IMG/VR virus record: IMGVR_UViG_3300043449_001802
Coordinates: 1 to 38,557 of that record
From: a virus
DNA: 38,557 nucleotides
Reading direction: 5' to 3' (one strand)
Part shown: in pieces, positions 1 through 38,557 of the stretch
Layout of the letters: every line of letters starts with the position of its first letter
Position numbering within the stretch: the stretch's first letter is position 1
Position numbers and translations under genes: made by a program
The notes under the pieces: generated by a model
Databases searched by the model: none
The model's input: only the letters and a program-made list of their open reading frames with translations
What the model was told of the DNA's origin: nothing

Positions 1-127
1 AGTATCAGAGCGAAAATTGATCGGCGGTCAAAATGAATAAGGAAATCACGGTTTCAAATCAAATAAGTGAAGATGAGGTCCAGCTTTTAAAAGATACAGT
101 CTGTCGAGGGGCCACAAATGATGAATT
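1..127. repeat. 127-bp terminal direct repeat, copy 1 (circular-contig join)
   Basis: These bases are identical to 38431-38557. The repeat contains the 3' end of the Gp157-like gene and the first 95 bases of the bet gene, so it lies inside coding sequence and not at a natural phage end. A length of exactly 127 matches a common largest assembly k-mer. I infer that the contig is a closed circle with one k-mer written twice, from either a circular or a circularly permuted genome of 38,430 bp. Confidence 0.95.
2..40 (+). CDS. 3' end of Gp157-like gene (duplicate of the copy ending at 38470)
   Basis: This is the last 12 codons and stop of the gene that starts at 37922, seen again because of the terminal repeat. 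Its stop overlaps the bet start by 8 bases, so the two are translationally coupled in the circular genome. Confidence 0.9.
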   Translation, partial: VSERKLIGGQNE

Positions 128-995
128 AAAGCTATTCGTCGCAATCGCTCGCAAAACTGGCTTGGATCCTTTCACGAAACAAATTTACGCAGTAAAGCGA
201 TGGGATTCAAACCTAGGTCGTGAGGTTATGACAACGCAAACCGGAATCGATGGATTTCGTTTAATTGCCTCGAGGACGGGATTTTACGCTGGTCAGCTTG
301 GCCCGTTCTGGTGTGGCGAGGATGGCGATTGGAAAGACGTTTGGTTAAAAAAATCTCCTCCAGTCGCGAGCAAGGTCGCTGTTCTCCACTCGCAATTTAA
401 GGAGCCGCTGTGGGCTGTGGCAAAATTTGAAAGCTATGCGCAGCGTTTGAAATCCGGCGAGCTTTCTCGTTTTTGGGCTAAAATGCCCGAGTTAATGATT
501 GCAAAAGTCGCCGAGAGCCTTGCGTTGAGAAAAGCGTTTCCTGCGGAGCTTTCCGGTCTTTATACGCCCGACGAAATGTCGCAGGCTGAAAACGAACCAG
601 AAGAAACAAAAATGCCAACTGTGGCAGAAGCGCCCAAACAAGTTGCCGCAGAATTTACGCGACCAGCTTCTCAAGCTATTCCCGCGGCATCAAAATCCGA
701 GCCGCAAAAAATGGAATCGGCGGGCGATTTTATTATGCATTTTGGCAAGGATACCAAAGGCAAAAAACTATCTGAATTAACTGCGTTTCAAATTTCGGGA
801 GCCCTGCGCTGGGTAAAAACTAAAGCAAATCAAGATTTTCGTGATGCTCAAAAAACCAAAGAATTTATTTTTTGGTCCGAGCGATACTTGAAAAAAGCCT
901 GTGACGAGGATTTGGACGCGGCTTTAAACCTAGACTCGGCTTATGACATAGCGAAAGCGCCATTAAGTGACTGGCAAAAGGAGGATTTTACATGA
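33..995 (+). CDS. bet: Phage recombination protein Bet (Red-beta/RecT-type annealase)
   Basis: This 320-residue protein looks like a single-strand annealing recombinase of the Bet/Red-beta group, which coats ssDNA and anneals complementary strands during replication-linked recombination. The N-terminal ~180 residues carry the family pattern: an early segment with GLDPFTKQIYAVKR, then GIDGFRLIA, and later MIAKVAESLALRKAFP. A Pro/Ala/Glu-rich linker (about 190-235) leads to a C-terminal segment with HFGKDTKGKKLSEL, resembling the small domain at the end of exonuclease X-like proteins. It is coupled to the Gp157-like gene upstream. No lambda-Exo or YqaJ partner was recognised. Confidence 0.88.
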   Translation: MNKEITVSNQISEDEVQLLKDTVCRGATNDELKLFVAIARKTGLDPFTKQIYAVKRWDSNLGREVMTTQTGIDGFRLIASRTGFYAGQLGPFWCGEDGDWKDVWLKKSPPVASKVAVLHSQFKEPLWAVAKFESYAQRLKSGELSRFWAKMPELMIAKVAESLALRKAFPAELSGLYTPDEMSQAENEPEETKMPTVAEAPKQVAAEFTRPASQAIPAASKSEPQKMESAGDFIMHFGKDTKGKKLSELTAFQISGALRWVKTKANQDFRDAQKTKEFIFWSERYLKKACDEDLDAALNLDSAYDIAKAPLSDWQKEDFT

Positions 996-1234
996 AATTA
1001 AATTTTACTGTTAGCTTGGGCGATATTGAAGTTGAAACAGACTCCGAAACTGGTCGCGTGGAATCCGCTTACGTTGTTTTTGAAAACGTAGCCGATCAAG
1101 CGTTTGGCGATGTTTTGCCTTTGATCGTAGGGCAAAAAAAATGGAGCGAGCTCATTGCAAAAGCCGTTTATGAGTTTAACCCTAACCCTGGCCCAGATTG
1201 CCTTGAGGATGACGAGTATGGTGTTCCGGTATGA
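992..1234 (+). CDS. Hypothetical 80-aa acidic protein
   Basis: The ATG overlaps the bet stop (ATGA) and is preceded by a strong AGGAGG, so the start is well supported. The product is acidic, with short beta-like segments and a DDEYG-containing tail. I do not recognise a family. Its place directly after bet suggests an early, recombination-linked transcript. Confidence 0.8.
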   Translation: MKLNFTVSLGDIEVETDSETGRVESAYVVFENVADQAFGDVLPLIVGQKKWSELIAKAVYEFNPNPGPDCLEDDEYGVPV

Positions 1235-1478
1235 TTTAGTTCAGCGCGACACAAGTAAAGTTTTAGAATACGAGCTGGCTATTTCCGAGCTTAATCGGGA
1301 AATCGAGGCACTAAAAAGAACGATTGAGTTGAAAGATATTCAAATCACATCGGCGGCCGAAATGGTGGGCGATGCAGTTTACAAGCGAAAGCAGGACCAA
1401 GACACAATAAAAAAACTGCGCGATGAAATTTTTGAACTGAAAAACTCAATGAGCTATCGCATGACCAAAAAAATATGA
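1218..1478 (+). CDS. Hypothetical 86-aa coiled-coil protein
   Basis: The frame is open from further upstream, but ATG 1218 has GAGG 9 bases before it and is preferred; ATG 1209 sits too close to the same site. The product is mostly charged heptad-like sequence (about residues 15-75), a predicted coiled coil. It overlaps the preceding gene by 17 bases. No function is recognised. Confidence 0.7.
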   Translation: MVFRYDLVQRDTSKVLEYELAISELNREIEALKRTIELKDIQITSAAEMVGDAVYKRKQDQDTIKKLRDEIFELKNSMSYRMTKKI

Positions 1479-1483
1479 GGTAA

Positions 1484-1654
1484 ATGATGAACCTTTTCAA
1501 TTGCTATCAAGCCCTTGCGTTCTATACCGCCGTCCCTTTTGCCATTCAATGGCTTGCCAATAATGGAAATTCAACTTGGGCAATTTTGCTTGGCGTTGGC
1601 GAATTGGTTGGGTTTTTTGCCCTCGGCGCCGCCGTTTACGAGGCGACTAAATGA
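1484..1654 (+). CDS. Small membrane protein, 56 aa, two predicted TM segments
   Basis: The gene begins ATGATG after a GAGG and its TGA overlaps the next ATG (ATGA). The product has two hydrophobic stretches, roughly residues 10-25 and 32-51, joined by a short polar turn (NNGNS), which suggests a hairpin inner-membrane protein. The function is unknown; small early phage membrane proteins often affect host physiology or exclusion, but nothing here shows that. Confidence 0.75.
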   Translation: MMNLFNCYQALAFYTAVPFAIQWLANNGNSTWAILLGVGELVGFFALGAAVYEATK

Positions 1655-1836
1655 GTGAAGAAAAAACAAATGAAAACGCAAAATGGAAAATAAAATATAG
1701 GGTTTTAGCGGGACCGCGAGAAATGCCAAGAATTTTATTTTCGACAAAGAGTTATGAATCCGCCGAAAAATGGCTTTGGAATTTTGACGGCAATGAAATT
1801 GAATTGAGAATTGAAAAAGTATGGATTCAAAAATGA
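1651..1836 (+). CDS. Hypothetical 61-aa protein
   Basis: The start overlaps the previous stop (ATGA) and the end overlaps the next gene by 16 bases, as in a coupled early operon. The product is basic, with alternating hydrophobic and charged residues (IKYRVLAGP, ELRIEKVW) that suggest a small beta-sheet fold. It is not recognised. Confidence 0.7.
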   Translation: MSEEKTNENAKWKIKYRVLAGPREMPRILFSTKSYESAEKWLWNFDGNEIELRIEKVWIQK

Positions 1837-2009
1837 GCGTTGAGGAATTGCATCAACAAATGATGTCAATGACCTTGGGTGATCTTTGTTTGCTATGCGG
1901 CCAAGCAATCAATCTGGGATTTGACAAAGAGCGCGTTGATTTGATGCTGAAATATTTAGAACTGAAAATGAGAGTTAGAAAATTAACCACGAAAGAAGAA
2001 GTGAAATGA
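1821..2009 (+). CDS. Hypothetical 62-aa helical protein
   Basis: A mostly helical small protein with two cysteines (CLLC) and a basic C-terminal half. ATG 1821 and ATG 1833 are both possible starts, and neither has a strong ribosome site. It ends where the next small gene begins (ATGA-type overlap). Function unknown. Confidence 0.65.
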   Translation: MDSKMSVEELHQQMMSMTLGDLCLLCGQAINLGFDKERVDLMLKYLELKMRVRKLTTKEEVK

Positions 2010-2107
2010 AAAAAATAATTGAACAAGTTCAGAATGAAGGTCTTGAAAGTTTGCTCGGCGAAAGAGTTTTACTTTTTTGCTTTAAAGTGAAAGGCAAGAA
2101 GAGGTGA
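2006..2107 (+). CDS. Possible 33-aa peptide upstream of the cytosine methyltransferase
   Basis: This short ORF starts at an ATG overlapping the previous stop and ends TGA overlapping the methyltransferase ATG (TGATG). Its middle reads LLGERVLLFC and its end is Lys/Arg-rich. It may be a coupling leader for the methyltransferase or the truncated stub of a longer small phage protein. The unbroken stop-start chain is the main support. Confidence 0.45.
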   Translation: MKKIIEQVQNEGLESLLGERVLLFCFKVKGKKR

Positions 2108-2937
2108 TGCGTGGCTTGGATCTTTTTTCAGGCATCGGAGGGATTTCAATTGGGCTCAAACCATGGGTGCGAACCGTCGCATACTGTGAAAGCGACAGAT
2201 ACGCTCAAGCCGTCTTGTTGTCACGAATGCGGCAAGGTGATCTGGACCGAGCTCCCATCTGGGACGACGTTCGAACTTTGCGAGGGCGTATGCTCCCGCC
2301 CATCGACATCATTTTTGGAGGTTTTCCCTGCCAAGACATCAGCGTTGCGGGACGTGGTGAGGGCCTGGCAGGAGAGCGTAGCGGACTTTTCTTCGAAATT
2401 GTCCGACTTACAAAAGAAATTCATCCGACGTTTGTGTTCCTCGAAAACGTGCCCGCAATTAGAACTCGCGGACTTCGAGAGGTCGCAAGAGCATTTACCG
2501 ATTTACGGTATGATTGTCGATGGACTTGTGTATCTGCCGCAGAAGTTGGAGCCCCACACCAAAGAAAAAGATGGTTCTTACTTGCCTACGCCAGCGGCGC
2601 AAGAAGCCGGGTACAACAAAGGCGGGGCGGCGGGGCGAGTTGGAAAGCTAAGGCCGTCACTCTCAACAATGGCGCGAAAGAATCTTTGGCCGACGCCGAA
2701 AGCGAGAGATTGGAAGGACTCTCCGAATCAGAAATGGAGAGAAAATGGACGCGACAAAAACCAACTCGCAATGAATGTATATTTGCAAAACAATGGTGGG
2801 CAGTTGAGCCCAACGTGGGTCGAGTGGCTTATGGGGTTCCCTTTAGAGTGGACCGTCTTAGAGGATTGGGCAACGCAGTGGTTCCAAGTCAAGCGAACAA
2901 GGCTTTTAAAAAATTATTAGGAATGGATGCAAAATGA
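2107..2937 (+). CDS. C5-cytosine DNA methyltransferase (Dcm-like)
   Basis: This enzyme should transfer a methyl group from S-adenosylmethionine to carbon 5 of cytosine in DNA. The 276-residue product has the ordered C5-MTase motifs: motif I DLFSGIGG (5-12) binding SAM, motif IV GGFPCQ with the catalytic Cys near 75, motif VI ENVP (113-116), motif VIII QRKR (152-155), and motif X RGLGNAVVP near the end. The target-recognition region is short, so the recognition site is probably small. ATG 2107 overlaps the preceding stop; GTG 2104 is an alternative. The gene carries a long second ORF in another frame. The TET-like and glycosyltransferase genes at 34.1-35.9 kb suggest that its 5-methylcytosine product is a substrate for further modification. 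Confidence 0.93.
   Translation: MRGLDLFSGIGGISIGLKPWVRTVAYCESDRYAQAVLLSRMRQGDLDRAPIWDDVRTLRGRMLPPIDIIFGGFPCQDISVAGRGEGLAGERSGLFFEIVRLTKEIHPTFVFLENVPAIRTRGLREVARAFTDLRYDCRWTCVSAAEVGAPHQRKRWFLLAYASGARSRVQQRRGGGASWKAKAVTLNNGAKESLADAESERLEGLSESEMERKWTRQKPTRNECIFAKQWWAVEPNVGRVAYGVPFRVDRLRGLGNAVVPSQANKAFKKLLGMDAK
2111..2920 (+). CDS. Overlapping 269-aa ORF embedded in the methyltransferase gene
   Basis: This ORF is open for 269 codons in another frame of the same strand, wholly inside the methyltransferase gene. GTG 2111 has GAGG exactly 6 bases upstream, a better spacing than the methyltransferase ATG has. The product is Trp-rich and protein-like, with LPTPAAQEAGY, a second WPTPKARDWKD and a C-terminal LSPTWVEWLMGFP. 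I recall such motifs from hypothetical phage proteins next to or overlapping Dcm-type genes. The C-terminal motif lies opposite a conserved methyltransferase segment, so part of the apparent conservation may be a reading-frame shadow. The repeated TP-A-R/Q motif lies opposite the variable, low-complexity part of the enzyme, which favours a real dual-coding gene. Function unknown. Confidence 0.5.
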   Translation: MAWIFFQASEGFQLGSNHGCEPSHTVKATDTLKPSCCHECGKVIWTELPSGTTFELCEGVCSRPSTSFLEVFPAKTSALRDVVRAWQESVADFSSKLSDLQKKFIRRLCSSKTCPQLELADFERSQEHLPIYGMIVDGLVYLPQKLEPHTKEKDGSYLPTPAAQEAGYNKGGAAGRVGKLRPSLSTMARKNLWPTPKARDWKDSPNQKWRENGRDKNQLAMNVYLQNNGGQLSPTWVEWLMGFPLEWTVLEDWATQWFQVKRTRLLKNY

Positions 2938-3683
2938 CCGACAATGAACTGCGCGACATTGGTTGGTGGAGCGGTGGAGTTACAAGCGCCGTCGCTATCA
3001 AAAAACACCTAGAGCAAGGTAACAAAACTTTAATTTTTTTCTGTGAAACTGGTAACCACCATCACGACAACCAGCGTTTTTTGAAGGCTTGTGAAAAATG
3101 GTATGGACAGGAAATCATAACCCTACGTTCAAACCGTTTTAAAAACGTCGAGGAAACAATAAGATACTCAAAATACATCAATGGGCCCGATGGTGCGAAA
3201 TGTACAAGATACTTAAAAAAAGATTTGCGAATTGCCCTAGAAAAAATACTGCCATATCGAAAGCAAATCTTTGGTTTTGAATTTGAGCAGAAGCAAATTT
3301 TGAGGGCAAAAAGATTTGAGGAGCAATATCCAGCATCAAACGGAACTTTTCCTTTAATCGAAGCTCAGTTAAGTAAACTAGATTGCATGGATCTTTTGAC
3401 AAAAGAAGGCATTGAACTTCCAGCAATGTATCGACTTGGTTATTCAAATGCGAATTGCATAGGATGTATTAAGGGCGGCATGGGTTATTGGAACAAAATC
3501 AGAGTCGATTTTCCAGAGGTCTTTGCTGCTTTTGCAAAGATTGAAAGGGAAATCAATGGCGCAATTTTGCGTCAAAAAAACAAAAGAATTTATTTGGATG
3601 AGCTGGACCCTTCCGCTGGGCGCCATGAGTCTATTGCATTGCCGGAATGCGGAGTCCTTTGTCCGGTTGAATTTTTAGAATAG
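2934..3683 (+). CDS. PAPS-reductase-like / adenine nucleotide alpha-hydrolase family protein
   Basis: The 249-residue protein starts with an ATG overlapping the methyltransferase stop. It has the PP-loop signature SGGVTS at residues 13-18, as in PAPS reductases and related ATP-pyrophosphatases, and a Cys pair in a GCIKGGMGYW segment towards the C-terminus. Phage members are common, but their substrates are mostly unknown. Relatives such as DndC act in DNA phosphorothioation, though no other Dnd genes are visible. Coupling to the methyltransferase suggests a DNA- or nucleotide-modification role; this is inference. Confidence 0.8.
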   Translation: MTDNELRDIGWWSGGVTSAVAIKKHLEQGNKTLIFFCETGNHHHDNQRFLKACEKWYGQEIITLRSNRFKNVEETIRYSKYINGPDGAKCTRYLKKDLRIALEKILPYRKQIFGFEFEQKQILRAKRFEEQYPASNGTFPLIEAQLSKLDCMDLLTKEGIELPAMYRLGYSNANCIGCIKGGMGYWNKIRVDFPEVFAAFAKIEREINGAILRQKNKRIYLDELDPSAGRHESIALPECGVLCPVEFLE

Positions 3684-3695
3684 AAAGAAAGATCA

Positions 3696-4238
3696 ATGAG
3701 CGACGAATTGCGCGATAAACTTGAGAATGACTTTAAAGCCATGAGCGCGGCGTTTGAGGCGTTGAGCCTTGAGCGCGATATTTTTCGTGACGCCTTGCTA
3801 GTACAAAATGAGAACCTGGTCAAAGCGACGGCAAATTATAATCGAATCAATGAAGAAAAAAACAATCTTAACGAACAAGTTGAACAGTTAAGAGTTCAAT
3901 TAGCTGGTTGTGGAGTTGCTGCTTTACAAAACACAGAATATTCAAAAAAAGATCGTGCTAAAAAAGGCGTTTATGGATGGAGTCAAAGTTATCAAGACGT
4001 ATGCGATGCGGTAGATCGAGAGATTGAATACCGTGCCGCCGCAGAAAAGCTGGCCGAGGCGCTTGAATTTTATTCTCACAAAAAAAGCTATTCAATGATT
4101 GATGAAGGGCGAAACTATAACGTCGAATACGTTTGTTATGAGTTAAATCCTCAAACTTATAATGACGACGAATTGGGAACATTGGCCAAAAAAGCCCTGG
4201 CCGAATACCGCGAGAAATTTCCGAAGGTGAAAAAATGA
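3696..4238 (+). CDS. Hypothetical 180-aa coiled-coil protein
   Basis: Preceded by GAAAGA. Residues ~1-70 are strongly heptad-like (coiled coil). A central KKGVYGWSQSY segment and a C-terminal helical part ending in ALAEYREKFPKVKK follow. The two halves look like separately evolved modules of the kind often shuffled among phage early genes. No catalytic motif is visible. Confidence 0.75.
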   Translation: MSDELRDKLENDFKAMSAAFEALSLERDIFRDALLVQNENLVKATANYNRINEEKNNLNEQVEQLRVQLAGCGVAALQNTEYSKKDRAKKGVYGWSQSYQDVCDAVDREIEYRAAAEKLAEALEFYSHKKSYSMIDEGRNYNVEYVCYELNPQTYNDDELGTLAKKALAEYREKFPKVKK

Positions 4239-4501
4239 CCGCTACAGAAAAAACTATTGAAGAACTGTTTTCAGAAACTTCAATTTTTACTTGGCTGGGA
4301 ATTGAGCTTTATTCTGGGATTAGTCGCGGGACTGTGAAGCGTTTAACGATTTACAATGATTTCCCGAAACCTCAACTTGTGCGCTATGGACGGCGAAGGC
4401 TTGCGGTTTTCCCGCGTCTTGCCGTTGACGAATGGCTTGATAAAAATGAATTGCCTACCTGTGTGCGGTATGGCTGGGGCACTGTTGAATGCAGACGATA
4501 A
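4235..4501 (+). CDS. Small putative DNA-binding protein (AlpA/excisionase-like HTH)
   Basis: An 88-residue protein coupled to its neighbour by an ATGA overlap. The middle has the layout of AlpA/MerR-like winged HTH proteins: YSGISRGTVKRLTIYNDFP, then a basic RYGRRRLAVF hairpin and a final AVDEWLDKN helix. Such proteins recognise DNA as small transcriptional regulators or excisionases. With no integrase in the genome, a regulatory role is more likely. Confidence 0.55.
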   Translation: MTATEKTIEELFSETSIFTWLGIELYSGISRGTVKRLTIYNDFPKPQLVRYGRRRLAVFPRLAVDEWLDKNELPTCVRYGWGTVECRR

Positions 4502-4800
4502 ATTTAAAACTTGTTAAAAATCAAAATCACATCGGCCATTGTCAAATTACCTATACGACAAAAAACGAACTGGGCGAAAAGCTGGTTTATTGCCTGCAAG
4601 AAAACTGGCCTGGTCAAATTCGTTTGCTGCGATGCTCGCAGGATGGTGAGCCTAGCCATGAAATTAAATTTAAATCAGACGCTCGAGTATTTTTTGAAAA
4701 ACCAATAATTGAGCCATACGATTCGAATTATGCGGAAAAATTAAAAACTCTCTGCATTCAATGGATTGAAAACTTTCATCAGGCGCAAAATAAAAACTAG
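4489..4800 (+). CDS. Hypothetical 103-aa protein
   Basis: Overlaps the preceding gene by 13 bases. It appears rich in beta strands at the start (NLKLVKN, GHCQITYTTKN) and ends in a helix (LCIQWIENFHQAQNKN). No family recognised. It closes this run of tightly packed genes; 58 bases separate it from the next start. Confidence 0.7.
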   Translation: MQTINLKLVKNQNHIGHCQITYTTKNELGEKLVYCLQENWPGQIRLLRCSQDGEPSHEIKFKSDARVFFEKPIIEPYDSNYAEKLKTLCIQWIENFHQAQNKN

Positions 4801-4858
4801 ACCTTTAGCCTGTTTTTTAAGCTGGTTTTCGGGCTACCGAGTGTTACGCTTTTAAACA

Positions 4859-5824
4859 ATGAAACAGAAACCCGACCAGTTTCAAATGATACAGGAGCTC
4901 CAAGCCCTTGCGATTGATCTCGGTCGAACTCCCACGAGAGACGAGTATGTTGCAAAACTTGGACGCTATAACGAACTTATCTCTAATACTTTTGGGTCTT
5001 ATTCCACTTTTTGCGCTGCTGCCGGACTAGAGAATGTAAAACCTGGACCTAGAAAAATAAATCAAGAGGTTTTTCGTCGCGATATTTTTAGCTTTTTGCC
5101 AAACCAAAAGCCTGCCAAGCTCCCAGTTAAAGAGCCCTTTGAAACTACTTTGTTCATTGGCGACACGCATTTCCCATTCGTTGACCAAGATGTTTTAAAT
5201 CAAATTTACGCATTCTCTGAAAAGTATAAACCACAAATTATTGTCCAACTAGGCGACCTCTACGACGCCTATTCTCATGCAAAATTCCCGCGATCTCATA
5301 ACGTATTTACGCCACGGGATGAAACTCGCATGGCTCGCGAAATGGCCGAGGAGTTTTGGCGTAAACTTCAAGCCTCCTCGCCCTCTTCAAAATGCTTTCA
5401 AATCGTTGGCAATCATGATGTCCGTCCAATGAAAAAGATTCTTGAAGTTTATCCCGAAGCCGAGGACTGGATAACCGAGCGATTAAAAAGTCTGTTAACT
5501 TTTGAAGGCGTTCAAACTTTTTATGATCCGCGGGAGGAATTAAAACTTCCAGGGAACATTAAAGTTTTTCATGGCTACCGAACTCAAGTTGGTTCCCATC
5601 GTGATTTTACTCTGTCGAATGTAGTTTGCGGTCATTCCCATGTGGGCGGAGTAGTATTCCGCCAGGTCCGCGATGAAATTCTGTGGGAATTAAACGCAGG
5701 CTATTGTGGCGACCCGAATTCAAAAGGATTAAGCTATACGTCGCAAAAAACGATTGTATGGACTAAAGGCTGGGGCTGGGTCGATGAGTATGGGCCTCGG
5801 TTTATTCCAGCGGTGAAAGATTGA
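4859..5824 (+). CDS. Calcineurin-like metallophosphoesterase
   Basis: A 321-residue protein with the ordered dimetal phosphoesterase motifs GDTHF (101-105), GDLYD (132-136), GNHD (184-187) and GHSH (258-261). It should hydrolyse phosphomono- or diesters; phage relatives are annotated as nucleases or phosphatases, and the substrate cannot be read here. The first ~60 residues (RTPTRDEYVAKLGRYNELI, then FGSYSTFCAAAGL) resemble the small repeat found next to HNH nucleases, suggesting a nucleic-acid-binding module. No clear Shine-Dalgarno precedes ATG 4859, so a later start or a leaderless transcript is possible. Confidence 0.87.
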   Translation: MKQKPDQFQMIQELQALAIDLGRTPTRDEYVAKLGRYNELISNTFGSYSTFCAAAGLENVKPGPRKINQEVFRRDIFSFLPNQKPAKLPVKEPFETTLFIGDTHFPFVDQDVLNQIYAFSEKYKPQIIVQLGDLYDAYSHAKFPRSHNVFTPRDETRMAREMAEEFWRKLQASSPSSKCFQIVGNHDVRPMKKILEVYPEAEDWITERLKSLLTFEGVQTFYDPREELKLPGNIKVFHGYRTQVGSHRDFTLSNVVCGHSHVGGVVFRQVRDEILWELNAGYCGDPNSKGLSYTSQKTIVWTKGWGWVDEYGPRFIPAVKD

Positions 5825-6132
5825 AAAACTTAATGAAAAAAAAGCTGCCGAAAATGGTTAACATACTGGGGCATAATATCCCAATCAAACTCGTGGCAGA
5901 ATGCGAACTCGAGCCCGAAAATGCCGCCGAGTTTTGTCCGGTTGAACAATCAATCAAAATCATGAAAACCTTGCCCGTAGAAGTGCAATGGCGGTTACTA
6001 TTTCATGAGATCCGTCATGTTCATCAATTTCATTCGGGTCTAATGCAGATCCTTGATCGACAAGCCCTGGAGATGGATTGCGATTCTTTTGCCAGCATAA
6101 TTATTTCGCTGAAACAGCAAAAAATCATTTGA
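5821..6132 (+). CDS. Small HExxH putative zinc metallopeptidase-like protein
   Basis: The TTG start overlaps the previous stop; ATG 5833 is an alternative. The 103-residue product has HEIRH at 62-66, matching HExxH, then a helix with E and D residues (LEMDCDSFAS) where ImmA/IrrE-like peptidases place the third zinc ligand. Such small phage proteins may cleave a regulator or be relics. Activity is inferred only from the motif. Confidence 0.65.
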   Translation: MKNLMKKKLPKMVNILGHNIPIKLVAECELEPENAAEFCPVEQSIKIMKTLPVEVQWRLLFHEIRHVHQFHSGLMQILDRQALEMDCDSFASIIISLKQQKII

Positions 6133-6163
6133 TTCAATTTGAGTCCCAGATATGATCCTTTTT

Positions 6164-6211
6164 GCCGCTCGCGGGTGAATCCGCTCACTCGACCGGACGG
6201 GCGGCTCTTTT
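6164..6211 (+). terminator. Probable Rho-independent terminator
   Basis: GCCGCTCG (6164-6171) pairs with CGGGCGGC (6198-6205). Inside it, CGGGTGA (6172-6178) pairs with TCACTCG (6185-6191), and TCTTTT follows. Both helices contain one G-T wobble that is a valid G-U pair only in the + transcript. It sits in the 159-base gap after the HExxH gene, where I see no other gene. Confidence 0.6.
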
Positions 6212-6291
6212 GAACGAACCGAGGCGTAAACCTGAGATGACGCTTATCGATCAGCATGGAGCTGATCCGGTTCGTTGAGAGGAATTTTCAA

Positions 6292-6504
6292 ATGTCCGAA
6301 GCAATTATTGAGGACGTCAAAAAATCCATGCTTTTAGAGCTCAGTGAATTGCGAGAGGAAAATGCAATTTTAAAGGCTCAAATTGAGCGGCTACATAAAC
6401 GCCTTCAGTCTGTCATCCCTATTCCAATTGAGACCTTGCCGAATGCCAAAACCAATTTTTCAAGCAACGATCCCAGGGCGACCAATCGTCAAAAAGAATA
6501 CTAA
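6292..6504 (+). CDS. Hypothetical 70-aa coiled-coil protein
   Basis: ATG 6292 is chosen because GAGAGGA lies 8 bases upstream; the frame is also open from ATG 6256. Residues ~10-45 have leucine-zipper-like spacing (ELSELREENAILKAQIERL). The last 62 bases overlap the RusA gene. Possibly a small dimeric DNA-associated protein; function unknown. Confidence 0.65.
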   Translation: MSEAIIEDVKKSMLLELSELREENAILKAQIERLHKRLQSVIPIPIETLPNAKTNFSSNDPRATNRQKEY

Positions 6505-6844
6505 AAAAGTTACCAGGCGATATGGAAGAGTAAATGTTTTTTACTCGCCGCAGTTTATTGAATGGGAGCGGCGTGCGCTTCACGAATTATTAAAACTTTC
6601 TCGTGGCTCTCAACCGATTGATTTTCCGTTGATTGCTGTTTTCAATTTCTTTTTATCAAATCGTCAAGCCGAGCCCGATACTTCAAACCTCGTTGAAGGT
6701 CCGCAGGATGCTTTAACAAAGGCGAAAATTATTATTGATGACAAAATCATTTACGGGCTTCACGCCACAAAAGATTTTGATAAAAAAAATCCACGAACTG
6801 AAATCAAACTTTATCGGCTCGATGAAATTGAGGTTTTAAAATGA
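6443..6844 (+). CDS. rusA: RusA-family Holliday junction resolvase
   Basis: The 133-residue product matches RusA in length and in its acidic active-site pattern: PDTSNLVEGPQDAL (78-91) followed by IIIDDKII (96-103), supplying Asp79, Asn82, Asp89 and the Asp99/100 pair. RusA dimers cut four-way junctions symmetrically, which would resolve intermediates made by the Bet annealase before packaging. The start MPKP is preferred to an upstream in-frame ATG at 6383 because the RusA fold begins there, although its ribosome site is weak. Confidence 0.87.
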   Translation: MPKPIFQATIPGRPIVKKNTKKVTRRYGRVNVFYSPQFIEWERRALHELLKLSRGSQPIDFPLIAVFNFFLSNRQAEPDTSNLVEGPQDALTKAKIIIDDKIIYGLHATKDFDKKNPRTEIKLYRLDEIEVLK

Positions 6845-7017
6845 AGCCAGGAACAAAGGCAATTTGGTTTCGATATTGCTCGCGAAAGTCCATGCTAAAG
6901 CCAGCCGAAAAAATTCCGGTAGAAGTTGTCAGCATTGGTAAAACTATGGTTCGAGTTCGCTTGCCAGACGGCAAATGCAAAAATGTTTTTGCCTACAACC
7001 TGGAGCCCGTAAAATGA
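6841..7017 (+). CDS. Hypothetical 58-aa basic protein
   Basis: The ATG overlaps the RusA stop (ATGA) and the stop overlaps the next ATG. The protein looks like a small beta-barrel: EKIPVEVVSIGKTMVRVRLP, then KNVFAYNLEPV. This pattern is seen in small phage proteins of unknown role. Confidence 0.7.
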   Translation: MKPGTKAIWFRYCSRKSMLKPAEKIPVEVVSIGKTMVRVRLPDGKCKNVFAYNLEPVK

Positions 7018-7241
7018 GCGTGACAGAAATTAACCCAATTCAGCAAATTTTAAAAAAAGCCCAAGAAAAATCATCACAAACTTCGACGTTAGTCATTGGT
7101 CTTATGGATGTTGACGGCCGCATTGAGGTCAATGCCTTCTCACGAGCCAATGGCGTTGCACCGATCGCACTGGTGCAGAAGATGATAGATATTTATTTGA
7201 CCGAAAGTTTTAAAAATGATTTCGGCAGGAAAGACCCATGA
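7014..7241 (+). CDS. Hypothetical 75-aa protein
   Basis: The start is coupled to the preceding stop (ATGA) and the end to the following ATG. It has a helical N-terminus (IQQILKKAQEK), a central beta segment (STLVIGLMDVDGRIEV) and a C-terminal helix. Not recognised. Confidence 0.7.
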   Translation: MSVTEINPIQQILKKAQEKSSQTSTLVIGLMDVDGRIEVNAFSRANGVAPIALVQKMIDIYLTESFKNDFGRKDP

Positions 7242-7342
7242 AAATTGTCGTACAAAAAGCTGCCTGGAATTTTTTACTTGGGTTTTGCTTTGGAACTGGT
7301 ACAGTTTCAAGCGTTCTGATTGCTGTAAAAATTTGGGGCTAA
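7238..7342 (+). CDS. Tiny single-TM membrane protein, 34 aa
   Basis: The start overlaps the previous stop (ATGA). After a short basic N-terminus (MKIVVQK), residues 9-32 are almost wholly hydrophobic with Gly and small residues, giving one membrane span. The coupling and the one-span composition argue for a real gene. Function unknown. Confidence 0.6.
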   Translation: MKIVVQKAAWNFLLGFCFGTGTVSSVLIAVKIWG

Positions 7343-7345
7343 TAA

Positions 7346-7621
7346 ATGAAAATGAGCGAAAAAGATCGCGATTCCTTCAAGGCAAAATTTTGGCTGACAA
7401 GATCAAAAAACCTAAAGGCCGAGCGGGATGTTTTGCTTGAACAGGTTAAAACACTGAGGCAAGCCCTTGAGCCTTTTGCAAAACTTGCTGAGGTTTATTC
7501 AAACGAAGCTCTGACAAAACACAAAACCCAGCCTCTTCTTTTCAGTGTCCTAGGTGAAAAAGTCGTTGCCGCTCGACTTGCCTTCAGTTCAACATCAAAC
7601 TTCAAATTTTCTGGGATGTAG
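7346..7621 (+). CDS. Hypothetical 91-aa protein overlapping the tRNA
   Basis: Starts 4 bases after the small membrane gene. Its first half is charged and helical, with LEQVKTLRQALEPFAKLAEVY, a layout like other phage heptad proteins in this window. The final codons, ending at TAG 7619-7621, run into the acceptor and D-arm of the downstream tRNA gene, so the two share 10 bases. Confidence 0.7.
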   Translation: MKMSEKDRDSFKAKFWLTRSKNLKAERDVLLEQVKTLRQALEPFAKLAEVYSNEALTKHKTQPLLFSVLGEKVVAARLAFSSTSNFKFSGM

Positions 7622-7687
7622 CCAAGTAGGTAAGGCAGCGCACTGTTAATGCGCCCACCGCAGGTTCGAGTCCTGCCATCCCAGCCA
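7612..7687 (+). tRNA. tRNA-Asn(GTT) with encoded CCA
   Basis: A full cloverleaf is readable: acceptor TGGGATG (7612-7618) with CATCCCA (7677-7683); D-stem GCC/GGC; anticodon stem GCGCA/TGCGC around loop CTGTTAA with anticodon GTT; T-stem GCAGG/CCTGC around TTCGAGT; discriminator G and CCA at 7685-7687. It is the only tRNA found and would read AAC/AAU codons. Its 5' end overlaps the preceding CDS, so it must be processed out of the early mRNA. Confidence 0.95.
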
Positions 7688-7703
7688 TTTTAAAGGGATA
7701 AAT

Positions 7704-7910
7704 ATGGTCAAATTGCCAGAAGGATATGCAATCAATCCAAGTCATATCGTGGCCATTTTGCCAATCGAAGATCAGGGTTCAAGGATCCTGTTTGATGTAA
7801 ACGACACTCTTCGAGATACCGATAAGCTAGTCGCTCTTTCGCTATACACCAAGCTCAAATGCGATGAGATTCTAAAACTAATTAAGCCATCTCGAGTTCA
7901 AAATGACTGA
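7704..7910 (+). CDS. Hypothetical 68-aa protein
   Basis: Follows the tRNA by 16 bases with an AAAGGGA ribosome site. The product has beta-like segments (HIVAILPIED, SRILFDVND) and a C-terminal helix. It overlaps the next gene by 8 bases. No family recognised. Confidence 0.7.
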   Translation: MVKLPEGYAINPSHIVAILPIEDQGSRILFDVNDTLRDTDKLVALSLYTKLKCDEILKLIKPSRVQND

Positions 7911-8250
7911 GGCTCAAAAAAACAAATGTTCAGAGCTTGCCCGCGAGGAAGCTCAAACCGCATATCAATGGGCATCAAGGCATCTATCGGAAAAAAATCC
8001 GCTAATAGCCTATGAGCTTGGAGTCCAAGCGGGATTCAAACTCGGGTATGAGCAAGGAAACCGAGACCTTTTTTATCAAGCACAAAAAGTCATTGATAGT
8101 TTAAACTCGTTTTTGAAGGGCGAAGAAAAGGAATTCCCAGCCCAGATTCTCCAAAACTGGAGGGCTCAAAATGTGCGAGGATCAACTGTCAACGATGTTT
8201 GTTCTCACGGTTTGCATCGCATATCTCCTGATGATGTATCTTTTCCTTAA
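7903..8250 (+). CDS. Hypothetical 115-aa protein
   Basis: A helical, Ala/Gln/Glu-rich protein (SELAREEAQTAYQWASRHL, then VQAGFKLGYEQG). The last ~25 residues after QNWRAQN look less protein-like, and another small gene starts there in a different frame, so the tail may be chance read-through. Function unknown. Confidence 0.65.
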   Translation: MTEAQKNKCSELAREEAQTAYQWASRHLSEKNPLIAYELGVQAGFKLGYEQGNRDLFYQAQKVIDSLNSFLKGEEKEFPAQILQNWRAQNVRGSTVNDVCSHGLHRISPDDVSFP

Positions 8251-8266
8251 ATACGATGAGTTTTAA
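8171..8266 (+). CDS. Embedded tiny membrane protein, 31 aa
   Basis: Lies mostly inside the 3' end of the 115-aa gene, in the +1 frame, behind a strong GGAGGG with good spacing. After MCEDQ, residues 6-27 are hydrophobic (TMFVLTVCIAYLLMMYLFL), followed by KYDEF: one transmembrane helix, probably N-out or N-in with short tails. Function unknown. Confidence 0.55.
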   Translation: MCEDQLSTMFVLTVCIAYLLMMYLFLKYDEF

Positions 8267-8293
8267 ATAAAATTTAACCGTCAAGGACGACGA

Positions 8294-9001
8294 ATGAACC
8301 GCGATCAATATGGCCTGCCCGTTCAATCCGATGGCGATGCCAACGACCAGCTTCAACGAACAGGATTCGCCCTGACCGCCTATGGCCTCGGAAGCGAAAA
8401 AACAAATGCCTGGTCAGTCACGGACTTTTATTATGGCTTGATTTATCTTTTGCAAGGCCCGCTAGGGATTTGGAGGCGCCATGCTCAAGCGAATCCAAAC
8501 AACTGTTCAGCCGATCAAATCATTGCAGCCGTTGGCGCTTGCATCGTATGGCAGGAAATAAATGCAGCGGCTACCAGCTTCGCTCAAATGCTCAAGAGGT
8601 TTGGCTTTGCGCAAAATTATAAAGATGGCTTAAGCAATGACACTCAATCAAAAATTCCTGATTTCATGTTCTTTCGGGCTATGCCTCTTTTTTGCCGCAT
8701 GGGCTGGGCTGGGTATCCCTTTGCTGTGGTGTTTGATTTTTATTTGCTGGCGCTCGCTTTAGGCGATTGGGTTTATTTAAAAACCGAAAAGGATCCCGTT
8801 GATATTAACAACACCCTTCTAACTATTGTTATTTGCCGAAAAATTTACCCTACACCATTTTCCATTGCCGCATATTGGATGTGGCCTAAACTGCGCCCGA
8901 CAATAAAGCAAGACCTCGCCCGATATCACCGCACCGAGGCTGGTGGCAATCCAGAGATGGCAGAACTTTGGTTTCCTTTAATTGATGAAATGACGCATTG
9001 A
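8294..9001 (+). CDS. Conserved-looking 235-aa phage protein of unknown function
   Basis: Preceded by AAGGA. The N-terminus reads DQYGLPVQSDGDANDQLQR, followed by a segment with RRHAQANPNNCSADQ; later parts are aromatic and hydrophobic (GWAGYPFAVVFDFYLLALAL). It reads as a folded protein and not a shadow ORF, and it is the last gene before the strong terminator. I recall similar hypothetical proteins in phages and bacteria but no function. Confidence 0.75.
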   Translation: MNRDQYGLPVQSDGDANDQLQRTGFALTAYGLGSEKTNAWSVTDFYYGLIYLLQGPLGIWRRHAQANPNNCSADQIIAAVGACIVWQEINAAATSFAQMLKRFGFAQNYKDGLSNDTQSKIPDFMFFRAMPLFCRMGWAGYPFAVVFDFYLLALALGDWVYLKTEKDPVDINNTLLTIVICRKIYPTPFSIAAYWMWPKLRPTIKQDLARYHRTEAGGNPEMAELWFPLIDEMTH

Positions 9002-9060
9002 ACACTTGCAACATTGCTGGTGGTCCGTATCATTAAAGGTGAGCGTTAGCCATTTCGCTC

Positions 9061-9117
9061 ATCGGGCTTGCCGCTTCACTCCCGAGCGGGTCTCACTCAA
9101 GCCCGATTTTTATTTTT
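9061..9117 (+). terminator. Strong Rho-independent terminator at the early/late boundary
   Basis: ATCGGGCTTG (9061-9070) pairs perfectly over 10 bp with CAAGCCCGAT (9098-9107), and an almost pure T run follows. An inner CCGCT/AGCGG hairpin sits in the loop. Just upstream, GAGCG/CGCTC forms a further small hairpin. It separates the early genes from the packaging and virion genes. Confidence 0.88.
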
Positions 9118-9129
9118 AAAGGGTCGCTC

Positions 9130-9360
9130 ATGTCACAAGATGACAAAGACCAGATTGAGGCGATCTACATTTTCAAATCTGGTTTCGCCTTTCATTCAAC
9201 TACTACCTACCCACACCAAAACCATCTCATCCTAGCTTGGCAAGAAGAGGGACACGCCGAGCCCTACCTTGAGCTCGAGTTCGTTTACTTCGGGCACTAC
9301 CGAAACCGGATCATGTATCATGAAATTGACTCCGATGGCCCAGTCGAAACAAGCCACTGA
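9130..9360 (+). CDS. Hypothetical 76-aa protein, first gene of the late region
   Basis: Starts 12 bases after the terminator's T run with AAAGGG upstream. The product is His/Glu/Tyr-rich with beta-like segments (EAIYIFKSGFAFHSTTTY, YLELEFVYFGHY). Not recognised. Its position just ahead of the terminase genes suggests a small packaging or regulatory protein, without direct evidence. Confidence 0.65.
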   Translation: MSQDDKDQIEAIYIFKSGFAFHSTTTYPHQNHLILAWQEEGHAEPYLELEFVYFGHYRNRIMYHEIDSDGPVETSH

Positions 9361-9378
9361 TTGCCATAGCTTGCATAT

Positions 9379-9393
9379 CGGCAAATTTTGCCG
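9379..9393. promoter_or_regulatory. 15-bp perfect palindrome upstream of small terminase
   Basis: CGGCAAA-T-TTTGCCG is a perfect dyad 13 bases before the small-terminase start. A copy differing at one base lies at 14111-14125, in another gap. It could be a protein-binding site or a short RNA hairpin; no U tract follows, so it is not a terminator. Confidence 0.4.
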
Positions 9394-9405
9394 CATTCTT
9401 ACTGC

Positions 9406-9819
9406 ATGAGCGATCATGTTGCGGAAAAGAAAATTAAAACGGGACGCGGCTTGCACCCGAACTCAAAAAAAAATCTCAAACCCATTGAAAAGGGCGAGGT
9501 TCGAAATCCTTTAGGCGGTCGAGCTCATGACCCGCATTTAAAAGTTCTTCGGAGCTTTACAAATGAATACATGAAGGAAATCCTTGAGCTTGCTGTCATG
9601 GAAAATATCGAAGGCCTAAAGGCAATAATAACGAATCAAGATTCGCCAGCCATTCAGGTCGGGATTGCTAGAGCTCTTGTTGAGGCCATTCGGCATGGTG
9701 ACTGGGGCACTCTTGAAAAAATTGTCGAGCGGCTGATCGGAAAAGTTCCAGATCGCGTCCAAGTTCAGGCTCAAGTACAAACAGAAAACAGTATTAAAAT
9801 CGAATTCGTGAAACCTTGA
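9406..9819 (+). CDS. terS: Putative terminase small subunit (DUF5681-like)
   Basis: A 137-residue protein directly before, and coupled to, the large terminase. Its N-terminal part has KGEVRNPLGGR, resembling the KGxSGNPxGR signature of DUF5681 proteins found in small-terminase position. Helical segments follow, and the acidic/Gln-rich tail ends at the terL start. Small subunits bind the packaging start site and regulate the large subunit. ATG 9406 is preferred to an upstream in-frame ATG at 9388, although neither has a good ribosome site. Confidence 0.65.
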   Translation: MSDHVAEKKIKTGRGLHPNSKKNLKPIEKGEVRNPLGGRAHDPHLKVLRSFTNEYMKEILELAVMENIEGLKAIITNQDSPAIQVGIARALVEAIRHGDWGTLEKIVERLIGKVPDRVQVQAQVQTENSIKIEFVKP

Positions 9820-11048
9820 AGCTTCCAGAATACGCCGAAAGGCTTTTTGAACCGAAGCGATATAAAGTTCTCTATGGTGGCCGAGGCTCGGCGAAATCAT
9901 ATTCTGTTGCTCGAATTTTGCTAGCGGTGGGAGCCAGTCGTCCGATTCGCGTGTTATGTGGCCGTGAGTTTCAAAACTCTTTAAATGACTCGGTTTATCG
10001 TCTTTTGCTTGAGCAAGCCCAGGAAATCGGCCTCGGTGATTTTTATCAAGATTCAAAAGGTGGCATTCAAGGTCTTAACGGGACCGAGTTTATTTTTAAA
10101 GGCGTTCGCATGAATATTGCCAGCATCAAGTCTATGGCTGGCCTTACCCATTTGTGGCTTGAAGAGGCTCATACTATTTCCCAGCTTTCATGGGATATTC
10201 TCGTCCCGACAATTCGTGAACCCAATTCGGAAATCTGGGTCACGTTTAACCCTGATCGCGAGGATGATCCGATTTATTCCATGTTCGTTGGCGTCGATGG
10301 AAAGCCAAAAGATCGCGATGATTCAGTCATCCTCAATGTAAACTGGCATCAAAATCCGTGGTTTCCTGACGTTCTAGCCCGAGAAAAAGACTATCTTTAT
10401 CGAGTCAATCCAGATCTTGCGGCTCATGTATGGGGCGGGAGAGTTCGCTCAAATTCAAGTGCTCAGATTTTCAAAAACAAATACCGAGTCGAGGCTTTCG
10501 AGCCCGAGCCGCACTGGGATGGGCCTTACTTCGGAGCAGACTGGGGCTTTTCGACGGATCCCACGGTTTTAACAAAAGCATATCTCGATACTCAATCGCG
10601 CCAAGTTTTTATCCGCGAAGCTAAGTTTGGATTTCACATCGAACTGGATTACCTGGCCGATATGTTTGACCGCGTTAAAGACTCTAGGCGCTACATAATT
10701 CGCGCCGATTCTGCAAGGCCGGAAACGATCAGCTATCTTTCGCGTAAAGGGTTTAGAATTCAATCAGTGGGAAAATGGAAGGGATCAGTCGAAGACGGCG
10801 TTGAATGGCTAAGGAATTGGAAATGCGTTGTCATCCATCCCGATTGCGAGCAACAATTCATGAATGACGGCGTCGCATCCAATTATGGCATGATTACCGA
10901 GGCGAAGAACTATTCTTTTAAAACGGATCGTTTAACGGGAGATGTTCTGCCCGATATAGTTGATGCTTTCAACCACGGCTGGGATTCGATACGATACGGA
11001 TTCGAGCCACTTATCACGAAACAAGTCAGCATTTTGGACGTTTTGTAG
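9816..11048 (+). CDS. terL: Terminase large subunit (PBSX/Terminase_3 type)
   Basis: A 410-residue packaging motor that pumps DNA into the prohead with ATP and cuts it. Visible motifs: Walker A GGRGSAKS (21-28), Walker B with catalytic Glu HLWLEE (112-117), a following WVTFNPD segment, and the nuclease-domain Asp motif FGADWGF near residue 230. The TTG start overlaps the TerS stop (TTGA), a coupling also seen at 5821. Confidence 0.95.
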   Translation: MKLPEYAERLFEPKRYKVLYGGRGSAKSYSVARILLAVGASRPIRVLCGREFQNSLNDSVYRLLLEQAQEIGLGDFYQDSKGGIQGLNGTEFIFKGVRMNIASIKSMAGLTHLWLEEAHTISQLSWDILVPTIREPNSEIWVTFNPDREDDPIYSMFVGVDGKPKDRDDSVILNVNWHQNPWFPDVLAREKDYLYRVNPDLAAHVWGGRVRSNSSAQIFKNKYRVEAFEPEPHWDGPYFGADWGFSTDPTVLTKAYLDTQSRQVFIREAKFGFHIELDYLADMFDRVKDSRRYIIRADSARPETISYLSRKGFRIQSVGKWKGSVEDGVEWLRNWKCVVIHPDCEQQFMNDGVASNYGMITEAKNYSFKTDRLTGDVLPDIVDAFNHGWDSIRYGFEPLITKQVSILDVL

Positions 11049-11059
11049 CGAGGGAATAA

Positions 11060-12661
11060 ATGGAAGAAAAAAAACGCGGGCGACCGAAAAAAATCAAAAA
11101 TCAGGAAGCCATTCAAAACGGACCAATGAGCGAAGCGATTCTCGGCTTTAATCCTGGGATGCTAGGAACCCAGGTTGAACAAGTTGATACGCTATTCGTA
11201 AACCTGCGCTATTACCTCGTTTCAAATATGCGCCAGCCTCTTTCGCAAGCCTACGTTGAGCTTGGTTTGGTTCAAGCCATCGTAGATACGCCCGTCGCTG
11301 ATGGTTTTCGCGGTGGCGTAGATATTAAAACCAAACAGCTTGACGAGGATCAGCTTTATCTTTTGCAGGCCACCATTGAGCGCCAAGAGGACTTGCAGGT
11401 CGTGGCCGAAGCTGTCCGCTGGAATCGACTTTTTGGCGGTTCAGGCGTGGTTATTATCACCGAGCAAGACCCAGAATCCGAACTTGATATGAATACAATT
11501 CAGCCAGGTGCGAAGCTAGAATTCCGCGCCGCAGATATGTGGGAGCTTTTCTGGTCAAAGCAATCCACGAGTGATTACTCACAAGTGATTGATTCTCATA
11601 TGCCTGAAGACCAGGTTGAGTTTTACAACTACTATGGCCAAAAAGTTCACAAAAGCCGCGTAATAAAAATGAAAGGGATTCAAGCCCCGTCGTTTGTTCG
11701 TCCGCGTTTGCGTGGATGGGGCGTATCGGTAGTTGAAACCCTGATCCGTTCAATTAACCAATATCTCAAATCAACCAATTTAGTTTTTGAGGTTTTGGAC
11801 GAATTCAAAATCGATGTCTACAAAATCAAAAACCTGGTCAATACGTTGATGTCGCCCAACGGAGCGCAAAAAGTAATGGAGCGGGTTCAGCTTGCGAATA
11901 AGCAAAAGAACTATCAAAACGCTATTACGATGGACTCCGAGGATGATTACGCTCAAAAAGAGCTGTCATTTACAGGGATTGCCGAAACGATGGACGGTAT
12001 CAAAAAGCAAATTGCCGCCGATATGCGAATGCCGCTTACTAAAATTTTCGGCATTTCGGCATCGGGCTTTTCATCTGGCGAGGATGATATTGAAAATTAC
12101 AACGCCATGATTGAAAGCCAGGTGCGTGAAAAAAGTAAATTCGGCATTTTGAAGGTTATCGAACTTCGGTGCCAACAGTTATTCGGTTTTATCCCAACGG
12201 ATCTAAGCATCGAATTCAAGCCCTTGCGAATGTTAAATGCCGAACAAGAGGAAAACGTAAAAACCGCCAAGTTTAATCGCTTAATTCAAGCAAAACAGGC
12301 TGGACTAATGACTGATCTTGAATTTCGTGAAGCCTGCAATCATGACAACCTTTTCCCAATCCAGCTCGATACAACGCCGATGGCAATGGGCTCGATCGAG
12401 GTTGAGGACAATCAGCCTACGCGGGATCCCGAAACGCTGGCGAATGATTTTAATAGGTCTTCATTGAACTATTTGAAGCTCGCATATGAAGCCGATGGAG
12501 GTGATAAGCAATTCGCCGCTTATCATGAAAAGGAAATTGAAAATCTACCGGATCAAGAACTGGTAAAAAAATGCGAAGACGAATCAGAAAAAATTTTCGG
12601 CAAGGTAAAATGGCAGTTTGTCTTCTGGGCGTACAAGTTTCACGGAGGAAAAGGAAAATGA
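11060..12661 (+). CDS. Portal protein (DUF1073-type)
   Basis: A 533-residue protein right after terL. It has a basic start (KKRGRPKKIK), then the portal-like sequence QAIVDTPVADGFRGGVDI, a RWNRLFGGSGVVII segment and a long helical stem region. It should form the dodecameric ring at the packaging vertex that docks terminase and later the neck. DUF1073 portals are sometimes linked to the anti-CBASS nuclease Acb1, but I do not see the two HxT motifs such a domain would need, so this is a portal only. Confidence 0.88.
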   Translation: MEEKKRGRPKKIKNQEAIQNGPMSEAILGFNPGMLGTQVEQVDTLFVNLRYYLVSNMRQPLSQAYVELGLVQAIVDTPVADGFRGGVDIKTKQLDEDQLYLLQATIERQEDLQVVAEAVRWNRLFGGSGVVIITEQDPESELDMNTIQPGAKLEFRAADMWELFWSKQSTSDYSQVIDSHMPEDQVEFYNYYGQKVHKSRVIKMKGIQAPSFVRPRLRGWGVSVVETLIRSINQYLKSTNLVFEVLDEFKIDVYKIKNLVNTLMSPNGAQKVMERVQLANKQKNYQNAITMDSEDDYAQKELSFTGIAETMDGIKKQIAADMRMPLTKIFGISASGFSSGEDDIENYNAMIESQVREKSKFGILKVIELRCQQLFGFIPTDLSIEFKPLRMLNAEQEENVKTAKFNRLIQAKQAGLMTDLEFREACNHDNLFPIQLDTTPMAMGSIEVEDNQPTRDPETLANDFNRSSLNYLKLAYEADGGDKQFAAYHEKEIENLPDQELVKKCEDESEKIFGKVKWQFVFWAYKFHGGKGK

Positions 12662-13002
12662 CAATAAGTTGGCAGCCAGGAGTTACGCTGGAACAAGTTG
12701 AAAAAGATGTCATTTTACACGCCCTGAGGTTTTATGATGGAAACAAAACTCGAACAGCCGCAGCCCTTGGAATCGCGATTAGAACACTCGACGCAAGACT
12801 CGAGGTCTACGGACTGGCAAAAAAAGAAAATGGAAAATCGCTTGAACAAAAAAGCGAAACACTACAAATTGCCCGAGCATCTAACTTGGAATCCAATGAA
12901 AGCGATTCCGAGGAACCAACCTTGCCCATGCGGGAGCCTTCGGAAGTTCAAAAACTGCCACTTGAAAGAGCTGCCCGATATTCTGCCAAAAGAGGTCGCT
13001 AG
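12658..13002 (+). CDS. Fis-type helix-turn-helix protein 1
   Basis: The ATG overlaps the portal stop (ATGA) behind GGAGGAAAAGGA. Residues 10-53 match the Fis-family HTH: LEQVEKDVILHALRFYDGNK, then RTAAALGIAIRTLDARL. The frame stays open to residue 114, but from codon ~58 the DNA also encodes the SEC-C protein in another frame and the Fis-frame tail looks less conserved, so the true product may be shorter in function. It probably binds DNA; its place between portal and Mu-F protein suggests a late regulator or packaging factor. Confidence 0.75.
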   Translation: MTISWQPGVTLEQVEKDVILHALRFYDGNKTRTAAALGIAIRTLDARLEVYGLAKKENGKSLEQKSETLQIARASNLESNESDSEEPTLPMREPSEVQKLPLERAARYSAKRGR

Positions 13003-13042
13003 TGGATTTGGAAGTCGTTTGGAAACCAGGGATGACACTTAA
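12830..13042 (+). CDS. SEC-C motif protein, 70 aa
   Basis: A small basic protein with IPRNQPCPCGSLRKFKNCH at residues 26-44. Cys32, Cys34, Cys43 and His44 fit the zinc-binding SEC-C signature. SEC-C minidomains are seen near portal genes in other phages; their role is unknown, perhaps protein or nucleic-acid contacts. It overlaps Fis-type gene 1 by 173 bases and Fis-type gene 2 by 41. ATG 12830 is used; the frame is open further upstream to 12734. Confidence 0.72.
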   Translation: MENRLNKKAKHYKLPEHLTWNPMKAIPRNQPCPCGSLRKFKNCHLKELPDILPKEVASGFGSRLETRDDT

Positions 13043-13172
13043 ACAAGCCGAGCAAAAAATTCTCGCTGCCGCCATCAAAAAGTTTAAAAATAAAAAAAAT
13101 GCGGCTCGCGCTCTTGGAATTGGCCGAGCTACAATTTATCGGAAGATGAATGATCGAACTGCCAGCGATTAA
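13002..13172 (+). CDS. Fis-type helix-turn-helix protein 2, 56 aa
   Basis: GTG 13002 has AGAGG 6 bases upstream and overlaps the last base of the previous Fis gene. The product reads WKPGMTLKQAEQKILAAAI, then NKKNAARALGIGRATIYRKM, parallel to WQPGVTLEQVEKDVILHAL in protein 1. It is a minimal Fis-type HTH, and the shared W-x-PG-x-TL start marks the pair as paralogues. It overlaps the Mu-F-like gene by 23 bases. Confidence 0.75.
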   Translation: MDLEVVWKPGMTLKQAEQKILAAAIKKFKNKKNAARALGIGRATIYRKMNDRTASD

Positions 13173-14109
13173 AGATTCAGACGAGGAGTACGCCGAAATT
13201 GAAAAGCGTATTGCGGAACTTTTCAAAAAGGAAATTTTCGCACCTATTCTCAAACAGCTTGGCATCTCTTCAATGGTTCTTAAAAATTCACTTTTTGATC
13301 TGGTGTCTGCGATTCAGTCTGGACGCATTGTCTTTTATCGTGGACGATTTACAGGACGATTTAGCGCAAAAGTGTCGAAGGAACTGGCTAATCTTGGCGC
13401 GAAGTGGGATCGAAAACAAGGATCGTGGAAAATCTCACTGTCGTCATTGCCTCCCGATGTTCGAATCGCAATCCAAGCCAGTGAAGAAGGCTTCAACAAA
13501 AGCATCGCAAAAATTCAACAAAACCTTCAAAAAATCAGTCCAAAAGATATCGCCGACAAAATCCAGGTCCAAGACCTTTTCGATCGCGCTATTTGGAAGA
13601 TGGACAAAAAACTGACCGAAAATATTAAAAAAATCACCGTCGTTCCAGAGATGACAAGTCATCGCGTAGAAAAAATATCGATGGATTATGAAAACAATAT
13701 GAAACTCTGGATTGAAAAATGGACGGAAGAGGAAATAATCGACCTTCGCCAGCGCATACAAAAATCGGCTCTTGAAGGCGTTCGTTATGAGGCCATGACG
13801 AATTTGATTCGAACGCGCTATGATGTCAGCTACAATAAAGCTAAATTCCTCGCCCGTCAGGAAACTCATCTTTTCATGTCAACTATTCGTGAGGCTCGGT
13901 ACGAGGAGGCGGGCATTTACGAATACCGTTGGCAGTGCGTGGCTGGATCTCCTAAGCATCCCGTCCGGCCCATGCACAAGGCGCTCGAAGGCAAGATTTT
14001 CCGCTGGGATTCGCCACCGATTACATCGCCAGATGGCCGCCGAAACAACCCAGGGCAAGACTTTAACTGCCGATGCGCAGCCCGCCCAATAGTACGCAAG
14101 GCAAAATAA
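13150..14109 (+). CDS. Mu gpF-like minor head (head morphogenesis) protein
   Basis: A 319-residue protein after the portal. The C-terminal ~110 residues carry the Mu-F domain pattern: KAKFLARQETHLFMSTIREA, a YRW segment, HKALEGKIF and a final GQDFNCRCAARP. This minor protein sits inside the head near the portal and is needed for assembly. The N-terminal two thirds are mostly charged helices. Confidence 0.9.
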   Translation: MIELPAIKDSDEEYAEIEKRIAELFKKEIFAPILKQLGISSMVLKNSLFDLVSAIQSGRIVFYRGRFTGRFSAKVSKELANLGAKWDRKQGSWKISLSSLPPDVRIAIQASEEGFNKSIAKIQQNLQKISPKDIADKIQVQDLFDRAIWKMDKKLTENIKKITVVPEMTSHRVEKISMDYENNMKLWIEKWTEEEIIDLRQRIQKSALEGVRYEAMTNLIRTRYDVSYNKAKFLARQETHLFMSTIREARYEEAGIYEYRWQCVAGSPKHPVRPMHKALEGKIFRWDSPPITSPDGRRNNPGQDFNCRCAARPIVRKAK

Positions 14110-14110
14110 A

Positions 14111-14125
14111 CGGCAAGTTTTGCCG
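14111..14125. promoter_or_regulatory. 15-bp near-perfect palindrome between head genes
   Basis: CGGCAA-GTT-TTGCCG differs at one central base from the dyad at 9379-9393. It lies 2 bases after the Mu-F gene, in the 76-base gap before the scaffold/protease gene. It could be a hairpin (6-bp stem, 3-nt loop) or a protein-binding site. Confidence 0.4.
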
Positions 14126-14185
14126 AGCTGGAAAAATTTATTTTGAAAATCTTATTTTGGGTGTCAGTATTTTGCCAGAGGTCAA

Positions 14186-15322
14186 ATGAAAATTCACAAT
14201 GCAAAACAGAAACCCGCCCGTTTTTTCGGTCTTCATATGGCCGAGGGCGTGGCTGAGTATCGTGAAGAAGGCCAACAGCCCTATCGAATTTTTGTGGGCG
14301 AGGAAACGCTCAAGGAAATGGATCCAACCTACGAAGGCTGTCCAGTCTATGTCATGCACGTTGATGAGGTAAATCTCGACAACTTGCAAACCGAAGCCGA
14401 TGGATACGTCGTAAAAAGTTTTTTCAATAAAGCTGACGGCAAGCATTGGGCTGAGTTCATCATTGTTAGTGATAGGGCTCATGAGGCGCTTCGCGGTGGA
14501 TGGAAATTATCAAATGCTTACATTCCAAAACAGATGGGCCCTGGTGGACAGTGGCATGGTGTAGACTTTTCAAAAGAGATTACAGATGGAGTCTATGAGC
14601 ACTTGGCTATTGTTCCAAATCCTCGTTACATGGAATCCATTGTTTTGACGCCCGAAGAATTTGCAAAATACAATGCCGATAAAGAGGCAGAGCTTAAAAA
14701 GTTGTCAAACTCACAAGGAGAGAAATCAATGTTCAGTTTGTTCAAAAAGCAGAAGGTTGAAAATTCTGCTGAATTGGTTGAGATGTCCGTTGTTTTGCCG
14801 AAAAGCAAAATCGAAAGAACTGTTGCCCAGCTTATTAACGAAGCCGATGCAATGGAACACGCGAAGAAAAACGATGATATGGTCGCCCATCCTGAAAGCC
14901 ATGTTCTCGTTGGTAAAGAAAAAATGAAAATCAACGACCTCATAAAAAAGTATCAAGATATGTGCAACGAGCTTGAGGTCATGAAAAAAGAAAAAGAAGA
15001 AAAAGAAGCCGTAAAAGATGATGCCGATGCCGCTGTTAAGGAAATGAAAAAAGACGATGACGACGCAGGTGCGGCAAAACACGAGGAAGAAGTTCCCGCT
15101 GTTAAAAAAGTAAACGACGAAGTTCCCGCCGATGATAAAGAAGCCCTCAAAAAAACCCTTGAGCTTGCAGAGCATGAGGTTTTGGAGATGGAAGGCAAAA
15201 AGAAAAATAACTTCGAAAAATTGAAAAATGCCGAGCAACGAGCGCGTGATTTTGAAGTAGTCCGCGTGGAATTGTCCGAAGACAAGGTCGCTCGCGGTAA
15301 ATCACGTTACGGAAGCAATTAA
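14186..15322 (+). CDS. DUF2213-like prohead protease/scaffold fusion
   Basis: A 378-residue protein in the position of the prohead protease. The N-terminal half has the DUF2213-like look: RIFVGEETLKEMDPTYEG, PVYVMHVDEV, then GWKLSNAYIPKQ and YEHLAIVPNPRY, with a His and a Ser available for catalysis. From about residue 265 the sequence becomes almost pure Glu/Lys/Asp/Ala coiled coil, as expected for an internal scaffold removed during maturation. Which Ser/His/Asp act in cleavage cannot be settled by eye. Confidence 0.78.
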   Translation: MKIHNAKQKPARFFGLHMAEGVAEYREEGQQPYRIFVGEETLKEMDPTYEGCPVYVMHVDEVNLDNLQTEADGYVVKSFFNKADGKHWAEFIIVSDRAHEALRGGWKLSNAYIPKQMGPGGQWHGVDFSKEITDGVYEHLAIVPNPRYMESIVLTPEEFAKYNADKEAELKKLSNSQGEKSMFSLFKKQKVENSAELVEMSVVLPKSKIERTVAQLINEADAMEHAKKNDDMVAHPESHVLVGKEKMKINDLIKKYQDMCNELEVMKKEKEEKEAVKDDADAAVKEMKKDDDDAGAAKHEEEVPAVKKVNDEVPADDKEALKKTLELAEHEVLEMEGKKKNNFEKLKNAEQRARDFEVVRVELSEDKVARGKSRYGSN

Positions 15323-15351
15323 GTTTTTAAAAAAAAGAAAAGGAGAATACT

Positions 15352-16113
15352 ATGTCTTTGACCGCAGGAGCTCTCTCTCTCGTATCGAAAACTGATGTTC
15401 AAGTTGTTGCTGTTAGCGCAGCGGCGACCTCTGGAACAGCTCCCTACACTTACCAATGGTATCGCTCGACGACCTCGGGCTTTACTCCTGGAGCTGGAAA
15501 TATCATTTCCGGCGCGACTTCACTCAATCTGACCGATACTGGTCTAATTCCCAATACGACTTATTACTATAAAGTCGTGGTAACTGATGATGCGGCCGCG
15601 ACCGCTGAATCAGCTCAGTTGGCAGTTGCTACTTTAGCTCAAACTCAAAATCCTAACCAGTTTGCGGAAACCGCACTTCTTGGCATGGTTGATTTGAAGC
15701 TAAATCTCAACACTATTTCGGTAGAGGTTGACGCTTCTGAGATGGGAACTCTTTACGCTGGTTCGCCTGTGGTGATCGTTGATTCTGCTGGTGGCATTCC
15801 TAAAGTCGTAAAACCTGCGGCATCTTCGGATACCATCCTCGGATTCATTAACTATGACATCAAATCTCGCGCGTTCGTGGCTGGTGACAAGGCCGAGGTT
15901 TCCTTGAGCGGAAACGTAATTTATCTTTACGCGACTGCTGCTATTGCTCGCGGCGCGATGGTAGTTGTCGATGTCGAAAATAACGGTGTCGCTCCTATGA
16001 ACGGTTCTGGTGGCGAATCTGTTGTTGGATGGGCGGTAGATAAAGCTGCGGGCCTTGGTTCGTTGATCCGCGTCTTCTTGATGACTCCTGGATTCTTGAA
16101 AGATGGCGTTTAA
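15352..16113 (+). CDS. Capsid decoration/cement protein with N-terminal Ig/FN3-like domain
   Basis: A strong AAAGGAG precedes the start. Residues ~1-95 form an Ig/fibronectin-like domain (APYTYQWYRST, LIPNTTYYYKVVVTDD). Residues ~105-253 resemble DUF2190-type head-decoration proteins, with YAGSPVVIVD, GFINYDIKSRAF and a final small-residue core. Its position before the capsid gene supports a role on the capsid surface, with the Ig domain exposed. Confidence 0.78.
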   Translation: MSLTAGALSLVSKTDVQVVAVSAAATSGTAPYTYQWYRSTTSGFTPGAGNIISGATSLNLTDTGLIPNTTYYYKVVVTDDAAATAESAQLAVATLAQTQNPNQFAETALLGMVDLKLNLNTISVEVDASEMGTLYAGSPVVIVDSAGGIPKVVKPAASSDTILGFINYDIKSRAFVAGDKAEVSLSGNVIYLYATAAIARGAMVVVDVENNGVAPMNGSGGESVVGWAVDKAAGLGSLIRVFLMTPGFLKDGV

Positions 16114-16153
16114 TTAACCAATTTTTAAAAATAATTTTGAAAGGAAAAATCAA

Positions 16154-17218
16154 ATGTTGAGAAAAATTAAAGCTCCCGTAATCACAAACTCAAAGGGCGA
16201 GCCAATCGTCCTCAACGAGCAAGAGCAATATCACGCACAATATACTCAGCGTCTTGTAAACGAGCGTTTCGGGAACTCTCTGGGTTACGAAATTCCGATC
16301 ACTACCCTGACAACCATCATGAAAAAAATCACGGAGCAAAAATTCTTCGAAATTGCTCCTGCTGACTATATGCCCGTTCGCGTAGGCGAAGGCGCTTGGT
16401 CGGCTCAGTTGACCACTTATCGCTCGTTTGTAATGGGCGATCAGTTCGAAACTGGCGTGATTAACACTGGTGGAAATAACAGCCGCTTGGCGGTTGCAGA
16501 TGCGGGCGTTGACGCTCTTAACATCAAGGTTTTCAACTGGGCGAAAACCATTGGCTGGAGCATTTTCGACCTCGAACTTGCTGCGAAGTCGGGTAACTGG
16601 GACCTTGTTACTGCAAAAGAAAAAGCCCGTAAAAAGAACTGGGACCTCGGCATTCAGCGCGTAGCTTTCTTGGGCGCTCGTGGCGACAACTTGACTGGTG
16701 GGGCTTGCCTCGGTCTTTTGAATCAAGCTGGTGTAAATGTAAACACTACTATCATTCAAAAGCCCATTAGCGAAATGACCACTACAGAGTTGAAGGCATT
16801 CACCGCAGCGGTCATCGAAGCTTATCGCTCGAACTGTCAACGGACTGCGTTCCCGACCCATTTCATCGTTCCTGAATCCGATTACAACGGACTGGCAAGC
16901 ATGGCGTCAGCCGACTTCCCGATCAAGTCGGTTCTCGAATTGCTTGAAGGTATGTTCAAAACCATCACTCGTAATGCTGATTTCAAAATCTTGCCGCTCG
17001 CTTACGCTGACGCAGCTTACAACGCGGCTGAAATCAACAAACAGTGCTATGTTTTGTTGAAGTACGATGAAGAGTCGGTTCGAATGGATATTCCGGTTGA
17101 TTACACCAACACTCTTGCAAACTCGATCGATAACTTCTCGTTCCAAAACGTGGGTTACGGTCAGTTCACAGGCGTTTTGGCATATCGCCCGCTCGAAATG
17201 CTTTACTTCCAATACTAA
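16154..17218 (+). CDS. Major capsid protein (DUF2184-type)
   Basis: A 354-residue protein between the decoration and neck genes. Features seen in this group: an N-terminal arm, ALNIKVFNWAKTIGWSIFDL, WDLGIQRVAFLGARGD, GLLNQAGVNVNTT, and a C-terminal FSFQNVGYGQFTGVLAYRP. It should form the HK97-fold shell. A near-perfect terminator 14 bases downstream would limit read-through and raise the ratio of capsid to neck proteins. Confidence 0.9.
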   Translation: MLRKIKAPVITNSKGEPIVLNEQEQYHAQYTQRLVNERFGNSLGYEIPITTLTTIMKKITEQKFFEIAPADYMPVRVGEGAWSAQLTTYRSFVMGDQFETGVINTGGNNSRLAVADAGVDALNIKVFNWAKTIGWSIFDLELAAKSGNWDLVTAKEKARKKNWDLGIQRVAFLGARGDNLTGGACLGLLNQAGVNVNTTIIQKPISEMTTTELKAFTAAVIEAYRSNCQRTAFPTHFIVPESDYNGLASMASADFPIKSVLELLEGMFKTITRNADFKILPLAYADAAYNAAEINKQCYVLLKYDEESVRMDIPVDYTNTLANSIDNFSFQNVGYGQFTGVLAYRPLEMLYFQY

Positions 17219-17231
17219 GATTGTCTCGTTG

Positions 17232-17262
17232 GCGGTTCGGCTTCGGCCGAGCCGCTTTTTTT
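17232..17262 (+). terminator. Rho-independent terminator after the capsid gene
   Basis: GCGGTTCGGC (17232-17241), the tetraloop TTCG, and GCCGAGCCGC (17246-17255) form a 10-bp stem with one G-U pair, followed by seven T. This is a textbook terminator. As the late genes continue on the same strand, it probably acts partially. Confidence 0.93.
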
Positions 17263-17272
17263 GAGGTGACTT

Positions 17273-17704
17273 GTGGCTTATACTCAGCCTACCGTTAGCG
17301 ATTTTAAATTATTTTTTACTCGCGATTTTCCCTACGGTGTCACCAATCAAACCGTAATGGATTCCGATATTTTTCGGGCCATTACTCAAACCTCAATGGA
17401 TTTCCCAGTCACTTTATTTCCCGATCAAGGCTCGTATAACGTCGGATTTTTGCTATTGTCTGCACACAATCTTGTAATGAACCTAAGGGCATCATCCCAG
17501 GGAATTAACGGACAGTTTGCATGGCTTCAAGGCTCGCGTTCGGTAGGCTCTGTCAGCGAAAGCATTTCCATCCCGCAGCGAATCCTAGATAATCCGATGT
17601 TTAGCTACCTGTCGAAAACGAACTACGGAACTCAATACCTCATGATGATTTTGCCTCTCATAAGCGGCCAAGTTTTCACAGTCGAGGGAGCAACGCTGCC
17701 GTGA
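17273..17704 (+). CDS. Head-tail connector (DUF4054-like)
   Basis: A 143-residue protein starting GTG after GAGGTG, directly past the capsid terminator. It begins PTVSDFKLFFTRDFPYG and has helical sequence with VGFLLLSAHNLVMNL and a final NYGTQYLMMILP, as in DUF4054 proteins that form the adaptor ring below the portal. Confidence 0.78.
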   Translation: MAYTQPTVSDFKLFFTRDFPYGVTNQTVMDSDIFRAITQTSMDFPVTLFPDQGSYNVGFLLLSAHNLVMNLRASSQGINGQFAWLQGSRSVGSVSESISIPQRILDNPMFSYLSKTNYGTQYLMMILPLISGQVFTVEGATLP

Positions 17705-18150
17705 GCGAACTCAACATGAAAGAACTCGAAAAGCTGATGAAAACGCTGAAAGAAGATCAGCTTCGAGTTTGCGTTGGGATTTTGGGTTCAAAATCAGTCC
17801 GATCTGATGGCGCAAAAACTAATGCGGAAATCGGTGCCGTTCATGAGTTCGGTGGCAAAAAAATGCCGATGCGTTCTTTTTTGCGAATGCCAATTACTTT
17901 AAATTTGATGAAAGACCTAGAGGGATCCGAAAACTTTAACCCTAGCGTTTTAAAAAAAGTTATGGCCGAAGGTTCAACAAAAGCATGGCTTGAAGTTATC
18001 GGTGCCGCGGCCGTTGGAGTAATCCTAGACGCATTCGACACTGGCGGATTCGGAAAGTGGAAAAAATCAAACATGACTCGTAAAAAAAACCATCAGACGC
18101 TCGTTGAAACCCAACAGCTTCGCGATGCTATTTGGTACGAGGTCCGCTGA
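17701..18150 (+). CDS. Neck/virion morphogenesis protein (HK97 gp10-like)
   Basis: The GTG overlaps the previous stop. The 149-residue product has RVCVGILGSK, NAEIGAVHEFGG and MRSFLRMP, then ends QTLVETQQLRDAIWYEVR. This combination is seen in gp10/virion-morphogenesis neck proteins that help join head and tail. Confidence 0.75.
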   Translation: MSELNMKELEKLMKTLKEDQLRVCVGILGSKSVRSDGAKTNAEIGAVHEFGGKKMPMRSFLRMPITLNLMKDLEGSENFNPSVLKKVMAEGSTKAWLEVIGAAAVGVILDAFDTGGFGKWKKSNMTRKKNHQTLVETQQLRDAIWYEVR

Positions 18151-18527
18151 TGATTATTAACGGAAAAGACTTACCTCTTAATCAAAACTCCGGTACTGTG
18201 CCCGACGTTTCGGGAGCTCTCAAAAACTGGTTTCAACCGATTAGCATGACTTCTATCACCAAAACTGTGGTGAACTTTAAGGTTATTGAATCGGGAACTC
18301 CCATCGAGACGCTCGGCGTGTGGCAGCCATTCTCAGGCAAACAGCTCGCAATGAAGCCGGAGGGGCAGCGTAAATGGGGCTGGTGGACGCTGCACGCCGA
18401 GCCTGGTCTTGTCCTAGAGCCCGATCAAATTGTGACCTACTTGGGCATCAATTATCGCGTGATGAGACAACAAGACTATCGCTTGTATGGCTATGTTGAA
18501 TATGAGCTGGTTGAGGATTACGAATGA
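18150..18527 (+). CDS. Hypothetical neck/tail-completion protein, 125 aa
   Basis: ATG 18150 overlaps the last base of the preceding gene and has GAGG upstream; an in-frame upstream start at 18132 is less likely. The product is beta-rich with WQPFSGKQLAMKPEGQR and WGWWTLHAEPGL. Its place between gp10-like and terminator-like genes suggests a head-tail joining role in this myophage gene order. Confidence 0.65.
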   Translation: MIINGKDLPLNQNSGTVPDVSGALKNWFQPISMTSITKTVVNFKVIESGTPIETLGVWQPFSGKQLAMKPEGQRKWGWWTLHAEPGLVLEPDQIVTYLGINYRVMRQQDYRLYGYVEYELVEDYE

Positions 18528-19243
18528 GCCTCGTAATTGCAGCCAACACGTTAGCCTTGCGACCTAATCGCCAGACATCAGTCGGGGCCTCTGGAGGCGT
18601 CGAGCCCTACGTTTTTTCGGTGATGTCTGGGCCTGGTGCTATCAACCCATCCACGGGTCTTTTCACGGCCGGTCAAACAACCGGATCAGTTATTGTCCAA
18701 GTTGAGGATGCGGCTTCGGATATAGCTACTCTTACGATTGCAGTTCTTTCGCCTTTGGATTGCCTCTGCGATATTATAAAAAAGGAAATGCAGCTCGCCG
18801 ACGATCAAGTTTTCCTTTGGGATCAAAAATTCAATCTTCCCAAGGATTATCGTCCTTATGTTTCCGTAGCGCAGGTTTCCAGTAAAGTTTTCGGAAATAC
18901 TAACGAAGCGATCGTAAGCGGCGGCAATTTGATTGAACATCAATTCGCAAATGTAATGGCTCAGGTTGATATTAGTATCATGAGCCGAGGGTCCGATGCT
19001 CTCGACCGAAAAGAAGAGGTCGTTTTAGCTTTACGATCAATCTACGCTCAACAGCAAATGGAAACAAACGGCTTCAATGTTGGGATTTTGCCGACAGGTT
19101 TTGTAAACTTATCCGAAATAGATGGAGCTGCAATCCCGTATCGTTTTACCATTACTGTTAATATGCAATACGCCTTTTTGAAATTTAAAAACGCCGCTTA
19201 TTTCGATCAATTTGACGTAAGCGTTGAACAAGTTGAACCGTGA
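18524..19243 (+). CDS. Tail terminator-like protein with N-terminal Ig-like domain
   Basis: The first ~75 residues form a bacterial Ig-like domain (ASGGVEPYVFSVMSGPG, STGLFTAGQTTGS). The rest (LDCLCDIIKKEMQLADDQVF onward) occupies the slot of the tail-terminator/sheath-completion protein before the sheath gene. The Ig domain resembles the C-terminal domain of the baseplate J-like protein, so the same module was attached to two tail proteins. Confidence 0.65.
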   Translation: MSLVIAANTLALRPNRQTSVGASGGVEPYVFSVMSGPGAINPSTGLFTAGQTTGSVIVQVEDAASDIATLTIAVLSPLDCLCDIIKKEMQLADDQVFLWDQKFNLPKDYRPYVSVAQVSSKVFGNTNEAIVSGGNLIEHQFANVMAQVDISIMSRGSDALDRKEEVVLALRSIYAQQQMETNGFNVGILPTGFVNLSEIDGAAIPYRFTITVNMQYAFLKFKNAAYFDQFDVSVEQVEP

Positions 19244-19260
19244 TTTAGGAGGTTTTTATT

Positions 19261-20691
19261 ATGGCAAATCAACTCTCACTTGCAAACGTGGTAAATATCT
19301 CAGTCGCGGCCGCTCAAGCTGGCGTGGGATCATACAACACGAGCAATCTGGCCCTTTTTACAAGCGAGCTTTTCAATCCAGCTACTTTTGGCAGTGATGG
19401 CTATAAAATCTATCTCAGCCCTTCAGAAGTGGCCGATGATTTTGGTTCCACTTCTGACACCTACAAAATGGCAAACTCGGTATTTTCTCAGCAACCGAAC
19501 ATTTTGGCTGGTAACGGCTACCTGGTAATCATCCCGATGCTGTGGTCGATGCAAAAAATTACCTTTGACGGCGTTGCAGCCTCGGGATCGTTTGATCTGA
19601 CTCTTCCAGAGGGAACGATCACCGTTAACTGGAACGATTCCGCAGCTACAATCCAAACCGCATTGCAGTCGCTTACAGGCCTTAGCAATTTGATCGTGTC
19701 GGGCTCGATTGCTGGTCAGGAATTGACTATTACTTTTGTCGGCTATTATGGGCCGACTACTCTCATCAGCTTGTCCAACGATACTCTCCAGGATTCAATG
19801 AGCGCTCCGGTTATTCCGACGGCTTCAATGTTTTTGGTCGGCGAAACCGTTGAGGATGCAGTTTTGAGAACTGAGGACTTGGTTCAATACTTCGGAGTTA
19901 TGTCTAATCAAGTTTTGAGCCAGAGCGATGAAATTGGGCTCGCTGGTGCGGTTCAACCGTTGAATAAAATTGCCTTTGTTGTTTCGCGCACTGAGGCCGA
20001 TATCGAGGTGGGTGGAAAAATCGACTTGCTGCGATCTGGCGGCTACACTCATACACGAGGGCTCTTTTACGGAGCAGACAATGACACTGACGCTTTCGTA
20101 ATGATGGCGTCTTATGCTGGCCGAGCTCTTTCGGTTAACTTCGCGGGCTCGAACACCACGACCACCATGCACTTGAAAGATTTGACGGGCGTTCAGCCCG
20201 ATCCGATGCTGACTCAAACGATGCTGGTAAAAGCTCAAAACGCAGGCGCCGACGTTTATGTTTCCCTTCAGGGCGTAGCAAAAGTTTTCTGCTCGGGCGA
20301 AAACAGCTTTTTCGATCAAGTTTACAACCTTCAATGGCTTATCGGCGCTCTACAGGTCGCGGGCTTTAACTACTTGGCACAGTCATCGACAAAGGTTCCT
20401 CAAACCGAAAGCGGCATGGATGGCTTGAAAAAGGCTTATCGCGACGTTTGCGAGCAAGCTATCACGAACCAATACATCGCGGGCGGGGCATGGAACAGCT
20501 CGACGACTTTTGGTAATCAGGCTGACTTCTTGGCAAATATCACGCAGCGAGGTTACTACATTTACTCCTCGCCTGTGGCTAAACAACTTCAAGCAGACCG
20601 CGAGGCCCGCATTGCTCCTTTGGTTCAAATTGCAATCAAGGAAGCTGGTGCAATCCATAGCTCGAACGTGGTCGTTTACGTTAACGCTTAA
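19261..20691 (+). CDS. Contractile tail sheath protein (DUF3383-type)
   Basis: A 476-residue protein after a TTAGGAGG site. It starts NQLSLANVVNISVAAAQAGV and has the order seen in DUF3383 sheath proteins: KIYLSPSEVADDFGSTS, an inserted beta domain (~100-180), a central fold with GRALSVNFAGSN, and a C-terminal domain with YIAGGAWNSS. It drives contraction and shows that this is a myophage. Confidence 0.9.
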   Translation: MANQLSLANVVNISVAAAQAGVGSYNTSNLALFTSELFNPATFGSDGYKIYLSPSEVADDFGSTSDTYKMANSVFSQQPNILAGNGYLVIIPMLWSMQKITFDGVAASGSFDLTLPEGTITVNWNDSAATIQTALQSLTGLSNLIVSGSIAGQELTITFVGYYGPTTLISLSNDTLQDSMSAPVIPTASMFLVGETVEDAVLRTEDLVQYFGVMSNQVLSQSDEIGLAGAVQPLNKIAFVVSRTEADIEVGGKIDLLRSGGYTHTRGLFYGADNDTDAFVMMASYAGRALSVNFAGSNTTTTMHLKDLTGVQPDPMLTQTMLVKAQNAGADVYVSLQGVAKVFCSGENSFFDQVYNLQWLIGALQVAGFNYLAQSSTKVPQTESGMDGLKKAYRDVCEQAITNQYIAGGAWNSSTTFGNQADFLANITQRGYYIYSSPVAKQLQADREARIAPLVQIAIKEAGAIHSSNVVVYVNA

Positions 20692-20708
20692 AGTTTTTGG
20701 AGGTTTAA

Positions 20709-21164
20709 ATGTCTACAATAGCAATGTCTGGAGCGGATTCGCTCATCATCAATAACCGGATTCTGGCCGATTTCGCCGATGGAAATTATGGCGAATTGAC
20801 CTTCCCAAACGAAATTGCCAGCGTGAAAACTGGTAAAAATGGAAACTCAATCTACGCGCTAAACGAGACTGGCCGTCAGAGCGAGTTAAAAATCCGCCTT
20901 ATCCGCGGGTCCTCGGACGATAAGTTCATGAACGGACTCATTGCAAACCAGCAAGCAAATTTTGCCGGATTTGTCTTGATGATCGGTCAACTTATTAAGA
21001 AAATCGGTGATGGCCTCGGTAACGTAGGAAACGACACCTACTTGATGAGCGGTGGAATTTTCACCAAACAAGTAGAGGCAAAAGCCAATGCCGAGGGCGA
21101 TAGTGAGCAGAGCGTGTCGATCTACACTATCAAATTCAGCAACAACCCGAGAGTGATTACATGA
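20709..21164 (+). CDS. Tail tube protein (DUF3277-type)
   Basis: A 151-residue protein directly after the sheath. It has SGADSLIINNRILADFADG, KTGKNGNSIYALNETGRQ and KIRLIRGSSDD, as in DUF3277 tube proteins. Hexameric rings of it form the inner tube surrounded by the sheath. Confidence 0.9.
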   Translation: MSTIAMSGADSLIINNRILADFADGNYGELTFPNEIASVKTGKNGNSIYALNETGRQSELKIRLIRGSSDDKFMNGLIANQQANFAGFVLMIGQLIKKIGDGLGNVGNDTYLMSGGIFTKQVEAKANAEGDSEQSVSIYTIKFSNNPRVIT

Positions 21165-21574
21165 TTCGAACCGTGAAGCTGCCGAGCGGAGCTGAATTAA
21201 CAGTTCAGCCCGCTCCTTTTGCAGACTCTAAGGCGCTTTATCAAGCCGCCCTAGATGAACTGAAGGCGATGAAACTCGATCCAAGCGATGAGGTCGGAGT
21301 TAATCTTTACAAGGATCTTTTTTGCATTGGTTTCTCGTCAAAAAAAATTGAACTGGCGTTAAACGAATGTTTGAAAAGATGCCTCTACAACGGCAGCAAA
21401 ATCACGGCTGAAACCTGGGAGCCCGTAGAGGCTCGCCAGGACTATTGGCAAACCTGCATCGAGGTAGCAAAGGAAAACATCGACCCTTTCGCGAAAAGCC
21501 TCTTGTCAGAGTACGGACACGTTTTGGCGATGCTCCAAACCGACCTGACATCGAGGCAAACGACGACGATTTGA
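21161..21574 (+). CDS. Tail assembly chaperone, first ORF
   Basis: The ATG overlaps the tube stop (ATGA). The 137-residue product lies between tube and tape-measure genes, the usual place of tail chaperones that guide tape-measure assembly. It begins IRTVKLPSGAELTVQPAPF. Its stop overlaps a TTG start of the next small ORF. In many phages the second part is made by ribosomal frameshifting; a -1 shift would also join the two frames here, but I found no standard slippery heptamer in the overlap. Confidence 0.75.
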   Translation: MIRTVKLPSGAELTVQPAPFADSKALYQAALDELKAMKLDPSDEVGVNLYKDLFCIGFSSKKIELALNECLKRCLYNGSKITAETWEPVEARQDYWQTCIEVAKENIDPFAKSLLSEYGHVLAMLQTDLTSRQTTTI

Positions 21575-21717
21575 TAATTCATTTACGACTTGTCAAAATG
21601 GGTTACGGATCGTTGAACGAGGTAAAAGAGTTTGATGCCAGAACGGTCCTTCAAATTTTTTTCTTCGAACAGTTTTGCAGCGATTACGAAGCCGCTTTTT
21701 TGGAGTTGAATAAATGA
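21571..21717 (+). CDS. Tail assembly chaperone, second ORF (coupled or frameshifted), 48 aa
   Basis: TTG 21571 overlaps the previous TGA (TTGA), the same coupling used at 5821 and 9816; its stop overlaps the tape-measure ATG. The product has VKMGYGSLNEVKEFDARTVL and FFFEQFCSDYEAAF, resembling the T part of G/GT chaperones. The frame is also open upstream for 126 bases, so a fusion by -1 frameshift is possible. Confidence 0.65.
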   Translation: MIIHLRLVKMGYGSLNEVKEFDARTVLQIFFFEQFCSDYEAAFLELNK

Positions 21718-22835
21718 AAATTGCAGAATTATTTGTCGAACTAGGCTTGCGCGGCGATAACAAGGCTCATAAGCAACTGGGCGGAGTTCAATCGGCTCTA
21801 AAGGGAATCGCCTCAACAAGTCTTCAAACAAAAGCTGCAATTCTCGCGGCCACATATTTTTTGGATAAAATGATTATGACGGCTGGCCGGACAGGGACCA
21901 GCCTTTTAAATTTTTCCAGCGTTACGGGTCTTTCAACAAAAGACCTTCAGCAATGGCAATATGCCGCACGACAGGCTGGCGTTGATGGCGAGGAGCTTGC
22001 GGGCTCAGTCAAGTCAGTTCAGTCGGCAATGACTTCAATGCTTTTGGGCAAAGGCGCTCCCGAAGGCATGGCGATGCTGGCGAATAAAGTCGGGTTCGAT
22101 CCATCGCGCGCTCGTGACACCTTCTATGTCATGGAAAAGCTGCAAGAGTTTGCAAAAAAGGTTCCTCGTGATGTGGGAACGGCAATGCTCGCCTCGTTTG
22201 GTTTAACGGAGGGCGTGATCGCGGCAATGTATCGCAACACCTTCCGGCCTGAATTGATGGCAAAAGCGCCAAGATATTCTGAAGGTGAAATTGCTACCTT
22301 GAATAAGGTAGACGTAGCCTGGGCAAATATCTTCACAAAAATTAAAATGGCAACGGGACATCTGGTCGCAAGGCATGGACTAATCCTTGTAAAAGATATT
22401 AGTCACTTGGTTGATACCGTCGCAAAACTTGCGAACTCATTTGTCGTTTTAGCCGAAAAAATTAAGCTCGTCGAAATCGTGGGCAAGGTTTTTGAAGGCT
22501 GGAGTATGATTTTTGATCTCATTACAAAATCCATCGGGGCCATGATGGAGTTTTTTGGGCTTGCTGGCAAAAATCTGCCTAAAGATCCAGTCTCTATGTT
22601 TAGCGATTGGTTAGGGAAAAAGGCTGAATCGGCAGGAGAGGCTTACGGGAAGGCATACTATGAAATTGAGGCCTATAGATCACTTGTAAAACCATCGGCC
22701 AAGTCTGGCGTTGTAAACACTAACAACATCACAGTCCATAATCACGGAGTTAAAGACGCGCAGGACAGCGCGAAGCATTTCGGACGAGAATTAAATCGAG
22801 CCTATCGTCAAATGAATCAAGCTCAAGGCGGTTAA
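21714..22835 (+). CDS. Short tail tape measure protein
   Basis: Of 373 residues, following the chaperone genes. It begins KIAELFVELGLRGDNKAHKQ, has SLLNFSSVTGLSTKDLQQW and central hydrophobic helices, and ends with a Gln/His-rich tail. The tape measure sets tail length at roughly 1.5 A per residue, so this one predicts a short tail of about 50-60 nm. Confidence 0.85.
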   Translation: MKIAELFVELGLRGDNKAHKQLGGVQSALKGIASTSLQTKAAILAATYFLDKMIMTAGRTGTSLLNFSSVTGLSTKDLQQWQYAARQAGVDGEELAGSVKSVQSAMTSMLLGKGAPEGMAMLANKVGFDPSRARDTFYVMEKLQEFAKKVPRDVGTAMLASFGLTEGVIAAMYRNTFRPELMAKAPRYSEGEIATLNKVDVAWANIFTKIKMATGHLVARHGLILVKDISHLVDTVAKLANSFVVLAEKIKLVEIVGKVFEGWSMIFDLITKSIGAMMEFFGLAGKNLPKDPVSMFSDWLGKKAESAGEAYGKAYYEIEAYRSLVKPSAKSGVVNTNNITVHNHGVKDAQDSAKHFGRELNRAYRQMNQAQGG

Positions 22836-22836
22836 A

Positions 22837-23697
22837 ATGGATTTATCATCTCTCTCAAATGCCTCGACCACAGCGATTTCGCTTTCGAATTTAATCTTAG
22901 TAACTCCTAATCAAACTGTAGGCTATCAGCCACAAAACGACCCGAGCTATGTGCGAGATACTCAAAACCCACTTCCCTCGGCGCTTTTATTTAATTACGA
23001 GGGCGAGCAAACTGTCGCTTTAACCTCGGACATTACCGATCATTTTATTGAAAACAATACTGTGGTAAACGATCAAATTGCCCTTCGCCCGATTATTGTC
23101 ACCACTCATGGTTTCGTTGGTGAGCTTAATAATATCGCGCCGCCCGAGCTCACAGTTTTGAAAACTATCGCCTCAAAATTGACCACGATTGGCGCTTATA
23201 CTCCCTCTCTGTCCGAATCGGCAATTCTTGCATATGACAATGCTTTACAGACCTACAATACGGTTCAGGCTGTGAAAAAAGCGGCCGTGAGCGCATGGAG
23301 TTCAATCAATGGCGGATCACAAAGTGGGACCAGCGTAATCAATGGATCTGGGATCGAGGCAGAAAAAAATCAAACTGAACAGCAGAGGTATTTCCAGCAA
23401 TTTTACGGTTATTGGTCAAATCGGACTCTTTTTACTATCCAAACGCCTTGGGCAATTTTCCAGGATATGGCAATTCAATCGCTACGAGCCATTCAAGATG
23501 CTGAAACGCGAATGATTACGGATTTTGAGGTTACGTTTAAAATGCTCCGTTTTGCGAGCACTTTAAACCTGGCATTGCCGTTGTATGATGTAAATTATTA
23601 TGACGGGCGCGCTGGCTCGTATGGTTCTACAATTCAAGACTCTGGGACGCATACTCTTCAAACATCGCCGACTTCTTTTGTCGGCAATTTGGCGTGA
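22837..23697 (+). CDS. Baseplate hub/distal tail protein (Dit-like)
   Basis: Of 286 residues. The early part contains GEQTVALTSDITDHFIENN, then QIALRPIIVTTHGFVGEL, matching the Dit-like N-terminal domain of small myophage tail proteins. The C-terminal half is helical then beta-rich. It probably connects the tube to the baseplate hub. Confidence 0.75.
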   Translation: MDLSSLSNASTTAISLSNLILVTPNQTVGYQPQNDPSYVRDTQNPLPSALLFNYEGEQTVALTSDITDHFIENNTVVNDQIALRPIIVTTHGFVGELNNIAPPELTVLKTIASKLTTIGAYTPSLSESAILAYDNALQTYNTVQAVKKAAVSAWSSINGGSQSGTSVINGSGIEAEKNQTEQQRYFQQFYGYWSNRTLFTIQTPWAIFQDMAIQSLRAIQDAETRMITDFEVTFKMLRFASTLNLALPLYDVNYYDGRAGSYGSTIQDSGTHTLQTSPTSFVGNLA

Positions 23698-23706
23698 GGG
23701 AATTAA

Positions 23707-24054
23707 ATGTATCAAATTCAAAACCTCACCAGTGGAGCCCGTCAGAAACAGAACCTAGTTTTGCCTGATGGAACTACTATTCAAATCAACCTGCGATTTT
23801 CGCCCATGCAATATGGCTGGTTTTTAACTTCGCTTGTGTATGGCGATTTTGTTTTAAATGGCGTTCGCATTGTTAACAGCCCAAATATGCTGCATCAATG
23901 GCGAAATAAAATTCCATTCGGTCTTGCCTGTTTCAGCGCCCATGACCGCGAGCCCTCTCTACAAAAGGATTTTTCTTCGGGCTCTTCAAAACTATATGTT
24001 TTATCGGAAGCCGAGGTTGCGCAATATACGGAATTTTTGAATGGACAAATTTAA
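23707..24054 (+). CDS. Baseplate plug-like protein
   Basis: Of 115 residues. The pattern GARQKQNLVLPDGTTIQINL, YGWFLTSLVYGDF and GVRIVNSP is that of the small baseplate plug protein known from simple myophages such as cyanophage Pam3. It lies between the Dit-like and hub genes, as expected. Ends 14 bases into the next gene. Confidence 0.72.
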   Translation: MYQIQNLTSGARQKQNLVLPDGTTIQINLRFSPMQYGWFLTSLVYGDFVLNGVRIVNSPNMLHQWRNKIPFGLACFSAHDREPSLQKDFSSGSSKLYVLSEAEVAQYTEFLNGQI

Positions 24055-24901
24055 TCGTAATTTTAGACTTTTAATTCAAAAAAAGGATGGCAACACTCTT
24101 GAAGTTCGCCGTCCGTTTACGATTGAATTTGACGTTCATCGAAACAATTTCAGTTCGGCAAATGTTGCCTCAATGCGGATTTACAATCTTAGCAAGGAAA
24201 ACCGCGCCTCAGTTCGCTTAGATCAATATGATTACGAAAATAAAAACCGGATCATAGAATTTTACGCTGGCTATGGCGACAATCTTTCTCTTGGTTTTAA
24301 AGGAAATATCACTCAAGCCTGGTCAGTTCGCGAAGGCGTTGATTTTATTACGCAGATCGAAAGTTTCGACGCTGGATATGCTTACAATAACGCAGTCACT
24401 GATTTGCAATTTCCAGAGGGAACGCTCTATTCCTCCGTCATTGATTCGCTGGTGAATAGTTTAAAAAACTACGGAGTCGAGCGAGGTGCCATTAGTAATT
24501 TTGAAGGGACCCTGCCGCGTGGGAATAGCTATAGTGGAAACACGACTCAACTATTGAGAGAGCTCTCTGGTGGCGGTTTTTTTATTGATAATGGAAAAGT
24601 GTATATGCTGCGAGATAACCAAGCTCTCGATTTGGCAGTACCTACAATTTCGGTGGATAACGGCTTGCTCGGAACGCCAACACTTGAAGAACAGTATTTG
24701 AATTTCGATATGCTTTTTGAACCAGGCTTACGGGTCGGTCAAATTATCAATCTGAAAAGCCAGAGCGCCGATCATTTTAATGGGCTTCATAAAATTATTA
24801 GCATCAAACATCGTGGTATTATTTCCGAAACAGTAAGTGGAACGGCGATTACGTCGCTGGGCTTATCACCAGGTGTATTCGTCACAATACCGGAGGGTTG
24901 A
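24041..24901 (+). CDS. Baseplate hub protein (gp27/gpD-like)
   Basis: Of 286 residues. It has a beta-barrel-like start (TIEFDVHRNNFSSANVAS, MRIYNLSKENRASVRL), then EFYAGYGDNLSLGFKGNI, as in baseplate hub proteins that connect the tail tube to the spike. The next gene, a spike-like protein, overlaps by 4 bases. Confidence 0.78.
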   Translation: MDKFNRNFRLLIQKKDGNTLEVRRPFTIEFDVHRNNFSSANVASMRIYNLSKENRASVRLDQYDYENKNRIIEFYAGYGDNLSLGFKGNITQAWSVREGVDFITQIESFDAGYAYNNAVTDLQFPEGTLYSSVIDSLVNSLKNYGVERGAISNFEGTLPRGNSYSGNTTQLLRELSGGGFFIDNGKVYMLRDNQALDLAVPTISVDNGLLGTPTLEEQYLNFDMLFEPGLRVGQIINLKSQSADHFNGLHKIISIKHRGIISETVSGTAITSLGLSPGVFVTIPEG

Positions 24902-25596
24902 TGTCGATTGAGTATGTAAGAAAAAAGGTCGATCCCACTCTTAAGGATGTTTTGGACCTTTTTCGCAATCAAATTTTTCTGGAGTTTAATTGTCACGCCA
25001 TCGCGACAGTGAAATCTTTTAATGCTGAAAAACAAACAATTACGGCGACGATCAATTATCCGAAAACCTATTTTCAAAAAGACGCCCAGGGAAACTATCA
25101 ACCTTTACCTGTGCCTTATCCTGTTCTCGTTGATCTTCCAGTTGTGGTTGTCGGTGGCGGCGATGCTTTCCTGACAATGCCAATTGTCGAGGGCGATCAA
25201 GCCGTTGTTTTATTTAATGATCGCGATTTTGATAATTGGTATCAGGGCGGGAAAAACGCTGAGCTTGCTACAAATCGAATGCACTCAATGGCCGATGGGA
25301 TAGCTATTATCGGGCTTCATTCGCTGGCAAATCCCATTCCCAATTACGACACGACTCGGGCGACCTTGAGGAATGGCGAAACAGGCGTTGGAGTTTCAAC
25401 CGATAAGGTTAAGATTTTCAATTCGTCCGATAGCTTGGGCCCTATTTTAGTTCAGCTCGTAACTGACCTAGCCACTTTTGCAACGGCTGTTTCGGCTGCG
25501 GCAACGGTAGGCGATGTGGCCACAGCGGCAACGACGCTTTCATCAAATCTGACAGCTCATCAAACCATTCTCAAACTGCAAGGACTACTCGAATGA
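24898..25596 (+). CDS. Central spike protein (Gp138-like)
   Basis: Of 232 residues. The sequence HAIATVKSFNAEKQTITATI, YPVLVDLPVVVVGGG and DQAVVLFNDRDFDNWYQGG matches the OB-fold and beta-helix start of Gp138-type spikes, which pierce the outer membrane. The C-terminus is Ala/Thr-rich and helical. An outer-membrane-piercing spike fits a Gram-negative host. Confidence 0.82.
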   Translation: MMSIEYVRKKVDPTLKDVLDLFRNQIFLEFNCHAIATVKSFNAEKQTITATINYPKTYFQKDAQGNYQPLPVPYPVLVDLPVVVVGGGDAFLTMPIVEGDQAVVLFNDRDFDNWYQGGKNAELATNRMHSMADGIAIIGLHSLANPIPNYDTTRATLRNGETGVGVSTDKVKIFNSSDSLGPILVQLVTDLATFATAVSAAATVGDVATAATTLSSNLTAHQTILKLQGLLE

Positions 25597-26018
25597 TTGT
25601 GCGAGCATTAGACGTCAATGGTGACTGGTGTTTTGGCAAGGGTCAAAATGACTACAAGCGAAACCAAGATCAAATCATGCAAACAATAAAAACTCGCCTG
25701 ATGTCTTTTTTGGGCGACTGTTTTTTTGCGACAAATGCTGGGATCGATTGGTTCAATTTGATGGGCGCAAAAAATAAACTGGCCCTTGAGCTCGCGGTTC
25801 GCTCAGTTATTCTCAACACGGCAGGAGTTTTGCGGTTCAGAGGCGTTCCCTCGATAACACTCGACCCACGAACCAGGCTCGTTTCAATGCAGTTCGTCGT
25901 TGAGACAATTTTCACAACAAATGCCGTTTCGCCGCTATCATTACAGACATCATTTATTTTGACCGAAAGCGGCGATGTCCTAAATACTGAAAGCGGTCTT
26001 CCGATTGTAGGTGGGTGA
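25593..26018 (+). CDS. Baseplate wedge protein (gp25-like)
   Basis: Of 141 residues, overlapping the spike gene. It has the gp25/GpW pattern: QIMQTIKTRLMSFLGDCFF, NAGIDWF, LELAVRSVILNTAGV, then DPRTRLVSMQFVV. It is the wedge component that starts sheath assembly. Confidence 0.83.
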   Translation: MIVRALDVNGDWCFGKGQNDYKRNQDQIMQTIKTRLMSFLGDCFFATNAGIDWFNLMGAKNKLALELAVRSVILNTAGVLRFRGVPSITLDPRTRLVSMQFVVETIFTTNAVSPLSLQTSFILTESGDVLNTESGLPIVGG

Positions 26019-26021
26019 TAA

Positions 26022-27428
26022 ATGCCGAATACGCTTGATGCTACTGGGTTGACGCTTAAAACCCAAGAAGAACTGATCCAGTATTTTACAGAAAAATATC
26101 AGGCTATTTACGGAGCTGATATCAACCTGGATCAGGATTCACCAGATGGTCAGTGGATGATGATTCAAATTCAGGCTGTTTTAGACATCCAGGATTTAAT
26201 CATGCAAGTCTACAATAGCATGGATCCTGATCTCGCCATCGGGAACGTACTCGATCAGCGTGTGGCAATTAACGGGATCCAGCGACAGGCTGGGACCTAT
26301 ACGTTGACGAATGTTTCAATCGTTACGACTGCGGCTTGCAATCTTTACGGCTTGGATCAGGAGTTGGAGCCCGTCTATACGGTTCAAGACAATGCTGGGA
26401 ACCAGTTTTATCTTGTAGCCTCAAGCTACATTGCAGGAGCGGGCACAACCGCGCTTTCTTTTCGAGCCAAAAATCCAGGCGCAGTTTTAACGGTTCCCAA
26501 CACGATCACAACTCCAGTAACGATCGTTCTGGGAGTGGATTCAGTTAATAACCCGACTAGCTATTCAAGCCTGGGAATCAATGAGGAAACGGACAACGAG
26601 CTTCGCATTCGACGGCAAAAATCCGTCGCGCTTGCTTCACAGGGCTACCTCGCCGGATTGATTGCCGCATTGGAAAACCTGACGGGCATGAACTCGGTTT
26701 ACGTTTACGAAAACACAACCTCCGTAATAGATGGCGATTTGATTCCAGGCCATTCTATTTGGGTAGTGGTTTCTGGAACGGCTGATTCTTCGGCCATTGC
26801 CAATGCGATTTATCAAAAGCGAAATGCAGGCTGTGGAATGAAGGGCTCGGAGACTTACAACATTACCCAGCCTGACGGCACGATCATGACAATCCGTTGG
26901 GATATGGTAGCTGCCGAAGACCTTTACATTAAATTTGAAGTTTCCTCGTTGGATGGTACTAACGATCCCGACTATGCGGGAATTTTGTCCGGTCTTCCGG
27001 CAAGCCTTATCCCTGGTGTTTATCAGCAAGTAAATATCAACGAGCTTGCAACACTCGTTCAGGATATTGATGCAAATACACTGGTCACAAATGCCGGATT
27101 TTCCACTAGCGCAGGTGGGACTTATTACAATTCATTGACGCCAACGACTAAAGCCGATCAGTTTGCGGTTTCGGCGGCCAGAATTATTTTGCTCCCGATA
27201 TTGCTTACTCCAAAGGCTCCCAGCGTGGTTCATGCTCAGACCGAACAGTTTTCCGCCATCGGCGGCTATGGTTCGCTGACTTATTCTCTTTTCGTGAATA
27301 ACTCGGGTGGCTCTATCAACAGCTCAAGTGGCTTGTATACCGCAGGAGCAACGCCCTCAGTTTCAGATACCGTGAGAGTTACCGATTCACTTGGAAATTA
27401 TACCGATGTAATTGTGGCGGTAATATGA
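26022..27428 (+). CDS. Baseplate J-like wedge protein with C-terminal Ig-like domain
   Basis: Of 468 residues. It has DATGLTLKTQEELIQYFTEK, then DLAIGNVLDQRVAINGIQR and a central DNELRIRRQKSVAL, as in Baseplate_J proteins. The last ~70 residues (SAIGGYGSLTYSLFVNN, SSSGLYTAGAT) are an Ig-like domain similar to that on the tail-terminator-like protein. The J-like part builds the wedge ring; the Ig part is probably exposed. Confidence 0.85.
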   Translation: MPNTLDATGLTLKTQEELIQYFTEKYQAIYGADINLDQDSPDGQWMMIQIQAVLDIQDLIMQVYNSMDPDLAIGNVLDQRVAINGIQRQAGTYTLTNVSIVTTAACNLYGLDQELEPVYTVQDNAGNQFYLVASSYIAGAGTTALSFRAKNPGAVLTVPNTITTPVTIVLGVDSVNNPTSYSSLGINEETDNELRIRRQKSVALASQGYLAGLIAALENLTGMNSVYVYENTTSVIDGDLIPGHSIWVVVSGTADSSAIANAIYQKRNAGCGMKGSETYNITQPDGTIMTIRWDMVAAEDLYIKFEVSSLDGTNDPDYAGILSGLPASLIPGVYQQVNINELATLVQDIDANTLVTNAGFSTSAGGTYYNSLTPTTKADQFAVSAARIILLPILLTPKAPSVVHAQTEQFSAIGGYGSLTYSLFVNNSGGSINSSSGLYTAGATPSVSDTVRVTDSLGNYTDVIVAVI

Positions 27429-28039
27429 CGACTACTGAACTTGCAGAGTATTATGCTGGCCTTTTAATCATTCAATACATTGGAAAATTAAAAGCCTATG
27501 CAACGGTTCGAGATACGGTTTATCCGATTCTCGTCGATCAAATGCCTTTGCAGGTTCAGGACTCTTTTGACATTGAAACAGCCGTTGGCGTCCAGCTCGA
27601 CACAATTGGTAAATACATAGGCGCTTCTCGCTATGGTTATGGATTGTCAGGCCAGCCGATAGCCCTTGACGATGAAGATTACCGGAAACTTATCAAGTTG
27701 ATTCGGATTAAAAATAACTCCGGCTCCTCTCTTTATGAGATTCAGCAATTACTTGCGGTAAACTTCCCAAGCGAAATTTTCGTGAGCGACAATACAGCGA
27801 TGGGTTTAAACTACCTTTTGCTTGATAGTCTGGGAACGACCGACTTGCTGGAATTGATTGTGACGGGCGGCTATTTGCCAAGGCCGATGGCGGTTGAGGT
27901 TTCTGCAACAATTATTGCGACTCATGAATTCCCGTTCTTCGGTGTTAGGACTTACGATGCTGCGGCTTCGGGAGTTTCGCCGCTGAACTCATACGATCTT
28001 TACAATTTAACTTACCCGATGCTGACCTACGACAGTTAA
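27425..28039 (+). CDS. Baseplate protein, gpI/DUF2612-like
   Basis: Of 204 residues, coupled to the J-like gene. It contains AVGVQLDTIGKYIGASRYG and DDEDYRKLIKLIRIKNNSG, typical of DUF2612 proteins that follow gpJ and anchor tail fibres. Its gene is followed directly by two fibre genes. Confidence 0.83.
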   Translation: MTTTELAEYYAGLLIIQYIGKLKAYATVRDTVYPILVDQMPLQVQDSFDIETAVGVQLDTIGKYIGASRYGYGLSGQPIALDDEDYRKLIKLIRIKNNSGSSLYEIQQLLAVNFPSEIFVSDNTAMGLNYLLLDSLGTTDLLELIVTGGYLPRPMAVEVSATIIATHEFPFFGVRTYDAAASGVSPLNSYDLYNLTYPMLTYDS

Positions 28040-28048
28040 GGAGCGACG

Positions 28049-29125
28049 ATGGCAAAAATCATTAGGTATCACGAACAAATTTTCGGCTCGTTGGCAGCTA
28101 CGAATCAGATTGCAAAATTTGGCTCGCTTTATGCGGGATCTCCTCAGCGCACTGATGGTGCTACGGCGACGCCTAGTTTTGTCGAGGCTCTCGGAAACTG
28201 GCTGACTGGGTGGTATGGCGCGGCGATTGGCGGGAATTCTCCCGCGATTGAAGACCTTAATGCCGCTCACTACGCTCATTCTTATCAAATTGCATACATC
28301 ATGCAGGCGGGCATTGCTGAATGGATTACCGATGCGACTTATTACATCGGTTCATTAGTGAATGTCTCTGGCGTAATTTACATTTCCAAAACAGATGACA
28401 ACCTTGGCAATGACCCAACTACCGATGGCGTAAACTGGAAACTTTACAGCCCAGAGCCCGTTGGTATCGGTAAGGATTATTGGGGCGCATCTCTTCCCGC
28501 TGGCTACGTCTGGGCGTCCGGTAAAACCATCGGGAACCCATCGTCTAATGCTACCGAACGGGCGAATGATGATACTTGGGATTTATTTTCGCTCTTCTGG
28601 TCCTCGGGCTCGGACACTACTCTTCCAATCTATACGAGCGCAGGCGTCTTGTCGTCGCGTGGTGTTTCAGCCGCCGCAGACTGGGCCTTGAATAAAGCAA
28701 TCGCGGTTCCTGACAAGCGCGGGCGTGTTTCCGTTGGTCGTGACGATCTCGGAGGAACTGCGGCGAATCGAATTACTCTCGCTGGATGCGGTATTGTCGG
28801 AACAACATTCGGAACATCGGGCGGCGAACAAACGCATACCTTGACCGAAACCGAAATGCCAACGCATACGCATATTCAGTCCAGCCACAGTCACGGATCA
28901 ACCTTTTGGATTTGGCGAAATGATTCTGGCAGCTATCATGCTCCTGGGCTTGTCGCCGGTCATATTCGAGATGCTACCGACGATTTCGGTGGCTCGGGTG
29001 GCGCTTACACTCAAAGGAACATTACAACCAGCGGGTATACGGCAACGAATGCCAACACGGGCGGAAGTGGCGCTCATAATAACGTCCAGCCTTCCATCAT
29101 TTGTAACTACATTATTAAACTGTAA
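28049..29125 (+). CDS. Tail fibre with phage tail collar-type C-terminus
   Basis: Of 358 residues. GGAG precedes the start. The C-terminal half has tail-collar features: WGASLPAGYVWASG, PDKRGRVSVGRDDLGG, a His-rich ETEMPTHTHIQSSHSHG metal-binding stretch and a final NNVQPSIICNYIIKL. It is probably a receptor-binding fibre, with the N-terminal ~130 residues attaching to the baseplate. Confidence 0.85.
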   Translation: MAKIIRYHEQIFGSLAATNQIAKFGSLYAGSPQRTDGATATPSFVEALGNWLTGWYGAAIGGNSPAIEDLNAAHYAHSYQIAYIMQAGIAEWITDATYYIGSLVNVSGVIYISKTDDNLGNDPTTDGVNWKLYSPEPVGIGKDYWGASLPAGYVWASGKTIGNPSSNATERANDDTWDLFSLFWSSGSDTTLPIYTSAGVLSSRGVSAAADWALNKAIAVPDKRGRVSVGRDDLGGTAANRITLAGCGIVGTTFGTSGGEQTHTLTETEMPTHTHIQSSHSHGSTFWIWRNDSGSYHAPGLVAGHIRDATDDFGGSGGAYTQRNITTSGYTATNANTGGSGAHNNVQPSIICNYIIKL

Positions 29126-29134
29126 GGTGATCCG

Positions 29135-31450
29135 ATGAAAAAGCCGATTGCAATTACCCTTTTCCTGACAGTCGCGATCGCTTTTGCAGCGTGGGCGGCA
29201 GATGTTAAAATTTCGGAACTGCCCGCTGGGACTGGCGCCTCTGCAACCAGCGCAGATGTTTTCCCATATGTTTCTTACCCGACCAAGGTCACAAAAAAAA
29301 TGACCTTGTTCGACTTGGTGAATGTTCCGATTTTCCAAACGACATTTGTTAAGACTGCCGATCTAGGAACTTTAACCGAGGACACTTCATCGGTTTTGAC
29401 TTTAACCGATTGGACGAATGCAACGGTCGGATCACCTAAAATTGAAGTAAAGCAGGCGACAGCCTTGCAGTCTGGCTACTTGCTTTCAAGCGATTGGACT
29501 ACCTTCAATAATAAACAGGATGCCCTGACTTTTACCGCTCCCTTGGTAAATACTTCAAATGTTGTTACTTGTGATGCGGCGTCAGGCTCGCAGGCGGGAT
29601 GTCTTTCCTCTACGGACTGGACGACTTTCAATAATAAACAAAATGCCCTGACATTTGGAAACCTAACAGACGTTGGAACGGATGGAATTTCCGTTACTGG
29701 TGGGACTGGCTCTGTCATCGGATCTGGCACTTCTATTAGCCAACACGTCGCTGATTCTTCGCACAATGGATATTTGTCATCAACTAATTGGTCTACTTTT
29801 AATAATAAAGCAAATAGCGGAGCGAACTCGGACATTACCTCGCTATCTGGAATCACTGGCGCTATTTCTACGCCTACTTATATTGACATGAACACGAGTC
29901 CAGGCGCGGTCACAGTAAGCGGTGGGCGATTGTATTGGGATTCAACTGGGACGCTTGCGATTGGGATGAACTCAGGAACATTCCATCAGAACGTAGGCGA
30001 AACCATTTTTGTCTATGGAAAAGCGACGGACACGATCACGGCTGGTCAGCTTATTATGCGCGATGGAGTTGTCGGAGCGTCCGGCGCGATCAAAATTAAA
30101 CCTGCCACGTCTGGGCTAACAAATCCGAACGAATTGGTCGGCGTAGCGACTCAAGATATTGCATTGAATAATTTCGGGCGCGTTACCGCTTTCGGTTACT
30201 TGGAAGGAATTAACACGAGCGGCGCATCGGCTGGACAGACCTGGGCCGATGACGATGAATTGTGGTACAACACTTCTGGCAGCGGTTTGATGACCAATGT
30301 AAAACCATCGGCTCCAACGCAAAAAACTAGCATTGGAAAGGTAATCAATGCTGGCTCGGGCGGCTCTGGCAAAATGTTTGTTAACCTTGTTCGTGGTTCT
30401 ACTCTGGGCGGAACGGATTCAAACGTACAACTATCAGCATCGCCCGCGAATAATTCTTTTATTACCTACGACTCCGCACTCGGATATTGGAAAGACGCAA
30501 CGGCCTCAGCATCAACGGCGCTTCTCGATGTATTTACTGGTGACTCTGGCTCGGGCGGCGCGAAGGGCTTAGTCCCTGCGCCTGCGGCTGGAGATGCTGC
30601 GGCAGAAAAATTTTTAAAAGCTAATGGCTCTTGGTCGGCAGTCACTTCCGCTTTAGTTAATCCAATGACGACATTGGGAGATCTTATTGTAGGAGGAGCC
30701 TTGGGCGTTCCGACTAGGCTCGGTATTGGTGCAAGTGGAACAGTCCTTGTTTCAAATGGTTCAACGGCAAGTTACGCAAGCCTTAAAGGTAATTCTACTT
30801 ATCTAAAAGCGCCAACGGTTCAAAAATTTACTTCTGGTAGTGGTACTTATACAACGCCGACAAATCCAAGTCCGCTTTATATTAAAGTTAAAATGGCTGG
30901 CGGTGGTGGTGGTGGTGCCGGTGGTGGTACGGCAAGTTTAGGAACTGGCGGTACAGGTGGAAACTCAACCTTTGGTTCCTCTTTGTTAACTGCTAACGGC
31001 GGTTCGGGTGGTGTCGGTAACGCCGCAGGTGGAGCTGGTGGAACTGTTACAGTAAATAGTCCGGCTATAAACGTCCATGCGATTGCAGGCATTCAGGGCA
31101 GCGCAGCCGGAACAACTTATCAAGGTGGGCATGGTGGTGTCGGTGGTGGCACTCCTCTCGGCCCTGGTGGTTCAACTGGTGGCTCTACAACGGCAGCGGC
31201 AAACGTGGGCATAGCTGGCACCACTAACACCGGAGCAGGTGGTGGTGGCGCTGGACATTTGTCGACCGGTGGATTTTCCGGTGGTGGCGGCGGAGCTGGT
31301 GGTTATATCGAAGCAATAATTGCCTCACCAAGTGCCACTTATGCTTACGCAGTGGGCGCGGCTGGTACTGCTGGAACTGCTGGCACAAGCGGCAACGCGG
31401 GCGGCGCTGGTGGTAGCGGGATTGTTATTGTGGAAGAGTATTATCAATAA
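29135..31450 (+). CDS. Large tail fibre/adhesin with signal-peptide-like N-terminus and Gly-rich tip
   Basis: Of 771 residues. It starts MKKPIAITLFLTVAIAFAA followed by WAAD, which looks like a cleavable signal peptide (basic n-region, hydrophobic core, AxA site), rare for a cytoplasmically assembled fibre. Residues ~25-70 resemble fibre attachment modules (VKISELPAGTGASATSADVF). Three copies of an S-x-W-x-TFNNK repeat follow (~110-230). The last ~180 residues are a glycine-rich tip (GGGGGGAGGG and similar), a pattern known from adhesins such as T-even gp38 that bind receptors through Gly-rich loops. Confidence 0.8.
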   Translation: MKKPIAITLFLTVAIAFAAWAADVKISELPAGTGASATSADVFPYVSYPTKVTKKMTLFDLVNVPIFQTTFVKTADLGTLTEDTSSVLTLTDWTNATVGSPKIEVKQATALQSGYLLSSDWTTFNNKQDALTFTAPLVNTSNVVTCDAASGSQAGCLSSTDWTTFNNKQNALTFGNLTDVGTDGISVTGGTGSVIGSGTSISQHVADSSHNGYLSSTNWSTFNNKANSGANSDITSLSGITGAISTPTYIDMNTSPGAVTVSGGRLYWDSTGTLAIGMNSGTFHQNVGETIFVYGKATDTITAGQLIMRDGVVGASGAIKIKPATSGLTNPNELVGVATQDIALNNFGRVTAFGYLEGINTSGASAGQTWADDDELWYNTSGSGLMTNVKPSAPTQKTSIGKVINAGSGGSGKMFVNLVRGSTLGGTDSNVQLSASPANNSFITYDSALGYWKDATASASTALLDVFTGDSGSGGAKGLVPAPAAGDAAAEKFLKANGSWSAVTSALVNPMTTLGDLIVGGALGVPTRLGIGASGTVLVSNGSTASYASLKGNSTYLKAPTVQKFTSGSGTYTTPTNPSPLYIKVKMAGGGGGGAGGGTASLGTGGTGGNSTFGSSLLTANGGSGGVGNAAGGAGGTVTVNSPAINVHAIAGIQGSAAGTTYQGGHGGVGGGTPLGPGGSTGGSTTAAANVGIAGTTNTGAGGGGAGHLSTGGFSGGGGGAGGYIEAIIASPSATYAYAVGAAGTAGTAGTSGNAGGAGGSGIVIVEEYYQ
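29472..29815 (+). repeat. Three diverged repeats in the fibre gene
   Basis: Near 29472, 29598 and 29767 the gene encodes SGYLLSSDWTTFNNKQ, AGCLSSTDWTTFNNKQ and NGYLSSTNWSTFNNKA, two of them continuing into DALTF or NALTF. The core DNA TTCAATAATAAA also repeats. Such short repeats are common in phage fibre shafts and can recombine. Confidence 0.85.
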
Positions 31451-31459
31451 GGAGGTCGC

Positions 31460-31588
31460 ATGAAATGGATTTTAGCAATCATTTGTCTGTTTGGAGCTTC
31501 GGGCTGTGCTACTCACCTGATGCAAAACTGCGAACAGCAAGGCGCGAGTCAATACTATCACTGTGAGGCCGCTTACCTTCACTTCTGA
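31460..31588 (+). CDS. Small lipoprotein, 42 aa
   Basis: A GGAGG lies directly upstream. The product begins MKWILAIICLFGASGCATH: a lipoprotein signal with a lipobox-like ASGC at 13-16, leaving a mature peptide of ~27 residues with two more Cys (QNCEQ, YHCEA). It is an outer-membrane lipoprotein candidate, possibly a very small o-spanin-like or surface protein, at the start of the lysis cassette. Confidence 0.7.
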   Translation: MKWILAIICLFGASGCATHLMQNCEQQGASQYYHCEAAYLHF

Positions 31589-31596
31589 GGTGAATC

Positions 31597-31836
31597 ATGC
31601 TTGAGCTGGTGAAAGACTACTGGCCTGTCATGGGTGGTTTTATTTCTCTTACCGTCTGGCTAATTCGCCAAGAGGGAAAAACCCTTAACTGCGAGCGAAG
31701 ACTCGATCACTTAGAAATGCAGGTCGATAACTTGCAAAGCGCCCTTGTTAAAGAATTGAACGAGGTGAAAACGGCGCTCGCTCGGATTGAAGGAATACTT
31801 CAGGGCCATCGCGAGGCCAGGAGGCCCGATGATTGA
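31597..31836 (+). CDS. Lysis-region membrane-anchored coiled-coil protein (XhlA-like or i-spanin-like)
   Basis: Of 79 residues, with GAGGTG upstream. One hydrophobic N-terminal segment (~8-24, PVMGGFISLTVWLI) is followed by a heptad-rich tail (CERRLDHLEMQVDNLQSALV). This N-in membrane anchor with a coiled coil resembles holin accessory proteins such as XhlA, or inner-membrane spanins. The two cannot be told apart by sequence alone. Confidence 0.65.
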   Translation: MLELVKDYWPVMGGFISLTVWLIRQEGKTLNCERRLDHLEMQVDNLQSALVKELNEVKTALARIEGILQGHREARRPDD

Positions 31837-32134
31837 CTTGTTAAAACATTCGATGTCGGCTTTACTGATCTCTCTGATCGGATGGTTCTTAAAACTGAAA
31901 GGGAATAAAATGGAAAAAGAAATTATCGGCGGCGATGTTGGTCCTGAAACCCATGTTGACCTAAAAATTAAAGACGGCGCGATTGTCGTTGAAGTGGCCT
32001 ACAAAGGCACTGACGGATTCGCTACGGTTCAAGCTGGCCTATTGCCCGAGGCGTTCCTCGATAAACTGAAGGCCCTCATCCCTGGCACTTTCGACGATAT
32101 TGCGATCGAGGCAACTAAAGCCGCGATCAAGTGA
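31829..32134 (+). CDS. Membrane-anchored lysis-region protein with possible internal start
   Basis: ATG 31829 has AGGAGG 6 bases upstream and gives 101 residues: one TM segment (MSALLISLIGWFLKL), then a soluble beta/helix domain starting EKEIIGGDVGPETHVDLKI. A second in-frame ATG at 31910, preceded by AAAGGGA, would give the soluble part alone (74 residues), so two products may be made, as in some holin/antiholin genes. The family is unknown. It overlaps the preceding gene by 8 bases. Confidence 0.65.
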   Translation: MIDLLKHSMSALLISLIGWFLKLKGNKMEKEIIGGDVGPETHVDLKIKDGAIVVEVAYKGTDGFATVQAGLLPEAFLDKLKALIPGTFDDIAIEATKAAIK

Positions 32135-32478
32135 CGAATCAGGAATCGGCAGACGCACTCAAGGAAGCGGCCAAAAAAATCGGCTCGGCGGCCACCTTGG
32201 AATACCTTATGGCGATTGCTCCCTGGGTGCGTTTGCCAGTCATTTATCAGGTCTTTAAATGGCTAATCGAGTTTATTTTATCGACAGCAATTAACAAAAC
32301 AGAGCTTGGAGCGTTCTTCCTTTTCATTGACGTTAGAACCTCCATGCAGGGTCGAGAATTTATTGAAGCCGCGCAAAAAAACAGGCAGGCTCAAATGAAT
32401 GGAACCCAAAAAGAAAAACTTACAGCCGAGCGCAATCTTATTGATAGTTTTCGTGCTTTTGTTCGCTTTACTTCTTAG
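32131..32478 (+). CDS. Lysis-region protein with one TM segment (holin candidate)
   Basis: Of 115 residues. The GTG start overlaps the previous stop. A central hydrophobic segment (VRLPVIYQVFKWLIEFIL) is followed by FFLFIDVRTS and a charged helical tail. Its position before a lipoprotein and endolysin suggests a holin or i-spanin. The lipoprotein gene starts inside its 3' end in another frame, a layout reminiscent of Rz/Rz1. Confidence 0.55.
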   Translation: MTNQESADALKEAAKKIGSAATLEYLMAIAPWVRLPVIYQVFKWLIEFILSTAINKTELGAFFLFIDVRTSMQGREFIEAAQKNRQAQMNGTQKEKLTAERNLIDSFRAFVRFTS

Positions 32479-32773
32479 CTCGTGCGCCTCCTCGCCTCCG
32501 GCCATCCCAGTTTGTACGGAAATCACTTTGAATCGCGCTTATTGTGTGAATACGATAACGAGCGATGAGTTTTACATCGATGACGAGCATCCTTTCAATG
32601 GCTCTACATATTGGGAGATGCGGCCAACGATGGTGCTTTTGCCATTCTCAAGCTGGATTGAGCTCAAGCGATGGATCATTAAAGAATGCGCGGTGACTCG
32701 AGCTTGCGATGAGGCTGTGAGCTCGTGGGATCGAACTTTAAAAACTGTTGACGATATTACGAAAGGAAAATGA
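32399..32773 (+). CDS. Lipoprotein, possible o-spanin
   Basis: Of 124 residues. A basic N-terminus (KKKNLQPS) is followed by a hydrophobic helix and the lipobox LLLSSC, then a Pro-rich start SSPPAIPVC and later EMRPTMVLLPFSSW. After cleavage it would be an outer-membrane lipoprotein of ~100 residues, longer than Rz1. It overlaps the 3' end of the previous gene by 80 bases in another frame, as Rz1 does with Rz. The start at 32399 is chosen as the signal peptide begins there. Confidence 0.65.
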   Translation: MEPKKKNLQPSAILLIVFVLLFALLLSSCASSPPAIPVCTEITLNRAYCVNTITSDEFYIDDEHPFNGSTYWEMRPTMVLLPFSSWIELKRWIIKECAVTRACDEAVSSWDRTLKTVDDITKGK

Positions 32774-33486
32774 TGGGAGACTTTTTTAAAAACGCATGGC
32801 AACAGTGGCAGGATTTAAAAAACAAGCAAAATGCCTCGGCCGAACCCATGCCGCAAAAATCCGAACCAAGTAAGCCAGAGCCGGATTTAAATAAGGTAGC
32901 TCCTGTCCCTTTAAAAACGGCTGTAAAAACTTGCCCGAGAACTCCCGCGGAATACGCTGCAAAATACGCCGCAGCCATCGTAAAGCCCGACAAGCTAGAT
33001 TATTGTAAGGCGAAAGCGAAACTGCTTGAAAGCTATCGTAAGAACTTTTACGAGCCCGTGGCTCAAGCTGTTGGCTGCCCTTGGTGGGTAGTGGCCTGCA
33101 TCCATTTACAGGAATGCGGCGAGGATGTGGGAGTTTTTAAAGCGGTTTTACATAACGGCGAAAAAATCGTTGGGACTGGCAAAAAAACAAAACTGGTCCC
33201 AAAAGGGAAGGGCCCTTTCACGACTTGGGAATTAGCCGCCATCGATGCTTTAGGCGGGAAAAACGCTCTAGTAAAAAAATCATGGGACGTTGGAAGCGCC
33301 TTGCAGTTTTTAGAGGTTTTCAATGGGCTAGGATATCGAGCTCATGGAATTTCAAGCCCGTATCTGTGGAGCTATACCGATCAATACTCCAAAGGCAAAT
33401 ATGTTGCCGATGGTGTTTGGAGTGCGACAGCCGTGAGCAAACAACAAGGCTGCGCGGCCATAATGAAGTGTTTGGGAATTGTTTAA
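32770..33486 (+). CDS. Endolysin (lysozyme/transglycosylase-like)
   Basis: Of 238 residues. An N-terminal charged and Pro-rich region (~1-60) precedes a catalytic-like domain. PWWVVACIHLQE (104-115) places a likely catalytic Glu at 115, in the IHxxE pattern of a phage lysozyme-like family. GTGKKTKLVPKGKGPFTTWE, LEVFNGLGYRAHG and SPYLWSYTDQYSKGKYVADG follow in the order I recall for that family. It should cut peptidoglycan at lysis. No signal peptide is seen, so it needs the holin. Confidence 0.82.
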   Translation: MMGDFFKNAWQQWQDLKNKQNASAEPMPQKSEPSKPEPDLNKVAPVPLKTAVKTCPRTPAEYAAKYAAAIVKPDKLDYCKAKAKLLESYRKNFYEPVAQAVGCPWWVVACIHLQECGEDVGVFKAVLHNGEKIVGTGKKTKLVPKGKGPFTTWELAAIDALGGKNALVKKSWDVGSALQFLEVFNGLGYRAHGISSPYLWSYTDQYSKGKYVADGVWSATAVSKQQGCAAIMKCLGIV

Positions 33487-33500
33487 AAAAAGGAAAAAAA

Positions 33501-34121
33501 ATGGAAGCATCAATTCATTGCAAATATGATCAATTATTAAATCCAAAAAAACTTAAGGATCATCCAAAAAATAGAAATAAGCACAGTGACAGTCAACTTG
33601 ATCGACTTTCTAAACTTTATCAAAGTCATGGCATTCGGCACCCAATTATTGTTTCAAAAAAAAGTGGTTTTATTGTTGCTGGTCATGCACGAAAAATGGC
33701 AGCGCTCAAAGCGGGAATTTCTGCAGTTCCTGTTGTTTATCAAGAATTTGAAACCGATGAACAAGAATATGCATTTATTCACAGTGATAATGCTATTGCC
33801 GCATGGGCTGAATTGGATCTTGCTGGAATAAATGCAGATCTCGGCGATCTCGGTCCGGATTTTGATATCGACTTGCTGGGCATTAAAAACTTTACGTTGG
33901 ATCCTGCGGATCTTCCCGTTTTCAATCATGAAAAGGGAAAGTCAAATCGCGAACGCTATGAGGAATACAATCCAATGACGGTGCGAAAACTAGAAGTAAT
34001 TTTAAGCGAAGAAAATTATGGATTAGTCATCGATGGTTTAGATAAAAAAATGGAACGCGACAATTTAAAAAGCTACACAGAGGCAGTCGTTGCTTTTTGC
34101 AAAGAAGAGCTTACAAGGTGA
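33501..34121 (+). CDS. Solo ParB/Srx-like domain protein
   Basis: Of 206 residues, starting at ATG 33501 behind AAGGA. The N-terminal ~120 residues have the ParB-like fold pattern: LNPKKLKDHPKNRNKHSD, HGIRHPIIVSKKSGFIVAG, then GHARKMAALKAGI and EYAFIHSDNAIAAWAELD, FDIDLLGI. This is the type usually fused to phage adenine/cytosine methylases, but no methylase domain follows; instead there is a charged ~80-residue tail. It is coupled to the TET/JBP-like gene (4-base overlap), so it is probably a DNA-binding or targeting partner for modification. Confidence 0.78.
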   Translation: MEASIHCKYDQLLNPKKLKDHPKNRNKHSDSQLDRLSKLYQSHGIRHPIIVSKKSGFIVAGHARKMAALKAGISAVPVVYQEFETDEQEYAFIHSDNAIAAWAELDLAGINADLGDLGPDFDIDLLGIKNFTLDPADLPVFNHEKGKSNRERYEEYNPMTVRKLEVILSEENYGLVIDGLDKKMERDNLKSYTEAVVAFCKEELTR

Positions 34122-34957
34122 AAAAAATTTACCTAAAAAAACGCACCGTTCAACGTACTGAATATATTGCCAAGGGAGCCGAGTTAAATCATGTTTCACA
34201 GTTAATTAGCGATCGAAATGTTGAGTTATATGATGAGGCAGATCCATCTAAACCTATCATCATTTTAAAAAATAAAAATGACTTTGGTTGGCTCTTCCAG
34301 GAATTGAAAAAAATTAAAAAATGGGACTCTGGTACTCGAAACAATGGCAACCGAAGCATTTCACGTGTTTATGGATATCAGCCCCGAATGCCTCCTCGTC
34401 GTCAGGACTATTGTTCGATGGCAAGATTTTACAAGGATTATCCTCAAATTTTTGATGATATTACCTCATGGATTCGATCAGCAGAAAAAGACTTCGAGGA
34501 AATTTCTCCTGAGCTTTATTTGCCACAAAAGGAACTTGTGCGAGGTTCAGTTTTAGAAGAATGGCGAATTGCAGGAACATCCTTCACGAGCGGAATTATT
34601 AATAAATCAAATCCGCTTGGATATCACACGGACACGGGCAACATAAAAAACGCTTGGTCGATGATGCTAGTTTTGCGCGCTGGCGTTGATGGTGGGCAGT
34701 TAGTAGTGCCAGAATTGGATGTTGCGCTAAGCTTGGATCATTGTTCACAGTTATTTTTTGATGGGCAGTCCCTCATCCATGGCGTGACGCCGATTAAAAA
34801 AACTTCTGCAGATGGCGAGCGCTTTAGTGTGGTTGCCTATAGCTTAAAGCAAATGTGCAAATGCCTTCATCCGGTTCAAGAAATTGAAAGAGCTCAGGTG
34901 CGAGCGGTTGCAGCTATGAAGCATCGTCGCGAGCTTCAGGAAAAGGCAAAAGAGTGA
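34118..34957 (+). CDS. TET/JBP-like Fe(II)/2-oxoglutarate dioxygenase
   Basis: Of 279 residues, with a GTG start overlapping the ParB-like stop. A double-stranded beta-helix core is readable: HTDTGN gives His170 and Asp172, FFDGQSLIHGVTPI gives His221, and ERFSVVAY gives Arg235 for the oxoglutarate carboxylate. The order GYHTDTGN, GGQLVVPELDVAL, LIHG is that of the TET/JBP group, which oxidises 5-methylpyrimidines in DNA using iron, oxygen and 2-oxoglutarate. Phage TET enzymes are known to make 5-hydroxymethylcytosine from 5-methylcytosine. The C5-methyltransferase at 2107 would supply the substrate and the next gene may decorate the product. A generic 2OG hydroxylase cannot be excluded. Confidence 0.8.
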   Translation: MKKIYLKKRTVQRTEYIAKGAELNHVSQLISDRNVELYDEADPSKPIIILKNKNDFGWLFQELKKIKKWDSGTRNNGNRSISRVYGYQPRMPPRRQDYCSMARFYKDYPQIFDDITSWIRSAEKDFEEISPELYLPQKELVRGSVLEEWRIAGTSFTSGIINKSNPLGYHTDTGNIKNAWSMMLVLRAGVDGGQLVVPELDVALSLDHCSQLFFDGQSLIHGVTPIKKTSADGERFSVVAYSLKQMCKCLHPVQEIERAQVRAVAAMKHRRELQEKAKE

Positions 34958-35913
34958 AAATTGCTTATCGGAGAATGTCTGGACCTATTGGATTATCTAA
35001 GTCTGAAACAGGGACAAGAGGACTTTGGCTTGAAAAGCGCGAGGCCTTCATCTCCGAGCTGTGGCGACGCGGGCATACCGTTGCCATTGTTAACAAGCTA
35101 ACTAAACCAACACAAAACGAGCTAATAACTCCTGCGCCCGATTTAGCTCGAGTTTTTGAAAGCGATTTACTTTTTGTTGAATTTGGTGGCGGTAATAAGA
35201 TTTTTTTTGAGGAAGACTTAAAAGCTACCGTTGAAATTGTGGAAAATTTTAAAGGACCAATAGTTTTTTTAAACGATGATCCCGATCTGCCGATGGTTTG
35301 GGATATGATTTCACAACAGTCTCAAAAAAAATTTGTTTGCTGGCATAATTCAATTCGCCCTGAGCTTTTTGGACGTGGTCTAAAAGTAAAGATTCCCGTC
35401 AAAGACTTTCCATTTTCCGCTTTGCTTCCCACTAGACCTCCGCGTAATGTTGATAGTTTTGACTTGGTTTATATTGGGCGTCCCGATGGGCGCGGGGCTG
35501 TAGTTCGCGAGCTTATCGCTGCTGGGATTGACTGGAAAATTTACGGCAGGCAAAAAGAATGGTGCGATTTTGGAGTGCGTGTAAGCGATCCTCCACCACA
35601 GGCCCAGCGTCCGGACTTTTATGCGGGTCAAATGGCCTCACTTGTTTTGGCAGATAAAAAGCATAAAAAAATGGGATGGCGAACGGGCAGGGCTTACCAC
35701 GCGCTAGCAGCTGGGTGTCCGGCAATTGTTGAAAATGATCATGATGCTCTTCGCGAGTTTTTACGTTTTAACGGTGCGCCTAGCCTCAAGCCAATTATTG
35801 AGGCGCTTAAAAATCCATCTTTTCGTCAAGAAATAACGCTTCAACAACAAGGTCTTATGATTGAGCGCGATCGTCCAATTGTCGAAGAGCGATTCGCAGA
35901 GGTTGGACTTTAA
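34954..35913 (+). CDS. GT-B-like glycosyltransferase
   Basis: Of 319 residues. The GTG overlaps the dioxygenase stop. The C-terminal third has FDLVYIGRPDGRGAVVREL, then WRTGRAYHALAAGCPAIVEN and a D-H-D segment, as in the sugar-nucleotide-binding half of GT-B enzymes. The N-terminal half has alternating strands and helices (AFISELWRRGHTVAIVNKL). Given the operon, its likely acceptor is hydroxymethylcytosine in DNA; a surface-glycan acceptor is an alternative. The sugar donor cannot be told. Confidence 0.75.
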   Translation: MKIAYRRMSGPIGLSKSETGTRGLWLEKREAFISELWRRGHTVAIVNKLTKPTQNELITPAPDLARVFESDLLFVEFGGGNKIFFEEDLKATVEIVENFKGPIVFLNDDPDLPMVWDMISQQSQKKFVCWHNSIRPELFGRGLKVKIPVKDFPFSALLPTRPPRNVDSFDLVYIGRPDGRGAVVRELIAAGIDWKIYGRQKEWCDFGVRVSDPPPQAQRPDFYAGQMASLVLADKKHKKMGWRTGRAYHALAAGCPAIVENDHDALREFLRFNGAPSLKPIIEALKNPSFRQEITLQQQGLMIERDRPIVEERFAEVGL

Positions 35914-36368
35914 TGAAAATAGGATATGATTGTGATGGAGTTTTGGCCGAAGGTCCACCCAAAAGCCCAGTGCGCTGGGGCAAAATGAACGGCGAACAGC
36001 GTCAACAAAGGCGTCTTGATTTGCTTCAATTTTACGCCAATGCCCGACCAATTTTGAAAAACCTTCCTGGCCCGATTGCCGTCGTTATTACTGCTAGAAA
36101 AGCCACGCCTGAAATTGAAAGAATTACCCGCCAATGGCTTGAGACCCATCACGGCGAGTTGTTTTGCGGGCAACTGGAGCTTTTTAATGGTACGCGCAGC
36201 ATTGAAAACGTAGTTGCATTTAAGGCGCAAAAGATTCTTGAGCATGGCTGCACGGACTTCATTGAGGACAATTTGCAGGTTGTACGAGGCCTCAGAGCGC
36301 TGTTGCCACGAGTTAAAATATGGCGTCTGCAGGTTCGACGTGGCGGGTTAATTGATCTAAGTCTTTAA
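35913..36368 (+). CDS. HAD-superfamily phosphatase/nucleotidase-like protein
   Basis: Of 151 residues, directly overlapping the glycosyltransferase stop. It has the HAD motifs: DCDG (Asp6 nucleophile, Asp8), VVITARK (Thr60), Lys104 and FIEDN (Glu118/Asp119). It is short, with almost no cap, and probably dephosphorylates a small substrate such as a nucleotide or sugar phosphate. As last gene of the modification operon it may supply or clear a sugar-nucleotide or modified-nucleotide intermediate; this is inference. Confidence 0.75.
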   Translation: MKIGYDCDGVLAEGPPKSPVRWGKMNGEQRQQRRLDLLQFYANARPILKNLPGPIAVVITARKATPEIERITRQWLETHHGELFCGQLELFNGTRSIENVVAFKAQKILEHGCTDFIEDNLQVVRGLRALLPRVKIWRLQVRRGGLIDLSL

Positions 36369-36378
36369 ATAGACTCAG

Positions 36379-36974
36379 GCGCAAGCCGTCAAATTGCATT
36401 TAATCAAAAAAAAACAAGCGGCATGTTCATTTTTAGGGCAGGATTTGAAAAGAAAAATGAAACCGCCCAGGCTTGCGCAAGGGCGGCTCATAAAATCACC
36501 GCTCGGAGTAGAAGCTCCTAGGTGATTCGCAACATGCCTTAGAAAATGTCGCTTGAATTAGTTCTAACGAATTCTGATTCATTCTTCAATTTCAAAAAAA
36601 GGTAATGCTGCAACGGTAGCCAAAAGCTCACCAATTCCTTGCTCGCTGCAATATGCGAGAAGAACGCAGGTAAACACTCCTGGGCCTACGGATTGGATCC
36701 GTAAAGCTGTGGCAAGGTGAGGGAAACATGAGCCTTCGAGGATTGAAAAATTGAAGGTTTGGTCAGAGTGATGCCTGGCTTGATACGAGAAAGTCATGTT
36801 GCGAGTGCAGACGCTAAGTCCACCGAGCTCTATTTAAATGGAGCTAAAGAGAAACTTATTTTGCATGGTCCGGAGGCTTACCCTGAGGCGAAATCAGGGT
36901 GCTAGGGACTTGATCCGCTAATCCTCGACCCAAGTTTCCATTAAGCAGAAGTGCGAGATGGAAATTAAGGTCGA
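36379..36974 (+). ncRNA. Candidate large structured noncoding RNA (~600 nt)
   Basis: The 645 bases between the HAD and nuclease genes have no convincing ORF but many strong helices. In the 5' domain, GGCATGTT (36420-36427) pairs with AACATGCC (36531-36538) and encloses three hairpins: CATTTTT/AAAAATG, CCGCCC (36463-36468)/GGGCGG (36481-36486), and AATCACC (36494-36500)/GGTGATT (36521-36527) with inner GGAG/CTCC. The loop of the second hairpin, GGCTTGCGC (36470-36478), is complementary over 9 bases to GCGCAAGCC (36379-36387), a pseudoknot. In the 3' domain: CTCGC/GCGAG (36642/36655), TACGGA/TCCGTA (36687/36698), AACATGA/TCATGTT (36725/36794) around CCTTC/GAAGG, AGCTCT/GGAGCT (36826/36840), ACCCTGA/TCAGGGT (36880/36894), and TCGACC/GGTCGA (36925/36969) nested around TTTCCAT/ATGGAAA (36935/36958). 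One closing T-G pair (36831/36840) is valid only in the + transcript. Size and setting recall ornate phage RNAs such as GOLLD or ROOL, but I cannot assign a class. Confidence 0.65.
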
Positions 36975-37013
36975 ACTATGCCCAGAACTTGAAACTTAAA
37001 AAGGGTTAAAAAA

Positions 37014-37556
37014 ATGCCATTCGTTGAATCGGAGCATTGGATTTTAGTATCGGAGATTGATCGACGCCTTGTTAGTCGAAGAATTCAGCAAATTTTGCAT
37101 GACGCTAGATCGGGCAAGTGGAAAGTGCCAAAAAACGATAAGCGTTTTTTATCACCAGGCGAAGCGATTCAAAGCGGACAGCGCGGTGAAATTGCTTTAT
37201 CCCGCTACTGTGATTTGAAATGGGCAAATGAGTATGGCTTAGGAAACAATATGAACGGAGACTTGGAGTTTGGCATTGAAGTGAAGGCAACAAACTATAG
37301 CGATGGGAATTTATTTTGCTCGCAAAAAACTTTAAACGATTATTTGCACAGATCTGGGAATACGCCCATTGTTTTGGCCCGTACCGGACTATGGCCTGTG
37401 GTGGAGTTTTGCGGATTTATTTACGCAAAAGAAATAAACAAGTTTCCTTTTTATAGGACAAATCAACGGCACAATATCGGATATTTGGTCCCACAAGATA
37501 AGCTAAGAGCCATGTGCGAGTTTAAACGGCTCGTGGCTCATTGGAAGCTTATTTGA
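37014..37556 (+). CDS. PD-(D/E)XK-like nuclease candidate
   Basis: Of 180 residues, starting right after the structured RNA with AAGGG upstream. The core reads GQRGEIALSRYCD, then GDLEFGIEVKAT with an Asp and ExK, the usual PD-(D/E)XK active site, followed by LFCSQKTLNDYL and NTPIVLARTGLWPVVEF. It may be an exonuclease-like partner for Bet, a homing-type nuclease or a restriction-type enzyme. Small PD-(D/E)XK homing enzymes exist, and its place next to the RNA makes that worth testing. Confidence 0.55.
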   Translation: MPFVESEHWILVSEIDRRLVSRRIQQILHDARSGKWKVPKNDKRFLSPGEAIQSGQRGEIALSRYCDLKWANEYGLGNNMNGDLEFGIEVKATNYSDGNLFCSQKTLNDYLHRSGNTPIVLARTGLWPVVEFCGFIYAKEINKFPFYRTNQRHNIGYLVPQDKLRAMCEFKRLVAHWKLI

Positions 37557-37608
37557 ATTTTGATGTCGTTTTTTTATGTTTATTTTGGCTTTAGTGGAGT
37601 TCTTTTAA

Positions 37609-37643
37609 AGCGCCCTCAGGGCGGCGCTCAAAGCTTTTTGAGC
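37609..37643 (+). other. Two overlapping hairpins downstream of the nuclease gene
   Basis: AGCGCC (37609-37614) pairs with GGCGCT (37623-37628), and GCTCAAA (37626-37632) pairs with TTTGAGC (37637-37643). They share three bases, so they exclude each other. Only short T runs follow; a weak or bidirectional terminator is possible. They lie in the 365-base gap at 37557-37921, which holds no gene. Confidence 0.35.
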
Positions 37644-37763
37644 TTAAAACAAAATAAAGTATTAATGAATTTCAAAAAAGTTATCATAACAAAATTAACG
37701 AGTTTATAAGCCTAAATAAAAATACTTTTTTCTCAAAAAAATGCGTTTTTTCGCAAATATTTT

Positions 37764-37792
37764 TTGCCTCAAAGTGAGAAAGCCTTTATTTT
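37764..37792 (+). promoter_or_regulatory. Possible sigma70-like promoter for the recombination operon
   Basis: TTGCCT (37764-37769) and TATTTT (37787-37792) are separated by 17 bases and each match four of six consensus positions. The flank is very AT-rich, and a GTTAT-C-ATAAC dyad lies upstream at 37680-37690. The predicted start would be near 37800, just before the structured leader. Weak by sequence alone. Confidence 0.35.
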
Positions 37793-37798
37793 CTTTTT

Positions 37799-37905
37799 AA
37801 ACCAAGTGGCCCTCCCGTTATTGGTTTTTATCAAAAAAAATACCTCCCTGGCATTGGTTGGTTGGTTGTTTCTTGGTTTGAAATTCAACCATCTGGTGCC
37901 AGGGA
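37799..37905 (+). promoter_or_regulatory. Structured leader with competing hairpins before the Gp157-like gene
   Basis: TCCCTGGCA (37845-37853) pairs perfectly with TGCCAGGGA (37897-37905), followed by TTTTT and then the AAGGAG ribosome site at 37911-37916. Inside it TGGTTG pairs with CAACCA. AAACCAAG (37799-37806) can pair with TTGGTTT (37821-37827, followed by TT) or with CTTGGTTT (37872-37879), and the latter would disrupt the inner hairpin. This resembles an attenuator-like switch of transcription or translation. Confidence 0.5.
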
Positions 37906-37921
37906 TTTTTAAGGAGTAGTC

Positions 37922-38470
37922 ATGTCTGAAGGAATCCGGTCTCTGAGCGACATTATTAACGAAGCGCAACTCATTATGGACCAGCTTTTTGAATCGGGCG
38001 GCGAAATCACGCCCGAAACCGAGGCTCTGTTGGCTGGTTCTAAATTAGAGCTCAAACAAAAGATCGATGCGTATGGTTTTATTATCGATCAATTTAAAGC
38101 TCGAAAAGACTACGCCATTGGAAAAACAAAAGAATGGGGCAAGGTCGCCGATCAATGCGAGCGAGCACTTGAATACCTTGAATCAAAAGTTAAAACAGCC
38201 CTGACGACTCTTGAGCTATCTGAAATTCATGGCCACGAATACACTTTCAAATTGCGAGCGAATCCACCTTCGGTCGTGGTTGAAAACGAAGCGGCCGTCC
38301 CTGGCGATTACATTGTTACTGAAACAAAAACCACGACTCGAGTCGATAAAAAGAAAATTTTGGAAGTTTTGAAAACTGGCGCGAGCATCCCAGGCGTCCA
38401 TCTTGAACGTGGAATTAAATTGATTTCAAAAGTATCAGAGCGAAAATTGATCGGCGGTCAAAATGAATAA
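37922..38470 (+). CDS. Siphovirus Gp157-like protein
   Basis: Of 182 residues, with AAGGAG upstream. It has the Gp157 pattern: SLSDIINEAQLIMDQLFES, ALLAGSKLELKQKIDAYGFI, a coiled region with ALEYLESKVKTAL, and a C-terminal KLRANPPSVVVEN with PGDYIV. Gp157 proteins sit with phage recombinases and may help load or regulate them. It is the first gene after the leader and is coupled to bet across the contig join. Confidence 0.88.
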   Translation: MSEGIRSLSDIINEAQLIMDQLFESGGEITPETEALLAGSKLELKQKIDAYGFIIDQFKARKDYAIGKTKEWGKVADQCERALEYLESKVKTALTTLELSEIHGHEYTFKLRANPPSVVVENEAAVPGDYIVTETKTTTRVDKKKILEVLKTGASIPGVHLERGIKLISKVSERKLIGGQNE

Positions 38471-38557
38471 GGAAATCACGGTTTCAAATCAAATAAGTGA
38501 AGATGAGGTCCAGCTTTTAAAAGATACAGTCTGTCGAGGGGCCACAAATGATGAATT
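38431..38557. repeat. 127-bp terminal direct repeat, copy 2 (circular-contig join)
   Basis: Identical to 1-127. Removing one copy gives a circle of 38,430 bp in which the Gp157-like and bet genes are continuous. Confidence 0.95.
38463..38557 (+). CDS. bet: 5' end of bet (duplicate of the gene at 33)
   Basis: The first 31 codons of bet, cut by the end of the window. It is the same gene as at 33-995 and should not be counted as a second copy. Confidence 0.93.
   Translation, partial: MNKEITVSNQISEDEVQLLKDTVCRGATNDE

Follow-up and report, generated by a model that had tools for sequence, protein, structure and literature searches.

The described systems closest to the phage locus considered here act on thymine or on cytosine in DNA. 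In kinetoplastids, which are eukaryotes, base J is made on DNA by JBP1/JBP2 and JGT, which take thymine to 5-hydroxymethyluracil (5hmU) and then to glycosyl-5hmU. In phages, TET enzymes with linked C5-cytosine methyltransferases (C5-MTs) are known from cytosine hypermodification, with post-replicative oxidation followed by glycosylation, as summarised in the paper citing that work (Burke et al., 2021, PNAS, cited in PMC12730594), whereas amino acid:DNA transferases (ADDTs) and 5hmU kinases mark thymidine hypermodification via 5hmU in phages M6, ViI and W-14 (PMC6449724; Lee et al., 2018/2022, as presented by citing papers). A set of genes for ParB, TET, aGPT and kinase in the Rhodococcus phage Tonitrus has independently been proposed to serve thymidine hypermodification (PMC11955845), and similar modules occur in other actinophages, namely Gordonia phage CloverMinnie (genes 1-5) and Mycobacterium phage Nigel (genes 1-3). 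That ParB domains lie beside DNA-modifying enzymes is known but unexplained (PMC12783734). As of 2019 no report existed of glucosylated 5hmU in a phage (PMC6449724), and a search of literature that was mostly open-access found no later one.

Here we analyse an operon (33501-36368) in a viral record of 38,557 nucleotides, the whole of which we call the window, and conclude from its gene content and its relatives that it is probably a post-replicative thymine hypermodification module, converting thymine to 5hmU and 5hmU to glycosyl-5hmU. An exact 127-bp repeat is common to both ends of the window, so the record is a complete genome, circular or terminally redundant, of about 38,430 bp. PHROG matches to a tail sheath (phrog_205) and a baseplate wedge (phrog_6) reveal contractile-tail genes, in agreement with its initial annotation as a 38-kb myophage; RecT and Gp157 are encoded in the same genome. 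The four operon genes, all on the + strand, follow the order ParB-like protein, TET/JBP dioxygenase, GT-B-like glycosyltransferase and HAD-like protein (Table 1). Adjacent genes overlap by 4 bp at the ParB/TET and TET/glycosyltransferase junctions and share a single base at the glycosyltransferase/HAD junction, and these overlapping ends suggest translational coupling, which had already been noted for the oxygenase and glycosyltransferase genes.

Table 1. Operon genes and the separate methyltransferase gene of the window, with the matches or motifs behind each assignment.
Feature	Coordinates	Strand	Basis
ParB-like protein, 206 aa, first operon gene	33501-34121	+	PF02195, 29.9 bits
TET/JBP-type Fe(II)/2OG dioxygenase, 279 aa, GTG start	34118-34957	+	PF12851
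Probable GT-B-fold glycosyltransferase, 319 aa, GTG start	34954-35913	+	PF13524, below cut-off
HAD-like hydrolase (tentative), 151 aa, last operon gene	35913-36368	+	Motifs
C5-cytosine methyltransferase, outside operon	2104-2937	+	PF00145, 137.5 bits

Compared with the described systems, the locus stands nearest to the actinophage modules of Tonitrus, CloverMinnie and Nigel, which share with it a ParB gene directly before a TET gene of the same clade as well as the catalytic and pocket residues of the window TET. They differ in what comes next, which is an ADDT (aGPT-PPlase2) and/or a P-loop kinase in the actinophages and an orphan glycosyltransferase plus a HAD-like protein in the window; moreover, a PF00145 search found no C5-MT in the genomes of Nigel and CloverMinnie, whereas the window has one. 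Sugar transferases do join ParB and TET in single gene runs elsewhere, as in Arthrobacter phage Klevey (genes 64-69, with a TAGT-type glycosyltransferase and a GlcNAc deacetylase) and in the IMG/VR loci L017, L025, L027 and L029, but the window glycosyltransferase has no detectable homology to the GT-A (TAGT-like) or GT-B enzymes of these loci, and only the window has the HAD gene. Cytosine systems of the kind described by Burke et al. and found in relatives of the Methylophilales phage Melnitz share the TET family and, as far as the citing paper relates, the sequence of post-replicative oxidation and glycosylation predicted for the window, but differ in having a C5-MT directly upstream of TET, a rare ParB and an aspartate in the TET pocket. 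With base J the likeness is one of chemistry, predicted for a phage module and known for a eukaryotic one. What is new here is thus a sugar-branch variant of the ParB-TET module that combines an orphan glycosyltransferase with a HAD partner, ParB-TET thymidine modules as such having been proposed already (PMC11955845); the initial annotation's suggestion of a possibly distinct version of a known pathway survives for the glycosyltransferase/HAD branch, which replaces the amino-acid-transferase/kinase branch.

On profile and structural-model evidence, the second operon gene encodes a true TET/JBP dioxygenase with the double-stranded beta-helix fold. The Tet_JBP family PF12851 matches it with an E-value of 1.8e-14 and 53.7 bits (curated cut-off 34.9), and the residues on which its recognition as TET/JBP-like had been founded, His170, Asp172 and His221 of the HxD...H iron triad and the 2OG-binding Arg235, are invariant in an alignment of 12 diverse phage homologues. 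An AlphaFold model built from 26 homologues (pLDDT 95.5) has TET2 (Z 20.7), NgTET1 (20.1), CMD1 (18.9) and CcTet (17.0) as its structural neighbours, followed by the next family with ALKBH3 (15.3) and FTO (about 15). This ranking, with DNA methylpyrimidine oxygenases at the top, together with the PF12851 match, settles the doubt raised at the outset as to whether the protein might be a protein or small-molecule hydroxylase, an identity that is rejected. Also discarded is "queuine tRNA-ribosyltransferase", the name under which many of the phage homologues are annotated, since the fold and motifs are those of TET/JBP. The window TET lies on a long branch of the TET tree (1.49), and a query of the viral-contig collection with the single protein gave no match; its viral-contig relatives were obtained with an alignment of clade members as the query.

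The relatives of this TET number 82 (80 viral contigs and 2 bacterial contigs), in addition to cultured phages. Many of the records are fragments, and partners were counted over 69 distinct window-type loci and PF00145 over 50 whole records. As a control, 71 relatives of the Melnitz TET, a narrow clade of marine myovirus-like origin, were handled alike and 70 of their loci counted. The two sets keep different company, the window TET clade being coupled to a ParB-like gene, not to a C5-MT: a ParB gene adjoins TET in 67/69 window-type loci and in only 2/70 control loci, whereas PF00145 occurs in just 2 of the 50 whole records of window-type relatives and is absent from the six complete actinophage genomes searched; the cultured relatives Nigel, CloverMinnie, Klevey and Microbacterium phage MementoMori have no C5-MT. 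In the control clade a C5-MT ends at most 300 bp from the TET start, directly upstream of it, in 63/70 loci, and the five control loci without any methyltransferase are truncated by a contig edge. The best PHROG matches of the ParB-like protein are ParB/DNA-methyltransferase fusions. That ParB goes with TET and not with the glycosyltransferase emerges from an independent search with the GT-B family of some relatives, which yielded 85 loci: ParB is present in 53 of the 61 that have TET and absent from all 24 that lack it, which suggests that it serves the oxygenase, probably as a DNA-binding or loading partner. Other methylated nucleic acids can also be substrates of TET/JBP enzymes, and the oxygenase might be imagined to act on host DNA or on RNA, or to erase host methylation as a counter-defence, instead of decorating phage DNA; the strictness with which it is coupled to ParB and DNA-tailoring enzymes, and the frequent placement of TET just upstream of terminase genes in the relatives, render this very improbable.

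The enzymes that accompany TET in its relatives point to thymine. An ADDT (PF18724) lies downstream of TET in 22 of the 69 window-type loci, a GT-A-type glycosyltransferase, in some cases exceeding the TAGT cut-off (PF20691), in 24 and a GT-B-type glycosyltransferase in seven, so that the slot of the window's 319-aa gene holds a glycosyltransferase in 31/69 relatives. A glycosyltransferase and an ADDT never occur together (0/69 loci; Fisher 4e-8). Counted by record, ADDT is found in 16/50 of the window-type clade vs 0/50 of the control, and the P-loop kinase PF18751 in 24/49 clade records. The two kinds of partner are mutually exclusive yet repeatedly swapped, since GT-A and ADDT labels switch at least 12-13 times each across well-supported branches of the TET tree, where even well-supported sister pairs differ in partner (for example L083 with GT-B and L095 with ADDT), and both therefore probably tailor the same TET product. 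The simplest reading of these patterns is that a single product, which would be 5hmU, is passed to alternative tailoring enzymes. The GT-B search agrees: besides the 61 loci with TET, 22 have, without TET, PF18723, the helical domain of the 5-hmdU DNA kinase HMUDK, none has both and two have neither. Among the TET-less GT-B records searched, 22 contain a thymidylate-synthase-family gene, likely a nucleotide-level hydroxymethylase, which was found neither among the TET-bearing records of the same search nor in the window. Hence the same glycosyltransferase family appears to work either with 5hmU-pathway enzymes or with TET. Of the three thymidine enzymes ADDT (PF18724), P-loop kinase (PF18751) and HMUDK (PF18723), the window has none, and their absence, along with a glycosyltransferase in place of ADDT (as in the 24 GT-A and seven GT-B loci of the 69), marks the sugar-variant branch.

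The assignment of the window's own sugar transferase is tentative. The 319-aa protein is a probable GT-B-like glycosyltransferase, as initially annotated, in that PF13524 matches its C-terminal, nucleotide-sugar-binding half (residues 190-294; E 2.9e-4); the match of 21.2 bits is under the cut-off of 25, and there is none to NCBIfam or PHROG families, so that the name holds in part. In sequence it is an orphan: tblastn found no homologues in phages or plasmids, none turned up in viral contigs or in the fetched loci of relatives, comparison by hhalign with the GT-B partner family, the one also tied to HMUDK, returned a probability of 0.1%, and a single-sequence model (pLDDT 34.8) has no confident fold. 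PF20691 (TAGT) has no match anywhere in the window record. The 151-aa protein, likewise tentatively, is a HAD-like hydrolase, possibly a phosphatase for sugar or nucleotide supply; the earlier assignment agrees with the motifs DCDGVLA, ITAR and FIEDN, read by eye, and finds no counterpart in Pfam or NCBIfam matches, a homology search having returned just one 23-residue match. Such a partner is not usual in the clade and is unique to the window among the loci compared. An oxidised thymine might, then, receive from the 319-aa and HAD-like proteins a group other than a simple glycoside, given the orphan status and sub-threshold family match of the former, its lack of a confident fold and the unusual neighbour. 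Against this stand the glycosyltransferases that fill the same slot in the relatives and the position of the PF13524 match on the sugar-nucleotide half, and we regard a non-glycoside product as improbable.

The residues that line the TET pocket bear on the base that is oxidised. 5mC is read at N4 by an Asn or Asp in TET2, NgTET1 and CMD1, and at N3 by a His in the first two (PMC7854593). At the first of these positions, three residues after the Asp of HxD, window-type TETs, including that of the window (Asn175), have Asn and control, Melnitz-type TETs have Asp. Asn175 alone does not decide the base, because TET2, which acts on 5mC, also carries Asn there (N1387; PMC7854593). Where TET2 and NgTET1 have the N3-reading His, the window TET has Leu243, and Leu is the commonest residue at this position in its clade (71/90); the missing N3 contact fits thymine, with which it is compatible, without proving it.

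The alternative with the most to be said for it is the pathway from C to 5mC to 5hmC to sugar-5hmC, made on finished DNA, that had been proposed for this genome: the C5-MT would generate 5mC at its recognition sites, TET would oxidise it to 5hmC and the glycosyltransferase would add a sugar. The C5-MT that the proposal called for is indeed present, with a further match to dcm (TIGR00675, 107.7 bits), so that all three activities are encoded in a single complete genome, and the Asn at position 175 also fits 5mC. L077 and L085, relatives with a GT-B partner, also have a C5-MT, and the window glycosyltransferase is GT-B-like, as are the partners in the C5-MT-bearing L074/L077 and L085, of which L074 and L077 look like one phage. 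Among records of at least 25 kb, a C5-MT occurs in 3/14 with GT-B and TET vs 0/29 with other partners, a weak enrichment by hand count (p about 0.03, post hoc). The idea that a GT-B partner implies a C5-MT was discarded: the three methyltransferase-bearing clade loci are all of GT-B type, but just 5/50 GT-B records have the enzyme, which makes the link weak. Against the cytosine route stands the lack of a C5-MT from 48 of the 50 relatives' records and from all six complete actinophages, along with the thymidine enzymes that are the partners across the clade. Nor is the methyltransferase gene linked to TET where both occur. In L077 and L085 it is separated from TET by 5-6.5 kb that include opposite-strand ORFs, and in L085 the two genes are encoded on different strands; in the window it lies within the recombination/early module, about 5.6 kb downstream of TET when the genome is read as a circle, and its lineage occurs commonly in phages, with 1,302 records among them. 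It is probably a separate orphan methyltransferase unrelated to the operon. Typical C5-MT-linked TETs, moreover, form a different clade (support 100/99) with an Asp pocket. We therefore consider the cytosine route rather unlikely, although 5mC supplied by the host is a possible TET substrate. Of the pathway as first drawn, the true TET/JBP enzyme, its action on finished DNA and the coupled, probable glycosyltransferase stand, while the base was probably wrong, the clade travelling with ParB and thymidine enzymes.

Under the preferred reading, thymine hypermodification, the ParB-like protein would bind or load on phage DNA and deliver the TET/JBP enzyme, which, with Fe(II), O2 and 2-oxoglutarate, would turn thymine of duplex DNA into 5hmU by hydroxylating its 5-methyl group; the hydroxylation chemistry is predicted because of the TET/JBP family and thymine as the base because of the clade partners. 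The GT-B-like enzyme would then attach a sugar to the hydroxymethyl group, yielding a base-J-like glycosyl-5hmU, and the HAD enzyme may be a helper, perhaps as a hydrolase of nucleotide or sugar phosphates. By analogy, the modification would probably shield the phage from restriction and other defences that target DNA, protection of this kind being established for other phage hypermodifications. If so, phages would use on their DNA a base-J-like route until now known from kinetoplastids and their relatives, the set of enzymes able to write 5hmU into DNA would grow, and a role would suggest itself for the ParB-like proteins repeatedly encoded next to DNA-modifying enzymes of phages.

The most useful outcome of the analysis is a two-class rule. 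In its full form, to which we give even chances, phage DNA of base-J type would arise in two steps, the hydroxylation of thymine in finished DNA by a TET/JBP enzyme that ParB guides and the addition of the sugar by an orphan, unrelated glycosyltransferase, and phage TETs would hence fall into two classes readable from sequence, one C5-MT-linked with an Asp pocket and acting on 5mC, the other ParB-linked with an Asn pocket and acting on thymine. If true, this simple rule would sort phage TETs into thymine and 5mC enzymes. In the TET tree the Asp class is one clade (100/99), although PF00145 was not found for three other phage TETs of that class (Cr30, DLP6 and P12024L). In the window, the ParB-like gene lies directly upstream of TET, overlapping its start at 34118, and the TET belongs to the ParB-linked clade and carries Asn175.

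The C5-cytosine methyltransferase (C5-MT) gene of the window is covered over nearly its entire length by a second long open reading frame in a different frame (see table). Homologues of both frames exist in Microcystis phage Mel-JY01 (42% and 27% identity), with full overlap there too, and in mycobacteriophage Wile, with partial overlap, making the two a candidate conserved overlapping gene pair. The record itself is a complete genome, circularised or terminally redundant, since the same exact repeat lies at both ends.

Coordinates of features in the window and in a phage carrying a relative of its TET/JBP-type dioxygenase (TET)
Feature	Location	Strand	Remarks
Exact direct terminal repeat, 127 bp	1-127 and 38431-38557		
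C5-MT gene	2104-2937	+	
Second long ORF, 269 aa	2111-2920	+	phrog_1008 match, 8e-19
HNH-repeat and calcineurin-like phosphoesterase fusion	4859-5824		
ParB, TET, TET-associated (TAGT-type) glycosyltransferase, PIG-L GlcNAc deacetylase; single gene run	L004:4666-8190		Arthrobacter phage Klevey

In many public phage genomes, TET/JBP homologues carry the label "queuine tRNA-ribosyltransferase", as does PHROG 6059; this looks like a propagated misannotation. Where TET2 has His1904, several TETs (loci L085, L189/L190 and L223) carry Lys instead of Leu, and such enzymes are over-represented among the few loci of the window-type, ParB-linked clade that have a C5-MT; the Lys-bearing window-type TETs may form a third subgroup, one possibly reading 5mC. 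For Klevey, the gene content of its TET module predicts a modified base consisting of glucosamine-bearing 5-hydroxymethyluracil (5hmU).

Those viral contigs in the range L195-L241 that lack TET have a GT-B glycosyltransferase flanked by a 5-hmdU DNA kinase and a thymidylate-synthase-family gene, with a radical SAM/SPASM enzyme also in between in L195. Judged by gene content, these loci would encode a pathway to sugar-bearing 5hmU that deserves separate study.

Follow-up and report, generated by a model that had tools for sequence, protein, structure and literature searches.

The interval between two ORFs of the + strand in the phage record IMGVR_UViG_3300043449_001802 (IMG/VR; 38,557 bases, analysed in full and referred to here as the window) contains no gene and has a folding stability on the + strand in excess of that expected by chance. 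The reading preferred here, which is judged to be about evenly balanced between right and wrong, is that the interval holds an unclassified structured RNA of the phage which is co-transcribed with the downstream ORF (ORF 37014) and probably acts as RNA itself. The candidate is supported by the folding statistics, and the features concerned are listed in Table 1.

Within this interval of 645 nt, the longest stop-free frame on the + strand has 52 codons, and the sole listed ORF reaching 60 aa is one of 72 aa on the minus strand. Searches of ten stop-free frames against Pfam and PHROG gave nothing significant (best chance match, E = 0.047), and the possibility of a hidden or broken gene was rejected on these grounds. 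The initial annotation, which had described about 600 nt lacking a credible gene and placed between two + strand genes, was correct on both points. Its description of the sequence as AT-rich fits the region only loosely, the GC content of the scanned windows being 42–49%.

Table 1. Features of the gene-free interval and of the ORFs flanking it, with positions in the window
Feature	Position	Strand	Basis
Gene-free interval, candidate structured RNA (whole)	36369..37013	+	Folding statistics, no protein family, no Rfam match above cut-off
5' domain (predicted)	36415..36555	+	z -5.76, 0/200 shuffles; overlaps best window of the record
Hairpin CCGCCC-AGGCUUGCGCAA-GGGCGG of the 5' domain	36463..36486	+	Pair probability averaging 0.89 in the full-length ensemble
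Second hairpin of the 5' domain, AAUCACC...GGUGAUU, containing an inner stem	36494..36527	+	Helix list, domain fold
GCGCAAGCC, 9-bp perfect complement of 36470–36478	36379..36387	+	Helix list; putative pairing
Segment AUUCGCAACAUG, with two predicted alternatives: pairing within the 5' domain, or a 12-bp pairing with 36795–36806	36525..36536	+	Near-isoenergetic folds
3' domain, possibly closed by CUGGGC (36680–36685) / GCCCAG (36980–36985)	36680..36985	+	Folding (z values in text)
Long 3' hairpin UCGACC...GGUCGA, inner stem AGUUUCCAU/AUGGAAAUU	36925..36974	+	Pair probabilities 0.97–0.99
Upstream ORF, 151 aa	35913..36368	+	No significant family; stop codon directly adjoins the interval
Downstream ORF (ORF 37014), 180 aa, phrog_18407 (unknown function)	37014..37556	+	Profile match, motif reading

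The N-terminus of the protein encoded by the upstream ORF (KIGYDCDGVLAEG) reads like that of a HAD-type phosphatase, which is a sequence impression only. For ORF 37014, a GE-x-A ... E-V-K motif suggests a PD-(D/E)XK nuclease fold, and both G-E-x-A and E-V-K were kept in an alignment with a distant Bdellovibrionota homologue. No match to this protein was detected in PDB, Pfam, NCBIfam or PADLOC, and an AlphaFold2 model made without an alignment was uninformative (pLDDT of 34). A DNA-modification cluster (33225–35913) lies upstream, encoding a ParB-like protein (phrog_498/620), a TET/JBP-type 2OG-Fe(II) oxygenase (34097–34957; PF12851, 1.9e-14) and a glycosyltransferase-like protein (34954–35913) with a sub-threshold Pfam match. 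The oxygenase was present in only one of 50 related phage records (G025, L125:10423–11136). No sigma-70-like promoter was found on the + strand of 31400–38557, a result to be read with the caution that promoters of Bdellovibrio phages may not fit the consensus, and no terminator-like site was found within the interval, which together is consistent with read-through transcription.

The minimum free energy (MFE) of the + strand of the interval was -208.1 kcal/mol, compared to -174.9 ± 7.3 kcal/mol in 100 dinucleotide shuffles, giving a z of about -4.6 with none of the shuffles as stable; an estimate from 20 shuffles (z = -6.5) overstates this value. The folding signal of the minus strand was weaker, with the + strand ahead both at full length (z -6.5 vs -3.3, 20 shuffles each) and in the 5' domain (z -5.8 vs -3.8). 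When the whole record was scanned on both strands in 960 windows of 160 nt, the most extreme was 36401–36560 on the + strand (z = -7.1; runner-up -4.7). Windows within the flanking ORFs were near a z of 0, and the structure signal therefore spans the whole interval without continuing past its ends. Perfect helices had initially been thought to be far more numerous than expected by chance. Counts of Watson-Crick helices with a minimum length of 6 bp (52 vs 47 ± 7 in shuffles) or 7 bp (17 vs 12 ± 4) contradict this, the number of helices of 6–8 bp being near chance, and a clear excess was seen only from 9 bp upward (5 vs 0.9 ± 1.0, reached in none of 200 shuffles). The original observation is real for stability and overstated for helix counts. 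Unpaired bases were 51% A, slightly above the shuffles (49.0 ± 1.4%; four of 100 as high).

The 5' domain is the firm part of the predicted structure. In the predicted fold, a closing stem of 21 bp, which is interrupted by a bulge of 5 nt and has the arms CAAGCGGCAU / AUGUCGCUUG and UUUUUAGGGCA / UGCCUUAGAAA, encloses the two hairpins listed in Table 1. For the sub-domain 36413–36558 the MFE structure nearly equals the centroid (z = -5.8, none of 200 shuffles as stable). The segment complementary to 36379–36387 sits in the loop of the first hairpin, and a pseudoknot between the two, or a pairing alternative to the hairpin, is possible. It should be noted that this single 9-bp helix is not significant on its own, with 0.9 such helices being found per shuffle, and as the hairpin loop has only 12 bases, the full set of nine pairs may be incompatible with the hairpin stem.

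The structure of the 3' half is less certain than that of the 5' domain, with several competing folds predicted, and the helix that possibly closes the 3' domain is weak in the full-length ensemble. Its stability nonetheless exceeded that of all shuffles, both for 36677–36990 (z -4.6, 0/100) and for 36820–36990 (z = -4.35, 0/200). The long 3' hairpin has an internal loop resembling a UAA/GAN motif (UAA at 36942–36944, GAG at 36955–36957), a match read from the letters which could be due to chance. A fold that retains the 5' domain (-205.0 kcal/mol) competes with that containing a long-range helix, 36527–36536/36795–36804 (-208.1 kcal/mol). Many nested helices across two domains had initially been described. 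Several of the strongest helices are mutually exclusive, and the helices are not all nested within a single structure.

These competing folds bear on a second explanation, possible though doubtful, in which the interval is a long cis-acting 5' leader of ORF 37014 that controls translation or the end of the transcript. The two states of such a switch, which would turn the nuclease-like gene on or off, would be a closed 5' domain and the pairing of 36525–36536 with 36795–36806, and the folds differ by only 3 kcal/mol, although near-isoenergetic alternatives are common in predictions for 600 nt. The predicted structure stops some 30–40 nt before the start codon of ORF 37014, as the initial annotation had stated with its figure of about 40 bases, and AAGUUUC (36932–36938) can pair with GAAACUU (36991–36997) beside the probable ribosome-binding site. 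This site (AAAAAGGG), however, is left open, amid A-rich sequence, when the full length is folded unconstrained, a leader of 600 nt would be very long and no promoter-like site was found just upstream.

The head and tail genes of the phage parallel those of Bdellovibrio phage phi1422, with protein identities of 30–58%. The portal protein shows 55% identity to its phi1422 counterpart, which points to a phage of the Bdellovibrio type. From the parallel in the head and tail genes, the probable host is Bdellovibrio or a bacterium closely related to it. A related portal gene lies inside a 177-kb Bdellovibrio contig (L167, Bdellovibrio sp. UBA4095, DFXZ01000008.1), which suggests that phages of this portal-related group can be prophages. 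The record begins with a RecT-like gene (1–995) and finishes with a Gp157-like gene (37922–38557), and since these are neighbours in the related phage G003, the record probably represents an almost complete genome in circularly permuted form.

No relative of the interval was found by blastn in phage and plasmid collections. The portal query yielded 80 related viral contigs and 10 genome loci, and searches of the corresponding records with blastn and nhmmer, including nine genomes with related portals, gave nothing. The sequence was absent from 50 related phage records taken as wholes, and nhmmer with the --max option over 2.0 Mb of related loci also returned no relative (best E 4.4). The 368 genomes searched from the Bdellovibrionota, the phylum of a Bdellovibrio prophage carrier, yielded no relative. 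The one match among them (E 7e-4) was rejected as chance in a set of that size, since by our reading it lies within a coding gene resembling alanyl-tRNA synthetase. When ORF 37014, the TET gene and the Gp157 gene were used as neighbour queries, either no loci or distant loci lacking the RNA were obtained, and a covariance model built from the single sequence of the 5' domain retrieved nothing but that sequence. Pattern scans of IMG/VR with pseudo-proteins from three stop-free frames found none, and a scan with the 3' loop TAASCAGAAGTSCGAG gave 46 matches, none otherwise similar to the RNA and several being parts of other repeated loci; these scans were partial, as short exact patterns would by our estimate miss most relatives below about 80% identity. 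The absence of the RNA thus holds for the near kin of this phage, not for the biosphere. The candidate RNA is an orphan represented by one sequence, and folding statistics are the sole basis of the claim.

Structured gaps were also seen in the related phages. The two best conserved (L126:13195–13731 and L136:18515–19066) form a 540-nt block of the tail region with no single long frame and with counterparts in about 25 loci. The block was rejected as an RNA in favour of a conserved two-ORF tail gene, and probably encodes a tail assembly chaperone through programmed frameshifting; its counterpart in phi1422 overlaps gp57–gp58. The other structured gaps showed no similarity to the RNA. In G003, an unrelated gene-free structured stretch of 786 nt (L129:3067–3852) lies directly upstream of the Gp157/RecT genes and is possibly another large RNA or a set of paired operators. 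On its + strand (3200–3700) the MFE and centroid structures are identical over 501 nt; the whole stretch gave z -4.5 on the minus strand (20 shuffles) and the core z -2.4 to -2.5. In phi1422 (L006, NC_019525), a 633-nt stretch annotated as empty (14523–15155) precedes tRNA-Pro (15181), with a fold of only z -1.9. It contains what is seemingly a second, degenerate tRNA-like sequence (near 14855–14945) which was called by neither ARAGORN nor Rfam.

That the interval is non-functional or a decayed insertion, stable by chance, is unlikely. Such a reading would fit the lack of any relative, the absence of the interval from related phages and the weaker structured gaps that those phages also possess. 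Against it, none of 100–200 shuffles was as stable as the whole or its domains, and the interval holds the most extreme of the 960 scanned windows. Compact phage genomes also rarely keep 645 idle bases.

It is quite unlikely that the interval is a DNA element, such as a replication origin or a packaging or recombination site, whose inverted repeats mimic RNA helices. The minus strand also beats chance (z -3.3 and -3.8), and in a circularly permuted record the interval would have the modification genes on one side and the Gp157/RecT recombination genes on the other. However, the + strand is clearly more stable and several of the main helices include G-U pairs and close off complex loops. Neither direct repeats nor iterons were found in the interval, which argues against both an iteron origin and a type III antitoxin array. 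A second gene-free gap (37557–37921) precedes the Gp157 gene and carries an inverted repeat, CCCTGGCA ... TGCCAGGG. It gave z -3.8 on the + strand and -3.5 on the minus strand and is perhaps an operator or early promoter region.

The candidate was further compared with known classes of RNA. When the region was compared by cmscan with the full set of 4227 Rfam families, at E values up to 10, the only matches were two sub-threshold models of bacterial sRNAs, neither of them large or ornate; GOLLD, ROOL, OLE, HEARO, introns, RNase P and tmRNA were rejected for want of a match at this level. Membership of GOLLD or ROOL, which had been raised at first, thus found no support in Rfam. Searches with the two models gave no match in the window, and in 39 related records nothing scored above either cut-off. 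ROOL RNA is phage-borne, measures about 570–600 nt and has an elaborate predicted fold with pseudoknots (PMC12286853). The candidate is like ROOL (RF03087) in size, in being phage-borne and in its elaborate predicted fold, but it has no RF03087 match; that search produced no positive-control match, though the cmscan of all Rfam to E 10 also gave none. The tRNA island which frequently, but not obligatorily, accompanies ROOL was not seen, the only tRNA being tRNA-Asn at 7612–7687, some 29 kb from the candidate. A further trait of ROOL is the RNA-only multimer (nanocage), and multimers are also formed by GOLLD. GOLLD RNA is large and phage-borne with a two-part architecture (PMC12286853). The candidate shares these traits with GOLLD (RF02032), its two parts being predicted, but gave no match to the conserved 3' region and has no tRNA island beside it.

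HEARO and OMEGA-type RNAs resemble the candidate in lying directly upstream of a nuclease-like ORF. In contrast to these, the candidate has no Rfam match, and ORF 37014 shows no HNH/RuvC family match and looks like a PD-(D/E)XK protein; no ORF of the IscB/IsrB/TnpB type was found beside the candidate. Type III toxin-antitoxin systems likewise have an RNA upstream of a small gene (about 180 aa here). The candidate, however, has no direct repeats and ORF 37014 has no PADLOC, Pfam or NCBIfam match; neither a tandem-repeat antitoxin RNA nor a ToxN-type endoribonuclease was found at the locus.

An unrecognised or degenerate ribozyme intron with ORF 37014 as its mobility nuclease is highly improbable: the size and the adjoining nuclease-like ORF with its ExK pattern would suit one, and PD-(D/E)XK homing endonucleases do occur in group I introns, but no group I or II catalytic-core model matched the region even at E 10, the stop codon of the upstream ORF is directly at the interval and the flanking ORFs are complete, unrelated genes and not halves of one gene, so there is no intron in the usual sense.

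Under the preferred reading of a structured RNA that is itself active, the interval would encode an RNA of roughly 600 nt on the + strand, probably as part of a transcript running from the DNA-modification genes into the nuclease-like ORF 37014, and this RNA would work as RNA and not as messenger. Its two separately folding parts (36415–36555 and approximately 36680–36985) would be connected through pairings that are long-range or alternative, an arrangement known from large phage RNAs. The RNA would be transcribed, released from the transcript and act as a free RNA or an RNA-protein particle, with the product of ORF 37014 as a possible partner. A bolder version, considered quite unlikely, is that the RNA belongs to a new class of large structured RNAs of phages, with no relation to GOLLD, ROOL, OLE and HEARO, and works with a nuclease of the PD-(D/E)XK type, the DNA of the phage being modified by a TET/JBP-type oxygenase and a glycosyltransferase. 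If this were true, the nuclease could be guided, scaffolded or restrained by the RNA. Very large structured RNAs of phages are known in only a few cases, with functions that are still unsolved (PMC12286853). Another such RNA, situated next to a nuclease-like gene and a DNA-modification operon of a phage that infects predatory bacteria, would if confirmed be a useful new case.
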